Shown piece after piece: positions 1 to 64,000 of a stretch of 64,000 nucleotides of DNA; position 1 is the stretch's first letter, and each line of letters starts with the position of its first letter. The position numbers and the translations under genes were made by a program. Below the pieces are notes generated by a model. That model saw nothing but the letters and a program-made list of their open reading frames with translations. It was not told the origin of the DNA and did not search any database. Source of the DNA: Hyphomicrobium denitrificans 1NES1 (GTDB taxonomy: Bacteria > Pseudomonadota > Alphaproteobacteria > Rhizobiales > Hyphomicrobiaceae); the NCBI RefSeq assembly GCF_000230975.2, contig NC_021172.1:3534001-3598000 (forward strand). The letters are read 5' to 3'.

Positions 1-441
1 GAATGGATCGTTGGTGCGGGCGTAATCGTTGAGCGCCAGCGCGCCCTTGTCGGTGACGTAGTTGTAGGCGTCGAGCCAGTCTTGCCGCAGCACGACGGGG
101 TCGGCAGGAATGCTGCGCACCTCATCGATGAACCGAGCGAGATGCCAGGCGATCTGCGGATCGGTTGGCTGATAGTCGGCGACCGCCGGTGCGATGGCCT
201 GCGCCTGGCCCAGCCTATCGACCTGCACCACCCACGGCGTGATGGTCCCCCGGGCCGATTGCCAGACCAGCCCGCCAGCGAGGCCGCCGCTCAGCGCCAG
301 CGCGCCGAAGAACGCGAGCCGCCAGCTTTTCGCCTGCACACGGGCGGAGCCAATGCGCTCGTCCCAGACTTGGCCGGCCTTTTGATAGGGTGTCTCCGGC
401 TCGGGCGTCTTGCCGTATCGCACGGTGGATCGTTTGAACAT
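1..441 (-). CDS. trbF: TrbF, conjugative pore protein (partial, runs off left edge)
   Basis: This is a VirB8-like inner-membrane scaffold of the trb type IV secretion system. The first 147 residues are present and the frame is still open at position 1. The start ATG at 441 follows the trbL stop (445) on the leading side. The N-terminus begins MFKRSTVRYGKTPEPETPYQ, a typical TrbF opening. One hydrophobic segment at about residues 42-60 should be the membrane anchor, followed by a periplasmic part containing TITPWVVQVDRLG. It is the last trb gene visible; trbG and trbI would be expected beyond the edge. The identification is firm from sequence pattern and gene order. Confidence 0.93.
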   Translation of the reverse strand, partial: MFKRSTVRYGKTPEPETPYQKAGQVWDERIGSARVQAKSWRLAFFGALALSGGLAGGLVWQSARGTITPWVVQVDRLGQAQAIAPAVADYQPTDPQIAWHLARFIDEVRSIPADPVVLRQDWLDAYNYVTDKGALALNDYARTNDPF

Positions 442-444
442 GGG

Positions 445-1710
445 CTAATCCCCCTCCGAGAGGTCGATCTGGTGACCGCCGCTCGCCCGATCGCCGGACC
501 GGATAGCGTGGTCGGCGGCGGACACGCCGCGGCTGATGGTCTGACTGCGCTTCATGCGCTGCGCCCAGGCCGGCGGACCGTCTGAAGGTGTCGAGGATCC
601 CGCACCGCCGGCGCTCGCTGGCGCGCTTCCGCGCATCACGGCGAGCTCGCCCGATGCGAAGCTCTCTTTCAGGCCGGCCGCCGCGCGGCGAAGCGGGCTC
701 ATCGCCACTGACCCGGCGGCTTGAGCGACACCGGTCGCCCCGCCGGCGCGATAGGCGGCGGTGGCGCCGCCCGCGAGGGAAGCGCCCGCGCGCGCCGTGC
801 CCGCGATCGCACCACCCGCGGCGGCGAGTCCGCCCGCCGTGGCTGCGATTCCAGCGGCGCCGATGCCTGCCGCCGCGAGACCGGTGCCGACCGCGGCGCC
901 AGCGCCCAGTTGCGGGCCTCCGGCGATCAGGCCGTTGGCGATGCCGGGACCGAAGATCGTGAGGCCAAGCAGCGAGAGCGCCGCCAGGATAAGCGTCAGC
1001 GCGTCGGAGATCGTCGGCGGATTGTTGAAGCCGCTGGTGAACTGACTGAAGATCGTCGAGCCGATACCGATGATGACGGTGAGCACCAGGATCTTGATCC
1101 CGCTCGACACGACGTTGCCGAGCACGCGCTCGGCGAGAAACGCGGTGCGGCCAAAGAGTCCGAAGGGGACGAGAACAAACCCAGCGAGTGTCGTCAGCTT
1201 GAACTCGATCAAGCTGACGAAGAGCTGAATCGCCATAACGAAGAAGCTGATGATGACGATCAGCCAGGCGACCAGCAGGATGATGATCTGCACCAGGTTG
1301 GCGAAGACGCTGGTGAAACCCATCATCCCGGAGATGGCGGTCAGGATCGGCTTGCCGGCGTCGATCCCGACCCCGGCGATCTTGCCGGGCTGAAGAAGCT
1401 GCGCGGCGCTGATGGTGCCGCCGCCCGCTTCGATGCCGAGCCCAGCGAAGCTGTTGTAGATGATCTGCGCGAGGTTGTTGTAGTTGCCGATGATGAAGGC
1501 GAAGATGCCGATATAGAGCGTCTTCTTGATGAGGCGCGCGAGCACGTCCTCGTCGGGCGCCATCGCCCAGAAGAGGCCAGCGAGCGTGATGTCGATGGCG
1601 ATGAGAACGCCGGCGAGCCAGCGCACATCGCCTTGGACCAATCCAAATCCGGAATCGATGTATTGGGTGAACGTCCCCAGGAAATTGTCGATGACGCCGG
1701 TGCCGCCCAT
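445..1710 (-). CDS. trbL: TrbL, polytopic conjugation protein
   Basis: TrbL is a VirB6-like inner-membrane core protein of the mating pore, 421 residues here. Several long hydrophobic stretches lie in about the first 280 residues. A Gly/Ala-rich region and a polar tail ending in LSEGD follow, as is usual in the family. I chose ATG 1710 (MGGTGVIDNFLGTF), where family similarity begins, over an upstream in-frame start at 1818 that would overlap the preceding gene. It lies between trbK and trbF with only three bases before the trbF start, so the genes are co-transcribed and probably translationally coupled. Confidence 0.93.
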   Translation of the reverse strand: MGGTGVIDNFLGTFTQYIDSGFGLVQGDVRWLAGVLIAIDITLAGLFWAMAPDEDVLARLIKKTLYIGIFAFIIGNYNNLAQIIYNSFAGLGIEAGGGTISAAQLLQPGKIAGVGIDAGKPILTAISGMMGFTSVFANLVQIIILLVAWLIVIISFFVMAIQLFVSLIEFKLTTLAGFVLVPFGLFGRTAFLAERVLGNVVSSGIKILVLTVIIGIGSTIFSQFTSGFNNPPTISDALTLILAALSLLGLTIFGPGIANGLIAGGPQLGAGAAVGTGLAAAGIGAAGIAATAGGLAAAGGAIAGTARAGASLAGGATAAYRAGGATGVAQAAGSVAMSPLRRAAAGLKESFASGELAVMRGSAPASAGGAGSSTPSDGPPAWAQRMKRSQTISRGVSAADHAIRSGDRASGGHQIDLSEGD

Positions 1711-1715
1711 GGTGT

Positions 1716-2030
1716 TTACCTGTCGGGAGATTTGGCTGATGCCGCGGGCGGCGCAGTCGTGCTGGGCGGCTGATAGGTGAAGAAGCGGCGGCGGCTCTCG
1801 GCCCAGGCAGCTTCGCAATCGGCGTCATCCTTCGCCTGCGCGGCGAGCACCTGGCATCGTTTCAGTTCGTCCGAGAGCGGATCGGAGGCCGTTGCGGGAC
1901 CTGCAGGGTGGTCCAGCAAGCGCGATGGAGCCTCACGAAAATGCAGCGTGGCAGCAACGATGGCGATGGCGACCAGGGCGAAGCCGATGGCGCGCGCGAT
2001 GGCGGGAAGATTAAGGAAACGGCCGCGCAT
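1716..2030 (-). CDS. TrbK-alt, putative entry-exclusion protein
   Basis: This is a 104-residue protein with one N-terminal transmembrane helix (about residues 10-27, rich in Ala/Ile/Val) and a polar tail with the pattern CQVLAAQAKDDADCEAAW. That matches the small 'TrbK-alt' proteins found between trbJ and trbL in alphaproteobacterial ICEs. They are thought to block redundant mating between cells carrying the same element; that role is inference here. The start ATG at 2030 overlaps the trbJ stop by one base (TGATG), showing tight coupling. Two cysteines in the tail could form a periplasmic disulfide. Confidence 0.8.
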   Translation of the reverse strand: MRGRFLNLPAIARAIGFALVAIAIVAATLHFREAPSRLLDHPAGPATASDPLSDELKRCQVLAAQAKDDADCEAAWAESRRRFFTYQPPSTTAPPAASAKSPDR

Positions 2031-2773
2031 CAGTGGAACATCTGCGCGTTGCCGGGTTGATAGCCCGCGCCGTAGTTGAGGAAGTTCTGCATCTGCGCTT
2101 GCGCCTGAGCCTCGGTCTCGAGTTGGCGAGCGGCATCCAGACTCTGGGCGCGCGAGATCGAGGCCATGATAGCGGTGAGGTCGGCGAGCTGCTTAGTCTG
2201 GATGGCGACGAGCTGATTGCCCGACTGCGCAGCTTGGAGCGCGCCGGTCGCGCCTTGGCTCGCCGTCACCAACGCGTCGATCTGGGTGCGCGTCGAGTCG
2301 AGGTTCTGCACGACGCCGGCCTGCACGCGCATGGTGTCTTGAAATCCGGCGCGGGCGTTCTGCCAGCGTGACTGCGCGTCGGAAAGAAGTTGCTGCGATG
2401 AAGTTCCGCTCGAATAGGCCAGCGGGTATTGCTGCGTGAACGCCTGGTCGATTGTGCTAACGCTATAGGCGATACGTTGCGCCTGCGTGAGAAGCTGCTG
2501 CGTCTGGGCGATCGACTGTTCGAGTGTGGCAAGCGAGGAGTACGGAAGACTCGCGAGATTGCGCGCCTGATTGATCAGCGATGTCGCCTGGTTCTCCAGC
2601 ATCTGGATTTCATTGTTGACCTGCTGGAGCTCGCGCGCGGCGGTCAGGATGTTTTGCGCATAGTTGGTCGGATCGAACACGATCCACTGGGCGCGCGCAG
2701 GAACGCCGAGGGTGACAATCGACAAGGCGGCGACGCCAGTGACGAGACCGGCGCGCAGGCGACGGGCGATCAT
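2030..2773 (-). CDS. trbJ: TrbJ, periplasmic conjugation protein
   Basis: TrbJ is a VirB5-like secreted component of the trb pilus machinery, 247 residues long. Residues 1-29 form a clear signal peptide ending at ARA before QWIVFDPTNYAQN, the conserved TrbJ opening of the mature protein. The rest is Gln/Ala-rich and predicted helical, with heptad-like stretches. ATG 2773 is chosen because AGGAGG sits seven bases upstream. It overlaps the trbE stop as ATGA. In-frame upstream starts would lack a signal peptide. Confidence 0.93.
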   Translation of the reverse strand: MIARRLRAGLVTGVAALSIVTLGVPARAQWIVFDPTNYAQNILTAARELQQVNNEIQMLENQATSLINQARNLASLPYSSLATLEQSIAQTQQLLTQAQRIAYSVSTIDQAFTQQYPLAYSSGTSSQQLLSDAQSRWQNARAGFQDTMRVQAGVVQNLDSTRTQIDALVTASQGATGALQAAQSGNQLVAIQTKQLADLTAIMASISRAQSLDAARQLETEAQAQAQMQNFLNYGAGYQPGNAQMFH

Positions 2774-5202
2774 GAGGAAACCTCCTGGTTGCGGGTGAGC
2801 ATGTCGGCCGCCCAGTCGAGGTTCGTGCGGCGCAGCCACGCGGCGGCGAAGCCTTCGCGGCCATGGGCCGCGAGGGTCTGTTCGATCGCGGTCTGGTCGG
2901 TCTTTGAGGACGCGGCGGTGAAGGCGAGCGCGACTTCGGAGAGTCCAAGCTCGAACAGGCGGTTGCCCCGGCGGGACTGGCAGTAGTATTCGCGCTTGGG
3001 CGTGGCCCGGCTCAGAATCTCGATCTGCCGGTCATTGAGACCGAAACGCCGGTAGATCGCTGCGATCTGCGGCTCGAGCGCGCGTTCGTTCGGCAGCAAA
3101 ATCCGTGTGGGACAGCTCTCGATGATCGCGGGTGCGATGGCGCTGCCATCGATGTCCGCGAGCGATTGCGTGGCGAAGATGACGGAGGCGTTCTTCTTCC
3201 GCAGTGTCTTTAGCCACTCGCGAAGCTGCCCGGCGAAGCCGGGATCGTCGAGCGCGAGCCAGCCTTCGTCGACAATGAGCAAGGTCGGCCGGCCGTCGAA
3301 GCGATCTTCGATCCGGTGGAACAGGTAGGACAGCACTGCGGGCGCCGCGCCGGCGCCGATCAGGCCCTCGGTCTCGAAGGCCTGCACCTCCGCCTCGCCA
3401 AGGCGTTCGGTCTCCGCATCAAGCAGCCGGCCCCAAGGTCCGGCGACCGTATAGGGCTGCAACGCCTGCTTGAGCGCATGGGACTGCAAGAGGACGGAAA
3501 GACCGGTGATCGTTCGCTCCGAAACCGGCGCGGAGGCGAGCGAGGTCAGAGCGGACCATAAGTGCTCCTTCAGTTCTGGAGTGACGGTGACGGACTCACG
3601 GGCAAGCAGCGCCGCGATCCATTCCGCGGCCCAAGCCCGCTCGCCGGCGTCATCGACGCGCGCGAGGGGCTGGAGGGCGGCGGGCGCGCTTGCGTCGTCG
3701 GCCAGCGCACCGCCGAGATCGTGCCAGTCGCCGCCCATCCCCAGCGCGGCCGCACGGATCGAGCCGCCGAAATCGAAGGCAAAGACCTGGGCGCCGGGAT
3801 AACGCCGGAACTGCAACGCCATCAGCGCGAGCAGGACGCTCTTGCCGGCGCCGGTCGGGCCGACGATCAGCGTGTGACCGACATCGCCGACATGGAGGCA
3901 GAATCGGAACGGCGTCGAGCCCTCGGTCTTGGCGAAGAACAGCGGGGGCGCCTGAAAATGCTCATCCCGTTCCGGCCCGGCCCAGACCGCCGAGAACGGC
4001 ATCATGTGCGCGAGATTCAGCGTCGAGACGGGCGGTTGGCGCACATTGGCGTAGACGTGGCCCGGGAGCGATCCGAGCCAGGCCTCGATCGCATTGACGC
4101 CTTCGCGCATGCAGGTGAAGTCGCGGCCCTGAATGGTCTTCTCGACCAGGCGCAAGCGCTCGTCGGCGACGCGGGAGTCCTCGTCCCAAACCGTCACGGT
4201 GGCGGTGATATAGGCCTCGCCGACCAGGTCCGTTCCGAGCTCCTGCAGCGCCGCGTCGGCGTCGAGGGCCTTGTTGGCGGCGTCACTGTCCATCAGCACC
4301 GACGCCTCGTTGGTCATCACCTCCTTCAAAATCGCCATGATCGACTTGCGCTTGGCGAACCATTGGCGGCGGATCTTCGCGAGCAGCTTGGTCGCGTCGG
4401 TCTTGTCGAGACAGACCGCGCGGGTTGCCCAGCGATAGGGAAAAGCGAGCCGGTTCAGATCGTCGAGCAGGCCGGGCCAGGTCTGCGACGGAAAGCCCAT
4501 GATGGTGAGCGTGCGCAGATGGGCGCGGCCGAGCTTGGGCTCGAGGCCGCCGGTCAGGTCCTCGTCCACCAGGATGGCGTCGAGATACATCGGCGTCTCG
4601 GGCACGCGCACGCGCTGGCGGCGTGTCGAGACGCAGGAATGCAGGTAGCTGAGAGTCTCGCCGTCATCGAGCCAATCAGCTTCGGGCATGAAGCCTTCGA
4701 CCAGGGCGAGCACGCGATCGGTGCGGTCGATGAAGCCTTCCAGCGTGGCGCGCCAGTCAGCGGCGCCCTGTGCGCGATTCTCGTAGAGCCAAGCCTCTGC
4801 CCGCGCGGCATCGTCAGCCGGCGGCAGCCAAAGCAGCGTCAGGAAGTAGCGGCTTTCGAAATGCGCGCCCTCTTCCTGAAACTGCGCGCGCCGTTCGGCG
4901 TCGACCAGAGCCGAGGTCGCATCGGGAAATTCGCCGACGGGATACCAATGCGCCTGCACGCGCTGGGCCTCAATGAACACAGCCCAACCGGAGCCGAGGC
5001 GGCGTAGCGCGTTGTTGAGGCGCGACGTGATGGCGACGAGCTCGGCCGGTGTCGAGGAGTCGAGATCGGGCCCACGAAAACGCGCGGTGCGCTGGAACGA
5101 GCCGTCCTTGTTGAGGACGACGCCCTTCTCGATCAGCGCCGCCCAAGGCAGGAAGTCGGCGAGGCTTTGCGAGCGGCGACGGTACTCGGTGAGATTCATC
5201 AT
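2770..5202 (-). CDS. trbE: TrbE, conjugation ATPase (VirB4 family)
   Basis: TrbE is the large cytoplasmic ATPase that energises pilus assembly and DNA transfer; this copy has 810 residues, the normal family length. The Walker A motif GPTGAGKS lies at residues 448-455. A Walker B stretch LLIVDEGW lies near residue 640, followed by the VirB4-typical FATQSLADI. The N-terminal half contains the usual CagE/TrbE region. ATG 5202 has GAGG eight bases upstream; a second ATG follows directly at 5199. It is separated from trbD by ten bases and overlaps trbJ by four. No motif looks damaged. Confidence 0.95.
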   Translation of the reverse strand: MMNLTEYRRRSQSLADFLPWAALIEKGVVLNKDGSFQRTARFRGPDLDSSTPAELVAITSRLNNALRRLGSGWAVFIEAQRVQAHWYPVGEFPDATSALVDAERRAQFQEEGAHFESRYFLTLLWLPPADDAARAEAWLYENRAQGAADWRATLEGFIDRTDRVLALVEGFMPEADWLDDGETLSYLHSCVSTRRQRVRVPETPMYLDAILVDEDLTGGLEPKLGRAHLRTLTIMGFPSQTWPGLLDDLNRLAFPYRWATRAVCLDKTDATKLLAKIRRQWFAKRKSIMAILKEVMTNEASVLMDSDAANKALDADAALQELGTDLVGEAYITATVTVWDEDSRVADERLRLVEKTIQGRDFTCMREGVNAIEAWLGSLPGHVYANVRQPPVSTLNLAHMMPFSAVWAGPERDEHFQAPPLFFAKTEGSTPFRFCLHVGDVGHTLIVGPTGAGKSVLLALMALQFRRYPGAQVFAFDFGGSIRAAALGMGGDWHDLGGALADDASAPAALQPLARVDDAGERAWAAEWIAALLARESVTVTPELKEHLWSALTSLASAPVSERTITGLSVLLQSHALKQALQPYTVAGPWGRLLDAETERLGEAEVQAFETEGLIGAGAAPAVLSYLFHRIEDRFDGRPTLLIVDEGWLALDDPGFAGQLREWLKTLRKKNASVIFATQSLADIDGSAIAPAIIESCPTRILLPNERALEPQIAAIYRRFGLNDRQIEILSRATPKREYYCQSRRGNRLFELGLSEVALAFTAASSKTDQTAIEQTLAAHGREGFAAAWLRRTNLDWAADMLTRNQEVSS

Positions 5203-5212
5203 CGTTCGAACC

Positions 5213-5482
5213 TCACGCGACCAGATGCTGCGGGTAGCGCAGATGGTGACGCACCACATCGACGAAGGCGGGATCGCGCTTCGCGGCCCACACGGCGGCG
5301 AGATGGCCCAGCAACCAGATCGCGCCTCCGACGATCCACAGACGAAGGCCGAGGCCAACGGCTGCCGCGAGCGTGCCGTTGACGATCGCGACGGCGCGCG
5401 GCGCGCCGCCGAGCAGGATCGGTTCGGTCAGCGCGCGATGAACAGGCGCGTAGAAGCCGGGGATGGCCGCATCGTGCTCCAT
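5213..5482 (-). CDS. trbD: TrbD, conjugation membrane protein (VirB3-like)
   Basis: TrbD is a VirB3-type inner-membrane protein that partners with the TrbE ATPase. It is 89 residues long, beginning MEHDAAIPGFYAPVHRALTE, a very typical TrbD N-terminus. Two adjacent hydrophobic segments (about residues 30-66) form a membrane hairpin. The ATG at 5482 overlaps the trbC stop by one base (TGATG). Length, order and motif all agree with the family. Confidence 0.93.
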   Translation of the reverse strand: MEHDAAIPGFYAPVHRALTEPILLGGAPRAVAIVNGTLAAAVGLGLRLWIVGGAIWLLGHLAAVWAAKRDPAFVDVVRHHLRYPQHLVA

Positions 5483-5805
5483 CACACCAGCGCTCCGCCG
5501 CCGAACTGGAAGAAAGTCAGGAAGAAGCTCGACGCAGCGAAGGCGATCGAGAGACCGAAGACGATCTGGATCAGCCGCCGAAACCCTCCAGACGTCTCGC
5601 CGAAGGCCAAGGTCAGGCCGGTGACGATGATGACGATCACGGAGATGACCTTGGCCACCGGCCCCTGGATCGACTCGAGGATCTGATTGAGCGGCTGCTC
5701 CCAAGGCATGTTGGAGCCGGCGGCGTAGGCGGGAGCCGTCGCAAGCGCGACGAAGACGAAGGCTGAAGCCATGGCGAACGCACGGCGAGCACGGTTGAGC
5801 AGCAT
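5482..5805 (-). CDS. trbC: TrbC, conjugative pilin
   Basis: This is a VirB2-like prepilin of 107 residues. A signal peptide with cleavage expected after APAYA (about residue 28) is followed by two hydrophobic helices (about 51-70 and 78-100) joined by a short polar loop, the classical pilin layout. In TrbC pilins the mature peptide is processed and cyclised by the TraF peptidase; a TraF-like S26 peptidase is encoded at 13362-13874 on the same element. The start ATG at 5805 overlaps the trbB stop by one base. Confidence 0.93.
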   Translation of the reverse strand: MLLNRARRAFAMASAFVFVALATAPAYAAGSNMPWEQPLNQILESIQGPVAKVISVIVIIVTGLTLAFGETSGGFRRLIQIVFGLSIAFAASSFFLTFFQFGGGALV

Positions 5806-6770
5806 CACGAGTCTCCTGCGGGGGTGAGGACGTAGTCGCCGGTCGGGCCAAGGCCCTTCACCACCGCCAGCTCGGCGAGCTGGCGCGCGGAGCCGCGGCC
5901 GGCGAGGACCGCGATGAGATCGATCGTTTCGGCGATCAGCGCCCGCGGGACCGTGACCACGGCCTCCTGGATGAGTTGTTCGAGACGGCGCAGCGCGCCG
6001 ATCGCGGATCCGGCGTGCAATGTCCCGACGCCGCCGGGGTGGCCGGTGCCCCAGGCTTTCAAAAGGTCGAGCGCCTCCGCGCCGCGCACCTCGCCGATGG
6101 GAATGCGGTCCGGGCGGAGACGCAGCGACGAACGGACGAGATCGGAAAGCGACGCCGCGCCATCCTTGGTGCGAAGCGCGACGAGGTTCGGCGCCGCGCA
6201 CTGCAGCTCGCGTGTGTCCTCGATCAGGACGACGCGGTCGCCGGTCTTCGCGACCTCGGCGAGGAGGGCGTTGACCAGGGTGGTCTTGCCTGTGGAGGTG
6301 CCGCCGGCGACGAGCACGTTCTTGCGTTCATGCACAGCGACGCGCAGCAGCTCAGCCTGCGCCGCCGACATGATGCCGGAATCGACGTAGTCGCCGAGCG
6401 TGAAGACCGCGACGGCGGGGCGCCGGATAGCGAAGCACGGAGCAGAAACCACCGGCGGCAACAGCCCCTCGAACCGCTCACCACTTTCCGGCAGCTCCGC
6501 CGAAACGCGGGGGCTGTTGGCATGCACTTCGACGCCGACATGATGCGCGACAAGTCTTACGATCCGCTCGGCGTCGGCTGGCGTGACACGGCTGCCGGTG
6601 TCCTCGAGCCCGCCCGACAATCGATCGATCCACAACCGTCCGTCGGGGTTGAGCATCACCTCGACGATACTTGGATCTTCGAGATGGGCGGAGATCGCCG
6701 GCCCGAGCGCGGTGCGCAGCATGCGCGCGCCGCGGGCGAAAGCTTCAGACCGGAGGGAGATTGTCGTCAC
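5805..6770 (-). CDS. trbB: TrbB, conjugation ATPase (VirB11 family)
   Basis: This is a hexameric secretion ATPase at the base of the mating channel, about 321 residues. The Walker A motif GGTSTGKT is at about residues 156-163. It is followed by [15 protein letters not shown] (Asp box and Walker B region) and a His box near [14 protein letters not shown], the standard VirB11 order. The start is uncertain. GTG 6770 ([18 protein letters not shown]) is my choice. TTG 6794 or ATG 6698 (MLRTALGPA) are alternatives; no candidate has a strong ribosome-binding site. It is the first trb gene of the operon, and about 140 bases separate it from the upstream regulator gene. Confidence 0.93.
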
Positions 6771-6912
6771 ATGAGCCCCGCAAGGTCGCCTCAACTCAGA
6801 GGCGGATGTCAGCGGGGTTGATTAGAAAGAGCCGGAAATGGGACTTCGCAACAACGATGATGAGGCAGGAGGGCTCCCGGATAGAAAGACAGGTCGCTGG
6901 TACGACTGGCCG

Positions 6913-7359
6913 TCAGGAGCTCTTGTCGGCCCGACCTTGTTCGGACCCAGGGGCGATATCCTGGCTCACCTCGTCGGCAAGCTTGCGACCGCGCGCCAGC
7001 CTTCGGCCAAGCGCCTCGACGAAGCCGTCATAGCGCTCGCGCCCTTTAGTTTGGGCGGCTGCAAGCGCGGTGTCGGGTAAAGCGGGCGTGCTGGTCAGCC
7101 AGAAGCGCACGAAGACTGCCAGCGCCTCGTTCGAAATGGTGACGTGCCGTTCGATCATTTCCATCTGTCGCGTCATACGATCGAGCCGTCTCGCGAGCGC
7201 GGCCTCCAAGCGGTCGGCGCCATCGGGTGACAGATGCGAGGCAAGTGCCGCTTCGACAACAAGGGCCTGCGGCACGCGCTTGCGGGCGGCATAGTCCGCA
7301 AGCTGGCTCGCGAGGTCTGGCGGCAGGCGAAAGGTGTGCTTGGTCCGCATGGCCGTCAC
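6913..7359 (-). CDS. CopG-type ribbon-helix-helix regulator of conjugation
   Basis: This 148-residue protein has an N-terminal ribbon-helix-helix segment (RTKHTFRLPPDLASQLADYA, about residues 5-24) and a longer helical tail rich in Arg and Ala. Proteins of this kind regularly sit between traG and trbB in rhizobial ICEs. They are annotated as CopG-family regulators, presumably repressing the trb promoter; that function is inference. The GTG at 7359 overlaps the traG stop (GTGA), favouring translational coupling. ATG 7350 is the alternative start. Confidence 0.8.
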   Translation of the reverse strand: MTAMRTKHTFRLPPDLASQLADYAARKRVPQALVVEAALASHLSPDGADRLEAALARRLDRMTRQMEMIERHVTISNEALAVFVRFWLTSTPALPDTALAAAQTKGRERYDGFVEALGRRLARGRKLADEVSQDIAPGSEQGRADKSS

Positions 7360-9341
7360 ATCTGCATGTCATCGCCGGGATCGAGCGAGACCTGGCGCGT
7401 GACAGCTCCGAACGTGCGCTGCATGATGCGCTGGCGCTGGACCTCGTCGTCGGGCTCCTCGTCCATCGGCTCGAATTCCTGAATGGGTGCCTTGGACTCC
7501 GGCACGATTTCCTCATGCTCCGGCAATTCCGGTTCACGCCGGATGCCAGCGTTGGCGGGATCTTCCGTGGCGGGCTCTGTGGGCAGCGGCACAACCGCAC
7601 CGGCCCAATCGCCGTCTGGCGGGAGTGATGGAGCGTCGTCGCGTCGGGTCGGTCTTGGGTTGGACAATTTCGGTGGCTGGAGGATGCGCGCCTTCAATTC
7701 CGGATCTTCATAGTAGCGCGCCTTCTTTGCGCGGATCGGCGCGCAGCCGGACATCAGCACCAGCTCGTCGTCGGGCGGGAGCTGCATCACCTCGCCGGGT
7801 GTCAGCAGAGGGCGTGCCGTTTCCTGTCGCGAGATCATCAAATGTCCAAGCCATGGGCTGAGCCGGCTGCCCGCATAATTCTTCATCGCGCGCAACTCGG
7901 TCGCCATGCCGAGCGCGTCTGAAACACGCTTGGCAGTGCGCTCGTCATTCGTCGCGAAACTCACCCGCACATGGCAGTTGTCGAGGATGGAGTTGTTTTG
8001 GCCGTAGGCCTTCTCGATCTGATTCAGCGACTGCGCGATCAGGAAACTCTTCAGACCGTAGCCCGCCATGAAGGCCAAGGCGCTCTCGAAGAAGTCGAGA
8101 CGACCGAGTGCCGGAAACTCATCGAGCATCAGCAATAGCCGATGTCGGCGGCGCTTCGAGTCCAACTCCTCGGTGAGGCGGCGCCCGATCTGATTGAGGA
8201 TCAGGCGTACGAGAGGCTTGGTCCGGCTGATGTCAGAAGGTGGAACGACCAAGTAGAGCGTCATTGGGCGCTCGGCCTCGACCAGATCACGGATGCGCCA
8301 GTCGCAGCGCCGCGTGACGGTTGCGACAACTGGATCGCGATAGAGCCCGAGGAACGACATGGCGGTCGACAAGACGCCGGAACGCTCATTCTCGCTCTTG
8401 TTCAGCAGCTCGCGCGCGGCGCTCGCGACGACGGGATGAATGCCCTTCTTCCCGAGATGCGGGGTCGTCATCATTGCTCGCAGCGTCGTCTCGATCGGGC
8501 GCTTCGGATCGGACAGAAAGTTGGCGACGCCGGCGAGCGTCTTGTCCGCCTCGGCGTAGAGCACGTGCAGGATGGTGCCGACCAACAGCGAATGGCTCGT
8601 CTTCTCCCAGTGGTTCCTCTTCTCCAGCGCACCTTCGGGGTCGACGAGCACGTCGGCGATGTTCTGCACGTCGCGCACCTCCCACTCCCCGCGACGGACC
8701 TCGAGCAGGGGATTGTAGGCAGCGCTTTGCGTGTTGGTCGGGTCGAACAGCAGCACGCGGCCGAACCGCGCTCGCCAGCCGGCGGTCAGCCCCCAGTTCT
8801 CGCCCTTGATGTCGTGGACAATCGCCGAGCCCGGCCAGGTCAGGAGAGTCGGCACGACGAGGCCGACGCCCTTGCCGGAACGCGTCGGCGCGAAGCACAG
8901 CACATGTTCCGGGCCGTGGTGGCGGAGATACGCGCCGCGCCAGCGACCGAGCAGAACGCCATCGGGATGGAGAAGGCCCGCCCGCTTGATCTCGCGCGTC
9001 TCGGCCCAGCACGCGGACCCATAGGTCGTCACCTTCTTCACTTCGCGCGCCCGCCATACCGACATCGCGACGGCCACGACGAACGCGGCTATCCCGCCGG
9101 CCCCCGCGATGAAACCTCCCGTAACGAAAATCTCATGGGCATAGGCGTCGTAGGCGAACCACCACCAGAAGAACGCAGGCGGCTGGTATATCGGGCAGCC
9201 GAACAAGATGAACCAGGGGCGCCCGAGCTGGGGTTGGAAGGCGAGCTGCCAAGCGGTCCACTCCGTCGCCGTCCACAGGAAGGCGAGCACGGAAGCGCAG
9301 ACGAGGAGAATCTGGACCCAGAGGATCTTGGTCGCGTTCAT
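7356..9341 (-). CDS. traG: TraG/VirD4 type IV coupling protein
   Basis: This protein links the relaxase-DNA complex to the mating pore and acts as a membrane-bound DNA-pumping ATPase; it has 661 residues. The N-terminal 100 residues hold two or three transmembrane helices. Walker A APTRSGKG is at residues 151-158. Walker B LLLMLDEFPALGR lies near residue 425, followed by the family's FLIAQSLNQI. The C-terminus is acidic and proline-rich, as usual for VirD4 proteins. ATG 9341 begins MNATKILWVQILLV. It overlaps the ribbon-helix-helix gene by four bases and is co-directional with the trb operon. Confidence 0.95.
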   Translation of the reverse strand: MNATKILWVQILLVCASVLAFLWTATEWTAWQLAFQPQLGRPWFILFGCPIYQPPAFFWWWFAYDAYAHEIFVTGGFIAGAGGIAAFVVAVAMSVWRAREVKKVTTYGSACWAETREIKRAGLLHPDGVLLGRWRGAYLRHHGPEHVLCFAPTRSGKGVGLVVPTLLTWPGSAIVHDIKGENWGLTAGWRARFGRVLLFDPTNTQSAAYNPLLEVRRGEWEVRDVQNIADVLVDPEGALEKRNHWEKTSHSLLVGTILHVLYAEADKTLAGVANFLSDPKRPIETTLRAMMTTPHLGKKGIHPVVASAARELLNKSENERSGVLSTAMSFLGLYRDPVVATVTRRCDWRIRDLVEAERPMTLYLVVPPSDISRTKPLVRLILNQIGRRLTEELDSKRRRHRLLLMLDEFPALGRLDFFESALAFMAGYGLKSFLIAQSLNQIEKAYGQNNSILDNCHVRVSFATNDERTAKRVSDALGMATELRAMKNYAGSRLSPWLGHLMISRQETARPLLTPGEVMQLPPDDELVLMSGCAPIRAKKARYYEDPELKARILQPPKLSNPRPTRRDDAPSLPPDGDWAGAVVPLPTEPATEDPANAGIRREPELPEHEEIVPESKAPIQEFEPMDEEPDDEVQRQRIMQRTFGAVTRQVSLDPGDDMQM

Positions 9342-9492
9342 GGCGACAAAGGACCAGACGAGCCTCCCACGATGAACTCAAGCCCAAACGAGAGGGCGGC
9401 GCGCGGTCGGATACCTTCGGTAAAGAATCGGATGGAGCGGCGACACGGCTCGTCCACAGCACTCACCGGAACGCGCGTTATTCCAGAGGCTC

Positions 9493-10452
9493 TCAAGCAA
9501 GGAGCACGGCGAGAACGAATAGCGGATAGGCGCCCAGCAGAACGACGCCTGCGACACGACTGAGGCTGGCTTTCGGTGCTGCCAAAACGACAACGAGGAG
9601 AAGCGCAGCCAGCATGGCGAGCCAAGGGAAGTGCAAGCTCGCAGCGTCCACGATCGCAAGCGGCCGCGCGAGCGCGCCGGCCCCTAAGGTCATCGTGACG
9701 TTATAGGCAAACGAACCAACGACGCCGGCGACAACGGCCTCGGAAGCTCCGCGTCGCGCGGCCGACCAAGCCAGGACCACCAGCTCGAAGGCGGTGGCGA
9801 ACCCGACCAGTGTCAAGCCGAGCGAGGTCTGCGTCGACTCGACATGCGTGATCTGTTGCATGGCTTCGACGAGCAGGCTGGCGCCCGCCGCCATCGCGGC
9901 CACTCCGGCAAGCACGAGCAGTAGTTCACGGCTGATGCGTCGCCGTCCGCCCGGGTTCGATGCGGCGTTCTCTGCTTCCTCGAGCTCATGCACCTCTCCG
10001 AGCGCCGGCGGTCGACGTTGGACGATCCAGATGGTGCCGACATAGACGATATAGAGTCCGACAAGGATGGCGCCCTCGAGCCGTGTCACCACGCCGTCCC
10101 ACGCGATCCACGCGGCGATCGCGCCGAGCGGCAGGCCGAGGATGGCGTAGCGCATGACACTCGTGCGGAACGGCAGCGGCGCGATCACGGCGCCGACGCC
10201 GAGAGCGACGAGGCAGATGGCGACGTTTGCGCCGATGACATCGCCGAACGCAATGCCTGGTGATCCCCGCAGCGACGCCACTACGACGGTCGCGAGTTCC
10301 TCGGGTTCGGCGCCGGCGAGCAGCAGCGCCAAGGCGAAGGCGCTCACGCCCAGGCGTACTGAAGCTGCGCCAAGATGTTCGGCAAACGCCTCGGCTCCCC
10401 AGACGATGAGAGCAACACCCGCGAGAAAGGCCAGAATCCAGACGACAATCAT
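9493..10452 (-). CDS. Sodium/calcium exchanger family (CaCA) membrane protein
   Basis: This 319-residue integral membrane protein has two homologous halves, each with about five helices, joined by a polar loop (about residues 150-175). The first alpha-repeat reads AGAEPEELATVVVASLRG with GDVIGANV. The second reads GFATAFELVVLAWSAARRG with GSFAYN. These match the CaCA exchangers (YrbG-like), though the second repeat has TAFE where TPE is typical, so ion selectivity may differ. ATG 10452 is preferred; GTG 10464 is possible. The gene lies inside the transfer region between traG and the relaxase, an unusual place for a transporter, and is presumably carried as cargo. Confidence 0.8.
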   Translation of the reverse strand: MIVVWILAFLAGVALIVWGAEAFAEHLGAASVRLGVSAFALALLLAGAEPEELATVVVASLRGSPGIAFGDVIGANVAICLVALGVGAVIAPLPFRTSVMRYAILGLPLGAIAAWIAWDGVVTRLEGAILVGLYIVYVGTIWIVQRRPPALGEVHELEEAENAASNPGGRRRISRELLLVLAGVAAMAAGASLLVEAMQQITHVESTQTSLGLTLVGFATAFELVVLAWSAARRGASEAVVAGVVGSFAYNVTMTLGAGALARPLAIVDAASLHFPWLAMLAALLLVVVLAAPKASLSRVAGVVLLGAYPLFVLAVLLA

Positions 10453-10520
10453 TCCGCGAGGCACCCCCTGCTGTCGTCACCAACGGCAAGGTGACGGAAG
10501 GTAGTCAAACGGGCGCCTGG

Positions 10521-12272
10521 TCAGAGTCCAAGCCCACGCTTTCGGCCGAAGCTCCACTCGACATTATAACCGCGGCTGATGGCACCCCGCACCTCCCGGC
10601 CAAGTTCCTTCTCCAGAGCCGGACGCCACGGGACAAGCTGGAAGCCGAGCCCGTCGTCGATCATGGCGAAGCGGCCGGAGGCGAGCGTCACCCGCTGCCG
10701 ATAGACACCCGAGACGCGCTCGCCTTCTGCCGCGGGCTGATAAGCGAGCCCCGTCTCCACAGAGAGCTTCGCCGCCGCGTCGTCCAATTCTCGCCGACGC
10801 AGGGTGGCGAGGAGATCGCGAGCGAAGATCACCCGCTGCCCCTGCCGGTGGGCAAGTCCTTCTTGTGCGAGATGATTGACGCGCGCTTCCATAGCTTGGC
10901 GCACCTCGGCGCCGAACGCCCCGCCGCTGAGCGGCGGATCCTTGGCGAGGAGTTGGCGATCGAGCCAGGTCGCCCCCGACGCTGTCACCTGCGCCTCGAT
11001 CGAAAGATCCGAGCGGGTGGCGAGCGACAGGCGGCGCCGTCCGTTCGAGTCGTCATAGCTCCGCGCCTCGACGATCGCGCCCACCGGCGCATCGCCGGTC
11101 ATCTCGAGATCGGAGAACTTGAGGTGATGAGTGCGGCCATCGACGCCGGCGACGATCGCATAGGCGGTCCCCTTGAGCTCGTCGTCGAGGCCGCGCTTGA
11201 CCAGCCGGCCGAGCACTGGATCGGATGGCTCCTCTCCGTGCAGAGCGAAAGAACTGACGTCCGGCTCATGCCCGCCGGCGCTCATCGCTTGGTGCATCGT
11301 CTTGATGATGTCGCCCCGGATGCCGAGTTGGCGGAGCGCCGGTTCAAGCCCCGGCTTGAGCGTCCAGCAGGCAGGGCCGACCGGATCCGCGAGGCCGAGA
11401 CGTTCGAGTTTCGCCGCCCGCCCGAGCAGCAAACCGCGCAGCTCGGGGTCCTCGGTGTCAGGCCCGGGCCGCAGGTCGGCGACGCCGCCGCACTCGTCCG
11501 AGATGTCACGCAGCGCCCGGTCGAGGCTCGTCCATCGATCTGATCCGACTTCTCGTTCGAGGGCCGTGCGGATCTCCCGCTCGCTGCGCGGGCCCAGCTC
11601 CAGCGTGACGCGCTCGGCCGCGCGATCGCGAAAACCCCGGCTGATGTATTCGCGGCTGATGACCAGGTCCTGACCGTCATCGGCGCGGCCGCGGATGAGG
11701 ACATGGACGTGTGGATTGTCGGTGTTCCAGTGGTCGACCGCGACCCAGTCGAGCCTGGTGCCGAGGTCCTTCTCGACATCGAGCATCAGCTCGCGCGTGA
11801 AGGTCTTAAGGTCGCCGAGCTCGGTCCCGTCTTCCGGCGATATGATGAATCGGAAGTGATGACGGTCATCCTCGCAGCGCTCGGCGAAGGCGCGTTCCTC
11901 CGCCGTGTCGGAGGCTGCGTCGAACGTCCGCGCGTCCTCGCCGTCGCGCGTCACACCCTCGCGCTTGAGGTAGGCGATGTGCTTGGGTAGCGGCGCTGAG
12001 CGGAACCGCGCTCCCTGGTGCCGCACGACGCGCGCTTTCATCACCACGCGGCGAGCGTTCGAGCGCAATCGAATCGAGACCGCCGCGCGCCGACCGCGTC
12101 CGAAGCGCGACCGGCTGCGGCCCTGGCTCGAACGGAAGCTGTTGCCGACATGGCCCGCCTTCTTCGCGGCCCGCATCACTTCGCCGACGAAGGTCTGTGG
12201 GCGCTTGCCGCCACGATTGCCGTGCTGGATGCGCCCGGGCCGGACCCGCAGGTCGTCGTCGCGCGTCGTCAT
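10521..12272 (-). CDS. Conjugative relaxase (VirD2-like, DUF3363)
   Basis: This is the DNA-nicking enzyme that starts transfer at oriT, 583 residues. The basic N-terminus (RGGKRPQTFVGEVMRAAKKAG and Arg-rich stretches) precedes the relaxase domain. A metal-binding His cluster is visible as NPHVHVLIRG (His188 and His190), with HHFRFIISPEDG near residues 138-149 as the preceding motif. Tyr102 in AYLKREG is a reasonable candidate for the nicking tyrosine. The C-terminal half fits DUF3363, found in rhizobial ICE relaxases. It is transcribed toward the exchanger and traG. Confidence 0.92.
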   Translation of the reverse strand: MTTRDDDLRVRPGRIQHGNRGGKRPQTFVGEVMRAAKKAGHVGNSFRSSQGRSRSRFGRGRRAAVSIRLRSNARRVVMKARVVRHQGARFRSAPLPKHIAYLKREGVTRDGEDARTFDAASDTAEERAFAERCEDDRHHFRFIISPEDGTELGDLKTFTRELMLDVEKDLGTRLDWVAVDHWNTDNPHVHVLIRGRADDGQDLVISREYISRGFRDRAAERVTLELGPRSEREIRTALEREVGSDRWTSLDRALRDISDECGGVADLRPGPDTEDPELRGLLLGRAAKLERLGLADPVGPACWTLKPGLEPALRQLGIRGDIIKTMHQAMSAGGHEPDVSSFALHGEEPSDPVLGRLVKRGLDDELKGTAYAIVAGVDGRTHHLKFSDLEMTGDAPVGAIVEARSYDDSNGRRRLSLATRSDLSIEAQVTASGATWLDRQLLAKDPPLSGGAFGAEVRQAMEARVNHLAQEGLAHRQGQRVIFARDLLATLRRRELDDAAAKLSVETGLAYQPAAEGERVSGVYRQRVTLASGRFAMIDDGLGFQLVPWRPALEKELGREVRGAISRGYNVEWSFGRKRGLGL

Positions 12273-12519
12273 GGTGCAGCGACCCGAGACAGTTCGAGGC
12301 GACGGCGCGCGAAGCCTTGAAATGTTTGCACAATTTGCAGAAAGCGCCAGCAGCGAGTGTCTCTGGTGTCGGTAAATTCCTCAATCTTCCCAACCACATA
12401 AGCCGCGCCGAGGGCCGGCCTTTTCCCTTGCCGTCCGTGGGTTGGTCGTCTCCGCTCGCCAGCACCCACAGCCGAACGTGTCCGCTTGCCCGCCACACCC
12501 AGATGAGACCGAAGGCAGC
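12273..12519 (-). other. Relaxase upstream region, possible oriT or promoter
   Basis: This 247-bp gap separates the relaxase start from the lytic transglycosylase stop. oriT of this ICE type usually lies near the relaxase gene, so this is one candidate position. I see only weak structure: a near-palindrome TGCACAATTTGCA around 12330-12345 and a short GGCCGGCC palindrome at about 12413-12420. No recognisable nick site was found, so this is a location guess only. Confidence 0.25.
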
Positions 12520-13359
12520 TCATGGCCTGGGCCCACGGGCCGACAGGCGCGCGAACAGTCCCTCGGACTGTGGCGCAAGGCCTGTCCAATCGGCAGCCGA
12601 CGTTGCAGTCGCTCGCTGTTGCGACACGCCATCCGATGACGGTGGTGGGACCGTCGAACCGCCACGGCGCCGCACCGAGAACAACGGCGCGTCGGTCCAC
12701 GAGCGGATGATCGCGGTGATGATATTGCCCGGTTCCGATCCGCCGTCGCGCAGCAATGGCGCGAGTGCAGCGACATAGGCCCGCGTCTCTGTCGGCAACG
12801 GGTGCCCGGTCGCAAGGTGATCCTCATACCGTCCGGGACCGGCGTTGTAGGCCGCGAGAAAGCCAAGCGCGCCGTAGCGGTCATGCAACTCGCGGAGATA
12901 CGCTGCGCCCGCCAGGATGTTGTCGTGCGGGTCGAATGGATCGGCGCCGAGGCCGTATCGCGCCCGTAAGCCGGACCAGGTGTCGGGCATGATCTGCATC
13001 AGCCCCATCGCGCCCTTGGGCGAGACGGCGCGCACGACGCCGCGACTTTCGGCCTGCATGACGGCGTTGATCCAAGACGTCGGAATGCCGAAGCGCAGCG
13101 CGGCTTCCGACACGAACCGTGCAAAGCGACCGCTCTCCGACGTGACGGCTGAAACACGTCTGTCGCCGGCCTGCGCATGAGCAACGCCGTTCGCCGACAG
13201 CAGCACCAGTACGATCGCGAGCGACAGGTGATGGCTAAGCTTGTGCGATCGATGTGAGCCGGTACGGCGAGCGAGAGGTGCGGCGATGGCCGGGAAGGAG
13301 GATGAGTCGCGAGGCGGGGGCGACGCCGCGGGAGCCGACCGAGCGAAGGAGTGAGGCAT
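12520..13359 (-). CDS. Lytic transglycosylase (VirB1-like)
   Basis: This is a peptidoglycan-cleaving enzyme that helps the mating channel cross the cell wall, 279 residues. A long basic N-terminal leader is followed by a hydrophobic segment and a signal-cleavage-like AHAQA near residue 63. The SLT domain follows with catalytic Glu104 in MQAESRG, then KGAMGLMQIMPDTW and AAYNAGPGRY, all diagnostic. The tail is Ser/Pro-rich. ATG 13359 has GGAG eight bases upstream and starts two bases after the traF stop. It is part of the parA-to-relaxase transfer operon. Confidence 0.93.
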   Translation of the reverse strand: MPHSFARSAPAASPPPRDSSSFPAIAAPLARRTGSHRSHKLSHHLSLAIVLVLLSANGVAHAQAGDRRVSAVTSESGRFARFVSEAALRFGIPTSWINAVMQAESRGVVRAVSPKGAMGLMQIMPDTWSGLRARYGLGADPFDPHDNILAGAAYLRELHDRYGALGFLAAYNAGPGRYEDHLATGHPLPTETRAYVAALAPLLRDGGSEPGNIITAIIRSWTDAPLFSVRRRGGSTVPPPSSDGVSQQRATATSAADWTGLAPQSEGLFARLSARGPRP

Positions 13360-13361
13360 GG

Positions 13362-13874
13362 TCAGTTCTCCGCGTAGGTCCAGATCGGATCGGCGCGGCC
13401 GACGATGCTGGTCGTCGGCAGAGGTCCGAAATACCGGCCGTCGAGTGAGTCCGGCGGCGTGCGATTCATGAGGAAGACTTCGCCGGGCCCGAGCACGCGG
13501 CAGCCCTGCCAGTCCGGCAGAGCACGGCTGAGGCGGTCGCGTTCGAGCGCATCGCCCATAGCCGCGCCATCGACGGTGACGCGCCGTGCGGTACGGCAAA
13601 CGGTCTGACCGGGAAGCGCCAGGATGCGCTTCACCAGCGGCACGCCGAGAGGCAGATAACGGCGCGCGGCGAAGAGCTGCGCGAGAGGCGCCGGCGGCTG
13701 GACGACGACCAGTTCGTCGAGATGCAGCGGAGGCGCGCGCCGCACGGCATAGAGGCCGATCGGGACGCTGGCGCTGGCGTTCCAGAGCAGCTTCGGCGCG
13801 GGATGAACGAGGCTCGACAGCGCGACGAAGAGCGTTGTTGCGTAGGTGGTGAGGACGAAGCCGAAGCGCGTCAT
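13362..13874 (-). CDS. traF: TraF-like S26 signal peptidase (pilin maturation)
   Basis: This is a 170-residue membrane-anchored serine peptidase of family S26. After one N-terminal helix, the catalytic serine lies in NASASVPIGLY (Ser36) and the catalytic lysine in VKRILALPG (Lys82), both intact. In trb systems TraF processes and cyclises the TrbC pilin, which is encoded at 5482-5805 here. The ATG at 13874 overlaps the DUF2840 stop by four bases. The C-terminal box has FLMNRTPPDSLDGRYFG, typical of conjugation-type S26 enzymes. Confidence 0.92.
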   Translation of the reverse strand: MTRFGFVLTTYATTLFVALSSLVHPAPKLLWNASASVPIGLYAVRRAPPLHLDELVVVQPPAPLAQLFAARRYLPLGVPLVKRILALPGQTVCRTARRVTVDGAAMGDALERDRLSRALPDWQGCRVLGPGEVFLMNRTPPDSLDGRYFGPLPTTSIVGRADPIWTYAEN

Positions 13875-14380
13875 GGCGCAAGCCTTCGGCGTAGCAGCCA
13901 GGCGCGATGCTGCTCGCGGCGATAGGGGCGCGACGGTAGGCCGACGATGAGGCGATTGTGGAGATGACGCCAGTGATCCGGCGCGGCGTCGGCAGGATCG
14001 ATGCCGAGCGCCTCGACGGCATCTATCGCCTGCAGCACGCGCTCGACTTTCGGCCACCCGCTGATCCGCAGCAGAATCTCGCCGCCTGGACGGACGAAAG
14101 GCAGCGTCTGATAGGGTTCGCCGCGGTCGATCGCGCGCACGATGTCGATGCGCGAGACGATCGTGCCGAAATCGTTGGACGCCCAGCGCACGAAGGCGAA
14201 GACTCCGCGCGGCGCGAAGCTCAGCACGCGGCGGTGACGATCGAGGATCGTCTCGCCGGCGTCGCGGCCGAAACGGATCCAGTGCTCGATGTGTCCTTCA
14301 AGCCAGGTCAGCTCGACGTGCGTCAGAAACGGTCCGGCATCGGGCCGCGGCGCGCGGCCGGCGTTGAAATCGGCTTTCAT
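13871..14380 (-). CDS. DUF2840 family protein
   Basis: This is a 169-residue soluble protein found almost only in ICE transfer operons between the ribbon-helix-helix gene and traF. It has no transmembrane segment and no catalytic motif I recognise. The central part (FAPRGVFAFVRWASNDFGT) and the C-terminal basic part (YRREQHRAWLLRRRLAP) match DUF2840. It overlaps both neighbours by ATGA junctions, so it is made stoichiometrically with them. An accessory role in DNA transfer is inferred from context only. Confidence 0.85.
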   Translation of the reverse strand: MKADFNAGRAPRPDAGPFLTHVELTWLEGHIEHWIRFGRDAGETILDRHRRVLSFAPRGVFAFVRWASNDFGTIVSRIDIVRAIDRGEPYQTLPFVRPGGEILLRISGWPKVERVLQAIDAVEALGIDPADAAPDHWRHLHNRLIVGLPSRPYRREQHRAWLLRRRLAP

Positions 14381-14631
14381 GAGCGGTCTCCATCGGCATC
14401 GGGAAATTCGCGCGCCAACAGGTCACGCAGCATGTCGGCGACGGTGACGCCGCGCTGGAAGGCCGCGATCTTGATCCGGCCGCGCAAGGCCAGTGTGATG
14501 TCGACGGTGAGCCGGGCCGTGTAGAGGTCTGCGGCCGCCGCGCCGGACGAGGCGGGATCGGGTGATTTGATCCAGCTCTCGGCGTTGCTCGGACGCGTGG
14601 CGAAGCCGCTGTTGGGGCTGCGTGCGGTCAT
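14377..14631 (-). CDS. Small ribbon-helix-helix protein downstream of parA
   Basis: This is an 84-residue protein whose second half (TARLTVDITLALRGRIKIAA followed by TVADMLRDLLAREFP) fits a ribbon-helix-helix DNA-binding fold. It probably acts with ParA as its partner for segregation or as an autorepressor of the operon, because such proteins often accompany orphan ParA ATPases. It overlaps parA and DUF2840 by four bases each. The function is inferred from fold and position. Confidence 0.75.
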   Translation of the reverse strand: MTARSPNSGFATRPSNAESWIKSPDPASSGAAAADLYTARLTVDITLALRGRIKIAAFQRGVTVADMLRDLLAREFPDADGDRS

Positions 14632-15266
14632 GGCGACAGCCTTTCGACTTCGGCCGCCAGCGCCGCGATCTCGCGCGCGGCCGAGCTGCTATCGTCCTGC
14701 TCGAAGACGAGTTGGCCGGTGCGCGCCGCGTCGGCGAAGATGACGCGCTGGTCGATTCGCGCCGCAAGCGCCGGCGGGTCATGTTCGGCCAGGCTGTGCG
14801 CCGTCTCGCGTGCGATGACCGTGCGCGCGGGACAGCGATTGAGAATGAAGCGGGCCAGGAGCTCGGGGCGAAAGACACGCGCTTCGGCGATCAGCGCAAG
14901 CATCTCGGCCGATGCCCAACCGTCGAACGGCGACGGTTGCGCGGGGATCAACGTGAGGTCGGCCGCGAGCAGTGCCGAACGCAACAAGGCGGCGACGCGC
15001 GGCGGTCCGTCGATGATGACGTGGTCGGCATGCCGAGGGAGTTCGGGCGCCTCGCGATGCAGCGTATCGCGCGCCAGGCCGATGACCCCGAACAGGCGGT
15101 CGATGCGCCGGCGTGCGCGCTGCTCGGACCAGTCGAGCGCCGAGCTTTGCGGATCGGCGTCTATCAGGGTGATCGGCTTTCCTTGCCGGGCCCATTGGCC
15201 GGCGAGATGCAAGGCGAGCGTCGTCTTGCCGACGCCGCCTTTCTGGTTGAGCAGCGCGACGATCAT
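14628..15266 (-). CDS. parA: ParA-family partition ATPase
   Basis: This is a 212-residue deviant-Walker ATPase that positions or segregates the circular form of the element. Walker A reads QKGGVGKTT at residues 8-16, followed by LIDADPQSSALDW and HVIIDGPPR, the ParA/MinD signature. ATG 15266 is taken because it directly opens with MIVALLNQKGGVGKT and overlaps the repA stop as ATGA. The operon order repA-parA-RHH suggests that replication and partition are produced together. Confidence 0.94.
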   Translation of the reverse strand: MIVALLNQKGGVGKTTLALHLAGQWARQGKPITLIDADPQSSALDWSEQRARRRIDRLFGVIGLARDTLHREAPELPRHADHVIIDGPPRVAALLRSALLAADLTLIPAQPSPFDGWASAEMLALIAEARVFRPELLARFILNRCPARTVIARETAHSLAEHDPPALAARIDQRVIFADAARTGQLVFEQDDSSSAAREIAALAAEVERLSP

Positions 15267-16318
15267 CGAGCGCCGCTCCCGGTTTTGCACTGGGCAGCGC
15301 CGTCGCCAACAACAGACTCGTTAGATTCTTGTTGGTTAGATTCTAAGTTAGGCGGCTCGCAAGCGACGGAATTTCCATCGGAACATGTCGCTTCGGGTTC
15401 CTGATGGCACGCGGCTTCGGTTCCCGATGGAACGCGCACCGGGGTTCCTGAAGGCACGACGACATCAACAGATTGTCCACAGGCTCCTGTGGACAAGTGG
15501 CTGCGCGTGAAGACGAGAAGCTCGCGGCCGGTGCGGTCGCGTTCGACGCCGAGCCGATATCCGGGCAGCGGTTGCCGGCGTGCCAGATCGCGCAGCTCGA
15601 ACGCGAAGCGTTTGAACGGCGAAAGGCTCGCCGACTTGCCGTGAAGGTGTCGGAAGTCGAACCGCCAACCTGCACGCTGCCTGCCGGCGTGCTTGCGTAC
15701 GATGCGATAAAGCCAGCGCTCGAGACCGCCCGTCAGCTTGAAGTATTCGCGGTCGATGGTGAGCACGAGCGCGTCGTCGAGGACGGCGCGGTAGAACCAG
15801 TCCGGCACGATGAGATCGATGCCGTCGGCGCGGCCATGCGCATCCGCGCGTTCGGTCCATTCGTTGATCCAGGAGAAGCGGTGCATGCGCCGCTCGCTCG
15901 TCTGACGCAGCGAGGTGGCGACCGTGGTGGATTGCAGACGGTCGAGCGCCGCCTTCAGGCGGTGATAGTCGCGCGCGCTGACACCGCGGCCAATGAAAGT
16001 AAGAATCTCATATGGGGTGGCGGCCATCAGGCGCGATGTGCGCAGGCCGGCGTCGCGTGCCTCGACGATCTGGCTGGCTGCCCAGATCAAGACGTCGGCG
16101 TCCCAGATGGTCGCCATGCCATGCTCGGGCACGGCTTCGACGCGGATGGCGACGTCGTTCATCCGGTAGTCGATCGGCGTCGTGCGATGCGTCTTGGCGA
16201 GGCTGAAGAAGGGATAGGCCATGAGGTCCTGCGCGTCGCGCGGCGCGAGATCGCCTGGCAGGGCCCGAAACAGTTCGAGCTGCTCGCGTTCGGATCGTGT
16301 GCGATGGCGCGCCGACAT
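15263..16318 (-). CDS. repA: RepA-like replication initiator
   Basis: This 351-residue protein resembles the replication initiator protein A family (PF10134) carried by plasmids and Tn4371-type ICEs. It should open an origin on the excised circle. The conserved core runs from about residue 30 (DLMAYPFFSLAKTHRTTPID) to about 250. The last 90 residues are low-complexity, and their DNA carries repeats described separately as a candidate origin. The repeated peptide VPSGT occurs twice as a by-product of the iterons. ATG 16318 lacks a clear ribosome-binding site. alpA lies just upstream and parA just downstream. Confidence 0.88.
   Translation of the reverse strand: MSARHRTRSEREQLELFRALPGDLAPRDAQDLMAYPFFSLAKTHRTTPIDYRMNDVAIRVEAVPEHGMATIWDADVLIWAASQIVEARDAGLRTSRLMAATPYEILTFIGRGVSARDYHRLKAALDRLQSTTVATSLRQTSERRMHRFSWINEWTERADAHGRADGIDLIVPDWFYRAVLDDALVLTIDREYFKLTGGLERWLYRIVRKHAGRQRAGWRFDFRHLHGKSASLSPFKRFAFELRDLARRQPLPGYRLGVERDRTGRELLVFTRSHLSTGACGQSVDVVVPSGTPVRVPSGTEAACHQEPEATCSDGNSVACEPPNLESNQQESNESVVGDGAAQCKTGSGAR
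15316..15496. other. Candidate replication origin (oriV) inside repA
   Basis: Three elements occur in order inside the repA 3' end. First, an AT-rich stretch with GTTAGATTCT repeated at 15320-15329 and 15335-15344. Second, three 15-bp iterons with an inverted partial copy (15372-15457). Third, two perfect inverted DnaA-box-like sequences, TTGTCCACA at 15473-15481 and its complement at 15488-15496, forming TTGTCCACAG / CTGTGGACAA arms around GCTC. This is the usual toolkit of an iteron origin. The function is inferred. Confidence 0.6.
15372..15457. repeat. Iteron-like repeats in repA
   Basis: The consensus GGTTCCYGAWGGMAC occurs at 15396-15410, 15419-15433 and 15443-15457, spaced 23 and 24 bp start to start. 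Each unit is itself a partial dyad (GGTTCC facing GGMAC). A fourth, imperfect copy in opposite orientation lies at 15372-15384. The spacing of about two helical turns would place bound initiator on one face of the DNA. Confidence 0.75.
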
Positions 16319-16325
16319 GGGGAGG

Positions 16326-16610
16326 TCAGCGGCGCGGCTGGCGGGCTTGTTCGAGCTGGGCCGGCGTGTGGCGCTTGGCCGGCAGCACGATCACCTTGCC
16401 CGGATCGGACGTCGATTCCTTGGCCGCGGCATCGACCCACGTCTGCAGGTCCTCGACGCGGTAAACGACGCGGCCGCCGAGCTTCGAATAGCGCGGGCCC
16501 GTGCCGTAGATGCGGTGCTTCTCGAGCGTGCGGATGGAAAGGCCGACGAAGCGCGCGGCCTCCGGCGTGCGCAGGTAGCGCTGCGGCAAGCCTGCGAGAT
16601 TGGTGGACAT
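16326..16610 (-). CDS. AlpA/MerR-like helix-turn-helix regulator
   Basis: This 94-residue DNA-binding protein has a winged-helix motif YLRTPEAARFVGLSIRTLEKHR (about residues 12-33), a variant of the AlpA/excisionase family, followed by GGRVVYRVEDLQTWVD. Such proteins stand upstream of repA in Tn4371-like elements and probably regulate repA-parA or excision. ATG 16610 has GGAGG six bases upstream. An unusually long inverted repeat sits directly before this ribosome-binding site. Whether it acts as an excisionase cannot be told from sequence. Confidence 0.85.
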   Translation of the reverse strand: MSTNLAGLPQRYLRTPEAARFVGLSIRTLEKHRIYGTGPRYSKLGGRVVYRVEDLQTWVDAAAKESTSDPGKVIVLPAKRHTPAQLEQARQPRR

Positions 16611-16620
16611 GGGATACCTC

Positions 16621-16669
16621 CGTGATCGCTTGGAAGGCCGTCGAATGACGGCGGCTGTCAGCGATCACG
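16621..16669 (-). promoter_or_regulatory. Long hairpin leader of the AlpA-like gene
   Basis: Perfect outer arms CGTGATCGCT (16621-16630) and AGCGATCACG (16660-16669) enclose a perfect inner hairpin GCCGTC-GAAT-GACGGC (16637-16652). On the transcribed strand the structure ends exactly where the GGAGG ribosome-binding site begins. It could be an RNA hairpin limiting translation or a bipartite operator. Confidence 0.6.
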
Positions 16670-16742
16670 GTGGCGGAAGGGACCCGATCCGAAATAGGGC
16701 GATCTCGGAGGGTGGCGAAAGCGCATCCAGACGGGCGGAGCG

Positions 16743-17514
16743 CTACACGCGGCGGCGATAGGGATGCAGAAGAAGGCGGCGATAGCCGCCGCGCATCATG
16801 GAGAATCCGAGCCGGACGAGCCGACCGGTCTGATCGCGCAGTTCGTGCGAAATCCAGTCGCGCTTGGAGATGGGTGCGATGTCGAACAGGACGGCCGCGA
16901 TCTCGGGGTAGGTCGCACGTTCAAGCCGGCCGTCCAGCGCGCGCAGTGCGAGGATGAGCCGGTTGCGCCGCTCGGGTGTGAGCATGCCGAGGTCAGGACC
17001 CGGCGCGCGCCCGGCCAGCGCGCGCCACAAGCGGAGCGCGGCGGCAGCGCGGATGTCGAAGAGCTGGTCGAGCGGGATGAGGACTGCGACGGGCTCGCCG
17101 AGCTTGCCTTGTTTGTGCAGGCGCATGCGTGCGCCGCGCAGTTCGACGATTTGGTCATCCTCCTCACTAGCGAGAAAGGGCCAATGGCTGTGCGCTGCGA
17201 GGCCAAGTCTAGGATCGACGAGGCCATCGGGGAATTTGGTCAGGGTCACCACACTCGGAAGCGCCTGGGGTGTCCACAGAACGGCGTCGTGTCGCGCGGG
17301 ATCTGTTTTGCGATCGAAATCGCACCCCCCAGCGCTGGGCGAATGCTTCGGCCTCAGCGGGATCAAGCGTTCGGTTCCGGCTCTTACGCGTCTGGCGAGC
17401 GTGATCGCTCAGAAAGTCGGGATTGCGGCGAAGAAACTCATAAGCGAAGGCAGGCGCGTCGAGCGGCCGGAGGTTCTCATACGCGCCCGCCGATCGCCAA
17501 TCGGCGCGAGCCAT
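16743..17514 (-). pseudogene. DUF6499-DUF2285 (RovC-like) regulator, frameshifted
   Basis: The gene reads as two overlapping pieces. The first begins at ATG 17514 (MARADWRSAGAYENLRPLDA, a DUF6499 transcriptional-regulator domain; GAGGAG lies nine bases upstream). The second carries a C-terminal DUF2285/RovC DNA-binding domain ending at 16743 with GGYRRLLLHPYRRRV. Both pieces meet at a run of six C on the plus strand (17325-17330). Removing one base there would give a continuous protein through RWGCDFDRKTDPARHDAVLW, which is the normal architecture in related ICEs. Either the gene is broken, a slippage site switches it, or the run is a sequencing error. Relatives regulate conjugation genes. 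Confidence 0.75.
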
Positions 17515-17635
17515 GGACAACGTCTCCTCTGACAACAGCCGTTGCTACGGCTCAGTCGAGAGAATGCACGCTACGGTGGCGCTCCGAAACAGACTGAGAC
17601 TGCAACGCGCGTTGCCGGAGGCGCACGGAACCAAT

Positions 17636-17914
17636 TCAGTGTGGCGCGCCACCGTGGAGAAGATGGCGGTAGCCTTTCTCCGTCATCCATCGAGCGCGGG
17701 CGAGATGACTCTCCCAGGCCCGATGCGCGCGATCAGGTTCCCGCGCCGGATCGATATGCAGCACGATTTTCGCAACTTCCTTCCAATCGGCGCCGTCGGC
17801 ATCGGCGTCGAGCAGCCGCAAATAGGTCACGGCATGTCGCTCGTCGTAGCCGGTCAGAATGCCGGCGGTCGGCGCGAGATCGTCCACCGGCGGATCAAGT
17901 GGCGGCGACTGCAT
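17636..17914 (-). CDS. Small RovC/DUF2285 DNA-binding protein
   Basis: This 92-residue protein carries a DUF2285 (RovC DNA-binding) domain: TYLRLLDADADGADWKEVAK, HIDPAREPDRAHRAWESHLARARW and a terminal GYRHLLHGG. ATG 17914 has GGAG six bases upstream. It lies between the XRE regulator and the longer DUF6499-DUF2285 gene, all transcribed leftward. The pattern is common at the regulatory end of rhizobial ICEs, where such proteins control expression of transfer and excision genes. The target sites are unknown. Confidence 0.82.
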   Translation of the reverse strand: MQSPPLDPPVDDLAPTAGILTGYDERHAVTYLRLLDADADGADWKEVAKIVLHIDPAREPDRAHRAWESHLARARWMTEKGYRHLLHGGAPH

Positions 17915-17964
17915 CAGGGCTCCTCGGCTGGACAGGGTTTCCTAAACGTTAACACAAACCCTCT

Positions 17965-18243
17965 TCATCGTTTCAAGGTCGCCGGTCTTCTGGCTGGCCG
18001 CGTTGCCGGTTCTGCCTCGTGGAGGAGCATGACGCCGCGACCACGATCGGATTCGACGAACAGAATTCCAGCGGCTTCCAGAACACGGCGCACCTGGTCG
18101 CGCGTGCCCTCGTGCACTTGGAGCTGCCTTTCGGACTCCAGACGCTTCAGCGCGGTCAGCGCCACCAGGGCTTTCTCGGCGAGCATCTCCTGCTTCCAAT
18201 TCAGCAAGGCTCGCGCGGCCCGAACTTGTCGGCCGGTGATCAT
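17965..18243 (-). CDS. XRE-family helix-turn-helix repressor
   Basis: This 92-residue protein has a Cro/C1-type helix-turn-helix (MITGRQVRAARALLNWKQEM followed by LAEKALVALTALKRLESERQ) in the first 45 residues. The typical trailing segment GILFVESDRGRGVML follows. It is probably the main switch of the ICE regulatory region. ATG 18243 has GGAGG nine bases upstream. A promoter overlapped by a perfect 15-bp palindrome lies about 45-70 bases upstream, consistent with autorepression. Confidence 0.88.
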   Translation of the reverse strand: MITGRQVRAARALLNWKQEMLAEKALVALTALKRLESERQLQVHEGTRDQVRRVLEAAGILFVESDRGRGVMLLHEAEPATRPARRPATLKR

Positions 18244-18285
18244 TCATGATCACCTCCGACAGACGATCTGCGCGCACCAGAAATA

Positions 18286-18316
18286 CGACTATAATAGTCG
18301 CTTTCTGGCGCTGCAA
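18286..18316 (-). promoter_or_regulatory. Promoter and palindromic operator of the XRE gene
   Basis: On the minus strand TTGCAG (18311-18316) and TATAGT (18288-18293) form -35 and -10 boxes 17 bp apart. A perfect palindrome CGACTAT-A-ATAGTCG (18286-18300) covers the -10 box, so a bound repressor would block the polymerase. A partial copy of this region occurs at 22170. Confidence 0.7.
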
Positions 18317-18487
18317 CGGCACCGTGGGCCGCGCTTCTTCCATCTATGAGGGTCGGCGGCCCTTGTTCAGCTGGCTGATTCGCTGGCCGCCGAGGACTGG
18401 GGGCGTGCCGCGCGCTCGGCCGCTCGTCGAGCAAAGTTGGGGCAGAGCGTGCAGGTCGAGCGGCTGTGAAGGCGTGAGGGGCTCTGT

Positions 18488-19387
18488 TTAATCTGTCTGC
18501 CGATTCGACTGTCTGGTCGCGAGGTTCACTGGCGCTCCAACGATCCGCTCGCGAAGCTTGTTGAGATCTTCCAGGCTCTGAATGGTTTCCTCAGGCCGCT
18601 TTGCGGCAATTCCGACCAGGAGTGCTTCGAGTAGGCCGAGGGTAGCGGTATGCATGCTCAACATGTTGGCTCGCCCGCGGGCGACAGGCAGCACAAGGTC
18701 GACGCGGCCGCGGAGTTTGGGTCCGAGATTATCCGTCAGCAATAGTTTGCGAATGCCGTGTCGGTCCGTTTCGTCCAGCAGCACCGCCAGCTCCCGATAA
18801 ACGTGACCGTATGCCATGGCGACCAGAGCGTCTCCGGCGCGAAGCGTTCGAAGCTCGTCGGCGAAAAGAAGGCCGGTTCGCGTCAAGCTGGTCGCGTCGA
18901 TCCCGAACCGCCCGAGCTGCGCCGCGAAATAAGTGGCCATCATGCTCGACGGTCCGATTCCGAAGACCACGACCCGCCGGGCATTGGCAATGAGGCTGAC
19001 GGCCTTGCGGAACAGTTCGGGGGCGATGTCGCGACGAAGGCTTTGAATGGATTCGACGTGAATATCGAGCGTCAGATCGAACGTAGCGTGCAGGTCATCG
19101 CCGACCTCCCGAAGGGTCTCGCGCATACGGCTGGCGATCGACAGGCTCTGTTTCAGTTCGGCGGCCAGGGTGCGGCGCAGTTCCTCCATGCCGGCGAAGC
19201 CCAGAGCTTTTGTCGTACGCACGACGGTCGCGTCGCTGGTGGACGCCTTCGCCGCCAACGACGCCGCCGACGCATAGAGGACTTCTTCGCGGTTTTCCCG
19301 AAAGACCCGGGCAACGCGTTGTTCGGCCGGGCTCATTTGATCCAGGTGTAAAGCGATGCGCTCATCGAAGGTGGCAGCGGCTTGCAT
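18488..19387 (-). CDS. RpiR/MurR-family transcriptional regulator
   Basis: This 299-residue regulator has an N-terminal helix-turn-helix of the RpiR type (residues 1-77, with ASAASLAAKASTSDATVVRT) and a C-terminal SIS sugar-phosphate-binding domain (from about residue 125, ARRVVVFGIGPSSMMATYFA). Family members sense phosphosugars or metabolites. It is transcribed divergently from the COG4280 membrane protein gene, with a dyad just upstream of its own start. It is therefore likely the local regulator of the cargo block. The effector is unknown. Confidence 0.9.
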   Translation of the reverse strand: MQAAATFDERIALHLDQMSPAEQRVARVFRENREEVLYASAASLAAKASTSDATVVRTTKALGFAGMEELRRTLAAELKQSLSIASRMRETLREVGDDLHATFDLTLDIHVESIQSLRRDIAPELFRKAVSLIANARRVVVFGIGPSSMMATYFAAQLGRFGIDATSLTRTGLLFADELRTLRAGDALVAMAYGHVYRELAVLLDETDRHGIRKLLLTDNLGPKLRGRVDLVLPVARGRANMLSMHTATLGLLEALLVGIAAKRPEETIQSLEDLNKLRERIVGAPVNLATRQSNRQTD

Positions 19388-19686
19388 GGTCGGGAATATG
19401 GCCCAGATGTCGTAGACACGACAGGATGCACCAAATCCGCTACAAAAGCCATCTGCCAGCCGACTCCGGACGGCGTGAGCAATGCAGTCTCGAGAGCCGG
19501 ATGCGTCATCAAAGAGGCCCCAAGCCGGGGCTATGGCGGTGATCGACTGCGTTGACCCGGTATGTCGTATTTGCTACGTATTCGTCCAACATCGGAAATA
19601 CTTGCTACAGAGCGCCGCGTGGGAATCGTCTTTCACGAAACTTGGTGCTGACAATCGGGCTTCCCCCCGGTGTTTAGGAGAAGTGG
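19388..19686. promoter_or_regulatory. Divergent regulatory region with RpiR-type dyad
   Basis: This 299-bp region lies between rpiR (leftward) and COG4280 (rightward). A perfect inverted repeat TGTCGT-AGAC-ACGACA lies at 19408-19423, 21 bases before the rpiR start. The half-site TGTCGT recurs at 19563-19568 on the COG4280 side. Both are candidate regulator sites. No further gene is visible in the region. Confidence 0.5.
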
Positions 19687-20451
19687 ATGATCATCCATTG
19701 GGCCCACGCTTGGCCGTCGATCGCGGCGGCGTTCCTGGCGTCTCTCGTCGAGTTCGTCGAGGCACTCACCGTCGTTCTGGCGGTTGGCACCGTCCGTGGC
19801 TGGCGTGGCGCTCTGATCGGGAGCGGCGGGGCAGTCATCGTGCTCCTCGCCATCGTTGCGGCTCTTGGGCCGGCACTGACGCGCATACCGCTCGACGTCG
19901 TGCAGCTCGCGGTCGGAACACTCTTGCTCTTGTTCGGCATGCGCTGGTTGCGCAAAGCGATCCTGCGATCGGCCAGGGTGATCCCGTTGCATGACGAGGA
20001 CGCCGCTTATGCGACAGAAACCGAATTGCTGCGCCGGATCGGCGGGGGGCGCGCGGGTTGGGACACGGTGGCCATCGCGACCGCGTTCAAGATCACGATG
20101 CTGGAGGGCCTGGAGGTTGTCTTCATCGTCATCGCGGTCGGCGCAGGCGGCGTGGGGCTCCTGATCCCGGCGAGTGTCGGGGCGTTAGCTGCGCTGGTCC
20201 TGGTGGTGCTTTTCGGCGTCATCATCCATCGGCCGCTGGCGTCCATCCCGGAGAACACATTGAAGTTCGTCGTCGGCATACTCCTAACGGCGTTCGGCAC
20301 CTTCTGGATCGGCGAGGGAATCGGGCTCGGCTGGCCAGGGCAGGACTGGTCGATCCTCGGTCTGGTTGCCGGGTTCCTCGTCATCGCTCTCTTGACTGTG
20401 CCCCTGTGCCGGACGCGCGCTGGCGCACATGCGGCTGTCTTAAACCGATAG
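19687..20451 (+). CDS. COG4280 integral membrane protein with paired ExxE motifs
   Basis: This 254-residue protein has about seven transmembrane helices. It contains two similar acidic motifs inside helices: VEFVEAL (Glu22, Glu25) and MLEGLEVVF (Glu140, Glu143). The E-x-x-E pairs at equivalent places in two halves recall the REGLE motifs of FTR1 iron permeases and suggest a cation or metal transport role. That is inference; the family itself is uncharacterised. ATG 19687 has AGGAG six bases upstream. It is followed by a small membrane protein gene and probably controlled by the divergent RpiR regulator. Confidence 0.82.
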   Translation: MIIHWAHAWPSIAAAFLASLVEFVEALTVVLAVGTVRGWRGALIGSGGAVIVLLAIVAALGPALTRIPLDVVQLAVGTLLLLFGMRWLRKAILRSARVIPLHDEDAAYATETELLRRIGGGRAGWDTVAIATAFKITMLEGLEVVFIVIAVGAGGVGLLIPASVGALAALVLVVLFGVIIHRPLASIPENTLKFVVGILLTAFGTFWIGEGIGLGWPGQDWSILGLVAGFLVIALLTVPLCRTRAGAHAAVLNR

Positions 20452-20460
20452 GAGCTGCGC

Positions 20461-20607
20461 ATGCGCTGGTTGAAAACGATCGTCGCGGAAATCTTCGGTC
20501 TGTTCGTCGATGACGGCGCCTTTGCTCTTGCCATCATCGTCTGGCTGGGAGCCGTTTGGTTGGTGCTGCCGCGGCTCAACGTGCCTACAGCATGGGGCGC
20601 GAGCTGA
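20461..20607 (+). CDS. Small membrane protein downstream of COG4280 (3' altered)
   Basis: This 48-residue protein begins MRWLKTIVAEIFGLFVDDGA and has one hydrophobic helix (about residues 21-37). AGGAG lies six bases before the ATG, and the gene starts nine bases after the COG4280 stop, so co-expression is likely. The last eight residues (VPTAWGAS) are read from DNA of a neighbouring phosphatase gene remnant in another frame. The original C-terminus therefore appears to have been cut off by a deletion. Confidence 0.65.
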   Translation: MRWLKTIVAEIFGLFVDDGAFALAIIVWLGAVWLVLPRLNVPTAWGAS

Positions 20608-20867
20608 GCGCGGCTAAGGCTGCCAAATTGATCGTCCTCATGAAGGGCGCGCAGAAGCCCATCCTGATTCATTGCAAGGCGGGCGCCGATCGCAGCGGGT
20701 TGGCGTCGGCTCTTTATATGGCGGCGATCGCACGGGTCGGCGAAGCGACCGCCGAAGGGCAGCTTTCAATCCGGTTCGGGCATTTCTCGCTACCCTTCAT
20801 TCCGGAATTCGCCATGGATCGAACGTTCGAGGCGCTTGAGCCGTCCCTCGGATATCCCGGTTCGTGA
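20585..20867 (+). pseudogene. Dual-specificity protein phosphatase, 5'-truncated remnant
   Basis: The frame encodes the C-terminal half of a cysteine-based phosphatase: SMGRELSAAKAAKLIVLMKG, then the intact P-loop HCKAGADRSG (the HCx5R signature), and a tail ending in LEPSLGYPGS. Family members are about 180-210 residues and begin with a strand-rich domain that is missing here. The DNA upstream belongs to the small membrane protein gene instead, so a deletion joined the two. An ATG at 20591 could still start a 92-residue product, but without the N-terminal fold it is unlikely to be active. Confidence 0.7.
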
Positions 20868-21035
20868 TGCGCACAAACACACAGGAGAAAGAGCCCGTTA
20901 GGTTTGAGCGCCAGGTCATTCGACATTTGCGCGGCCGACGCAGCATGCCGGTTGCCAGCGCCATTTTCTTAATAACTGCTCTCGCGGAGTCGCCGGCGGG
21001 TCACACGGCCTGCGCAGCCGAGCGGTGGTAAGCAC

Positions 21036-21512
21036 ATGAAAGAGCAGCGGATACATCAGATTTTTGAAGTGAGCATTCTGCTCAAGGGAGCGCACGCGCT
21101 CATCGAGTGCATAGGCGGTATAGCGCTCGCGATCATCAGCACCAATACGATCGCAGTCCTCGCCAACCGGCTCACTCAAGACGAACTCATCGAGGACCCG
21201 CACGATTTCGTCGCGACTCATCTTCTCGCGTGGGCGCAGAACTTCTCCGTCAGCACAAAGACCTTTTACGCCTTCTATTTACTTAGTCACGGCGTCGTAA
21301 AGCTCCTTCTCGTTGCCGGCCTGCTCAAAGAGAAACTGTGGTCTTACCCTGCCTCACTGGTCGTGATCGGCTTGTTTATCGTTTATCAACTCTACCGCTT
21401 TTCCTACACGCACAGCGCTGGGTTGATTGCCCTCACTGTCTTCGATGTAGTGGTGATGGGTCTTATTTGGCATGAATACAAGCTCGTCCGGCGCCATCTG
21501 CCGACGAAATAA
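21036..21512 (+). CDS. DUF2127 membrane protein
   Basis: This 158-residue protein opens with RIHQIFEVSILLKGAHALIE, the hallmark of DUF2127, and has four predicted transmembrane helices. Family members are uncharacterised and often sit near stress or envelope genes. It follows a 168-bp gap after the phosphatase remnant and precedes the PAP2-like gene by 43 bases. It may share a role with COG4280 and the PAP2 protein in the membrane. That is contextual inference only. Confidence 0.85.
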   Translation: MKEQRIHQIFEVSILLKGAHALIECIGGIALAIISTNTIAVLANRLTQDELIEDPHDFVATHLLAWAQNFSVSTKTFYAFYLLSHGVVKLLLVAGLLKEKLWSYPASLVVIGLFIVYQLYRFSYTHSAGLIALTVFDVVVMGLIWHEYKLVRRHLPTK

Positions 21513-21555
21513 ATCCGACCGAGACCGCGAATTGAGTCAGAAGAAGGAGATGTCA

Positions 21556-22110
21556 ATGGATGTTCTGATTACGCAGTGGATCAACGCTGCGGCTGGCAAA
21601 AGTGCTCTGCTCGATATGTTCATGATCGCCACCACGCAGTATTGCGTGCCTCTCGTGGTGTTGCTTGTGGCGTTGCAGTGGTGGAGCGCGTCCGACCGGA
21701 TGCATGTGAGGCATACCTGTATCGCTGCGGGTCTCTCATTCGTCATCGGCTTGGGCCTCAATCAGATCATTCTTCTATTTGTCCATCGGGTTCGTCCTTA
21801 CGATGCCGGCGTCAGCCATCTGATCATCAGTCCGAGCAGCGACTGGTCGTTTCCATCTGATCATGTAACGGCAACGATTGCGATCGCTACAGCCTTCTTG
21901 CTCCACGGGATTAGACGTCGCGGTGCCGCGTTCCTCGCGGCGGCCGGCCTTGTATGTGTGTCGCGCATTTACGTTGGAACGTATTACTTTACGGATGTGC
22001 TTGGTGGAGCGGCTACTGGCGCATCTGCTGCTATCGCGGTTCGGTGGCTCTATTGGGAAGGCACACGGCTGGACCGATTGGCCACCGGGATTAGCAACCC
22101 CCAATGTTAG
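21556..22110 (+). CDS. PAP2-superfamily phosphatase-like protein
   Basis: This 184-residue protein has five or six transmembrane helices. Three PAP2 signature regions are visible: HRVRPYDAG (C1), SFPSDHVT (C2) and SRIYVGTYYFTDVLGG (C3). Family members dephosphorylate lipids such as undecaprenyl pyrophosphate. In C3 the nucleophilic histidine (SRx5HxxxD) is replaced by tyrosine, so normal catalysis is doubtful. ATG 21556 is chosen because AAGGAG lies six bases upstream; ATG 21550 is too close to that site. Confidence 0.82.
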   Translation: MDVLITQWINAAAGKSALLDMFMIATTQYCVPLVVLLVALQWWSASDRMHVRHTCIAAGLSFVIGLGLNQIILLFVHRVRPYDAGVSHLIISPSSDWSFPSDHVTATIAIATAFLLHGIRRRGAAFLAAAGLVCVSRIYVGTYYFTDVLGGAATGASAAIAVRWLYWEGTRLDRLATGISNPQC

Positions 22111-22169
22111 GCTTCTAACCTGCGCCGAGGATAGGAAACGCGCAGACGAAGGCTATCTGAACACCCCAT

Positions 22170-22192
22170 CTATAATAGTCGTTTTACGGTGC
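22170..22192. repeat. Second copy of the XRE-operator sequence
   Basis: CTATAATAGTCG (22170-22181) repeats 18289-18300 exactly, and similarity continues for about ten more bases (TTT, GG, GCT). The two copies are direct repeats about 3.9 kb apart, flanking the whole cargo block of RpiR to PAP2. The left half of the palindrome is lost in this copy. Confidence 0.6.
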
Positions 22193-22351
22193 TTTAACCA
22201 TGCAGACACCCCTGAATCGGGTATCCGGCAGGGTCGTTCTGGCAGATATCCGAACCGACTGATTCGGTCGTCCGATAGTGGTCGATACCGAGATACTGCG
22301 GCGGGATTAGACCCGTCCCGGCATGTCTTCGACGCGGGTGCTCGGGTGGGG

Positions 22352-22714
22352 CTACCGCATACGCTCGGCAATGGCGTGAATGACAATCTCATACGGAGAT
22401 GGCTTGAGAATGACCGGGATATCCGGGTGCGATCGTTGCAGATCGGAGGGAAGGCCCAGGCCCGTAAACACCACCAGCGGAACGCACCTGTCGCACAGGG
22501 CGCGCGCAACCGGCGTGATGGGACCGTCGAGGAGATTGCCGTCGAGGATCGCGCCGTCCAGATGTCCGTCGATCAGAGCAAGAGCACTTACGTTGGTTTG
22601 CGCGGGGCCAAGGGCGATCCCGCGATAGTCAGTGATCGTCTGGATGAGTGCGGCCGCGATCCAATCATTGTCCTCGGCGACGAGGATTCGCTTTCCTCTC
22701 AGCATGGCTGTCAT
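22352..22714 (-). CDS. Single-domain response regulator receiver
   Basis: This 120-residue protein consists only of a CheY-like receiver domain with all key residues: acidic pair Glu14-Asp15 (VAEDNDW), phospho-acceptor Asp58 (GAILDGNLLDG), Thr84 (VFTGLG) and Lys104 (LKPSPY). No output domain or histidine kinase is nearby, so its signalling partner is unknown. ATG 22714 is preferred over TTG 22723. It lies downstream of DUF736 in the same direction. Receiver-only proteins are occasional cargo of rhizobial ICEs. Confidence 0.85.
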   Translation of the reverse strand: MTAMLRGKRILVAEDNDWIAAALIQTITDYRGIALGPAQTNVSALALIDGHLDGAILDGNLLDGPITPVARALCDRCVPLVVFTGLGLPSDLQRSHPDIPVILKPSPYEIVIHAIAERMR

Positions 22715-22798
22715 CTCGTGCAAGGCGGAACCGTTGAGCTGCTCGGCTGCGCGAAAGCCCCGCCCGGCGGAGCCGGACGGGGCGTTGGCGGAATAGCC

Positions 22799-23122
22799 TC
22801 AGTCGTTGTTCTTGCGCGGACGGGACCAGATGAGGGTGTAGCCTTCGCCGTCCTCATCGTTGAACAGGTTCGCGTAGATCGGCGCGTTGAAGGAGGGATC
22901 GTCGAGCTTGAGCGAGAGGTAGTCGCGGCCCTCTTCGGAGCGCTTCGACCAGGCGGCTCCGATCTCGGCCCGGCCCACGTAGACGCGGTGGCTGGGAGCG
23001 TTGTCATTGGAGCGGTTGGTCTCGGGGACGATGCGGACGCCTTTGGTCTGGACGCTCAGGGTGACGATCTCGCCCTGGAACTCGCTGCTGCCGACCTTCT
23101 TGAAGGAACCGATATTGGCCAT
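22799..23122 (-). CDS. DUF736 family protein
   Basis: This 107-residue protein begins MANIGSFKKVGSSEFQGEIV and contains GRAEIGAAWSKRSEEGRDYL and an acidic C-terminal part, all diagnostic of DUF736. The family is abundant on alphaproteobacterial plasmids and ICEs, where it is highly expressed but functionally undefined. ATG 23122 has AGGAG seven bases upstream. A long GC-rich leader related to that of the DUF2493 gene lies in front of it. Confidence 0.92.
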   Translation of the reverse strand: MANIGSFKKVGSSEFQGEIVTLSVQTKGVRIVPETNRSNDNAPSHRVYVGRAEIGAAWSKRSEEGRDYLSLKLDDPSFNAPIYANLFNDEDGEGYTLIWSRPRKNND

Positions 23123-23664
23123 GTCACTTCTCCTTGCTGTTTTCGAGCCCGCGACCACCGCGGCCTCGATGGCGATCGACAGGCCGAGGACGATCGACGA
23201 CGCACCCGCTCGCGGGCCGGAGCGCAGCGGAGGATGGCGGCGGCGAGACTTTCTTGCCTCGCGAGGAATGGGCGAAGCCCAGGGGAAGAAAGTCGACCCG
23301 ACGGCGTTGCGGCTCAGGCGATCGAGGCGCAGCCGGTCTTCGGCCAGATCAGGCCATCAAGAGGCCGGGTGCTCGCGTGCGCTGAACAGGATCCTCGGGA
23401 GAAGACGTGGCGGATATCGGTCGTCCCGCACAAGACGTCGGACAGTGTGAGCGTGGAGAAAGAAGCCATAGCGTAGGAAAAGGCGTGGTCGCTCGCCGCA
23501 GCATCACCGCATGACGACCTCTGCACTGCGATCTACGGGCCGGCCTATGCGCGGAGATGGCGCCGTCGATGGGGGCCTTCCGAAAGAGGGCTCGGCTACC
23601 GATTCAAGCGTACGGTTTCCGCGAGCGCCGATCGCCAGCGCTATTCAAACAAGGAGGGCGAGGC
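23123..23664 (-). promoter_or_regulatory. Long GC-rich leader region of DUF736
   Basis: These 542 bp hold no convincing gene. The part nearest DUF736 (to about 23280) resembles the leader of the DUF2493 gene. Both contain CGCCATCCTCCGCTG, a GATCGCCA block and a small CCGCG/CGCGG hairpin at a similar distance from the start codon. The remainder shows nothing I can name. Confidence 0.4.
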
Positions 23665-24147
23665 CTATCCCCGATGCGTCGCGCCAGTCAGAAGCGGCTG
23701 AGGCTCGTTACGGGATGCTCCGCTGGGCCGCAATGGGAGGGGCTCCGCGAAGACAGTCATGCGCCCCCAAGCCGTGCCGCCGATGACGATCGCGCCCATC
23801 CAGGCAAAGACCTCGCGCCAGACGAGCGACGGCACACCGATCTGCGACAGGTCGAGGACCGCGTGATAGCCGGCAATCGCCGCCGGAATAGCGAAGGCGG
23901 CCGCGATGACGGCGCGCAAGACCAATGGGCGAACGACCGCGAAGGCGATTTGGCCGACAGCGAGAGTGAGCGCGCCGGCGACGATGCCGGCGAGCAACGC
24001 GCCGATGACGCCCGCGCCACTGTGAAACGCCGCCATACCGGCAGTCAGTCCGACGAAGAACGGCAAGGCATAGACAGCGAGGGTAAAGATCAGCCAGCAG
24101 AACAGGCCGATCCCGAACATGCTGAGGATGAGTCCGATGACGAGCAT
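23665..24147 (-). CDS. ICE-associated polytopic membrane protein
   Basis: This 160-residue protein is almost entirely hydrophobic, with about four transmembrane helices (MLVIGLILSMFGIGLFCWLI and AVYALPFFVGLTAGMAAF near the N-terminus). A conserved-looking loop LSQIGVPSLVWREVFAWMGA follows. Similar proteins accompany DUF736 and DUF2493 in related ICEs. No function is known to me; entry exclusion or a membrane role in transfer is possible. ATG 24147 has GGAGG eight bases upstream. Confidence 0.78.
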   Translation of the reverse strand: MLVIGLILSMFGIGLFCWLIFTLAVYALPFFVGLTAGMAAFHSGAGVIGALLAGIVAGALTLAVGQIAFAVVRPLVLRAVIAAAFAIPAAIAGYHAVLDLSQIGVPSLVWREVFAWMGAIVIGGTAWGRMTVFAEPLPLRPSGASRNEPQPLLTGATHRG

Positions 24148-24445
24148 GGTGGAAGCCTCCGTGACAGAAGATGTGACGGTCGCGCCTTCCACCACCACCA
24201 CGGCGCAACGCAAAGTATAGCCAAACGCGAGCGGCGATGGGAGGGCCAATCGCTCCTTGCCAACTCCTGCAGCGACCGCGGGCATCCGACGGGCTCCGCT
24301 CCGGAGGGACCGAGGCGATGGTCAAGCCTGCGGATAAGAGTGGTTTTCTGGTACGCGGATCGAGCGCGACTTGGAGCCGCGCACGATCGTGCTGGTGCCA
24401 TCGGCTCTTGCTGATGGGTGCAACATCATGGGGTAACGGCGGCGC
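24148..24445 (-). promoter_or_regulatory. Intergenic region with candidate promoter
   Basis: This 298-bp gap lies between the DUF2493 stop and the membrane protein start. On the minus strand TATACT at 24214-24219 is a good -10 box about 70 bases before the start codon; I see no clear -35 box. A GGCGGCG/CGCCGCC hairpin overlaps the DUF2493 stop at about 24438-24458 and may act as a terminator. Confidence 0.4.
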
Positions 24446-25384
24446 TCACGCGCCGCCCTCGCCGAATATCCACACTGGGATGCCGAGCTTCTTCGCCTTG
24501 TCGGCGAGATTGCCCTGGATGCCGGTGCCGGGGAATACCATGACGCCGATCGGCAGCACCGTCAGCATCGCGTCGTTGCGCTTGAACGGTGCAGCCTTCG
24601 CGTGCTTCGCCCAATCGGGCTTGAACGCGATCTGCGGCACCTTGCGATTGTTCGCCCATTTCGCGGCGATTAGCTCGGCGCCCTTGGGCGAGCCGCCGTG
24701 CAGCAGCACCATGTCAGGATGCTTCGCGTGGACCTTGTCGAGCCGGTCCCAGATCAGCCGATGGTCGTTGAAGTCGAGCCCGCCGGTGAGGGCGATCTTC
24801 GGTCCTGACGGCAGCATCACCTCGGCCTCGGCGCGACGCTTGGCGGCGAGGAAATCTCGACTGTCGACCATTGCCGAGGTCAGAGTGCGGTGGTTGACCA
24901 GTGACCCGGAGCGGGGACGCCAGGGGGAGCCTGTGTGGACCTCGAAGCGCTCGGCGGCCCGGTCGCGGAAGAGCTCCAGGCTATTGCGGCGTTCGATCAG
25001 CGTGACGCCCTCAGCCGTGAGACGCTCAAGTTCAACCGAGCGCACCTCCGAGCCATTCTGCTCCCGCTGACTGCTGCGCTGCGCCTGCTCGTTGTCGTCG
25101 AGCTCGCGTTCGATGCGACCGGTGGCACGGTGGAACAGGTTGACGGTCGACCAGAGCAAATCTTCGAGGTCGGGTTCGAGACGCGTGTCGCTCAGGGTCG
25201 AGACCAGAGCGTCGAAAATGTCGGCGACGACGCCCGCGACAGCATCGCCTTCCGGAAGCGGTCTCGAGTCGGGCTCGTCGTGGAAGGGACGGTAGCCGTA
25301 GAGCTGAAGTTCGTTGAGGACGTGATCGGTAGGGGAGGAGGTGTGCGGCGGTTCGAATTCGGTGTCGTCGTGGTCGGTCGTCAT
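24446..25384 (-). CDS. DUF2493 (YspA-like SLOG) protein
   Basis: This 312-residue protein has an acidic N-terminal region with a helical middle (about residues 60-140). A C-terminal SLOG-type Rossmann domain follows (from about residue 195, ALTGGLDFNDHRLIWDRLDK). Ligand-binding loops LLHGGSPKGAE and FPGTGIQGN are visible. SLOG domains bind nucleotides or nucleotide-like signals and occur in several conflict systems; the role in ICEs is unknown. ATG 25384 has AAGGA seven bases upstream. An in-frame extension to 25576 is part of the leader, not protein. Confidence 0.88.
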   Translation of the reverse strand: MTTDHDDTEFEPPHTSSPTDHVLNELQLYGYRPFHDEPDSRPLPEGDAVAGVVADIFDALVSTLSDTRLEPDLEDLLWSTVNLFHRATGRIERELDDNEQAQRSSQREQNGSEVRSVELERLTAEGVTLIERRNSLELFRDRAAERFEVHTGSPWRPRSGSLVNHRTLTSAMVDSRDFLAAKRRAEAEVMLPSGPKIALTGGLDFNDHRLIWDRLDKVHAKHPDMVLLHGGSPKGAELIAAKWANNRKVPQIAFKPDWAKHAKAAPFKRNDAMLTVLPIGVMVFPGTGIQGNLADKAKKLGIPVWIFGEGGA

Positions 25385-25691
25385 GGTGAGGTCCTTTGCC
25401 GGATCGACCGCGCCCATCGCGGCCTTCGTGGCGATCACCAGACGGCAGGCGGAACGGGCCAGAACCCGCAGCGAAGCGAAGGGCCGAAGCGCCAGCGGAG
25501 GATGGCGAAGCCCGGATATTTTGTTTCGCGCTGCAAAGGCCCGCAGGGCCGGCGGAAAATAGCCGGGCGCAGCCATTGCCGGGCCGGGCCGCCTGCCGTC
25601 CGATCGCCCTCTAGAAGGCCAAGGGCGCGACTCTGTCCGGCGGGGTGGTCCTCGCCTGACCGGCCATCAGGATGCGCGAGCCGCCGACCGC
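25385..25691 (-). promoter_or_regulatory. GC-rich leader of the DUF2493 gene
   Basis: This 307-bp region lies between the toprim stop and the DUF2493 start. Its proximal part is related to the DUF736 leader: shared CGCCATCCTCCGCTG around 25490-25506, GATCGCCA near 25430, and a CCGCG/CGCGG hairpin near 25408-25422. The rest is rich in short GC palindromes. No gene is evident. Confidence 0.45.
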
Positions 25692-26738
25692 TCACCCCGT
25701 CTCGGCGGTCGCCCACAGCATGAAGCGGATGACGTCCCGCGGTGCGAGCTGGATGCGCAAGGCTGCTCGGAGTTCGTCGATGCCGAACGTGCGCAGATCC
25801 TCGTTGAAGTCGCCAAGTCGAGGCGACAATGCGATCGCTTCGATGCCGGTCGCCTCGGCACGCTCTGTCAGACTCGCCACCGCCGCGTCGCCGGCCGCAT
25901 CGGCATCGCGCGCGATGTAGAGGCGGCGCAGCGTCAGCGGGAGCAGCATGGCGGTGAGGTGGTTGGCGGAAAGCGCCGCGGCCATCGGCAAGGTCGGCAG
26001 CACGCATCGTAGTGACAGCATGGTCTCGATGCCCTCGCCGGCGGCGAGCACGTCGCTCGCCACACCGAAGCGGACCGCGTTGCCGAGGAGGTTGCCCATC
26101 GCGCGTCTCGGCGTGTCGATCGGCGCTTTGCCACGGCCTGACGGATCGAGCCAGGTGCGGTGTGCGCCGGTCATCCAGTCGTCGAGATCAGTGACACGGG
26201 CGATCATCGCTGGCCAGGTCTCGGTCGGTGCGTTCTCGTCCGGGCGATAGTAGCAGCGCGGGTGAAAGCGCAGCGCGCCGGCTTCGTGCAAAGCCGTAAT
26301 GCCGCGATTGCGCAAATACGCTTCCACGAGTGTCCGCGCGATCGGCTGCGACATAGCGAACAGTCGCCGTGCGGCCTCGGGCGATCCCGTCTGTGCCGGG
26401 ATACGTGCAGCTTTCGGCGATGGCTCCGGGTCCGAGCGGGGCAGGCTCAGGAAGCGTCGTGCCTCGTCGGCGACATCGTGGAAATCGAGAAGGCCACAGC
26501 TTTCACGGATGACGTCAAGCAGATCGCCGTGCTCGCCGGTGGCGGCATCGGTCCATTTGCCGGCCGGCCCTTTGGGCGACTCCTTCAACCGGACGAACAT
26601 GGAGCGGCCCGGCGTGTTGCGCGCGTCGCCGACCAGCCAATAGCGGCCCTCGCGGCGGCCATTGGAGAGATAATGACGGCACACCGCCTCGGCTTCGCGC
26701 GCGAGACGGTGCGCCAGGTCGGAAGCATCGCGCGGCAT
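25692..26738 (-). CDS. Toprim-domain protein (primase-like, DUF7146 type)
   Basis: This 348-residue protein has an N-terminal region resembling ICE-encoded DNA primases and a C-terminal toprim domain. Catalytic Glu lies in AAGEGIETM (residues 234-238) and the Asp-x-Asp in ARDADAAGD (278-280), so metal-dependent nucleotidyl transfer is plausible. It likely primes complementary-strand synthesis after DNA entry. Its ATG at 26738 overlaps the stop of the large helicase gene by one base, so the two are translated together. No zinc-finger is obvious at the N-terminus. Confidence 0.87.
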   Translation of the reverse strand: MPRDASDLAHRLAREAEAVCRHYLSNGRREGRYWLVGDARNTPGRSMFVRLKESPKGPAGKWTDAATGEHGDLLDVIRESCGLLDFHDVADEARRFLSLPRSDPEPSPKAARIPAQTGSPEAARRLFAMSQPIARTLVEAYLRNRGITALHEAGALRFHPRCYYRPDENAPTETWPAMIARVTDLDDWMTGAHRTWLDPSGRGKAPIDTPRRAMGNLLGNAVRFGVASDVLAAGEGIETMLSLRCVLPTLPMAAALSANHLTAMLLPLTLRRLYIARDADAAGDAAVASLTERAEATGIEAIALSPRLGDFNEDLRTFGIDELRAALRIQLAPRDVIRFMLWATAETG

Positions 26739-29700
26739 CACGCGGCCTCCCGCTCGCCGATGCGCTCGACGGGAAAGCGCTCCAGCACTTTCGTCAGCAC
26801 GCCGACGCCGCTCGCATCGGTTGGCACAAACATGCGGAGCTTCCAGGTGATGATCTCGTGGAAGAGGCCGTAGGCCTTGAGCCGGTCGCGCATAGTGTCG
26901 GTGAAGCCCGACAGCTCGATGCGGTTCGCGCCCATAACGCGCACGCGACGGAGCTGCAGGCCTTCGGCGAGATCGAGAACGGTGCGGCCGTCCATCAGCG
27001 CGGCGAAGGCGCTCTCCGGCGTCAGCGCCGGTTCGCCCTCCGCCAGCGTGCTCGCGACCCAGGCGGGCGAGACCTTGCGGCCGATGATGCGTTCACCCGC
27101 ATCGGTCTGAAGCCGATAGACGCGCGTCGACTCGTTCGGCAGGCGCTTCCAGATCGGCAGGAGCAATCCGCCGACGATATGGGTCGTGCTGTCCGTGAAC
27201 TCGGGCACCTCGGCAAGCTCGCGTTGCCAGGCCGAGGCAAAGGTGTCGCGCTCCGCCTCGACCCAATGGCTCTCGGCCATCGTCTTCAAAGGTACGCCGT
27301 GGCTCTCCATCGGCCGGATGAGCCGCACGCGCTGCTCGATCTCCCCATCGTCGAGCATCAGGCTCGGCGCTGGGACTTGCACGGCGGCGCGTCCCGAGCG
27401 TTCGTTGACGAGCAGCACGACGCGCGGATCGGAGAGCCGATCCAGAGCCTCGTTCAGCGTCACGGGACGATTGCGCTCGCGCTGCGCTACGGTGAGCAGG
27501 CGCGTCTCCGCGCCGGTGCCGGGATGGGTGTAGATCGTGCACCGATCGGTGACGACAAAGCTTTCGGCGCGAAGCGTTTCGAGCCCGACATCGTAGGTGC
27601 CTGACGCGATGGCGCCTTCGATGCGGGCCGTGAGCAACTGCTCGAAGGCCGTGAACAGCACGTTCTGCAGATCGATGGTCAGCGCCAGCAGGCGATTGAG
27701 GAAGGTGGTGATCGGCGGCAGCTCGTCCTTGATGCCGTTGGCGTCCATCAGCTTCAAGCCGGTGGCGTCCTCGAAGGTCTGAAGCGAGCAGCCCTCCACC
27801 TTGTCCCTGACCAGAAGCATGTAGAGCTGCCGCAACGCGTCGCGCCCGTAGTGGCTTTCGAGATTGTCCTCGGGCCGGAACAAGCCCTGGCCGCCGGTCT
27901 GACGCTGGCCGCGCGTGATCGCGCCGAGCGTGTCGAGGCGGCGCGCTATGGTGCTCAAGAAGCGCTTCTCCGCTTTCACGTCCGTGGCGATCGGACGGAA
28001 CAGCGGCGGCTGGGCCTGGTTGGTGCGGTTAGTGCGGCCGAGACCCTGGATCGCCGCATCCGCCTTCCAGCCGGGTTCGAGCAGGTAGTGGACGCGCAGG
28101 CGCCGATTCCGCGCCGACAACTCGGCGTGGTAGCTGCGTCCCGTGCCGCCCGCTTCCGAGAAGACGAGGATGCGCTTAGCGTCATCCATGAAGGCGGCCG
28201 TCTCCGCGAGGTTGGCCGAGCCGGCGCGGTTCTCGACCATCAGGCGGTCGCTCTTGCGGATCACGCGGCGCGAGCGGCCGGTGACCTCGGCGACCATATC
28301 GGTGCCGAAGCGCTGAACGATCTGGTCGAGCGCGCCGGGCACCGGTGGGAGCGAGGCGAGCTTCTCGATCAGGCGGTCGCGACGAGCGACGGCTTCGCGG
28401 CTCTCGACCGGCTGGCCGTCGCGGTAGACCGGCCGGGAGGAGAGATTGCCCTCTGAATCCGTGAAGGGCTCGTAGAGCTGCACCGGGAAGGAATGGGCGA
28501 GATAGGCGAGGACGTACTCGCGCGGTGTGATGTCGACCTGGACGTCGTTCCAGTCCTCTGTCGGGATTTCCGCGAGCCGGCGCTCCATCAGCGCTTCGCC
28601 GGTCGAGACGATCTGGATGACGGCGGCATGGCCGGCCTCGAGATCGCGCTCGATCGAGCGGATCAGCGACGGCGTTTTCATACTGGTCAGCAGATGGCCG
28701 AAGAAGCGCTGCTTGGCGGATTCGAAGGCGGAGCGCGCGGCGGACTTCGCCTGCGCGTTCAGCGTGCCAGTCTCGCCCGTGATGTTCGCGGCCTGCATCG
28801 CCGCGTCGAGGTTGTTGTGAATGATCGAGAACGCGCCGGCATAGGCGTCGTAGATGCGGACCTGCTCCGGCGTGAGCCGGTGCTCGACCAGTTCGTATTC
28901 GACGCCTTCGTAGGAGAGCGAGCGAGCAGCATAGAGGCCGAGCGCCTTAAGGTCGCGCGCCAGCACCTCCATTGCCGCGACGCCGCCGGCCTCGATCGCC
29001 TCGACGAACTCGGCGCGGGTCGCGAACGGGAAATCCTCGCCGCCCCAGAGTCCGAGACGCTGGGCATAGGCGAGGTTATGGACCGTTGTGGCGCCGGTCG
29101 CGGAGACGTAGACGATGCGGGCATTCGGCAAGGCGTGCTGGAGCCGCAGCCCCGCCCGGCCTTGCTGCGAGGCGGCCTGGTCGCCGCGTTCGCCCTTGCC
29201 GCCGACCGCGTTCTGCATGGCGTGGCTCTCGTCGAAAATGATCACTCCGTCGAAGTCGGAGCCCAACCATTCGACGATCTGCTGGACGCGCGAAAGCTTC
29301 TCGCCGCGTTCATCGGTGCGCAGCGTGGCGTAGGTCGCAAATAGGACGCCTTCCGCCAGCCGGATCGGCGTGCCCTGACGAAAGCGGGAGAGCGGCGTGA
29401 CGAGCAGCCGCTCCATGCCGAGCGCCGACCAATCGCGCTGGGCGTCTTCGATCAGCTTGTCGGATTTAGAGACCCAGACGGCGCGAGGCCGGCCCTTCAG
29501 CCAGTTGTCGAGCAGGATGCCGGCGACCTGGCGACCCTTACCTGCACCGGTGCCGTCGCCGAGAAACCATCCTCGTCGAAAGCGGACAGCATTTTCGGCA
29601 TCGTCGCGCGCCGCTGTGACGACATCGAAGGTCTCGTCGATGGACCAGTTGCCGGCGAGGAAGTTCGAATGGGCCTCACCGGCATAGATGACGGATTCGA

Positions 29701-31051
29701 GCTGAGCGTCCGACAGCAAGCCTTCGGCGACGAGGTTCGCCGGCAGACGCGGCCGATAGGACGGTTTCGGCGGCGCGACCGAGGCCATCGCAGCCGACTG
29801 CACCAGCTTGGTGGGATGGGCCTGCGACCCGGAAATACGGATCGACTGCAATCCGTATTCTTCATAAAGCGCCTCCGTGAGCCGCGCGCCCTCCGGCGGG
29901 GTCCAATCGACGGTTTCGTAGGCGAGCTCCATCGCTTCCGGTTCGGGGAGCGCCGGAGCGGAGGACGGACGCATCGCGAAGGCGCGCACCGTGCGGGGGA
30001 TGGCGTGACGCGCACCGGTGACGGCGATGGACGCTTCAATCGGCAAGCGCGGTGGAACCTGCTCGATGACCCAGGCGAGCAAGGTGGCTGCATCCGGCGC
30101 GACACCCGAAGAGTCAGGGAACATGTCCGGATCGACGGCGGGTTGCTTGTCGATGACGAGCAGCCGCGTGTCGATCGTGGTGCCGTGCTTCGCATAGACC
30201 GAGCCGTCGACGGCGGCGGAAAACACGAGCCGTCCGCGCTCCTGCAGGTGAGCGAAGGTGCCGGTCCAGGCCGGATTGTCGGGCGCGAAGCTCGATCCGG
30301 TGATCGCGACGAGACGCCCGCCGTTGCACAGCCGCGCTAGGGCGGAGGTGACGTGGCGAAGCGCAGCGTCCGCCATGCGCCGATCGACGTTCGCCATCGC
30401 CGAGAAGGGCGGGTTCATCAGAACCACGCTCGGCGCGATCCCGACATCGAGATGATCGTCAATCTGTGCCGCATCGAACCGGGTGACGGCGATGTCCGGA
30501 AAGAGGTGGTCGAGCAACGCGGCGCGGGCCTCGGCCAGCTCGTTCAGCACGAGCGAGCCGCCGGCCAGTTCGGCCAGGATGGCGAGCAGCCCGGTGCCGG
30601 CCGAAGGCTCGAGCACCCAATCGGCCGGCGTGATGGCTGCGGCCGTGCATGCGGCAAGTCCGAGCGGGACCGGCGTCGAGAATTGCTGGAGCGCCTGGCT
30701 CTCCTCGGAGCGGCGCGTATGGGTGGGGAGAAGGTCCGCGATCTTCGCCAGCAAAGGCAGCATGGCGGCCGGAGACGCGGCCTTGGCGCGGATGGCCGGT
30801 CCGAATTTCCGCAGGAACAGGACCGTAGCCGCCTCGCAGGCGTCATAGGCGGTTTTCCAATCCCAGCCGCCGGCGGAATCGGAGGCGCCGAAGGCGGACT
30901 CCATGGCGGCGCGCAGGATGGCGGCATCTATCCGGCGGCCGCGTTCGAGATCGGGAAGAAGGAGCCGCGCGGCCTGGGCGATGGCGGCAGATGCGGGCGC
31001 GAGCGATGGCGTAGCCAAGCGGGCGGCCGCGGAGCTGGAAGGATTCGTCAT
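26738..31051 (-). CDS. Giant methyltransferase-helicase (strawberry-notch-like)
   Basis: This 1437-residue protein combines a DNA methyltransferase with an SF2 helicase/NTPase. The SAM-binding motif VLEPSAGTGLLA is at residues 146-157. The amino-methyltransferase motif NPPF is at 213-216. Helicase Walker A GTGAGKGR lies near 497-504 and Walker B IIFDESHA near 600-607. Strawberry-notch-type C-terminal parts follow. Such proteins are a hallmark of rhizobial ICEs and may modify or protect incoming DNA; this is inference. ATG 31051 has GAGG eight bases upstream. A long hairpin precedes it. Confidence 0.92.
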   Translation of the reverse strand: MTNPSSSAAARLATPSLAPASAAIAQAARLLLPDLERGRRIDAAILRAAMESAFGASDSAGGWDWKTAYDACEAATVLFLRKFGPAIRAKAASPAAMLPLLAKIADLLPTHTRRSEESQALQQFSTPVPLGLAACTAAAITPADWVLEPSAGTGLLAILAELAGGSLVLNELAEARAALLDHLFPDIAVTRFDAAQIDDHLDVGIAPSVVLMNPPFSAMANVDRRMADAALRHVTSALARLCNGGRLVAITGSSFAPDNPAWTGTFAHLQERGRLVFSAAVDGSVYAKHGTTIDTRLLVIDKQPAVDPDMFPDSSGVAPDAATLLAWVIEQVPPRLPIEASIAVTGARHAIPRTVRAFAMRPSSAPALPEPEAMELAYETVDWTPPEGARLTEALYEEYGLQSIRISGSQAHPTKLVQSAAMASVAPPKPSYRPRLPANLVAEGLLSDAQLESVIYAGEAHSNFLAGNWSIDETFDVVTAARDDAENAVRFRRGWFLGDGTGAGKGRQVAGILLDNWLKGRPRAVWVSKSDKLIEDAQRDWSALGMERLLVTPLSRFRQGTPIRLAEGVLFATYATLRTDERGEKLSRVQQIVEWLGSDFDGVIIFDESHAMQNAVGGKGERGDQAASQQGRAGLRLQHALPNARIVYVSATGATTVHNLAYAQRLGLWGGEDFPFATRAEFVEAIEAGGVAAMEVLARDLKALGLYAARSLSYEGVEYELVEHRLTPEQVRIYDAYAGAFSIIHNNLDAAMQAANITGETGTLNAQAKSAARSAFESAKQRFFGHLLTSMKTPSLIRSIERDLEAGHAAVIQIVSTGEALMERRLAEIPTEDWNDVQVDITPREYVLAYLAHSFPVQLYEPFTDSEGNLSSRPVYRDGQPVESREAVARRDRLIEKLASLPPVPGALDQIVQRFGTDMVAEVTGRSRRVIRKSDRLMVENRAGSANLAETAAFMDDAKRILVFSEAGGTGRSYHAELSARNRRLRVHYLLEPGWKADAAIQGLGRTNRTNQAQPPLFRPIATDVKAEKRFLSTIARRLDTLGAITRGQRQTGGQGLFRPEDNLESHYGRDALRQLYMLLVRDKVEGCSLQTFEDATGLKLMDANGIKDELPPITTFLNRLLALTIDLQNVLFTAFEQLLTARIEGAIASGTYDVGLETLRAESFVVTDRCTIYTHPGTGAETRLLTVAQRERNRPVTLNEALDRLSDPRVVLLVNERSGRAAVQVPAPSLMLDDGEIEQRVRLIRPMESHGVPLKTMAESHWVEAERDTFASAWQRELAEVPEFTDSTTHIVGGLLLPIWKRLPNESTRVYRLQTDAGERIIGRKVSPAWVASTLAEGEPALTPESAFAALMDGRTVLDLAEGLQLRRVRVMGANRIELSGFTDTMRDRLKAYGLFHEIITWKLRMFVPTDASGVGVLTKVLERFPVERIGEREAA

Positions 31052-31072
31052 GAAGGGGACCTCGGGAGAGCA

Positions 31073-31128
31073 GGAAGGGCCGAGCCGCCGGGCGCTCTCT
31101 CTCGACCCGACCGGCTCAAACCCCTTCC
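31073..31128 (-). promoter_or_regulatory. Long structured leader of the methyltransferase-helicase gene
   Basis: There are three nested stems: GGAAGGG/CCCTTCC (31073-31079 with 31122-31128), GAGCCG/CGGCTC (31082-31087 with 31112-31117) and CGGG/CCCG (31089-31092 with 31106-31109). On the transcribed strand the apical loop reads UCGAGAGAGAGCG. It lies 21 bases before the start codon. The GAGAGAG loop matches the parB and ardC leaders. Confidence 0.55.
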
Positions 31129-31147
31129 GGCCAACCTCTCGCTCTCG

Positions 31148-31454
31148 TCACGCCGCCGCCTTCACGGCGCACCACCACGCGATGCGCGTATCCCGCGTCG
31201 CATTCGCGAGCCGCAGCAGCAGATCGCCGTGACAGGCGTGCGGCGCGCAGAAGCAGACGAGATCGTGGCCGCGCAACTCGTAGAGCGCGCGCAAGAGATG
31301 ATGCTGATCGGCGAGCCAGCGCTCGTATTGGCGATGACGGCGGCGCGGTCGCCGTCGGGGCCGATTCGGAACGTATTGCCCCATTCGAGCCGCGTCCGAT
31401 ATAGACGGCGCCCGCCGGCGCGCCTGCCTGATGCTTGTTGAGAACCCTGCACAT
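31148..31454 (-). pseudogene. DUF4326 protein gene with two frameshifts
   Basis: Read across three frames the DNA encodes a typical DUF4326 protein. The start is MCRVLNKHQAGAPAGAVYIGRGS from ATG 31454, then WGNTFRIGPDGDRAAVIA in a second frame. The rest is YERWLADQHHLLRALYELRG followed by a Cys-rich HDLVCFCAPHACHGDLLLRL in a third. Both breaks lie where AAA appears to have become AA (near 31378 and 31327). Two single-base losses in 300 bp indicate decay, or sequencing errors at A runs. A 3' helicase gene follows closely. Confidence 0.7.
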
Positions 31455-31511
31455 CGCGTTCGCCTCCTGGTCCTGAGCGACGGGCTTGCGACCGAGAGCG
31501 GTTCAGGTTCT

Positions 31512-31564
31512 CGGGTCACGCATCGGAGGGCGGACGATGCGGGAACGGCTCGCCCGTTGACCCG
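31512..31564 (-). promoter_or_regulatory. Possible three-way-junction RNA upstream of DUF4326
   Basis: Stem one is CGGGTCA (31512-31518) with TGACCCG (31558-31564). Stem two is CGCATCG (31519-31525) with CGATGCG (31535-31541). A short third stem ACGG/CCGT (31545-31548 with 31554-31557) fills the gap. The first two stems abut without unpaired bases. There is no homologous copy here to test covariation. Confidence 0.4.
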
Positions 31565-31602
31565 CGAACCGCCGCGCTCAGACAGGCCAGGAAGCGGCGG
31601 GA

Positions 31603-31845
31603 TCAGGATCGCGTTGGGTCCGGCAGGGGTTCGGACGGCAGCAGGTAGGCGTCGAAGGGATTGCCGTCGACCAGATGGCCGAAGGGCGTGAACACGAAAT
31701 CCGTTTTATCGCGGCCAATCGCGCAAATGAGGTAGCGCTGTTCGCCGGTCACGGCGTCGATGCACTCCATGAGCGCGAGATTGCCGTCGGCAGCCGCCCG
31801 CAGCAGCGTCTGGAAGTTGGCACGCGCGTGATCGGGAATGCTCAT
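31603..31845 (-). CDS. Conserved small ICE protein (80 residues)
   Basis: It begins MSIPDHARANFQTLLRAAAD and contains LMECIDAVTGEQRYLICAIG and FVFTPFGHLVDGNPFDAYLL. This pattern recurs in rhizobial ICEs as an uncharacterised family (DUF6117, from memory). It has no membrane segment or catalytic motif. Its ATG at 31845 overlaps the stop of the upstream gene by four bases. It is the last gene of a two-gene unit that begins at 32267 behind a GCCCGGC hairpin. Confidence 0.75.
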   Translation of the reverse strand: MSIPDHARANFQTLLRAAADGNLALMECIDAVTGEQRYLICAIGRDKTDFVFTPFGHLVDGNPFDAYLLPSEPLPDPTRS

Positions 31846-32267
31846 CGCGCACCTCGCCTTCCGCGCGCTGGCGCGAGGGGGCGTGCCAGCCAGCCATTGG
31901 TGTCGGTCCAGGCAATCGTCTCGCGGGTCGTGAGATCGATCACATGCGCGCCGCCGCCGAAGGCATTGACGCGCGGCTGCGAGCAGGTGTTGGCCCACTG
32001 AAAGCCCCAGCGGCCTGTGAGGCCGAATGCCTCGGCGCAGCGGAGCACGAACAGGATCACCTGTTGCGGATCGCCGGTGACCTCATCGCGAATCCACAGC
32101 GCGGTGCCGCCATGCTCCGGCTGGATGGAGAGGAGGAAGCCGTCGGGCGGCACGTCCTCGCGCGCTGCCTGCTCCATGAACGCCTGGTAGAGATCGAGCG
32201 CGCGTCCGGCGTTGTCGGGCGTGCCGACATCGAGCACGCATGAGAAGCGAGTGAAGAAATCAGCCAT
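31842..32267 (-). CDS. Conserved hypothetical ICE protein (141 residues)
   Basis: This soluble protein begins MADFFTRFSCVLDVGTPDNA with a central GFLLSIQPEHGGTALWIRDE and a C-terminal basic tail ending ARGRRGAR. I do not recognise a functional family; similar genes accompany ParB and ArdC in related elements. The ATG is preceded by AGGAGG and, 21 bases upstream, by a perfect GCCCGGC hairpin. It overlaps the next gene by ATGA. Anti-defence or DNA-protection roles are conceivable but unsupported. Confidence 0.75.
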   Translation of the reverse strand: MADFFTRFSCVLDVGTPDNAGRALDLYQAFMEQAAREDVPPDGFLLSIQPEHGGTALWIRDEVTGDPQQVILFVLRCAEAFGLTGRWGFQWANTCSQPRVNAFGGGAHVIDLTTRETIAWTDTNGWLARPLAPARGRRGAR

Positions 32268-32288
32268 GACGGCCTCCTGAAACGACGA

Positions 32289-32310
32289 AGCCCGGCGCGA
32301 AGGCCGGGCT
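32289..32310 (-). promoter_or_regulatory. Leader hairpin, copy 1
   Basis: AGCCCGGC (32289-32296) pairs with GCCGGGCT (32303-32310) around a six-base loop. The hairpin ends exactly 21 bases before the ATG at 32267. The linker carries TTTCAGGAGG, shared with two other copies. Confidence 0.7.
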
Positions 32311-32335
32311 CTCTGGAATTGCGGTAATGTGGGGA

Positions 32336-32608
32336 TCAGCCGGTTGGGCTGTCGTGGATGCGGTCATCGTCGAACGCGACATCCTCGGCGACGGCGTGGC
32401 GACCATCCGGCGCGACGCGGTCGATGAAGGCGATCACGCCTTCCCGGCGCTCGCCGGTCTCGACGTGCTCGGGATGGGCGGCGGACTCCATCGCCGTTTT
32501 CGCCACTGCCTTGGCTTTCTCGATCGCGTCCGCATCGGACTCGGCTTCGACAATGAAGCCGTCATAGGCGCGCAGCCAGAACCCGATCTTGACGATGTAT
32601 TCGTTCAT
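32336..32608 (-). CDS. Conserved hypothetical ICE protein (90 residues)
   Basis: This small acidic protein begins MNEYIVKIGFWLRAYDGFIV with alternating strands and a helix (ADAIEKAKAVAKTAMESA). Its fold resembles small protein-protein interaction domains, but no family function is known to me. It overlaps the upstream 138-residue gene by four bases (ATGA). It ends just before the next hairpin leader. Membership in the ParB-linked gene block suggests a maintenance or entry role. Confidence 0.72.
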   Translation of the reverse strand: MNEYIVKIGFWLRAYDGFIVEAESDADAIEKAKAVAKTAMESAAHPEHVETGERREGVIAFIDRVAPDGRHAVAEDVAFDDDRIHDSPTG

Positions 32609-33021
32609 GGCGTGCCTCCATTCATCTCCGGATCGCGGCCGCCGGCCATGATCGCTTCCGCTTTGGCTATCGCCGCATCAGCGCGCTGACGCCAATACGG
32701 CGGGTCGGAGCAACCGGCCTCCGGGGTGTGCACGAGAACCTTCAGAATCCCGAGCAGGGTCTCGAAGTGATCGGCCTTTCGCTGAAACATCTCGCCGAAT
32801 TGCGATGGAACGGAGAGCGCGGTGACGCGATAGGCGGTGTCCTCGCCCGGCCAGGCGCCGGTGACGTAAGTCTCGCCGGAGGATTCGTAGTCCTCCTTCT
32901 GGTCGGACCAGTCATCGTCCTCGATGGCGAGCCGGCAGGCCTGGTCGAGCGTCTCGGCTTCATAGGTGCGCTGGCGGTAGATGGGAATGCGATAGGTGGC
33001 CTCGATGGTGAAGAACGGCAT
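32605..33021 (-). CDS. Conserved hypothetical ICE protein (138 residues)
   Basis: This protein begins MPFFTIEATYRIPIYRQRTY, a beta-rich N-terminus followed by an acidic stretch (EDDDWSDQKEDYESSGETYV) and a C-terminal helical part. The N-terminal design (TIEATYRIP ... RTYEAETLDQACRLAIE) resembles other small ICE proteins in this block, such as the 90-residue neighbour. No catalytic residues are recognised. The start at 33021 follows GGAGG and a GCCCGGC hairpin 21 bases upstream. Confidence 0.74.
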   Translation of the reverse strand: MPFFTIEATYRIPIYRQRTYEAETLDQACRLAIEDDDWSDQKEDYESSGETYVTGAWPGEDTAYRVTALSVPSQFGEMFQRKADHFETLLGILKVLVHTPEAGCSDPPYWRQRADAAIAKAEAIMAGGRDPEMNGGTP

Positions 33022-33042
33022 GATGACCTCCAGAAATGCGAA

Positions 33043-33060
33043 AGCCCGGCGGGCCGGGCT
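33043..33060 (-). promoter_or_regulatory. Leader hairpin, copy 2
   Basis: AGCCCGG (33043-33049) pairs with CCGGGCT (33054-33060) around a four-base loop. The hairpin ends 21 bases before the ATG at 33021. The linker has TTTCTGGAGG. Confidence 0.65.
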
Positions 33061-33088
33061 CAGGTGGACGAAGCGGGAGTGATCGGCG

Positions 33089-33283
33089 TCAAAGACGCCA
33101 GGTTCGGACGAGCCGTTGCGGGTCCTGGTGATGCGCGAGCATCTCGCGATAGAAGCGATGCCGTGCTTGCCGACGCGCCGGGTCGCGCCGCGCGCGCCGC
33201 GTCAGCTTCCGCGCGGCGGCGCGGATGACGGTGCGCCAGCCGTCATCGACGGTGATGTCGAGGCGCAGATAGGTGCCGTACAT
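33089..33283 (-). CDS. Small basic ICE protein (64 residues)
   Basis: It begins MYGTYLRLDITVDDGWRTVI, followed by a very Arg-rich helix (RAAARKLTRRARRDPARRQA) and ends in QRLVRTWRL. The strong positive charge suggests nucleic-acid binding, but no family function is known. Its ATG at 33283 starts two bases before the stop of the upstream 124-residue gene. It ends before hairpin copy 2. Confidence 0.68.
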   Translation of the reverse strand: MYGTYLRLDITVDDGWRTVIRAAARKLTRRARRDPARRQARHRFYREMLAHHQDPQRLVRTWRL

Positions 33284-33285
33284 GA

Positions 33286-33660
33286 TCAGGCGCCTCCCGC
33301 CGTTGCGGCCGCGAAGGGATCGACCTGCTTGTGGATCGGCTGCGCCCGACCCATCCAGGGCTCCGGCCGGATGCAGCGCACCCAGTCGGCGAAGCTCGGA
33401 ATGAAGCCGAGATCTTCCACCACATGTTGTTCGCCGATGAGCCGCACCGGCACGACGCGTCCGGTCGAGATAGCGATGGTTGCGCCGAAGAAGCGCTCCA
33501 GCATGAAGATGCCTTCGGCGTGATGGCGCAGGGCACGGTGACGAAAGTCGGCGGTGATCGCCTTCGATTCGTCGAACCACTGATGCAGCGGCAGATAATC
33601 TTCCGCGACGCCGCCCCACTTCTTCACCGAAGAGAGCGCGTGATGATAGCAATGTCCCAT
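33286..33660 (-). CDS. Conserved ICE protein MGHCYHHALSS family (DUF6915-like)
   Basis: This 124-residue protein starts MGHCYHHALSSVKKWGGVAE and contains many histidines (HQWFD, FRHRALRHHAEG), which could bind metal. EQHVVEDLGFIPSFADWVRC follows. This is a widespread uncharacterised family on ICEs and plasmids; DUF6915 is my recollection. ATG 33660 is preferred over 33663, because AGGAGG would be only two bases from the latter. It is co-transcribed with the DUF6878 gene upstream. Confidence 0.78.
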   Translation of the reverse strand: MGHCYHHALSSVKKWGGVAEDYLPLHQWFDESKAITADFRHRALRHHAEGIFMLERFFGATIAISTGRVVPVRLIGEQHVVEDLGFIPSFADWVRCIRPEPWMGRAQPIHKQVDPFAAATAGGA

Positions 33661-33670
33661 CATCGCCTCC

Positions 33671-34150
33671 TCAGAACACATGCTGCGAATATTCGGACGC
33701 GGTGTAGCGCTCGTTGTAGTCGAGCGTGATCGTCCGTTCGGCGACATCGAAGGTGAAGTCGCCATAGGCGCCGTCGTTGTTCTCCCAACCGCAATGCGTG
33801 TCGGTAAGAAAGTCGTAGGCAAGACGCTCGATTGCGTCGGCGATGCTGATGTGCGATCGGTCAGGCTCGGCTTGGTCCCACACTGCGGTGGCCATCTCGA
33901 TCTCGCCGATGGGCATGTCGATGACAGCGTCGCCGGCCTTCGCCTCGACATTCTCGATCTGGCCGGAGTCGCCGTAGCCGTCGAAGGTGACGACGACGAG
34001 CGTGACGCCCGCGGCCGCGAGAGCGTCGAACAGCGCGGCCTTGTTGCGAGGCTGCAGCTCGGCTTGCAGCCGCTCCTGGACGACGCGCTTGGCCTCCCAA
34101 TCGGAAGGTGACGCATTCGTGCCAGGCGTAGTGTCAGAGGTGTCCGTCAT
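33671..34150 (-). CDS. DUF6878-like ICE protein
   Basis: This 159-residue acidic protein has a disordered N-terminus (MTDTSDTTPGTNASPSD), a helix with AKRVVQERLQAELQPRNKAA and a sandwich-like domain containing VTLVVVTFDGYGDSGQIENV. The ending is ITLDYNERYTASEYSQHVF. It matches proteins labelled DUF6878 in rhizobial ICEs; no activity is known. The start ATG follows AGGAG and hairpin copy 3 at 21 bases. It is first in a three-gene unit downstream of parB. Confidence 0.76.
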   Translation of the reverse strand: MTDTSDTTPGTNASPSDWEAKRVVQERLQAELQPRNKAALFDALAAAGVTLVVVTFDGYGDSGQIENVEAKAGDAVIDMPIGEIEMATAVWDQAEPDRSHISIADAIERLAYDFLTDTHCGWENNDGAYGDFTFDVAERTITLDYNERYTASEYSQHVF

Positions 34151-34171
34151 GGTGATCTCCTGAAACGAAAT

Positions 34172-34193
34172 CGCCCGGCGCGATGGCCGGGCG
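34172..34193 (-). promoter_or_regulatory. Leader hairpin, copy 3
   Basis: CGCCCGGC (34172-34179) pairs with GCCGGGCG (34186-34193) around a six-base loop. The hairpin ends 21 bases before the ATG at 34150. Compared with copy 1 the outermost pair changed from A-T to C-G while pairing was kept. Confidence 0.7.
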
Positions 34194-34246
34194 AAGGATT
34201 GATGGAGAGGTGAGCGGGACGGCTCACGCCGCCCCGCTCGGGGTCG

Positions 34247-36382
34247 TCACTCGGCGGCAATCACAGCCGGCTCGTCGGTCTCGTCCTCGCCGGCGCTGTC
34301 CTCGTCGTCGGCGAGGAAGGCGGGAAGCGCTTGCTCATCCCCGCCCGCGTCGGCGTCGGTTGTGTCGGCGCCTTCGGCCTCCGGAGTCCGCAGCGGCTCG
34401 GGCAGCCAGCCGGTGCCGTCGAGCAACCGTTCGGCCTCCTTCGCCATGTCCGCCTTCTTCAGGTGGTCGATGAGTTGCGCCGACTGCTCGCCCTTCGCCT
34501 CGCGCACCGCTTCGAGGATGCGAGGCTTGGTGACACGGCCGAGATAGCTATCGACCGTCGGCCGCCAGCCGGCTTCCACCATGTCGAGCCCGACGGCACG
34601 TGCGAGCCGGTCAGCCTGGACGAGACGGCGCTGGACGCCATGAACCGACACGCCAGGACCGCCGTAGCGATCGCCCTTCTCGTAGAGCGCATTGACTCCG
34701 AACGAGACGCAATGCGCCAGAAGCGCGCCACGGCTGGCGTCGTCCAGCGCGGCGAGCCAGTCCCAAAGCGCGGCCTCGTCCTTCGGCAGATCGGCTTTCC
34801 AGGCTTCGTGCCGTTCCGCGACCGCCTTGGCGGACGGGCTGTCCTTCAGATCGGCGGGCTGGATTGGGAAGGACACCTGCCGCACCGCCGCTTCGAGACA
34901 AGTCCCCGATCCGCTGTGCTGGAAGGTGTCGAGGCAGAGCTTGTGCAGCAACGCTGTCATCGCGACCTGCGGGTTGTTCGCCACGGCGTCCCGCAGCGCC
35001 AGCGTCCGGTACGCGGTCAGCTCGCTGACGAGCCGGTCGGGCAGCGGCCTGACGGCGTCGTCCTCATTTTCCTCCGGCTCGCCCTGGCCGCCGATCGTGA
35101 TGATGGCGCGCTGCGCCGTGGGCGAGGACGGTTCGTCGCCTTCGCTCGGATCGCCATCGGCCTCCACTTCGCCCTCGCCATCCACGGTGGCCGGTGCCTC
35201 GTCTTCCGGACGGACGTAGGCGCGATCGACGCAAAGGCTGCCGTCCCCGTCGATGCTCGCGAACACGCCGGCGCGGGCGATCTCAGCTAAGTCGTAGCTG
35301 ACCGGGCGATCCTCGAAAGCGGCGAGCGCCGTTTCGATCTCGCCGAGGCGAGCGTCGATTTCGTCTGGCAACTCGTCGGCGTTCTCGTATTCGGCCTCGA
35401 GCTTGGCATAATCGGCCTTCAACGCGTCGATCGTCGCCTGTTCCTCGGCCGTGAGGTCCGTCGGCGTGCCTTCGAGCTCGCGCAGATGGTGGGTGTGGCC
35501 ATAGGGGAAGTCGACGTTGACCTCGATCCACTTCCAGCCCTCGGCGGCGATCGTCTCCGCTTCGGCTTTCAGCTTCTCCGCGACCAAGCCGTCGAGCAGG
35601 CCGACATTCTCCAGCCAGCCGCCATCGTCCTGTTGGAAGAGGTCGCGCATGACAATGCCGCCCGCCTGCTCATAGGCGTCGAGGCCGACGAACAGGACCC
35701 TCTTGTCGGACGCGCGCACCGTGCGTTCCGTCAGCATGCGACGGATCTGATACGGCTCCTGACTGTAGGAGCGCTGGAGCGTTTCCCAGACCTGCTCCTG
35801 GCGCGCGTGATCATCCGTCACGGAGAACGCCATCAGTTGCTCGAGCGACATGCCATCTTCGGCATAGGTGTCGAGCAGTTTCTCGGACACGGCAGCAAGA
35901 CGCAGCCGCTGCTTCACCACGTTCACGCCAACGAAGAAAGCCGCGGCGATATCCTCCTCGGACTGGCCTTTCTGGCGCAGCGCTTGGAAGGCGCGGAACT
36001 GGTCGAGCGGATGGAGCGGCGTGCGCTGGACGTTCTCGGCGAGCGAATCCTCCTCGGCCGAGATCTCGACGCTGGGATCGCGCACAACGCAGGGCACCGG
36101 CCCGGTCTTGGCTAGACGCTTCTGTTTGACGAGAAGCTGCAGCGCGCGGTAGCGCCGCCCGCCGGCCGGGACCTCGAACATGCCGGTCTCGGCACCGTCG
36201 GCGTCGAGGACCGGCCGGACGCTGAGGCTTTGCAGGAGCGTGCGCCGGGCGATGTCCTCGGCCAGCTCCTCGATCGAGACGCCGGCCTTCACGCGTCGGA
36301 CGTTCGACTGAGACAGAACAAGCTTGTTGAAGGGAATGTCGCGCGAGGACGACAGGGTGATCTTCTGAACCGCAGGTGCCAT
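34247..36382 (-). CDS. parB: ParB/Srx-domain protein (large ICE type)
   Basis: This 711-residue protein has an N-terminal ParB/sulfiredoxin nuclease-like domain (SQSNVRRVKAGVSIEELAED, VPAGGRRYRALQLL, SLAENVQRTPLHPLDQFRAF). A helix-turn-helix follows (SEEDIAAAFFVGVNVVKQRL, near residues 140-160). A long acidic, coiled-coil-rich centre and a C-terminal domain unique to ICE ParBs complete it. ParB-like proteins can bind or hydrolyse CTP and act on DNA; in ICEs they may aid maintenance or counter host defence. ATG 36382 has GGAG upstream, preceded by a structured leader that is a twin of the ardC leader. Confidence 0.9.
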   Translation of the reverse strand: MAPAVQKITLSSSRDIPFNKLVLSQSNVRRVKAGVSIEELAEDIARRTLLQSLSVRPVLDADGAETGMFEVPAGGRRYRALQLLVKQKRLAKTGPVPCVVRDPSVEISAEEDSLAENVQRTPLHPLDQFRAFQALRQKGQSEEDIAAAFFVGVNVVKQRLRLAAVSEKLLDTYAEDGMSLEQLMAFSVTDDHARQEQVWETLQRSYSQEPYQIRRMLTERTVRASDKRVLFVGLDAYEQAGGIVMRDLFQQDDGGWLENVGLLDGLVAEKLKAEAETIAAEGWKWIEVNVDFPYGHTHHLRELEGTPTDLTAEEQATIDALKADYAKLEAEYENADELPDEIDARLGEIETALAAFEDRPVSYDLAEIARAGVFASIDGDGSLCVDRAYVRPEDEAPATVDGEGEVEADGDPSEGDEPSSPTAQRAIITIGGQGEPEENEDDAVRPLPDRLVSELTAYRTLALRDAVANNPQVAMTALLHKLCLDTFQHSGSGTCLEAAVRQVSFPIQPADLKDSPSAKAVAERHEAWKADLPKDEAALWDWLAALDDASRGALLAHCVSFGVNALYEKGDRYGGPGVSVHGVQRRLVQADRLARAVGLDMVEAGWRPTVDSYLGRVTKPRILEAVREAKGEQSAQLIDHLKKADMAKEAERLLDGTGWLPEPLRTPEAEGADTTDADAGGDEQALPAFLADDEDSAGEDETDEPAVIAAE

Positions 36383-36397
36383 CGGGATAGTCTCCGC

Positions 36398-36437
36398 GAC
36401 GGGCGCCGAAAGACTCTCTCTCGGCTTTCAACCCGTC
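36398..36437 (-). promoter_or_regulatory. Structured leader of parB (GAGAGAG-loop hairpin)
   Basis: On the transcribed strand the outer stem is GACGGG/CCCGTC, followed by an asymmetric internal loop (UUGAAA against G). The inner stem is GCCGA/UCGGC with an 11-base loop GAGAGAGUCUU. It ends 15 bases before the start codon, next to GCGGAGA. The geometry equals that of the ardC leader, with two compensatory pair changes. Confidence 0.75.
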
Positions 36438-36571
36438 ACGAAGACCGGCGCAGCCCTCTTCCTCTGGGACGCCGCAGACCTACCGAGCCGGAGATGCGCA
36501 TCCGCACAGATCCGACTTTGCGTGACGGCTGGCTCCGCCAAAGATGTGGGCCGAGTCCAGCGGCGGAAGAA

Positions 36572-37531
36572 TCACGCTGCCTCCTGTTCGGCATCCGATG
36601 GCGTGGCGGGGCGTTCGTCGTCGCTGGGAAGAAAGCCGAGGAGGAAATCTGCGGCCTTGCTTGCCTGTGAGGCGGCGCGCACGATGGCGCGATTGTCCTC
36701 GCGCAGCACTTCGAGCCAGGAGCCGATATAGTCCGCGTGGCGCACCGTCGGGGCGATGCCGAGCGAGGCGCAGCAGAAGGCGGCGTTCATCTCGGCGACC
36801 AGCTCCTCGAACGCATACTTCTTGGAGCCGAAGGAGCCGGAGAGATCGCGGTTCAGCCGGTGCGGGGCGCCGCTGGCGTGACCGAGCTCATGCAGCGCCG
36901 TGCGGTGCCAGTTGATCGGTTCGAAATAGGCTTGCGGTGGCGGGACCTGCACATAGTCGTGCGCGGGGACATAGAAGGCGCGGTTGCCGCCGATGCGGAA
37001 GTCGATGCCCGTCGCCTTGATCAGTGCCTCCACCTTGGGCTCGATCAGTCCGGGCTCGGGCGGCGGCGCTGTGACGGCGAGGTCTTCAGGCAGACCCTCA
37101 CACTGCGCCAAGTTGAACACTGTAAAGCGCTTGAGGAATGGGATCGCCTGCGCTTCTTCGCCGGTCTCGCGCGCCCGCTTCTTCTCGTCGTCGGGAATGA
37201 AGCGGTCGGCATAGACAACAGTGGTGCCGTGCTCGCCCTTGCGGACATTGCCCCCGAGGCCGAGCGTCTGGCGAAACGTAACCCAGCCCTGGACCGGGAA
37301 ACCGTGCTCGATCACCGATCCCCAGAGGATCAGCACATTGATCCCCGAATAGTTTCGGCCGGTGGCGGCGTTCTTCGGCATGGCAAGCGGCGCCTTCGCC
37401 GCCGCCGTGCCCCAAGGCTGAACCCAAGGCACACGGCCGGCCTCCAGTTCGCCGATGATCTTGGTGGTGATTTCGTCATAAAGGCTCGTCCGGTCGAAGC
37501 CGGAACGGGCGCGAGCGGTGTGTCTGGACAT
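36572..37531 (-). CDS. ardC: ArdC-type anti-restriction protein
   Basis: This 319-residue protein has an N-terminal ssDNA-binding ArdC domain (residues 15-130, with GRNYSGINVLILWGS and VRKGEHGTTVVYADRF) and a C-terminal zincin-like metallopeptidase domain. The zinc motif HELGH is at 214-218, followed by FEELVAEMNAAFCC. ArdC proteins protect incoming plasmid DNA from host restriction. It is the promoter-proximal gene of the long leftward block and has a structured leader matching that of parB. All zinc ligands appear intact. Confidence 0.93.
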   Translation of the reverse strand: MSRHTARARSGFDRTSLYDEITTKIIGELEAGRVPWVQPWGTAAAKAPLAMPKNAATGRNYSGINVLILWGSVIEHGFPVQGWVTFRQTLGLGGNVRKGEHGTTVVYADRFIPDDEKKRARETGEEAQAIPFLKRFTVFNLAQCEGLPEDLAVTAPPPEPGLIEPKVEALIKATGIDFRIGGNRAFYVPAHDYVQVPPPQAYFEPINWHRTALHELGHASGAPHRLNRDLSGSFGSKKYAFEELVAEMNAAFCCASLGIAPTVRHADYIGSWLEVLREDNRAIVRAASQASKAADFLLGFLPSDDERPATPSDAEQEAA

Positions 37532-37544
37532 CGCGGATCTCCGC

Positions 37545-37584
37545 GACGGGCGCTGGAAGCCTCTCTCCCAGCCTTCAACCCGTC
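37545..37584 (-). promoter_or_regulatory. Structured leader of ardC (GAGAGAG-loop hairpin)
   Basis: It has the same 6-bp outer stem GACGGG/CCCGTC, the same internal loop size, an inner stem GCUGG/CCAGC and an 11-base loop GAGAGAGGCUU on the transcribed strand. It ends 13 bases before the ATG, next to GCGGAGA. Two inner pairs differ from the parB copy, both with pairing preserved. Confidence 0.75.
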
Positions 37585-37837
37585 ACGAAAACCCTGTCTG
37601 CACTCTCACTCTCGGGGCGTTGCGGGGTGTCCCCGCAGAAGGGGGTGTGCCGGCGACTGCGGCGCCGGTCAGGGGGAAAGCCTTCACCCAACTTGAGGAG
37701 GTACGTTGGCGCCTGGAACTCGGGCCCAGACAGGCCCGGCACGGGCGCTTGACCCGCATATTTTCAGTTTCGCATTACGCGGGAGTGTGATAAAACCTCT
37801 GCTAAAATTTATGATAGCCAAGGAAACGTCACTGTCA
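37585..37837. promoter_or_regulatory. Divergent region between ardC and abiE
   Basis: This region must hold promoters for the leftward ardC block and the rightward AbiE operon. The right part (37760-37815) is AT-rich compared with its surroundings, with TAAAAT at 37803-37808 as a possible -10 box for abiE. A GCGGGG(T)GTCCCCGC-like hairpin lies near 37621-37637. No gene is evident. Confidence 0.4.
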
Positions 37838-38458
37838 ATGACATCGGCGAACGCCCAGCGAGTTCGTGCCCTAGATCTCTTGAAGTCGCGGGGAATGCTC
37901 CGCCAGAAGGACTTCATGGCCGAAGGCATTGGCCCGGAGACGCTCGCCCGTCTCGTACGGGAGGCGGCGGTCGTGCGTCCGGCCCGGGGCCTCTATCAGC
38001 TCCCGGACACCCAGATCGAGGCGGCCCACATGCTTGCCGAAGCCGCCGTGCTGGTTCCCAAAGGGGTCGTCTGCCTGACCTCGGCGCTTCAATATCATGA
38101 ACTGACGCTGCAGATGCCGTCAGCCGTATGGATGGCGATCGAGCGTACCGCCTGGCGGCCGAAGATCGACTATCCGCGCATCCGCTTCGTGCGCTTCACC
38201 GGATCGGCGCTGACCGAGGGGGTTGAGCGTCATCGCGTCGAGAACATCGAGGTCCCCATCACGGATCCGGCGCGGACCATCGTCGACTGTTTCCGCTACC
38301 GGGCCAAGGTCGGCCTCGATGTCGCCATGGAAGGACTTCGCGAAGGCCTCCGCCGCCAGCGATGTACACCTGATGATCTGTGGCGTTACGCGCGAACGGC
38401 GCGGGTCTGGTCAGTGATGCGCCCTTACGTCGAAGCGATGGCGGCCGATGCCACGTGA
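37838..38458 (+). CDS. AbiEi-type antitoxin (type IV toxin-antitoxin)
   Basis: This 206-residue protein has an N-terminal winged helix (RVRALDLLKSRGMLRQKDFM, then GPETLARLVREAAVVRPARG) typical of AbiEi antitoxins. The C-terminal domain (YPRIRFVRFTGSALTEGVER and DPARTIVDCFRYR) probably counters the toxin. AbiEi also represses its own operon. ATG 37838 is chosen; ATG 37811 in the same frame is possible. It overlaps the toxin gene by 11 bases, the standard arrangement. Confidence 0.88.
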   Translation: MTSANAQRVRALDLLKSRGMLRQKDFMAEGIGPETLARLVREAAVVRPARGLYQLPDTQIEAAHMLAEAAVLVPKGVVCLTSALQYHELTLQMPSAVWMAIERTAWRPKIDYPRIRFVRFTGSALTEGVERHRVENIEVPITDPARTIVDCFRYRAKVGLDVAMEGLREGLRRQRCTPDDLWRYARTARVWSVMRPYVEAMAADAT

Positions 38459-39365
38459 GCCTCGCAATATTGGCGCGTCGGTGCGGGCCCGCCTGCTGGA
38501 TCGGGCGCGCGCGGAGCGATCCGATTTCCAGATTCTGCTGACGCGCTATGCGCTCGAGCGTCTGCTCTACCGGCTGAGCATTTCCCCCCATCGCGACCGC
38601 TTCATTCTAAAGGGGGCGATGCTCTTTGTGACCTGGGTCGCCGATCCCTTCCGGCCGACTCGCGATCTCGACCTGCTCGGTTCTGGCGACAATGGCGCCG
38701 AGGCGATCGCGGAAACCTTCCGCGTCATCTGCGCCCAGCCGGTCGCCGATGACGGTGTGATATTCAATGTCGCTGCGCTGCAGGCGGCGCCGATCCGCGA
38801 GGAAGTGGAATATGGCGGCGTACGGGTACGCACAACCGCGACGATCGCCGGTGCGCGCATCCCAATTCAAGTTGATGTCGGCTTCGGCGATACCGTCACG
38901 CCGGCGCCGGTCGAGATCGACTATCCCACCTTGCTGGACGCCCCGGCACCGCATCTTCGAGCCTACCCGATCGAGACGGTGGTGGCGGAGAAATTTGAAG
39001 CCTTGGTCGCGCTCGGCATGGCCAACAGCCGACTCAAGGATTTCTATGATCTTTGGCTGATTGCGCACACCTTCAAATTTGGGCGGCCCGCACTTTCTAA
39101 AGCCGTGCAGCGCACATTCGAGCGGCGCGGCACAGCGCTCCCAGCCGATATTCCGGTTGGTTTGACGGATGAATTCGCGGCGGCGTGGGCTGTCCAGTGG
39201 CGAACCTTGCTCACGCGCGAGCGCATGGCGGCGGCGCCAGAAGGATTCACGACAGTCATCGCTGATCTTCAGGATTTCTTGATGCCGTTACTTGGTGGGT
39301 CAAACACAGAGTCGGTTTGGCCGGCCGGCGGGCCATGGTCGCTCGGAGCATCGAAAGATGAATAG
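38448..39365 (+). CDS. AbiEii-type nucleotidyltransferase toxin
   Basis: This 305-residue protein belongs to the DUF1814/AbiEii family. The substrate motif FILKGAMLF (residues 52-60) and catalytic Asp pair TRDLDLLG (71-78) are intact. A later conserved block is YPIETVVAEKFEALVALG with SRLKDFYDLWLI. Such toxins transfer nucleotides to target RNAs and abort phage infection when the antitoxin fails. In the ICE it may also stabilise the element by addiction. The ATG 38448 overlaps abiEi. Confidence 0.9.
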   Translation: MPREPRNIGASVRARLLDRARAERSDFQILLTRYALERLLYRLSISPHRDRFILKGAMLFVTWVADPFRPTRDLDLLGSGDNGAEAIAETFRVICAQPVADDGVIFNVAALQAAPIREEVEYGGVRVRTTATIAGARIPIQVDVGFGDTVTPAPVEIDYPTLLDAPAPHLRAYPIETVVAEKFEALVALGMANSRLKDFYDLWLIAHTFKFGRPALSKAVQRTFERRGTALPADIPVGLTDEFAAAWAVQWRTLLTRERMAAAPEGFTTVIADLQDFLMPLLGGSNTESVWPAGGPWSLGASKDE

Positions 39366-39437
39366 CGGCCTGCGTCAGTTTCGCTGGATGCACCAACCGG
39401 TGATAGTCCCTTCAGCAAGTGCCAATCTCGGGGGCGG

Positions 39438-39710
39438 ATGCCTGGGGGTGCTGTGGTGACGGAAGCCGACACGTGCCGAAAATTCGTGGTTCCGCGCCTG
39501 CAGACGGCAGGTGGGAAGGCGCGCCCACGCCATCAACGACGGACCTTTACCGATGGTCGCGTGATCTTTGTCGGCGGCAAGGCGACGCGCGGCCGACAAA
39601 AGCGTGCCGACTACATCCTGCGCTACCGCGCCGACTACGGCAGCATCGGTTGTGAAGAAATAATAATCGTCGTGAGAGTGCGAGAGCGTCGGCTGGGGGA
39701 AATAGAGTGA
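39438..39710 (+). pseudogene. Remnant of type I restriction subunit R (hsdR 5' end)
   Basis: The frame encodes VTEADTCRKFVVPRLQTAGG and, after a gap, RTFTDGRVIFVGGKATRGRQ and KRADYILRYRADYG, the start of an HsdR/EcoEI-type restriction subunit that normally exceeds 700 residues. Similarity stops near 39650. The frame then ends in a GTGA overlap with the qatA start, so the qat operon has landed in or replaced an hsdR gene. The leftover frame may now act only as a translated leader for qatA. Confidence 0.7.
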
Positions 39711-41659
39711 TACTGACCGACAACGAAACGAAGGTCGATCTCCTTAACAACGAAGCGATCGCCAAGACCATCATCGCGTTGCTGCGGGAGAAACCGGAGC
39801 GCCCGGTGACGATTGGCGTTCACGGCGATTGGGGCGCGGGGAAGTCCAGCATCCTCGAGATGATCGAGAGCGGCCTCGCGGACCAGGACGGCGTCCTCTG
39901 TCTCAAGTTCAACGGATGGCGGTTCCAGGGTTTCGAGGACGCCAAGATCGCGTTGATCGAGGGCATCGTCACCGGTTTGCTCGAGAAGCGTCCGTTGCTG
40001 TCGAAGGCGGGTGCGGCGGTCACAGATATCTTCCGCCGGATCGATTGGCTCAAGATCGCACGCCACGGCGGCGGTCTGGCGTTCACCGCCATGACGGGCA
40101 TTCCGACAGCCGGCCAAATCGGCGCCGTCGTCGATACCGTGAAGGGCGTCTTCGCCGATCCCGCGAAACTCGCGACCAAAGAGAACTACGACAAAGCCGT
40201 CGATGGTGTGCAAGGGCTATTGAAGCCGGCCGAGTCGAAGAACGTTCCGGAAGAGATCGAGGCCTTCCGGAAGGCTTTCACGGGCCTGCTGAAGGCGGCT
40301 GGAATCGACCAGCTGATCGTGTTGATCGACGATCTCGATCGCTGCCTTCCCGACACCGCCATCGAGACGCTCGAAGCGGTTCGCCTGTTCGTATTCACCG
40401 ACCGCACAGCTTTCGTCGTCGCCGCCGATGAGGCGATGATCGAATATTCGGTGCGCAAGCATTTTCCCGAGCTGCCGGACACGACTGGTCCCCGCGACTA
40501 CGCGCGGAACTATCTCGAGAAGCTGATCCAGATACCGTTCCGCATACCGGCGCTGGGGGAGACCGAGACGCGCATCTACGTCACGCTCCTCCTAATCGGC
40601 GCTGAACTCGCCGACGACGCCGACTATGCGAAACTGATCGACGCAGCGCGCGGTCTGCTCAAGCGGCCGTGGACGACGGCCGGTCTGGATGCGCAGACCG
40701 TCAGGACCGCGCTCGGCGACAAGGCCAGCGATGTTCAGAACGCGCTCACGCTGAGCGATCAGATCGGCCCCATCCTCGCCAGCGGCACCCAGGGCAATCC
40801 GCGGCAGATCAAGAGGTTCTTGAACACGCTCATGCTGCGGCACCAGACGGCGCAGGCGCGCGGGTTCGGCGAGGAGGTCAAGCTCCCGGTCCTGGCGAAG
40901 CTCATGTTGGCCGAGCGCTTCATGTCGCGGTTGTTCGACCAGATCGCGAGCGCTGGTGCCCGCAGTCCCGATGGACGTTGCGCCGACCTGTCAGGCCTTG
41001 AAGCGGCCGCCGCCGACGTGGCGGAAACGTCGAGACGTAAACGCGGCGGTTCGAAGGCGGCGGTCGACGGCGACGACGACAAGTCGGATGCCGTGGTGAA
41101 GGACAGCGCCGTGTTGGCAGAATGGAAGGCGGCAGAAGCGATCCGGGCCTGGGCGTGCCTCACGCCATCCTTGGCCGAGGTCGATCTTCGCCCGTACCTC
41201 TTCGTCACCAAGGACCGGAAGGACTATTTCGGGGCGGCCTCGGTGTTGGGTCGCCTGGCCGCTGTCGTGGAAAAGCTGCTTGGGTCGAAGCTTGCTGTGC
41301 AAGCCTTCGAAGGGGAGCTGAGGCAGCTCGTGCCCGCGGAGGCTGCCCAGGTGTTCGAAGAACTGCGCGGCCGCGTCATGGGCAGCGACGCCTTCGAGAC
41401 GGCGCCCCCGGGCATCGATGGTGTCGCCGTTCTGGTGCGCGCCCATCCGACCTTGCAGCCGAATCTCCTCGATCTCTTGGAGGCTCTCCCGGCGAACCGC
41501 TGCGGTCCGTGGCCGGCGTCCGGCTGGGAGGGCGTGATCAAGGAGGGGGAATCGGTGGCTCGCTTCGAGCGGCTTCTGAAGACCTGGTCCACATCCAAGG
41601 GCTCGTTCCTGAAGACGACAGCGGCGGCGGCGCTGCGCACGCGCGGGAATCGCCGCTGA
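39707..41659 (+). CDS. qatA: QatA, KAP-family P-loop ATPase of the Qat defence system
   Basis: This 650-residue NTPase has Walker A GDWGAGKSS at residues 40-48 and Walker B LIVLIDDLDR near 203-212, both typical of the KAP family. Arg-rich sensor regions follow (SGTQGNPRQIKRFLNTLMLR). In the Qat anti-phage system it is the ATPase component. The start codon is GTG at 39707, overlapping the hsdR remnant stop (GTGA), with GGGGG upstream as a poor ribosome-binding site. It precedes qatB with a one-base overlap. Transmembrane helices typical of some KAP proteins are not obvious. Confidence 0.9.
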   Translation: MILTDNETKVDLLNNEAIAKTIIALLREKPERPVTIGVHGDWGAGKSSILEMIESGLADQDGVLCLKFNGWRFQGFEDAKIALIEGIVTGLLEKRPLLSKAGAAVTDIFRRIDWLKIARHGGGLAFTAMTGIPTAGQIGAVVDTVKGVFADPAKLATKENYDKAVDGVQGLLKPAESKNVPEEIEAFRKAFTGLLKAAGIDQLIVLIDDLDRCLPDTAIETLEAVRLFVFTDRTAFVVAADEAMIEYSVRKHFPELPDTTGPRDYARNYLEKLIQIPFRIPALGETETRIYVTLLLIGAELADDADYAKLIDAARGLLKRPWTTAGLDAQTVRTALGDKASDVQNALTLSDQIGPILASGTQGNPRQIKRFLNTLMLRHQTAQARGFGEEVKLPVLAKLMLAERFMSRLFDQIASAGARSPDGRCADLSGLEAAAADVAETSRRKRGGSKAAVDGDDDKSDAVVKDSAVLAEWKAAEAIRAWACLTPSLAEVDLRPYLFVTKDRKDYFGAASVLGRLAAVVEKLLGSKLAVQAFEGELRQLVPAEAAQVFEELRGRVMGSDAFETAPPGIDGVAVLVRAHPTLQPNLLDLLEALPANRCGPWPASGWEGVIKEGESVARFERLLKTWSTSKGSFLKTTAAAALRTRGNRR

Positions 41660-42546
41660 TGGGAACCTCGAACGCCTATGGCGGTGCCGGCGGTGGGACG
41701 CCCTTGATCCCGAGTTGGTTGCAGGATGACGGCGGCGGCGCGGGAGGCGGCGCCACGCCGCCCAGCGACGGGTCGACGCCTGCACCCGCGACCGGTACGC
41801 CGCCCGCGGTCCCGCCGGCGCCGGCGCCGCGACCTGTCATCCCGGCGGCTGGGGCTTCCGACCGCTTCACTGGTGCGCGCGCCAGCTTCTCGCGGTTCGC
41901 CAGTTCGGGGGGAAGCGACCGTCGTGGCTTGGGGCGCGCGGTCTCGCGCTATGTGTCGACCTCGGCGGGCGGATCCCGTCGCGCCGCCCAGCGCATGGGT
42001 TCGTCGCGGGGAGCAGGGGCGGGGTTGGTCCGCTTCCTGAACGACGCGAGCGTCAACGGCGTCCGCGAGGCCCTGAGGGCGTTGAACCTCGAAAGCCTCG
42101 CAGGACGGCCGATCGAAGAAGTGTTCGCCGGGCTCGCGGATTATATCTGTCCAGAAGGTGGGTCGATTGATGAAGGCATCGCTCGCGATGCGTTCGTCGA
42201 GACGATCGCCGACCTCGCCGGCGCGGGCATGACCGACATCGACGCTCTGACCCCCGCGCAGATCCAGACGGTGTTGGAGCTCTACGCGACCCATGCGATC
42301 GAGGCTCGTCTGTGCAACGACATCGGGACCAAGGTCGTCACCTTGCCGGCGGACCCCCGGGCGGCGGCGCGCGTCGAAGCGCAGCTTCGGGATTTCATCC
42401 AACGTGGCGTCAGCGACGCCATCAACGCGGCCGGCGTCAACATCCAGGCGCTGTCGCCCGATGCAGTCACGGAGTTCGTCACAACAGTCTACCAGTCCGC
42501 GTTCGAGATCCTTCAGACGATGGGCGATGCGGAGGCGGGGGAATGA
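41659..42546 (+). CDS. qatB: QatB
   Basis: This 295-residue protein begins MGTSNAYGGAGGGTPLIPSW. That Gly/Pro-rich opening is characteristic of QatB and continues as a low-complexity Pro/Ala segment to about residue 70. The C-terminal 170 residues are helical. QatB has no known enzymatic motif; in described systems it pairs with QatC. ATG 41659 overlaps the qatA stop by one base (TGATG). The gene order and the N-terminal signature make the assignment strong. Confidence 0.88.
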   Translation: MGTSNAYGGAGGGTPLIPSWLQDDGGGAGGGATPPSDGSTPAPATGTPPAVPPAPAPRPVIPAAGASDRFTGARASFSRFASSGGSDRRGLGRAVSRYVSTSAGGSRRAAQRMGSSRGAGAGLVRFLNDASVNGVREALRALNLESLAGRPIEEVFAGLADYICPEGGSIDEGIARDAFVETIADLAGAGMTDIDALTPAQIQTVLELYATHAIEARLCNDIGTKVVTLPADPRAAARVEAQLRDFIQRGVSDAINAAGVNIQALSPDAVTEFVTTVYQSAFEILQTMGDAEAGE

Positions 42547-43892
42547 GGCGGCACGTCCTGATCGGGCGCTTCGGCGCCGACGATAAGACCCGCGTGCCCA
42601 AAGCGCGTGATGAGGTCCCTTCAACCCTTCAACTGGTCGCCGGCAAGCGCTTTGACCATGGGATTGGGCGGGCGTTGGACGACCTGAAGGCTCTGTCTCT
42701 ATCGCCAAGCGAGATCGGCGCGGACCTGCTTGTCCTCGCTGCGCATGTCCACGCGGCAGACACCCGGTTGTCCCGTTCCAGTGAATCGCAGGACGCCTGG
42801 ACGCGTGAGATTCGGTTGGTCATCCCGGTCAGCGATCCGGGCAGATGGACGGCAGCCGCCCCGATACTCGTGCGAGCGCTAAACTTCCTCACCGGCGATC
42901 GGTGGGAGGTTGGCTTCCGGAAACGGCCGCCGGCGTTCAAGACGATCGTGCCAGCCTCCGCGCCAACTTTGCTGCCGCCCGCGTTCGACGGCGTCAGCCT
43001 GTTTTCAGGCGGTCTCGACAGTCTGATCGGCGCGATCGATACCCTTGAAAGAAAGGAGACGCCGCTGCTCGTGAGCCATGCAGGCGAAGGGTTGGTGAGC
43101 AAGTCGCAAGAGCGCTGCTTCGACGGCCTGAAGGCCGCATATCCCCAGTCTGCGTTCAATCGGCTCCGGGTCTGGATGAGCTTCGACGCCGGTCTGTTTG
43201 ACGATGTGGCGTCCGAGGAGACGACACGCGGCCGTTCCTTCCTGTTTTTCTCCCTTGGGGTGACGGCTGGAACGTCCTTGGCGAATCCGTTCGTGCTGAA
43301 GGTGCCGGAGAACGGGCTGATCGCGCTCAATGTGCCGCTCGACCGCCTGAGGCTCGGGGCGCTCAGCACGCGGACGACGCACCCTTTTTATATAGCGCGC
43401 TGGAACGAGATGCTGGCTGCGCTCGGGGTCGGTGGTCGCATCGACAATCCGTACTGGGACAAGACCAAGGGCGAGATGGTGGCCGCCTGTGCGAGCCCGG
43501 CGGTGCTGGCGAAGCTCGTCCCGTCGTCCTTGTCGTGTTCGTCGCCGAGCAAGGGACGCTGGACGAAGCAGCCACAAGGCCATTGCGGCTTCTGCCTACC
43601 CTGTCTGATCCGGCGCGCCGCTCTCCAACCGAATGACCCGACGGCGTATACGCTAGCGAATCTCCGCGCCGGCCTCCTCGACACCAAGCAGGCGGCTGGT
43701 CAGCAGGTCCGCTCATTTCAGATCGCGATCACGCGTCTCGCCGCCCGTCCTGATCTCGCCAAGGTGCTGATTCATAAGCCCGGGCCGCTCTACGACGATC
43801 CCGCCCGACACGACGCGTTGGCCGGTGTGTACCGTCGGGGGCTCGAGGAGGTTGGCCGGCTTTTGACCGGTGTTCGGACGGCTCCAACGTGA
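42543..43892 (+). CDS. qatC: QatC, QueC-like ATP pyrophosphatase
   Basis: This 449-residue protein has a PP-loop ATP-binding motif SGGLDS at residues 155-160 and a zinc-binding-like cysteine cluster near the C-terminus (HCGFCLPCLIRRAA). It is related to QueC of preQ0 synthesis, but with a long extra N-terminal domain. QatC proteins have been linked to protein or peptide modification within Qat; the details are not derivable here. ATG 42543 overlaps qatB by four bases. The key Cys and PP-loop residues are present. Confidence 0.92.
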   Translation: MRRHVLIGRFGADDKTRVPKARDEVPSTLQLVAGKRFDHGIGRALDDLKALSLSPSEIGADLLVLAAHVHAADTRLSRSSESQDAWTREIRLVIPVSDPGRWTAAAPILVRALNFLTGDRWEVGFRKRPPAFKTIVPASAPTLLPPAFDGVSLFSGGLDSLIGAIDTLERKETPLLVSHAGEGLVSKSQERCFDGLKAAYPQSAFNRLRVWMSFDAGLFDDVASEETTRGRSFLFFSLGVTAGTSLANPFVLKVPENGLIALNVPLDRLRLGALSTRTTHPFYIARWNEMLAALGVGGRIDNPYWDKTKGEMVAACASPAVLAKLVPSSLSCSSPSKGRWTKQPQGHCGFCLPCLIRRAALQPNDPTAYTLANLRAGLLDTKQAAGQQVRSFQIAITRLAARPDLAKVLIHKPGPLYDDPARHDALAGVYRRGLEEVGRLLTGVRTAPT

Positions 43893-44653
43893 CTTCGGAT
43901 AAAGTGCGCCCGCTCGTAGACTTCCATTGCCATCTCGACCTTTATCCCGACCATGCCGACGCGGTGGCGCGGTGTGAGCGCGAGGGTGTCTTCACCCTCG
44001 CAGTGACAACGACGCCGAAGGCTTGGCCACGCAACCAGGAACTCGCAGCAGCGACGCGCCACGTCCGGGCCGCTTTGGGATTGCATCCGCAGCTCGTCGC
44101 CGAGCGCAGCCGCGAAATTGTGCTCTGGAAGGAGCTGCTGCCGCGGACATGCTACGTCGGAGAGGTCGGTCTCGATGCAGGGCCCAAATTTTACGCTTCG
44201 TTCGAGCGGCAGAAGGAGGTTTTCGTCGAGGTACTTACTTCATGCGCCGCAGCGTCCGACAAGATCCTGACCGTTCACAGCGTTCGCGCGACGAAGATCG
44301 TGCTCGACATGATCGAAAAGCATCTGCCGCCGACGCGCGGCCGGGTGGTGTTGCATTGGTTCACCGGGACGGCGGCCGAAATCCGACGCGCCGTCGATCT
44401 CGGTTGCTATTTCTCGGTCAACGCCGAGATGCTCGCGAACGAAAAACGGGCCGTCGCGAACCGCGCATTCCCGTTAGGTCGCGTCCTTACAGAGACGGAT
44501 GGCCCGTTCACGCGAACCGGCGCTCGCCCATCTGAGCCCAGTGATGTCTGGGGCGCGGTCGAAGGCTTGGCGAGCCTGCATGGTTTGGACGCTGCCGATG
44601 TTGGTCGCCGAATCGGCGCCAACCTCAAGGCGCTGTTGGATGAAGTGTCATAG
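43889..44653 (+). CDS. qatD: QatD, TatD-family hydrolase
   Basis: This 254-residue metal-dependent DNase-like protein retains all TatD ligands: His13 and His15 (DFHCHLD), Glu92 (GEVGLD), His130 (TVHSVRA), His156 (VLHWFTG) and Asp204 (TETDGPF). It is the fourth gene of the Qat operon and starts with GTG at 43889, overlapping the qatC stop (GTGA). The intact active site argues that the system is functional. It ends 125 bases before the convergent integrase gene. Confidence 0.92.
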   Translation: MTSDKVRPLVDFHCHLDLYPDHADAVARCEREGVFTLAVTTTPKAWPRNQELAAATRHVRAALGLHPQLVAERSREIVLWKELLPRTCYVGEVGLDAGPKFYASFERQKEVFVEVLTSCAAASDKILTVHSVRATKIVLDMIEKHLPPTRGRVVLHWFTGTAAEIRRAVDLGCYFSVNAEMLANEKRAVANRAFPLGRVLTETDGPFTRTGARPSEPSDVWGAVEGLASLHGLDAADVGRRIGANLKALLDEVS

Positions 44654-44715
44654 CTGCCGGTGTTGGGATGGGCACGAGCTGCACGGCAAAGGCTCTCCGC
44701 CGACCTTGTGAAATT

Positions 44716-44734
44716 GTGCAACGGGTTGTTGCAC
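44716..44734. terminator. Inverted repeat between qatD and int
   Basis: GTGCAAC (44716-44722) and GTTGCAC (44728-44734) form a 7-bp stem with a five-base loop in the convergent gap between qatD and int. No T-run follows, so it may be a factor-dependent terminator or a protein-binding dyad. Confidence 0.4.
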
Positions 44735-44778
44735 GAACTTGAGATCGCCGCGCCGTCCCGAGAACCACTCGGTCGGCC

Positions 44779-46098
44779 TCACGCGGCGTGCTGAGCCCAC
44801 TCCCCAGCGGGCTCTTCATTGATCGCCGCGCGCTTCTCTCCCGCAGCCTTGGCGCGCTTCTTAGACAGCATGGCTCGAACAAAGGCGTTCCACTTCTTCA
44901 TCGCGGCCCGTTTCTCCGGCATGTAGTTCCAGCGGTCGTAGCTCTTCGAACTGACATCCTGGAGCGTGTGGTTCTGTATGCGGTCGCGAATTTCCTTCGA
45001 CAAGCCAGCCTGCCCGGCGAGAGTCTTCCAGGTTCTGCGCAAATCCCGGTTGGTCACGACGGGGATCACCTCGCGCTCGCGCTGACGCCACATGAATGAG
45101 TAAAGCGTGCCATGGCTAACGGGTTTGGTCGGGTCGGTCGCGGAAGGGAAAAACCAGCCGTGCGCGTTGGGTTTGATCGACTCGATCAGCTCGGCCGCCA
45201 CTTCCGGTACGGGAATGGCGTGCGGCTTGCCATTTTTGGTCTTCGACCAGTCGATGATCCGTTCCTTGGCATCCCACTGATCGACATGCAGACGGGCGAT
45301 CTCCTCGACGCGCTGCCCAGTGAGCATGAGAATGCGGACAGCCCGCGTGTAGGGTGGGTGAACGGGCGTGTCCGGACATTCCAGCCAGCGGTAGAGGCGC
45401 AGGAACTCTTCTTCATCAAGCCAGCGGGTGCCGACTTTCTTGGGTTCCGTGGGGATGCCGGCTGCGGGATTGTAGGCGAGGCGGAAGCGGCGCTGCGATG
45501 CGCTGCGGTAGTCGTGCTCCGATTTCAGGCCCCAGCTATATGCGGATCGGATGTAGCTGCGGACGTGATCCGCCATCGAGCGCTTGCCGCGGTCATAGAT
45601 TGGCCGAATTAGGTCAGTGATTTCGTCTGGCTCGATGTCCCGAGCGGGTCTATTGCGCCCGAGCGTATCGGCGATCTTGTTGAAGCCTTTCTCCGCTTCC
45701 TTCCAGGACGACTTGCCCGACGCCTTTAGGTGAGCGACGTAGGCTTCGAAAAGATCGGCCACGGTGCCGGGACGTGTGTCGCCGGCGATCTTTATGCTCC
45801 GACCCTTCTGGATCATGTCGGCGAAATCGCGGCTGAAAACTTCGCGCGCCTTGCTGAGCGACATCGACGGATACGAGCCGAGCTTCTTTTTGAGACGCTT
45901 CTGATCTCGCCATTGCTGCGCCATCCAGTCCGCCGTGACGCGAGTGGGCATCGGCTTCATGACCAGGACCAGACGGCCGGTGCCGTGCCCCTCGCCATCG
46001 ATCAGGCTTAGCTGCTTGCCGGTCTGCTCGACCTGTTTCAGAGCGCGGCGTATCTCTCCATCGGTGAGGCTTGGCACTGGGCTCTCCCATCGGCTCAC
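44779..46098 (-). CDS. int: Tyrosine integrase of the ICE
   Basis: This 439-residue site-specific recombinase has an N-terminal arm-binding-like domain, a core-binding domain (about 110-200) and a catalytic domain. Catalytic residues visible are Arg263 (TGQRVEEIARL), Lys289 (KTKNGKPH), Arg354 (RDLRRTW), His377 (NHTLQDVS) and Tyr387 (SYDRW). The usual first His of the HxxR box is Arg351 here. It should integrate the ICE into radC, which it abuts, and excise it with a directionality factor. No excisionase gene lies beside it. Confidence 0.93.
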   Translation of the reverse strand: MSRWESPVPSLTDGEIRRALKQVEQTGKQLSLIDGEGHGTGRLVLVMKPMPTRVTADWMAQQWRDQKRLKKKLGSYPSMSLSKAREVFSRDFADMIQKGRSIKIAGDTRPGTVADLFEAYVAHLKASGKSSWKEAEKGFNKIADTLGRNRPARDIEPDEITDLIRPIYDRGKRSMADHVRSYIRSAYSWGLKSEHDYRSASQRRFRLAYNPAAGIPTEPKKVGTRWLDEEEFLRLYRWLECPDTPVHPPYTRAVRILMLTGQRVEEIARLHVDQWDAKERIIDWSKTKNGKPHAIPVPEVAAELIESIKPNAHGWFFPSATDPTKPVSHGTLYSFMWRQREREVIPVVTNRDLRRTWKTLAGQAGLSKEIRDRIQNHTLQDVSSKSYDRWNYMPEKRAAMKKWNAFVRAMLSKKRAKAAGEKRAAINEEPAGEWAQHAA

Positions 46099-46225
46099 AA
46101 GTGGGGTCGCCAGACGGGTAGTAGGGGTCGGCGACTGGGGTCAAAAGGGCGACCGATCCCCCTTAAAACCGACCCCAATATGCCACAGCGTCCGGCCCTA
46201 CGACAAGCCAGAAAATTCAAATGAT
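46099..46225. repeat. GGGGTC repeats upstream of int, candidate att arm sites
   Basis: GGGGTC occurs as direct repeats at 46103-46108, 46124-46129 and 46137-46142. An inverted copy CCGACCCC at 46169-46176 faces GGGGTCGG at 46124-46131. This sits between the int start and the radC junction, where integrase arm-type sites are expected. Confidence 0.5.
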
Positions 46226-46885
46226 TCAATGAGAAGGAACGTGATCGAGCGTGATTGAAATAGGTCGAGTGGGATGGTTGTGGACGAGAATGATCGCGGT
46301 TGCCGACAATTCGAGTGCGCGCTTCACGACCTCGCGGACATACACGGGCGTGTGATCGACCGTTCCGCGCCCTTGGACTTCGTCGGCGATCAGGGCGTTC
46401 TTTTTGTCGAGGAAGAGGATGCGGAAGTGCTCACGGTCCTCGAAGCCTTGCGCGAGGCGGAGATAATCAAGAACGCCGCTCCAAGATGAGAGCGCCGGGC
46501 GCGATTGAATCTGTCCCTTGGTCAGGCGTTCTGCGGCCGTTTTGATCAGCTTCAGTTCCTGGACGGCGCGATCGCCGATACCTTCGACCTCCTTGAGACG
46601 GTCCGGCGGCGCCGACAGGACTTCGGCAAACGAGCCAAAGCGCGCGAGCAAGCGTTTCGCAATCGGCTTTGTGTCGATGCGCGGGAAAGCCCGAAACAGG
46701 ATCATTTCCAGGAGTTCGTAGTCGGGCACCGCATCGGCGCCGCCGTTCGTAAAGCGGTTCCGCAGGCGCTGGCGATGGCCCGCCTTGTCGTCGGGGACAT
46801 TCCTTGTTTTGACTGCGCTGCCAAACAGAGCGCCTTGTTCCGCGGCGCTCGCCTTATCGTCGCCAGACCCCTTGGAATGCGACAT
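46226..46885 (-). pseudogene. radC: RadC (JAB/MPN) truncated by ICE insertion
   Basis: The frame encodes a normal RadC for 205 residues, with a helix-hairpin-helix ([20 protein letters not shown]) and the JAMM start AIILVHNHP (His202, His204). The expected continuation SGDPxPSxxD is absent. Instead 14 unrelated residues ([14 protein letters not shown]) are read from ICE DNA to a new stop. The zinc-ligand Asp is therefore lost. RadC is often dispensable, which makes it a tolerant insertion target. The missing end should be found beyond the left end of the ICE. ATG 46885. Confidence 0.88.
46262..46283. mobile_element. Right ICE-chromosome junction within radC
   Basis: radC similarity ends at codons for His-Asn-His-Pro (46282 down to 46271). 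DNA to the left is ICE-specific. One attachment core probably overlaps GGGATGGTTGTGG (46271-46283). The partner junction is outside the window, so the exact crossover length cannot be read. Confidence 0.65.
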
Positions 46886-46898
46886 CGGCTCTGTCCAG

Positions 46899-47732
46899 TC
46901 AGGCCGCGGCGCGAAGATCGTAAGGCGGGAAGTGCAGACCGGCGGGCGAGGTCGTGAAAATCTCGCAGCCTGTTTCCGTCACGCCGACGGTGTGTTCGAA
47001 TTGCGCGGAGAGTTCGCGGTCGCGCGTGACGGCCGTCCAGCCGTCAGCGAGAATTTTGACGTGCGGCTTGCCGAGATTGATCATCGGCTCGATCGTGAAG
47101 AGCATGCCCGGTTCGAGGATCACGCCCGCTCCAGGCTCGCCGTAATGCAGGACATTCGGCCGATCGTGAAAGACGCGGCCAAGGCCGTGGCCGCAGAAAT
47201 CACGCACGACGCTGCAGCGTTCGGATTCGGCGAACGTCTGGATCGCAGCGCCGATGTCGCCGGTCGTGTTGCCCGGCTTAACGGCTGCAATGCCGCGCAT
47301 GAGGGATTCGTAGGTCACGTCCATCAGTCGCTCGGCGCGACGCGAAACTTCGCCGACGGAATACATGCGGCTCGTGTCGCCATGCCAGCCGTCGACGATC
47401 AGGGTCACATCGATGTTGACGATGTCGCCGAAGCGCAGGGGTTTGTCGTTCGGCATGCCGTGACAGACGACATGGTTGACAGAGGTGCAAGTCGAGTAGC
47501 GGTAGCCGCGGTAGTTCAGGGTCGCAGGAAGTGCCCCATGGTCGAGGGCGAAGGCGAGAACCAGATCGTCGATCTCGCCGGTCGTGACGCCCGGTTTCAC
47601 GACCGGGACGAGCATGTCCAGCGCTTCGGCTGCTAACCGGCCGGCTTTGCGCATTGCAGCAAAAGCATCGGCATCATGCAGCGGGATTTTGCCGTCGCGG
47701 CTGGCGCCCTTATTTACTTCAACGTTCGACAT
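46899..47732 (-). CDS. map: Type I methionine aminopeptidase
   Basis: This 277-residue enzyme removes the N-terminal methionine from new proteins. The family pattern is complete: [33 protein letters not shown] (metal Asp pair), [14 protein letters not shown] (metal His) and MLFTIEPMI (metal Glu), with a final Glu in [12 protein letters not shown]. The length is normal. It is transcribed toward radC with a 13-base gap, a common pair in this order of bacteria. This marks the start of unambiguous chromosomal DNA. Confidence 0.96.
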
Positions 47733-47840
47733 GTTGCTCCGACCAGGAACTTATATGGCTCAGGTTGTAATTTAGTGCCAAAATATCCCGTCGCAAAAGA
47801 GCGCCTCCGCTAATGGCGCCGTGACCACAGGAGGAAAGCG

Positions 47841-48944
47841 ATGTTTCAATTCCGTACCCCTCTTCTTGGAGGGGTCTGTTGCATCGGGCTGATATTTCAA
47901 TTTGCCAGCGTTGATATAGTCCATGCGGCGACCATGGTCGAGATGCTGAGTGCTCGTGACGCTACCCTCATGCCGTCTGCTGTGAGCTCCATGCCGGCGC
48001 TGGCCGATGAAGCAGCCACAAATTTCGGCTACGAAACGCACGAAGACATGGTCGAGGTTGCAGACGATAACTCCGCGCCACCGGCAACCGGCGGACAGGC
48101 GACGACCGAATTTTTCGGCGGCAGTGCGTCTCCACAAAATCCTGCGTGGGCGGCTCCAGCGACGATGAATCCCGACTATGCGGCGGATGGATCCGCTGCG
48201 CCTGCGGCGACAGAGCAAGCGGCACCTTCGGAAGCTGCTCCGCCACAGGCGGCGGAAGAATCGGCTCCGCCCCCGACAGGTGGACAGGCAACGACGAGCT
48301 TTTATGGCGACAGCGCCAATCCGGAAAATCCCGCGTGGGCCGCTCCAGCCAAGATGAATCCCGACTACACGAGCGAGCCTGCTGCACCGACGGAGCAGGC
48401 TCGGCCGGCAGCAACCGAGGCGCCGGCGGCCGAAGAGCCTCCGCCGCCTCCGACCGGCGGGCAGGCGACGACGGAATTTTTCGGCGGCAGCGCTGCTCCA
48501 GAAAATCCGGCGTGGGCTGCTCCAGCCAAGATGAACCCCGACTATAATGCCGCTGCTCCAGCCGCCGCTCCCGCGGCCGCAGCTTGCCGCGACGCCGTCG
48601 AGAGCGCCGCAAAGGCAGCGATGCTGCACTTCACCGAGGATAGCGCTGCCGTTGCTCAGGATAGCCGCGCTCGGCTGATAGCTCTCGCTAATGCTCTGAA
48701 GGATTGCGGCGGTGTGGTCGTCGAGGTCCATGGTTATACGGACAGCGTTGGCTCATCCGGAGTCAACAAGATGCTGTCGGAGCTTCGGGCGAAGAAGATC
48801 GTCGATTTCCTGACGGATGCGGGTGTTGATGCGTCGAAACTGAAGGCCGTTGGGAACGGCGAGGAGAATCCGGTTGCCGATAACGGCACCAACCAAGGGC
48901 GTCGGCTCAATCGGCGCGTCGAGTTCGTGGTGTCCAGCCAATAA
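47841..48944 (+). CDS. OmpA-family protein with three tandem N-terminal repeats
   Basis: This 367-residue envelope protein has a signal peptide (about residues 1-29, ending VHAA). A central Pro/Ala-rich region contains three copies of a unit with TGGQATTEFFGG, PENPAWAAPAKMNPDY (about residues 83-112, 145-175, 204-233). A C-terminal OmpA peptidoglycan-binding domain follows (HGYTDSVGSSGVNKMLSELR and GRRLNRRVEFVVS). It is probably anchored in the outer membrane or periplasm and binds peptidoglycan. The repeat unit is not one I recognise. It is transcribed divergently from map. Confidence 0.85.
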   Translation: MFQFRTPLLGGVCCIGLIFQFASVDIVHAATMVEMLSARDATLMPSAVSSMPALADEAATNFGYETHEDMVEVADDNSAPPATGGQATTEFFGGSASPQNPAWAAPATMNPDYAADGSAAPAATEQAAPSEAAPPQAAEESAPPPTGGQATTSFYGDSANPENPAWAAPAKMNPDYTSEPAAPTEQARPAATEAPAAEEPPPPPTGGQATTEFFGGSAAPENPAWAAPAKMNPDYNAAAPAAAPAAAACRDAVESAAKAAMLHFTEDSAAVAQDSRARLIALANALKDCGGVVVEVHGYTDSVGSSGVNKMLSELRAKKIVDFLTDAGVDASKLKAVGNGEENPVADNGTNQGRRLNRRVEFVVSSQ

Positions 48945-49040
48945 GGCCCGCGTTACCCGATCATCGCGACGAGGCGGCTTTATCGGCTGCCGCTTTTCGT
49001 TTGAACGATTGCCGTGTGGGGCGCCCTCCGGCAAAACGCC

Positions 49041-49075
49041 AAAAATAAAAACGCCGGACCCGAAGTCCGGCGTTT
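49041..49075 (-). terminator. Intrinsic terminator of rplS
   Basis: ACGCCGGAC (49051-49059) pairs with GTCCGGCGT (49065-49073) around five bases. On the minus strand a U-rich run (complement of AAAAATAAAA, 49041-49050) follows the stem. It lies 30 bases past the rplS stop. It may also stop plus-strand transcription from the OmpA-family gene. Confidence 0.85.
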
Positions 49076-49104
49076 CATTCGTGAGCCGTCGATCAAACGA
49101 CGGC

Positions 49105-49800
49105 TTATTCCTTCGCGTCTTCAGCCGGAACTTCGGCCGCCGTAAGCTCCGCGACGAGCCGCTGCGCTTGTCCAATCCAATCCTGCTTCTCGATGGCGCC
49201 CTTGAGGTTCAGCGTCTCATCAATGTTGGCGATGTCTTCATCCGACAGGTTGGCGATCTGCTCGACCTTGTAGCAGTTGAGATGCTTCAGACGGTTCTGC
49301 AGGTCGATGTCGATACCCTTGATCTGCGTCAGATCATCGGCCTCGCCCTTCGGCTTCTTGAAGCCCTTCCAAGCGGCGTTGAGGCGGCGTGCACGCGCAT
49401 CCGTGCGCTCGAAGATGCGGGCGGCTTTGCCGCGGCGGCCGCGGAGATAATAAAGCTTCGCGCGGCGGACCTTGCCGCGGCGAAGGACTTCGATCTCGGC
49501 GATATAGGGCGAATAGATGGGGAAGACACGCTCGACGCCTTCACCATAGGAAATCTTGCGGACCGTGAAGTTCTCATTGAGGCCGCTGCCCGAGCGGGCG
49601 ATCACGACGCCTTCATAGGCCTGGAACCGGACGGTCGGTTCTTTCTCGACCTTCTTCTTCTTGTCCTTGGGGTCGGCCTCGGCCGCCTCGATGACTTTTA
49701 CCATCACTCTGACGGTGTCGCCGGGGCCAAATTCGGGAATGCCGCGCTTCGAGAGGACGGCGTCCATCTGCTCGCGTTCGAGCTCTTGGATAATGTTCAT
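49105..49800 (-). CDS. rplS: 50S ribosomal protein L19 with C-terminal extension
   Basis: This 231-residue protein consists of a normal L19 domain ([61 protein letters not shown]) with an insertion rich in Asp/Lys near residues 42-54. A roughly 80-residue extension follows. The extension contains [20 protein letters not shown], a helix-hairpin-helix-like pattern also seen at the ends of some alphaproteobacterial ribosomal and Nuo proteins. L19 usually ends near residue 130-150. It is transcribed downstream of trmD and an L,D-transpeptidase gene. Confidence 0.94.
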
Positions 49801-50111
49801 CTTATTGATTCCGTTTCATTTTTTGATGACGCAGAGGATCGGCTGGCGGCAAAAAAGACCGAGCCGGTCATGCAAGCCCCTGATGGGCCACCCGTTTGAG
49901 GGGAGTTATCGTTGCGCCGCTGATACTCGAAGAGAGGTCCGTTGTCGAGCGGGAAACGGGTGCGCCCGATTGTAGTGGCTGGACCTCACGCGTGCAGATG
50001 CTTGCCCATTCTGGGCCATGGCCATTACTCACATTCTCAAATTGCGGAATTAACACTCTTGTGCAAGCAACCGAGCACCATGGCTAGAGAGTCCTTAGCG
50101 AACGCGTGGAT
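49801..50111 (-). other. Leader region of rplS, no gene seen
   Basis: This 311-bp gap lies between the L,D-transpeptidase stop and the rplS start. It likely contains the rplS promoter and 5' leader. I find no convincing -35/-10 pair, gene or strong hairpin. A T-rich stretch (49815-49827) lies just before the start codon. Confidence 0.4.
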
Positions 50112-51746
50112 TCAAAGTCCGAAGGCGTTGCCGATAATGTCGCCGAGCGATTCTTCCTTCTGAGCGGAACGCGGGGCTTCGTCATCAATACCGCGGGATT
50201 TGGCAGCGACGGCGGCCGGGCTGAAGCTTGGCTCGACGGGCGCCAGATGATTGCGCCCTTTCTTGATTTTCGACCATTGGCCGTCGAGTGCCAGAGTGAT
50301 CCGCTTTTCATGCCCGTAGACGTCACCGAACGTCTTCAGCTTGCCGTCATCGCCGACCCAAGCCGTGAAATAGACGAGGTGAATCGGAATTTCTTTCGTA
50401 ATCGGGATCTCATTGTTGAGGGGCCCTGAGCGATCGAGCTCGGCGACCTTGGCGGCGTCCCAGCCTTTGTCTTCCATCAGGATCATTTCGGCGAGCTGCA
50501 TCGGATTTTGTACGCGGAGGCAGCCGTGGCTGAGCGTGCGTTGCGCCGGACGGAACATCCATTTGTCCGGTGTGTCGTGCATGAAGATCGTGTGCTGGCT
50601 TGGGAATGAAAACTTGACGTGACCGAGTACGCTTTTCGGACCGGGCGGCTGGATGACATTGAAGTCGCGAATGTCGGTCGTCGCCCAATCGTACTTGCGC
50701 CAATCGATCCGCCTGCCGTCTTTGGTTTCAAGCTGCAGCCCGTACTGACGCATCAAGGCGCCGCCGCGGATGAGGCTCGGCCACAGCTCGTTGACCATGA
50801 TGCTTTCCGGAACGCGCCACGTCGGACGGAGCACGACGTATTTCAAAGGGCGCGAAAAAATCGTCGACTGCTTGTCGAGCTGGCCTGCAACGATCTTCGC
50901 GGAGCGGATGATTTTGCCGTCCTTGTAGACATATTGCATGAACTCGGGGATGTTGTTCAGCACGTAAAAGTCGCCCATATCGAGCCACATCCAACGCCAC
51001 ATCTCCATGTTGGCGCGAATGCGTTTCGCAGTAGGGCTGAGCTTTGTCAGCTTGCCGTCCTTGGGCAGCATCGTCACGTAGATCTGGCGGAGCTTTTCGA
51101 ATTGCGGCTGCTGCGGATGTAAGCTCCGGAGATAAGCGTCCGGTTCGTGGGAGTCGGCGAGCGCGTTGATGACGGTCGCGGGTTCGATCCACTGTGGCCG
51201 GCGATCGAATTCGGTCGTCAGCATTTCGGACGGGTCCGGAATGCGTCCGCCGCGCGCGTAGCGCGCGTAGAGCAGGGCTGCGGTCGAATATTGGATCTCG
51301 GCGTCGGCGAGTGCGTCGGTGTCGGTTGCGGTCAGCGCACCGTTCTCAAGCTTCGGCAGCTTGAATACGCTGGCATCGAGACCGTAGGCGTTTGCGTTTT
51401 CGATTTCGGCGGCGAGCGCTTTGGCAGCGGGTTTCAGGCCGGAAGCAGTTACCCAAAGTCCTTCGCCATGACGCGCGGCATAGAATTCGGTGAGCGCGGC
51501 CTGATCCATTCTCTCGCGCTCGTTGTCCGCAGGATGTGTGACTCTGAGCTTGGTGCGCACGACACCAAGAACAGGATCTTCGGCCACCGCAGCCGGAGCG
51601 GCGGCGGTTTCGGGCGCGGGGGGCATTGCGGGTTGCGCGGGCGCGTTCTGTGCTGGAGCTTCGTTCGGCGAAGGGTCCGCCAGCACCGGCTGGATCGTCG
51701 CAAAGGCCGCGATCGTGCCGAACAGAATGCCTTTGAAGTTCCCCAT
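50112..51746 (-). CDS. L,D-transpeptidase (YcbB/LdtD-like)
   Basis: This 544-residue periplasmic cell-wall cross-linking enzyme starts with a signal peptide MGNFKGILFGTIAAFATIQP (from ATG 51746) and a Pro/Ala linker. The YcbB-type scaffold and the YkuD domain follow, with catalytic Cys in SHGCLRVQNP preceded by HDTPDKWMFRPAQRTLS. It forms 3-3 peptidoglycan cross-links. An in-frame ATG at 51863 would extend the protein upstream of the signal peptide and is less likely. It sits between trmD and rplS, which are usually adjacent. Confidence 0.88.
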   Translation of the reverse strand: MGNFKGILFGTIAAFATIQPVLADPSPNEAPAQNAPAQPAMPPAPETAAAPAAVAEDPVLGVVRTKLRVTHPADNERERMDQAALTEFYAARHGEGLWVTASGLKPAAKALAAEIENANAYGLDASVFKLPKLENGALTATDTDALADAEIQYSTAALLYARYARGGRIPDPSEMLTTEFDRRPQWIEPATVINALADSHEPDAYLRSLHPQQPQFEKLRQIYVTMLPKDGKLTKLSPTAKRIRANMEMWRWMWLDMGDFYVLNNIPEFMQYVYKDGKIIRSAKIVAGQLDKQSTIFSRPLKYVVLRPTWRVPESIMVNELWPSLIRGGALMRQYGLQLETKDGRRIDWRKYDWATTDIRDFNVIQPPGPKSVLGHVKFSFPSQHTIFMHDTPDKWMFRPAQRTLSHGCLRVQNPMQLAEMILMEDKGWDAAKVAELDRSGPLNNEIPITKEIPIHLVYFTAWVGDDGKLKTFGDVYGHEKRITLALDGQWSKIKKGRNHLAPVEPSFSPAAVAAKSRGIDDEAPRSAQKEESLGDIIGNAFGL

Positions 51747-51890
51747 CACCCTGTCCCGATTGGCAACGCGCACGCCGGCGTTTCCGATTGCGCCCGCCGC
51801 GGAGGCCGCGAGCTTGCGCGAATCTTTCCCCTGGATGCATTTGTCCAGGAAAATCCTGACCATGCAAAGGCGAAGGTTTGATGGCGATCT

Positions 51891-52622
51891 TTACGTGCGT
51901 TTTTGGCCACTAGGGCGTAGCAGATCGGGCCGCCTGTCAGCAGTCAGTTTTTCGGACTGACTTCGCCGCCATGCCTCGATTTTCTTGTGGTCCCCGGAAA
52001 GCAGAATGTCCGGGATCGACCGGCCTTCCCAATCGCGCGGTTTGGTGAACTGCGGATATTCGAGGAGTCCCGTCTCGAAGCTTTCGCTGGCAAGGCTCTC
52101 CGTGGCGCCGATCACGCCGGGAAGCAGCCGTACGCAGGCTTCGATCAGGACCATGGCCGCGACCTCGCCGCCCGCGAGAACGTAGTCGCCGATGGAGACT
52201 TCCTTGAGCCCCTTTGCTGCAATGACGCGTTCGTCGATGCCCTCAAAGCGGCCTGCGAGCAGCGTGACGCCGGGACTGTCGGCGAGATCGCGCGCCAGGC
52301 TTTGCGTCAGCGGGGTGCCGCGCGGCGAGAGGTAGATCATCGGTGCGTCGGGAGAGAGCGATGCCGCGTGATCGAGCGCAGGGCCGAGCACATCGGCGCG
52401 CAGCACCATCCCTGCGCCGCCGCCCGCGGGCGTATCGTCAACCTGACGATGCTTGCCGAGGCCGAAATCGCGAATCTGAATCGTATCGAGCGACCAGATA
52501 CCGGCTTCTCGCGCCTGTCCGGCGAGCGAAACGCCGAGCGGTCCCGGAAATGCTTCGGGGAATAGCGTCAACACCAGTGCGCGCCACGGCGTCCGTCCAT
52601 CGCCCGAGGGAAAGTGGGGCAT
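51891..52622 (-). CDS. trmD: tRNA (guanine37-N1)-methyltransferase
   Basis: This 243-residue SPOUT-fold enzyme methylates G37 of tRNAs reading CNN codons and prevents frameshifting. The core motifs are intact: QIRDFGLGKHRQVDDTPAGG, GGAGMVLRADVL, LLAGRFEGIDERVI, SIGDYVLAGGE and PQFTKPRDWEG. ATG 52622 has GAGG eight bases upstream; in-frame starts at 52649 and 52658 are possible. rpsP and rimM, its usual partners, are not beside it; a DUF1330 gene precedes it instead. Confidence 0.95.
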   Translation of the reverse strand: MPHFPSGDGRTPWRALVLTLFPEAFPGPLGVSLAGQAREAGIWSLDTIQIRDFGLGKHRQVDDTPAGGGAGMVLRADVLGPALDHAASLSPDAPMIYLSPRGTPLTQSLARDLADSPGVTLLAGRFEGIDERVIAAKGLKEVSIGDYVLAGGEVAAMVLIEACVRLLPGVIGATESLASESFETGLLEYPQFTKPRDWEGRSIPDILLSGDHKKIEAWRRSQSEKLTADRRPDLLRPSGQKRT

Positions 52623-52681
52623 CGCATGGGCCTCGCGTGAAGCTGTCATCCTGGGCATGAAGCCTAGGATGACTGGAAAGA

Positions 52682-52969
52682 TCAGACGCCTTCGACGACC
52701 GTGATGTCGAGTTTTCCAGCGCCCTGACGGAGCGCCTTGGCTTCGGCATATTCGGGCGACGTCGCATAGCCATGCGCGTGCTCGTAGCTCGGGAATTCGA
52801 GGACGACGTTGCGTGCCGTGCCGTTGCCTTCGACGATTTCGTAACGGCCGCCGCGGATGATGGGCTTGCCCTCGTACTTGTCGAGCGCGATTTTCGATTT
52901 CGCGACGTAGGCGGCCCACTTCTCCGGATCCGTTACTGTGGCGTGGGCGATGACATATCCCTTCGGCAT
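52682..52969 (-). CDS. DUF1330 family protein
   Basis: This 95-residue protein begins MPKGYVIAHATVTDPEKWAA and contains GGRYEIVEGNG, VVLEFPSYEHAHGYATSPEY, the standard DUF1330 pattern. The fold is a dimeric alpha-beta barrel; the substrate is unknown. It is co-directional with trmD 59 bases downstream. No operon partner indicates its pathway. Confidence 0.92.
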   Translation of the reverse strand: MPKGYVIAHATVTDPEKWAAYVAKSKIALDKYEGKPIIRGGRYEIVEGNGTARNVVLEFPSYEHAHGYATSPEYAEAKALRQGAGKLDITVVEGV

Positions 52970-53070
52970 TGCTGTCTCTCTGCTATGTGATGTTTGGCTG
53001 CGGTGGCATAGCTGGAGCGGGGCAGCTTCGGCAACCCATGAGGACGAAGAAGGGAAATTCGGCCGATCGA

Positions 53071-54075
53071 TCAGGGTCCCAAGAGCGGCTGGACGGCGCC
53101 GAGGCTGGCGTCGCTGCTCTGGCGAGCCGGACGGTTTTCGGCGCTGATGGTCGCTGTTGTGGATCCCCAGCTCAAGCTTGTGAAAAAGCCATAAATGCTC
53201 GAGCTTTCTTGAGCCGTCTTCATCTTCTTGCCCCGGGCCTCGAGGCTCGGATCGTTCTGCGCGAGTCTCCTGGATAGGCGCGGCGACAAAGGAGCGAGGC
53301 GTTTGCCGATGAGCGCCGGGCACGCGGCATTCGGGTCCATGCCCACGGGTGTCAGCGAATTGACGACGTAGCGCTTGCCGCACATTCCAATCTTCGGCGG
53401 CTCTCTCGTCTCGCCGAAATCATCATAGGCCTGCTTCAGCGGACCCCAGGTGTCGCGTGCGGGGTTATCGGCATGGCGCTTGATGTTGGCGTCGGTCATG
53501 CGGAACGGAAACACGTGGACCGGGACGGACGGTTCGCCCGCGGCGAGGGCATCGCGCACGAAGGCGTAGATTTCCTCGATCAGCTTGTCCGACATGGCGA
53601 AGCAGCCGACGCTGCGGCAATCGCCGTGCACCATGATGTAGGCGCCTGTCCGGCCAAGTGCTCTGTCGAGCGCGTTCGGATAGCCGATGTTGAAGGCGAG
53701 ATGGTATTTGCTGTCGGGTTTCATGGCGCCGGGCGTGACGCCGTAAAATCCTTCTGGCGACATGCTATCGCCTTGCGTTCGCTTCGGGCCAAGCGTGCCG
53801 CCCCAATTGCAGATCGGGAACGTCTTGATCAGCGCATAACGGCCGTTGGGGCGCGCTTTCCAGACCTCGAGTTCCGACTCTTCTTTGAAAACGCGGATGT
53901 AGACCGGCGCTTCCGGAACAATGTCCTTCATCAGCAGCGCGGCTTCGGTGGTCGCGGGAAGAGGTTTCTCAGCGGCGGCTTCCCCGGCGCGCGCAGCTTG
54001 GAGTGCCGGCAGCGCTATCAGAAAATATAGAACCGCAGCGAGCCAATCCGCCCGCTTCATTGAACGCCGCAACAT
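53071..54075 (-). CDS. YafK-like murein L,D-transpeptidase family protein
   Basis: This 334-residue secreted protein has a signal peptide (from MKRADWLAAVLYFLIALPAL, ATG 54060; ATG 54075 is also in frame). The YkuD-type catalytic block is YIMVHGDCRSVGCFAMSDKL, where the second Cys is the expected nucleophile. The DpaA/YafK group cleaves or attaches proteins to peptidoglycan. The C-terminus (after about residue 260) is low complexity. It is the second L,D-transpeptidase in this 4-kb stretch. Confidence 0.87.
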   Translation of the reverse strand: MLRRSMKRADWLAAVLYFLIALPALQAARAGEAAAEKPLPATTEAALLMKDIVPEAPVYIRVFKEESELEVWKARPNGRYALIKTFPICNWGGTLGPKRTQGDSMSPEGFYGVTPGAMKPDSKYHLAFNIGYPNALDRALGRTGAYIMVHGDCRSVGCFAMSDKLIEEIYAFVRDALAAGEPSVPVHVFPFRMTDANIKRHADNPARDTWGPLKQAYDDFGETREPPKIGMCGKRYVVNSLTPVGMDPNAACPALIGKRLAPLSPRLSRRLAQNDPSLEARGKKMKTAQESSSIYGFFTSLSWGSTTATISAENRPARQSSDASLGAVQPLLGP

Positions 54076-54229
54076 CTGCCGTGAACCCCGCGTGACCTGT
54101 TCCCCGGGCTGGCCTTTAGCCTAGCCCCACAGACGGTTAATGCTTGGTAAATCCGGAGTGTGCGCTGGGCGTGGTCAGAGCTTGGCGAGGATGTGGCAGG
54201 CGGTTGTGCCAATATCCAATATCTGCGGA

Positions 54230-54925
54230 TTAGGTGTTCGCAATGCGGGACAGGAAGGCTTCGGCAGCGGCCTTCGGATCTTTTGCAGCGTTAATCGGCC
54301 GACCGACGACAATGTGATTAGCGCCATCGCGGATCGCTTCTTCCGGCGTCGTAATGCGCGCCTGATCCCCTGTTTCGCTACCGGGGAGGCGAATCCCGGG
54401 CGTAACAATCAGGAATTCGGAACCGGTCTTGGCGCGGATGGCGGCCGCCTCCTGGCCCGAGGCGATGACGCCATCGACACCGGCGTTGTGAGCAATGCGT
54501 GCGCGGCTCAGCACCAGCGCGCCGGGCGTCAATGGGATGCCCTGTTCGTCGAGGTCGCCTTGATCGAGGCTTGTCAGAACCGTTACGGCAAGAATCTTTA
54601 GCGTCGAGTCGCCGCGCCCACGCACGGCAGCTTTCAGCGTTTTCGTGTCCGGCCCGTGAACGGTGATGAAGTCGACGCCGAGTGCCGCGGCCGAGGCGAC
54701 GGCGCGCTCGACAGTGTTGCCAATATCGAGAAATTTAAGATCGAGGAAAACGCGTTTGCCTTCCTGCTTCAGTTCGCTCGCTAGCGACAAGCCATCCGAA
54801 AACAAGAGTTCGAGTCCGATCTTGTAGAACGTCACCGTATCGCCCAAGCGATTCACGAGCACGCGTGCGTCATCGTAAGAGGGCAGGTCGAGGGCGACGA
54901 TCAGTTTGTCTTTTGCATTCGTCAT
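54230..54925 (-). CDS. pyrF: Orotidine 5'-phosphate decarboxylase
   Basis: This 231-residue enzyme performs the last step of UMP synthesis. The active-site block VFLDLKFLDIGNTVERA contains the conserved Asp-x-Lys-x-x-Asp set. LIVALDLPS opens the barrel, and ILAVTVLTS and IVTPGIRLPG follow. ATG 54925 is the natural start. It follows the FMN reductase gene by four bases and lies downstream of dnaJ, a neighbourhood common in this order. Confidence 0.96.
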   Translation of the reverse strand: MTNAKDKLIVALDLPSYDDARVLVNRLGDTVTFYKIGLELLFSDGLSLASELKQEGKRVFLDLKFLDIGNTVERAVASAAALGVDFITVHGPDTKTLKAAVRGRGDSTLKILAVTVLTSLDQGDLDEQGIPLTPGALVLSRARIAHNAGVDGVIASGQEAAAIRAKTGSEFLIVTPGIRLPGSETGDQARITTPEEAIRDGANHIVVGRPINAAKDPKAAAEAFLSRIANT

Positions 54926-54929
54926 CGTG

Positions 54930-55529
54930 TCATCCGTGCAAAACGCGCGCGGCGCGGGCAAGCTTTTGAATGACCGTCTTCAATTGTTCCTGCTGATCCT
55001 TGTTCTTCAGGTGTCCATGCTCGTTATAAGCATCGGCGGCGCGGGGCAGCAGGAACTGATCGGGCAGGACAAGCGCGCCGATGCCAAGCTCCAGAACCAA
55101 CCGTAATTGCGAGAGTCCGCGCATACCTCCCGTACCACCGTTCGATGCCGCTCCAAGCGCAAAGACACGTGTCCTGTAGACCTCCATCGGCGCTTCGCCG
55201 TCGTCGCGGATGTGGCTGATCCAATCGATCGTGTTTTTCAAAAGTGGCGTGAACCCGGCGTTATATTCGGGGCTGACGATGAAGATGCCGGTATGGGCCT
55301 TCATCAGGTTTTTCAGCTTGTGGGCGTTTTCCGGCTGACCCGATGCCGCTTCGAGATCGCCGTCATAGAGCGGCATCGGATAGTCGGCGAGATCGACGAA
55401 TGTCGAGGGAATGTTGTTTGCTTCGGCGATCTGAGCCGCAAGTCTCGCCAAGCGTTTGTTGTGTGAATTCTTGCGGGCGCTGCCCGCGAAGAAGAGCAGG
55501 CGTGGATCGGACTTCGTCGATGCTGTCAT
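54930..55529 (-). CDS. NADPH-dependent FMN reductase family protein
   Basis: This 199-residue flavodoxin-like oxidoreductase has the phosphate-binding loop FFAGSARKNSHNKRLARLAA near the N-terminus and SPEYNAGFTPLLKNTIDWIS in the middle, both diagnostic of the NADPH-dependent FMN reductase (azoreductase/chromate reductase-like) family. It probably reduces quinones or flavins. It is encoded immediately upstream of pyrF. The exact substrate is unknown. Confidence 0.92.
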   Translation of the reverse strand: MTASTKSDPRLLFFAGSARKNSHNKRLARLAAQIAEANNIPSTFVDLADYPMPLYDGDLEAASGQPENAHKLKNLMKAHTGIFIVSPEYNAGFTPLLKNTIDWISHIRDDGEAPMEVYRTRVFALGAASNGGTGGMRGLSQLRLVLELGIGALVLPDQFLLPRAADAYNEHGHLKNKDQQEQLKTVIQKLARAARVLHG

Positions 55530-55584
55530 GGAAAATGAAATTGTCCGTGTGGGATTTGGCCATCGGTCGAGCGGACCCTACCGA

Positions 55585-55612
55585 GGGAACAGGGATTAGG
55601 GAACAGGGATTA
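55585..55612. repeat. Tandem 14-bp repeat after dnaJ
   Basis: GGGAACAGGGATTA occurs twice head to tail (55585-55598 and 55599-55612) in the gap between dnaJ and the FMN reductase gene. There is no evident function. Confidence 0.8.
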
Positions 55613-55638
55613 GGGCGGAAGTCGCGAGAGCGTGCGGC

Positions 55639-56787
55639 TCAGCCGCTCTTACCCTCAAAGAATTCCTTAACGCGCGAGAAGAAGCCAGCGCTTTCCGGGC
55701 TTGTCTCTTTATGGCTTGCGCGCTCGAATTCTTCGAGCAGCTCGCGTTGGCGGCGCGTCAGGTTCTTCGGCGTTTCGACGTCGACCTCAATGTACATGTC
55801 GCCGGTCACCTTGGCGCGCAAGACCGGCATACCCTTGCCGCGCAGCCGGAACTGCTTGCGGCTTTCGGTGCCTTCGGGGATTTTGACCCGCGTCGTCGTG
55901 CCTTCGAGCGTCGGCACTTCGATCTGACCGCCGAGCGCCGCGGTCGTCATCGAGATCGGCACCTTGCAGAAGATGTCGGCGCCGTCGCGCTGGAAAAATT
56001 CGTGCGGCTTGATCGACAGGAAAATGTAGAGATCGCCGGGCGTGCCGCCGCGAAGTCCGGCCTCGCCTTCTCCGGCCAAACGAATGCGGGTGCCATCCTC
56101 GACGCCGGCGGGGATGTTGACCGATAGCGTCCGTTCCTTCTGCACGCGCCCGGCTCCGCCGCAATCGACGCAGGGATCGTCGATCGTCTCGCCGCGGCCC
56201 TGGCAGACCGGACAGGTGCGCTCGATCGTGAAGAAGCCCTGACTGGCGCGGACTTTTCCCATGCCGCCGCAGGTTGCGCACGCGCGCGGCTTGGTGCCGG
56301 GCTTGGCGCCGCTTCCAGAGCACGTCTCGCATTTGACGCTCGCCGGAACGCGAATCTGTGCGGTCTTGCCGCTAAAAGCTTCGCTGAGAGTAATTTCGAG
56401 ATTGTAGCGGAGATCGGCACCGGCTTCGCGCCCCGAGCGTCCACCACGCCCTTGGCCACGCCGGCCTCCCATGAACTCGCCGAAGAGGTCGTCGAAAATA
56501 TCAGACATCGACGAGGCGAAGTCGGGTCCAAATCCCCCAGGTCCGCGGCCACCCATTCCGCCTTCGAAGGCCGCGTGTCCAAACTGATCGTAGGCGGCGC
56601 GCTTTTGTGGATCTTTCAGCGCTTCGTAGGCTTCGTTCACTTCCTTGAAGCGGCGCTCGGCGTCTTTGTCGCCAGCGTTGCGGTCGGGATGGTATTCCTT
56701 GGCGAGACCACGATAGGCGGATTTGACTTCCTGTTCCGTGGCGCTTCGCTTGACGCCGAGAACCTCATAGTAGTCCCGCTTGGCCAT
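55639..56787 (-). CDS. dnaJ: Chaperone DnaJ
   Basis: This 382-residue Hsp40 co-chaperone stimulates DnaK ATPase and delivers substrates. The J domain contains [20 protein letters not shown] (HPD motif), followed by a Gly-rich linker. Four CxxCxGxG-type zinc repeats begin at CETCSGSG and end at CVDCGGAG. The C-terminal substrate-binding domain is complete. It is transcribed after dnaK with a 151-bp gap, so it probably has some independent expression. Confidence 0.97.
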
Positions 56788-56938
56788 GGTTTTGTTGTTC
56801 TGTGACCTGTTGGCAAAAGGGCTGGCTGGGCGCCCGCAATTACATAAACGATTATATTCGTTCGCCCCCGACCCAGCTGTGGCACCCTATGCAGGGATTT
56901 CCGCAGTGTGTCGAGGGCGATAAGACTGCAGTCGGCCG

Positions 56939-58864
56939 TTAAGCCGACTTCTTCCTGTCGTCTTTGACTTCTTCAAAATCCGCGTCGACGACATCGTCGC
57001 CGCCTGCGGGTTTCTCAGCAGATGGCTCTTCGCCTTCGACGCCGGCTGCACCACCCTTGGCGGTGTAGACGGCTTCGCCGATCTTCATCGCAACCTGGGT
57101 CAGAGCCGTCGTCGCAGAGCGGATCGCTTCGGCGTCCTCGCCCGCAATCGCGGTCTTGGCGGTTGCGATCGCGCTTTCAACCTCGCCCTTGATCGACGCC
57201 ACCGCCGGAATCGACTCGTTTTCGGTGAGCGACTTCTCGGTGCCATGGACCAGCGCTTCGGCCTGGTTGCGAAGCTCGACGAGCTCGCGGCGCTTCTTGT
57301 CTTCCGCTGCGTGCGCTTCCGCGTCCTTCACCATCTTGTCGATGTCGGTGTCGGACAAGCCGCCCGAGGCCTGGATGCGGATCGACTGCTCCTTGCCGGT
57401 CGCTTTGTCTTTCGCCGAGACGTGCACGATGCCGTTGGCGTCGATGTCGAACGTCACCTCGATCTGCGGTACGCCGCGCGGAGCGGGCGGGATGCCGAGC
57501 AGATCGAACTGGCCGAGCATCTTGTTGTCGGCAGCCATCTCGCGTTCACCCTGGAACACGCGAATCGTCACGGCATTCTGACCGTCTTCCGCCGTCGAGA
57601 ACGTCTGGCTCTTCTTGGTCGGAATGGTCGTATTGCGATCGATCAGGCGCGTGAACACACCACCGAGCGTCTCGATGCCGAGCGACAGCGGCGTGACGTC
57701 GAGCAACAGGACGTCCTTGACCTCGCCCTTCAAGACGCCGCCCTGGATCGCCGCACCGACGGCCACGACTTCATCGGGATTGACGCCCTTGTGCGGCTCC
57801 TTGCCGAACAGCTGCTTGACGACTTCCTGGACCTTCGGCATGCGCGTCATACCGCCGACGAGCACAACCTCGTCGACCTCGGCTGCCTTCAGGCCAGCAT
57901 CCTTCAGGGCCTTTTCGCAGGGACCTTTGGTGCGGTTGATCAGGCTCTCGACCAGGCTCTCGAGCTTGGCGCGCGTCAGCTTCATCGTCAGATGCTTCGG
58001 GCCCGACGCGTCGGCCGTGATGAACGGCAGGTTGATTTCGGTCTGCGGTGCACTCGAAAGTTCGATCTTGGCCTTTTCCGCGGCTTCCTTGAGGCGCTGC
58101 AAAGCGAGCTTGTCGGAGCGGAGATCGATGCCCTGCTCCTTCTTGAATTCGTCGGCCAAGTAGCTGACGAGCACCATGTCGAAGTCTTCGCCGCCGAGGT
58201 GCGTGTCACCGTTCGTCGACTTCACTTCGAAGACGCCGTCGCCGATTTCGAGGATCGATACGTCGAACGTGCCACCGCCAAGATCGTAGACGGCGATCGT
58301 CTTGGCGTCTTTCTTCTTATCGAGGCCGTAGGCGAGCGCGGCTGCCGTCGGCTCGTTGATGATGCGCAGCACTTCGAGGCCGGCGATCTTGCCGGCATCC
58401 TTCGTGGCTTGGCGCTGGGCGTCGTTGAAGTAGGCCGGAACGGTGATCACGGCCTGCGTAACCTTCTCACCGAGCTTGGCCTCGGCGGTCTCCTTCATTT
58501 TCTGAAGGATGAATGCGGAAATCTGTTGCGGCGAATACTGCTTGCCGTGGCTTTCGACCCAGGCGTCGCCGTTCGTGCCCTTGACGATCTTGAAGGGGAC
58601 CAGCTTCTGGTCCTTCACCACTTCCGGATCGTCATAGCGGCGGCCGATCAGGCGCTTGATGGCAAAAAACGTGTTGGTGGGGTTCGTGACCGCCTGGCGC
58701 TTGGCCGGCAGGCCGACGAGGCGTTCGTCGTCGGACGTAAATGCAACGATAGAAGGCGTCGTGTTCGCGCCTTCGGAATTCTCCAGAACCTTTGGCTTCC
58801 CGCCCTCCATGACAGCGACGCACGAGTTGGTCGTGCCGAGGTCAATACCGATAACTTTAGACAT
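56939..58864 (-). CDS. dnaK: Chaperone DnaK (Hsp70)
   Basis: This 641-residue ATP-dependent chaperone has the phosphate loop [33 protein letters not shown] and [10 protein letters not shown], all canonical, and a C-terminal acidic tail ending [18 protein letters not shown] 58864 is preferred, with AAGGA upstream; TTG 58873 is an in-frame alternative. A heat-shock-like promoter lies about 120 bases upstream. It works with DnaJ and with GrpE, encoded next door. Confidence 0.98.
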
Positions 58865-59241
58865 TCTCGTCAATCCTTCTCAGTTGCGGCAGACCGGGTG
58901 GACCCTGTTTGGCATCCAACGTGCCCGCCCACGAGGGGCTCAAAGCACCGGTCCCCAGGATTTCAATGGTGTGACCGACGGTTATATAAGGAGCTGTTTT
59001 TCGCGTGCAACGGTTCACCCGCGCAACCGCAAATCAACTTTAAAGCCACTCCGTTGCGAAACACCAGCATAAACCTTCCCCCTCAAACACGTTCGATTTC
59101 GGGCCATTTTGCAGGAAATGATTTGATCTCGAACGCGGCTCTAAGGGCACGAAATCCCACGGAATGCGCCGGACAAGGGCTGCGCGCAAAGTCGTCGCAG
59201 GATCATCTCGTCGGGGCCTTGGCCAGAAGTCGTTGGCGCGA
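58865..59241 (-). promoter_or_regulatory. dnaK upstream region with heat-shock-like promoter
   Basis: On the minus strand TTGCAC (59005-59010) and TATATA (58983-58988) are 16 bp apart. The context CTTATATA around the -10 resembles alphaproteobacterial RpoH promoters. It lies about 120 bases before the dnaK start. I found no CIRCE element here. The rest of the 377-bp gap shows nothing definite. Confidence 0.55.
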
Positions 59242-59862
59242 CTAAGCAGCCGGAGGCGGCTCGGGCGCGTCTTGTTTTGCGACTTTCGGACCGCCCTTCG
59301 ACACGACGACCATCGCCGGACGGAGGCAGCGATCCTCGATCAGATAGCCGACCTGGAAGACCTGGAGCACGGTGCCAGCCGGAACGTCGGCGCTCTCCTG
59401 CTCCATAACGGCCTGATGATGATGTGGGTTGAAGGGCTGGCCGATCGGATTGTCGACGACGATGCCGTGCCGTTCGAGGGCGCCGCGATAATCGCGTTCG
59501 GCAAGAACAACGCCGTCGAGCAAAGTTCTTAACGCGGCGTCGGTTTCGAGCGCATCCTTCGGCACGGCCGCGATGGCGCGCTGGAAATTGTCTCCGACCG
59601 TCAGCATGTCTTTCGCGAATTTCGTAATCGCGTATTTGGCCGTTTCCTCTTTTTCCTTTTCGAGGCGGCGGCGTACGTTTTCGGTCTCCGCAACAGCGCG
59701 CAGATAAAGGTCTTGCTTGGCTGCAAGCTCGGTGGATTTCTTGTCGATCTCGCCCTGGAGAGCGGCGACCATCGCTTTGAGCTGTTCCGGCGTAACCTCG
59801 CCCTCTACCGGTGCAGGGGCCGAAGGCATGGGTTCGTCAACTGGCTTGTTCTCGTCGCTCAT
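59242..59862 (-). CDS. grpE: Nucleotide exchange factor GrpE
   Basis: This 206-residue protein exchanges ADP for ATP on DnaK. The acidic disordered N-terminus (MSDENKPVDEPMPSAPAP) is followed by a long coiled coil (about residues 20-85, EGEIDKKSTELAAKQDLYLR) and the beta domain with VVDNPIGQPFNPHHHQAVMEQ. ATG 59862 is preferred over an upstream in-frame start at 59904. It is downstream of hrcA and upstream of dnaK, all on one strand. Confidence 0.96.
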   Translation of the reverse strand: MSDENKPVDEPMPSAPAPVEGEVTPEQLKAMVAALQGEIDKKSTELAAKQDLYLRAVAETENVRRRLEKEKEETAKYAITKFAKDMLTVGDNFQRAIAAVPKDALETDAALRTLLDGVVLAERDYRGALERHGIVVDNPIGQPFNPHHHQAVMEQESADVPAGTVLQVFQVGYLIEDRCLRPAMVVVSKGGPKVAKQDAPEPPPAA

Positions 59863-59987
59863 GTTTCTCTTCGCTTGGGAATGAGGTGAACCCGATGCGG
59901 ACACGAACGGGTCCCGGGATATCGGCTGCTACAGCCTAAAAATCAAGGCGGCCCTAAAGCGCAACTGTCGATCCGCTCAATGAACCA

Positions 59988-61073
59988 TTAAGGAATGAGG
60001 CGGCTGACCAGCTTGGCCGTGTAGTCGACCATCGGGATGATGCGGGCGTAATTCAGCCGGGTTGGGCCGATGACACCCAATACGCCGACGACATGACGGG
60101 TTTCGTCGCGGAATGGCGCGACGATCAATGAAGAGCCCGAAAGCGAAAACAACTTGTTCTCCGATCCGATAAAGATGCGCACGCCTTCGGCCCTGTCGGA
60201 GGCGCCGAGAAGCTCGACGATGTCCTGCTTGGTTTCGAACGCATCGAAAAGCTGGCGGATACGTTCGAGATCTTCAGCCGCGGTGACGTCTTTCAGTAAA
60301 TTGCTCTGGCCGCGGACGATCAGGCTCTTGCGATCGTCCGAAACGCCGGACCATTCCGCAAGACCCGCCTGGATGACTTTTTGTGCGAGCTGATCGAGCT
60401 CGGCCTTGGCAGCGTCGAGCGATTTTTGGAGCTCAATCTTGGCTTCCGCCAGTGTCATGCCGCGGACGTGGGTGTTCAGATAGTTCGATGCTTCCTGCAA
60501 TACGGAGGGAGGCAGACCCTCGGGCAGCGCAATGATACGGTTTTCGACGTTCTGGTCTTCGTCAACGAGGACGGCGAGGCCGCGCCCGGGCTCGAGCGGC
60601 ACGAATTCGATGTGGCGCAGGCGTGCGACCTGCTTTTCGGCGAGCACGATGCCCGCACAGTGCGAAAGGCCGGAGATCAGCTCGCCGGCTTCGCTCAGCA
60701 ACTGGTCGACGGACTTATCGCGGCGATAGGCGATCTGGGTCTCGATCTGCCGCCGTTCTTCGGGTGTCACGTCGCCGACCTCAAGCAGGCCGTCGACAAA
60801 TAGCCTCAGTCCGAGCTGTGTCGGCAGCCGCCCGGCGGAGGTGTGTGGCGAGACGATGAGCCCAAGCTGCTCCAGGTCCGACATGACGTTCCGGATGGAG
60901 GCGGGGGAGAGAGCCATCGGCAGGGCGCGCGACAGGTTGCGCGAGCCGACGGGCTCGCCGGTTGCCAGATAGCTCTCGACAATGCGCCGCAGGATCGTGC
61001 GCGAGCGCTCGTTAAGCTTCTGGAGCGGGCTTTTGCCGTCAAGGAGGGCCGCAGTCACGATCTGGTCGTCCAT
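59988..61073 (-). CDS. hrcA: Heat-inducible transcription repressor HrcA
   Basis: This 361-residue repressor of heat-shock genes binds CIRCE operators. The N-terminal winged helix contains [20 protein letters not shown] and [20 protein letters not shown], then [19 protein letters not shown]. The C-terminal domain ends LVSRLIP. ATG 61073 is preferred; ATG 61079 is two codons upstream. The predicted transcript starts only a few bases before these ATGs, so translation may be nearly leaderless. It is divergent from rph. Confidence 0.96.
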
Positions 61074-61087
61074 TTTCATGGCCTCAG

Positions 61088-61116
61088 AGTCTAGGAACGC
61101 CAATGCCTCCCGTCAA
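61088..61116 (-). promoter_or_regulatory. hrcA promoter
   Basis: On the minus strand TTGACG (61111-61116) and TAGACT (61088-61093) are exactly 17 bp apart, close to the sigma-70 consensus. The expected transcript start, near 61081, is within ten bases of the hrcA start codon. Confidence 0.65.
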
Positions 61117-61205
61117 ATCGGCTTGCAGGGTTTCGGCCTTTAGGGTTGAAGGGCGGGGATGACTTCTTTAGCCTCCAGAGAAATTTCAAGGTTTTCAGGA
61201 ACAAT

Positions 61206-61919
61206 ATGCGACCCTCCAAACGCAAGCCCGATGAGCTGCGCCGCGTTTCCATTGATCGTGCAGTGTCCAAGCACGCCGAAGGTTCTTGTCTCATCAAATT
61301 TGGGGACACGCATGTCCTCTGCACGGCGAGTCTCGAAGAGCGGCTGCCGCAATGGCTGAAGGGCCAGGGCCGGGGCTGGGTCACGGCCGAATATGCGATG
61401 CTCCCGCGGTCGACGCACGAGCGGACGCGGCGCGAGGTCACGAGCGGCCACCCTTCGGGGCGAACGCAGGAAATCCAGAGGCTTGTGGGCCGGGCGCTTC
61501 GCGCGGTCGTCGATCTTCCGAAGCTCGGGGAGCGGCAGATCACGGTCGACTGCGACGTCATCCAGGCTGACGGCGGTACGCGAACGGCTGCGATCACCGG
61601 CGCGTGGGTGGCTCTCTACGATTGTATCCAATGGATGAAAATGCGCGACATGGTGAAGGACGGCGTTCTGCGCGACCATATCGCGGCCGTGTCATGTGGG
61701 CTCTATAAAGGCGAGCCGGTGCTCGACCTCGACTATGCCGAAGACAGCAACGCCGACGCCGATTCAAACTTCGTGATGACCGGCTCCGGCGGTATTGTCG
61801 AAATCCAGGGGACGGCTGAGACGACGCCATTCACGGAAGAACGTTTTGGCGAGCTGCTGATGCTTGCCAAGAAGGGCATCGGAGAGCTTATCCAACTGCA
61901 GAAGCTGACTGTTGCGTAA
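61206..61919 (+). CDS. rph: Ribonuclease PH
   Basis: This 237-residue phosphorolytic 3'-5' exoribonuclease trims tRNA 3' ends. It opens with [20 protein letters not shown] and contains [41 protein letters not shown] and [19 protein letters not shown], all canonical. ATG 61206 has AGGA upstream; the in-frame 61146 start lacks family similarity. It is divergent from hrcA, as in many alphaproteobacteria, and followed by genes in the same direction. Confidence 0.97.
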
Positions 61920-61942
61920 ACCAAGCGCTCGGGTGGTCGAGC

Positions 61943-62368
61943 ATGTTCGGAGAATTCGCACTGTTTGCCGCGGCCATGTTCGCCGGAGCGGCGCTATACG
62001 TGAGTTTCGCCGAGCATCCCGCGCGGCTTGAACTCGACGACGGTCCGGCTCTGGTGGACTGGCAGATGAGCTATCCGCGCGGTGCCATGATGCAGGCGAC
62101 ACTGGCTCTTGTCGGGTCGGTGCTCGGCGTTCTCGAATGGCTCGTCACCGGCAATGGGCTTTGGCTGCTCGGAGCGCTCGTGCTGTTCGCCAACTGGCCC
62201 TATACCTTTATCTGGATCATGCCGACGAACCGAGCGCTCAAGGCGACGGTCTTCGATCAGGCGGGACCGCAATCACGGGCCGCGCTTGAAAAGTGGGGGC
62301 GCTTGCATGCCGGGCGAACCGTGCTCGGCTTAATAAGTGCCGGGATTTTCCTATGGGTGCTGATCTGA
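61943..62368 (+). CDS. DUF1772 membrane protein
   Basis: This 141-residue protein has four hydrophobic helices, with LVDWQMSYPRGAMMQATLAL between the first two and NWPYTFIWIMPTNRALKATV in the third segment, matching DUF1772 (anthrone-oxygenase-like fold family). The function in bacteria is unknown. It begins 23 bases after rph and overlaps the VOC-family gene downstream by 16 bases, so it is part of the rph operon. Confidence 0.88.
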   Translation: MFGEFALFAAAMFAGAALYVSFAEHPARLELDDGPALVDWQMSYPRGAMMQATLALVGSVLGVLEWLVTGNGLWLLGALVLFANWPYTFIWIMPTNRALKATVFDQAGPQSRAALEKWGRLHAGRTVLGLISAGIFLWVLI

Positions 62369-62787
62369 ACGTGCCGTCTCCCTCTCTCTCAATTCTCGAA
62401 ACCGTCCTTTATGCGCGCGACCTTGCGGCGATTGAGGATTTCTATCGGCGCGTGCTTGGGCTGGAGCCTTTCGCCGTCGTGCCCGGCAGGCATGTGTTCT
62501 ATCGCTGCGGAAACCAGATGCTTTTGATCTTCAATCCGGACGCGACGCGTCACCCGCCGAAGCCCGGGGCGCTTCCGGTGCCGCCGCACGGCATGGAGGG
62601 CCAAGGGCACGTCTGCTTTCGCGTCTCGGCCGAAGACCTCGACGAATGGCGGTCGAAACTTACAGCGCTCGGGATCGAGATTGAAGCGGCCTTCGAATGG
62701 CCCAAGGGAGGTCAGTCGATCTATTTTCGCGATCCGGCGGGGAATTGCCTGGAATTCGCCGAGGCGCGCATCTGGGGGATTTCCTGA
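62353..62787 (+). CDS. VOC-family (glyoxalase-like) protein
   Basis: This 144-residue metal-dependent fold has two beta-alpha-beta repeats: [20 protein letters not shown] and [20 protein letters not shown], ending in [18 protein letters not shown]. The candidate metal ligands are His88 (QGHVCF) and Glu134 (CLEFAE). The substrate is unknown. ATG 62353 overlaps the DUF1772 gene; its stop overlaps the rdgB start by one base, so it is co-translated with rdgB. Confidence 0.87.
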
Positions 62788-63674
62788 TGCGGCGCCTGAC
62801 GGACGGCTCGAAGCTTGTCGTGGCGAGCCACAACCCCGGCAAGGTCTGGGAGATCAATCAGCTTCTCGTGCCCTACGGTCTCAACGCCGTCTCGGCGGGC
62901 GATCTCGGGCTTTCGGAGCCCGAGGAAACCGAGACTACGTTTCAGGGCAACGCGCGCCTCAAGGCGATCACTGCTGCGGAAGGTTCCGGGCTGCCGTCGC
63001 TCGCCGACGACTCGGGACTTGAGATCGACTGCCTCGACGGGGCGCCGGGAATTTATTCGGCGCGGTGGGCCGGGCCGGGCAAAGATTTCGGGGTTGCGAT
63101 GAAGAAAGTCGCAGACGAAATCAGTCTACGCAACGCCTGGGGGCCACCGGCGCCGCGCGCCAATTTCATATCGGTGCTGTGCCTCGCGTGGCCCGACGGC
63201 GAGACGCAGATTTTCGAAGGCAAGGTGTTCGGCCATCTCGTTTGGCCGCCGCGTGGCGGCAACGGCTTCGGTTACGATCCGATGTTCGTGCCGGAAGGCG
63301 CGACCAGGACGTTCGGAGAAATGGAGCCGGCGGACAAGTACGCGATTTCGCATCGGACGCGGGCTTTTGCAGCGTTCAAGGCGGCCATGCTCGATCATTT
63401 GAAGCCGGTAGAAGCAGGGGAAGCGCCAGCGCCCGGACGCGACTTTGCCGCGCTATCGGCGGCTGCGGCCAGTCTTTCGACCCGGCTTGAAGCGGCGTCT
63501 TTCCTTGCGCATTTGAAGACGGATCTCAAAGTAAACAGCGCCGAGTGGGCGAACGTGACGCTTGCGGATTATCTCGATGCGCTCGAAATGCAGTTGAAGA
63601 ATGTGCCCGCGACAGACGAGCCCGCGTGGCGCCAGATGGCGAAAGCGATGCTGGCAGCGAGCGTGAAAGGCTAA
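62787..63674 (+). CDS. rdgB: XTP/dITP pyrophosphatase with extra C-terminal domain
   Basis: This 295-residue protein has a normal RdgB/HAM1 domain (residues 1-203: [74 protein letters not shown]) that hydrolyses deaminated purine nucleotides. A further 90 residues follow, containing [20 protein letters not shown] and [15 protein letters not shown]. Most RdgB proteins end near residue 200. The extension looks like a separate small helical domain (DUF7660-like, from memory). The ATG overlaps the VOC gene (TGATG). Confidence 0.92.
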
Positions 63675-64000
63675 ATGGGTTGCTTGTCCTGAGCTGCCTA
63701 AAGCCCCTCCCCTTGACGGGGAGGGGTTGGGGGTGGGGTGTTTTACGAATGGACATTCTGCAGAAAGTTTAAGAGTGAGCGGCTGCGACGAAAAAAGCTG
63801 GGACGTCCCCCCCACCCCCGCCTGGGACGTCCCCCCCACCCCTGCCCCCTCCCCGCAAGGGGGAGGGGAGAAGGGAGAGCCGGGGAATCCTTTCCACGCG
63901 AGGGGGAGGGGAGAAGAGGGATGCAATCGCGCTTTTAATGACGAAGCGTCCAGTGCGATCGCCCGCGATTCTGAAAGCGCGCAAAGCCAGTTGGCGCCCT
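63675..64000. repeat. G/C-tract dispersed repeats downstream of rdgB
   Basis: CCCCTCCCC facing GGGGAGGGG (63704-63726) forms a strong hairpin followed by GGGGGTGGGG. A unit GGGACGTCCCCCCCACCCC occurs twice (about 63801-63819 and 63824-63842), then further GGGGGAGGGG blocks follow to 63912. These resemble dispersed intergenic repeats of alphaproteobacteria. An open frame from ATG 63938 runs off the right edge; its identity cannot be judged from 21 codons. Confidence 0.6.

Follow-up and report, generated by a model that had tools for sequence, protein, structure and literature searches.

To our knowledge, the switching of anti-restriction and other early genes at entry only is known mainly from single-strand promoters and from a few repressor or EGeRS-type systems. 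Structured RNA is found in Proteobacteria in the leaders of DNA-acting genes, as in the radC RNA motif. This motif is listed as RF01754 in PMC2864571. For pLS20, PMC8708921 describes structured regions ahead of ardC and four other operons, and the leading regions of plasmids hold anti-defence genes, some of them driven by Frpo (PMC11541004). ArdC of R388 is required in recipient cells (PMC7213743). Here we describe hairpin leaders ahead of an ardC gene and a ParB-like gene in a stretch of 64,000 nucleotides from Hyphomicrobium denitrificans 1NES1 (the whole of which is called the window below). We put the chance at about two in three that they belong to a family of cis-acting RNA leaders of alphaproteobacterial conjugative elements, which would mask the ribosome site of establishment genes.

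Two hairpin leaders in a probable conjugative element

The genes and leader features of the two loci are the following:

34247..36382, minus strand: gene of a ParB_N-domain protein of 711 aa (ORF; Pfam ParB_N)
36389..36446, minus strand: hairpin of the ParB-like leader, first-noted core 36398-36437 (RNAfold; R1 match 75.7 bits)
36392..36395, minus strand: Shine-Dalgarno GGAG of the ParB-like leader, in the 3' arm of the outer stem (sequence, fold, family-wide unpaired probability)
36456..36465, minus strand: upstream element AGAGGAAGAG (AGAG-N2-AGAG) of the ParB-like leader
36572..37531, minus strand: ardC gene, 319 aa (Pfam ArdcN, MPTase-PolyVal)
37535..37594, minus strand: hairpin of the ardC leader, first-noted core 37545-37584 (RNAfold; R1 match 84.7 bits)
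37539..37542, minus strand: Shine-Dalgarno GGAG of the ardC leader, in the 3' arm of the outer stem (sequence, fold, family-wide unpaired probability)
37603..37612, minus strand: upstream element AGAGTGAGAG of the ardC leader
37811..37838, minus strand: promoter-like TTGACA-16-TATCAT directed toward ardC (consensus scan)

An earlier note on this DNA had described hairpins with the same outer arms, GACGGG/CCCGTC, ahead of both genes, and inner stems (GCCGA/TCGGC and GCTGG/CCAGC) that differ by two pairs altered on both sides; the sequence bears out both points. The observation is confirmed as real, and it understates the extent of the structure. Instead of the 5-bp inner stem and 11-base loop given there, RNAfold predicts an inner stem of 9 bp with a GAG loop in the ParB-like leader and of 8 bp with a 5-nt loop in the ardC leader, and what was taken for an internal loop is unpaired on the 5' side only, as a bulge of 5 nt. 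Nor does the hairpin stop just before the ribosome site: its outer stem extends to 16 bp (ParB-like) and 17 bp (ardC) and encloses GGAG. The two leaders fold at -41.8 and -41.6 kcal/mol (RNA z -5.5 and -6.4; 0 of 200 shuffles equally stable), both have AGAG-N2-AGAG 8-9 nt 5' of the stem, and 3-6 nt separate the stem from the start codon. The flanks are alike mainly close to the hairpin, with identity at 20 of the 30 upstream positions next to it and in 15 of 19 columns on the side towards the ATG; over 60 bases upstream 36 of 63 columns are identical, a value near the 95th percentile among 2000 random pairs.

The exact pattern GACGGGTTGAA-N18-30-CCCGTC has two matches in the 3.8-Mb genome, which are the two window leaders, and a covariance model adds two further, diverged copies at 989,616 and 990,741. 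A second related locus of the same genome (contig 1, 987263-990799; L122, L340) bears three leaders, of the helicase type, ParB-like and ArdC, and its ParB-like protein is 86% identical.

At 2.8-12.3 kb the window encodes a TrbE-like ATPase, a coupling protein of the VirD4 type and a protein resembling relaxases (DUF3363; the Pfam Relaxase score stays below cut-off); a replication initiator lies at 15.3 kb and an integrase at 44.8-46.1 kb, after which chromosomal genes follow. The element looks like an ICE; its left end and oriT were not located. The genes ardC and ParB-like, together with those for a helicase, Toprim and transfer, lie on the minus strand and the other intervening genes on the plus strand; ardC is therefore directed toward the relaxase-like gene. 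Divergent from ardC is an AbiEi/AbiEii toxin-antitoxin pair (37706-39365, plus strand), followed by a KAP NTPase, a TatD DNase and the integrase.

That the ParB-like gene is a maintenance gene, as the note had it, appears doubtful: ParB_N is matched barely above the Pfam cut-off (27.2 against 26.3 bits), all NCBIfam partition models stay below theirs, and a ParA-like ATPase lies about 19 kb away, adjoining the replication gene. For another ParB group, the ParB domains of polyvalent proteins, PMC5512222 proposes a role as nucleases and not in partition.

Distribution, covariation and strand

R1, a covariance model of the hairpin only, built from 19 sequences and used with a match threshold of E<=0.01, recovers the leader in 90 genomes, at 213 distinct places in 127 clusters, weak matches included. 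Of 385 genomes in the class of the window 29 have matches, as do 41 of 199 in its order and 36 of 398 in a phylum sample, 35 of these 36 within the class; the sole match outside scores 27.7 bits and has a spurious-looking frame downstream. Two or more R1 places are present in 66 genomes, and one genome (G823) has 12 copies. Within clusters all 86 neighbour pairs share the same strand, 64 of them spaced 1.0-2.3 kb. A blastn search with the ardC leader matched 140 of 72,556 plasmid records, and the 12 matching records that were retrieved are all alphaproteobacterial; 50,697 phage records gave no match, nor did IMG/VR when searched with one exact pattern. A 6.5-kb Sphingomonas plasmid with four annotated genes (L043) carries a leader upstream of an unannotated stretch.

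In two model-fitted alignments 89.3% and 90.2% of the cells are paired, changes on both sides occur in 22 and 21 of 23 pairs (a level that 0 of 500 shuffles reached), and slid partners score far lower. The unfitted 19-sequence alignment has paired changes in 6 of 16 predicted pairs. In a tree-aware test of 290 distinct sequences, ranks 1-5 among 1540 column pairs are all taken by the inner stem. When changes were placed on substitution-bearing branches, 5 of the 23 predicted pairs reached E<0.05 with only those 23 tested, and over all 1540 pairs the best E would be about 0.01 and the next about 0.11; when they were placed by branch length, 1 of the 1540 pairs reached E<0.05, a predicted one. 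For both tests the tree was built from 59 columns, and the alignments had been fitted to the model. Outer-core pairs are nearly invariant, with too little variation to inform covariation, and in the basal part of the stem about 76% of cells pair.

Wobble pairs show a polarity. Core and inner stems comprise 251 Watson-Crick, 42 G-U and 0 A-C cells in the unfitted seed alignment, and G-U outnumbers A-C by 380 to 45 among 191 fitted distinct sequences. Sixteen rows were dropped by hand for this count, and the same 16 plus one duplicate for the covariation test, identical rows being counted once in both (191 and 290 distinct); all but one of the dropped rows score below 30 bits, the exception (L204, 40.0 bits) being removed for a spurious-looking frame. 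Folded with DNA parameters, the mRNA-sense strand of the window leaders is more stable than shuffles (z -4.1 and -2.9) and the complement resembles shuffles (z -0.02 and -0.79). Strand folding and the G-U/A-C polarity therefore argue for selection on the mRNA-sense strand.

This polarity bears on two explanations at the level of DNA. A protein that binds the inverted repeat CGTGACGGG...CCCGTCGCG in double-stranded DNA and controls transcription would be expected to keep its site constant, as the outer core arms nearly are. Such an operator is nevertheless very unlikely in view of the paired changes in the inner stem, the wobble polarity and a placement that follows the start codon, no conserved promoter having been detected upstream of it. 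Transcription from the TTGACA-16-TATCAT site of the window, if it occurs, would place the hairpin within about 270 nt of 5' UTR; among 73 distinct ardC upstream regions, promoter sites of the E. coli-type consensus are in no excess over shuffles, and the window's site is therefore not a family feature.

Alternatively, the hairpin could act in the entering strand as a single-stranded promoter of the Frpo/ssi type from which establishment genes are transcribed. A leading region would be in keeping with the gene content and with ardC pointing at the relaxase-like gene, even though oriT was not located, and leading-region genes driven by Frpo are known (PMC11541004). However, we consider this highly improbable: a stable hairpin is predicted for the mRNA strand of both window leaders and not for the template strand, G-U is tolerated and A-C hardly, a consensus scan detected no promoter-like site and no -35/-10 within the stems of the window hairpins, and the start codon follows just 3-6 nt past the stem.

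Genes behind the leader and the predicted masking of the ribosome site

From 228 model matches, 214 copies were kept after the removal of 14 opposite-strand or duplicate ones. An ORF of at least 40 codons stands behind 205 of the 214, and in 183 of the 214 the chosen ORF starts 3-7 nt past the R1 match. Grouped by similarity, the 205 fall mainly into ParB-like (94), ArdC (47), DUF932-like (33) and a 182-aa family (11), with a 128-aa family (3) and single AlpA and DUF2958 genes in addition; the two largest groups include the window's own genes, and the name DUF932-like rests on a plasmid annotation and on a Pfam hit that stays under the cut-off. Of the 214 copies, 26 belong to none of these five families (nine have no ORF, two are AlpA and DUF2958), and several low-scoring ones among them are probably due to chance.

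Among the best 80 of at least 586 ArdC homologues the leader is present in all 80, with a second leader downstream in 70; of 176 matches, the 150 best went into the alignment of ArdC loci. ParB-like matches in the 385 class genomes numbered 47 and were compared by hand, six without N-terminus being excluded: R1 leaders precede 27 of 27 homologues of at least 52% identity and 1 of 14 below 50%. Of 126 stretches, 40 combine ArdC with ParB-like leaders and 29 combine DUF932-like with ParB-like ones, and in none of the 126 do ArdC and DUF932-like leaders share a stretch, as if each substituted for the other ahead of the ParB-like gene. The unnamed 182-aa family (11 loci, among them L173, L180 and L188) is a candidate new establishment gene; the one member scanned has no Pfam or NCBIfam match. 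The leaders of the 128-aa genes, likewise unnamed (L131, L132, L141), match R1, have neither the upstream AGAG element nor the AGAG loop, and perhaps form a diverged subtype.

At least 8 of the 11 positions of the upstream AGAG element are present in 47 of 47 ArdC, 33 of 33 DUF932-like and 90 of 94 ParB-like leaders; in a control stretch further upstream the counts are 1, 2 and 4, respectively. The element is found in 8 of 11 leaders of the 182-aa family, 0 of 3 of the 128-aa family and 13 of the other 26, and in most leaders the loop is likewise AGAG. In ArdC leaders it lies 7 to 10 nt before the R1 match (8 nt in 31 of 47, 9 nt in 13 of 47). A leader peptide was considered for the ardC leader of the window, where a GTG in AGAGTGAGAG opens a short frame to the TGA of CGTGACGGG; it was rejected, with frames judged by eye, as the ParB-like leader of the window has no GTG and as the frame is not conserved owing to the varying distance between element and match. 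Within elements, the loops, bulges and inner stems of 40 ArdC/ParB-like pairs are no more alike than those of re-dealt pairs; 29 DUF932-like/ParB-like pairs show a modest excess of likeness in the bulge (6 of 500 as high), the inner 5' arm (12 of 500) and the loop (7 of 500).

The fold encloses the ribosome site to a degree that depends on the gene. The median probability of GGAG being unpaired is 0.016 for ParB-like (n=91) and 0.052 for ArdC leaders (n=46), compared with 0.289 for the controls, 415 starts from these loci that may include spurious frames; with the upstream part shuffled it rises to 0.430 and 0.538, respectively. DUF932-like (0.266, n=31) and 182-aa leaders (0.196, n=10) are weaker, and values below 0.2 are reached by 66 of 91 ParB-like, 29 of 46 ArdC and 14 of 31 DUF932-like leaders and by 110 of 415 controls. 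Predicted masking is thus evident for ParB-like and ArdC, intermediate for the 182-aa family and absent as a group trait from DUF932-like leaders; it is not universal, the DUF932-like leaders being close to the controls.

Two further explanations accept an RNA and differ in what it does. A helix of 25 bp with a single bulge could be a target of RNase III or a stability element, in which cutting or protection sets message level or access. Many copies are seemingly intra-operon, 70 of 92 ParB-like ones having a same-strand ORF that ends <=300 nt upstream by a rough ORF criterion, which would agree with this. Neither a ribosome site within the stem nor a near-fixed spacing to the start would be needed, though, and we regard the explanation as unlikely. 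Alternatively, the leader might be conserved without regulation, passed on along with a block of core genes and maintained because it enhances translation or offers a standby site. Gene-and-leader blocks do move as units, but a masked ribosome site is odd for an enhancer, and the AGAG signature common to different gene families and to a second hairpin type leaves this account little credit.

Computation supports the masking leader family by its fold, its conservation and covariation, its strand, the location of the ribosome site inside the stem and the recurring set of genes. The inner stem covaries beyond phylogeny, and the structure lies on the transcribed strand at a fixed position before the start. 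The idea of a shared cis-regulatory RNA, put forward in the earlier note, has therefore gained good support from wide conservation, covariation, mRNA-strand polarity, a near-fixed distance to the start and a co-resident gene set; the 6.5-kb plasmid, with a leader and only four annotated genes, counts against our best explanation. Under this explanation, the mRNA segment directly 5' of the start codon would fold into a long bulged hairpin with the Shine-Dalgarno in its 3' arm, and by masking this site it would hold ArdC, the ParB-like protein and the products of partner genes at a low default level of translation. A common factor may read AGAG in the upstream pair and the loop and open or lock the hairpin, by which the genes would act together, perhaps right after transfer; no trans factor acting on the leader was found. 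The proposed timing of both genes on entry is made plausible by R388, whose ArdC the recipient needs (PMC7213743).

A leader of a second type precedes a helicase gene of the window:

26738..31051, minus strand: Strawberry-notch-type helicase gene, 1437 aa (Pfam AAA_34, Helicase_C_4)
31052..31146, minus strand: second leader type, with AGAG-N2-AGAG, a different long hairpin, the tip GAGAGAGAGC and GCTCTC next to the ribosome site
31066..31071, minus strand: GCTCTC, complement of the tip GAGAGC (sequence)
31136..31145, minus strand: upstream element AGAGCGAGAG of the second leader type

GAGAGC is also contained in the upstream element of this leader. Related leaders are present in 25 of 72,556 plasmid records, and the window's own genome has one at a second place. 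R2, a covariance model of this type from 13 sequences, matches 24 of the 199 order genomes, all 24 among the 41 R1-positive ones (about five by chance). In 42 distinct sequences, the window's included, the 5' end resembles AGAG-N2-AGAG in 40, the tip GAGAG is present in 42 and GCTCTC in 40. The sequence suggests that GCTCTC might pair alternatively with the upstream element or the tip, and we go no further than a suggestion because these parts are too constant for covariation. A tentative and rather doubtful extension is an establishment regulon under translational control: one factor, either a protein that binds RNA or a CUCU-bearing sRNA, would read AGAG in both leader types and silence the ArdC, ParB-like, DUF932-like and helicase messages in a settled host, its absence or titration in a new recipient would release a burst of synthesis, and the pairing of GCUCUC in the second type with the upstream AGAG or the tip would form a built-in switch.

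Comparison with known RNA families and transfer systems

Rfam 15, scanned over the whole window with cmscan at gathering thresholds, returned nothing, a scan that alone covered the second leader type. Permissive Rfam scans gave only matches far under curated scores at the window leaders; in 12 relatives such scores are reached by tRNAs and one sRNA alone, none of them at a leader. The radC RNA (RF01754) is absent among matches at E<=10 in the region and at E<=5 in the 12 relatives, and STAXI (RF01728) has no covariance-model match in window, region or these relatives. There is no Rfam riboswitch among the window matches, and a riboswitch is unlikely for a single-hairpin leader. Rfam is said to include the motifs of the 224-motif study. 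Titles and abstract starts of open-licence papers yielded no description of the leader, and the text of PMC11109978 is without the words ardC, antirestriction, ParB or DUF932. Because no convincing Rfam match and no description in the literature searched was found, we take the leader for a new RNA family, of a familiar kind and with an unusual regulon.

A short, well-defined RNA across alphaproteobacterial elements makes a translational answer to entry-only switching directly testable, and its covariance model flags candidate establishment genes, unnamed ones too, in plasmids and ICEs. Like the radC RNA, the leader precedes DNA-acting genes in Proteobacteria, and leaders that mask the ribosome site generally share with it the Shine-Dalgarno within a stable stem; it differs from the latter in being common to several genes of one mobile element. 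STAXI is likewise situated near antirestriction and other DNA-handling genes, but consists of repeated pseudoknots and is listed for Enterobacteriales in PMC2864571. Frpo/ssi hairpins also stand ahead of anti-restriction and other early genes of conjugative elements (PMC11541004); they mimic a promoter on the transferred strand, whereas the window leader folds on the mRNA strand. EGeRS1 of the pLS20 family comes close, with similar structured repeats directly 5' of the ribosome sites of ardC and establishment operons, as described in PMC8708921. According to the same paper, however, EGeRS1 spans 420-750 bp with several branches, belongs to Bacillus plasmids and blocks read-through transcription; the description of our leader sets it apart, as one hairpin of about 60 nt with a 10-nt element, in Alphaproteobacteria, with the ribosome site inside.
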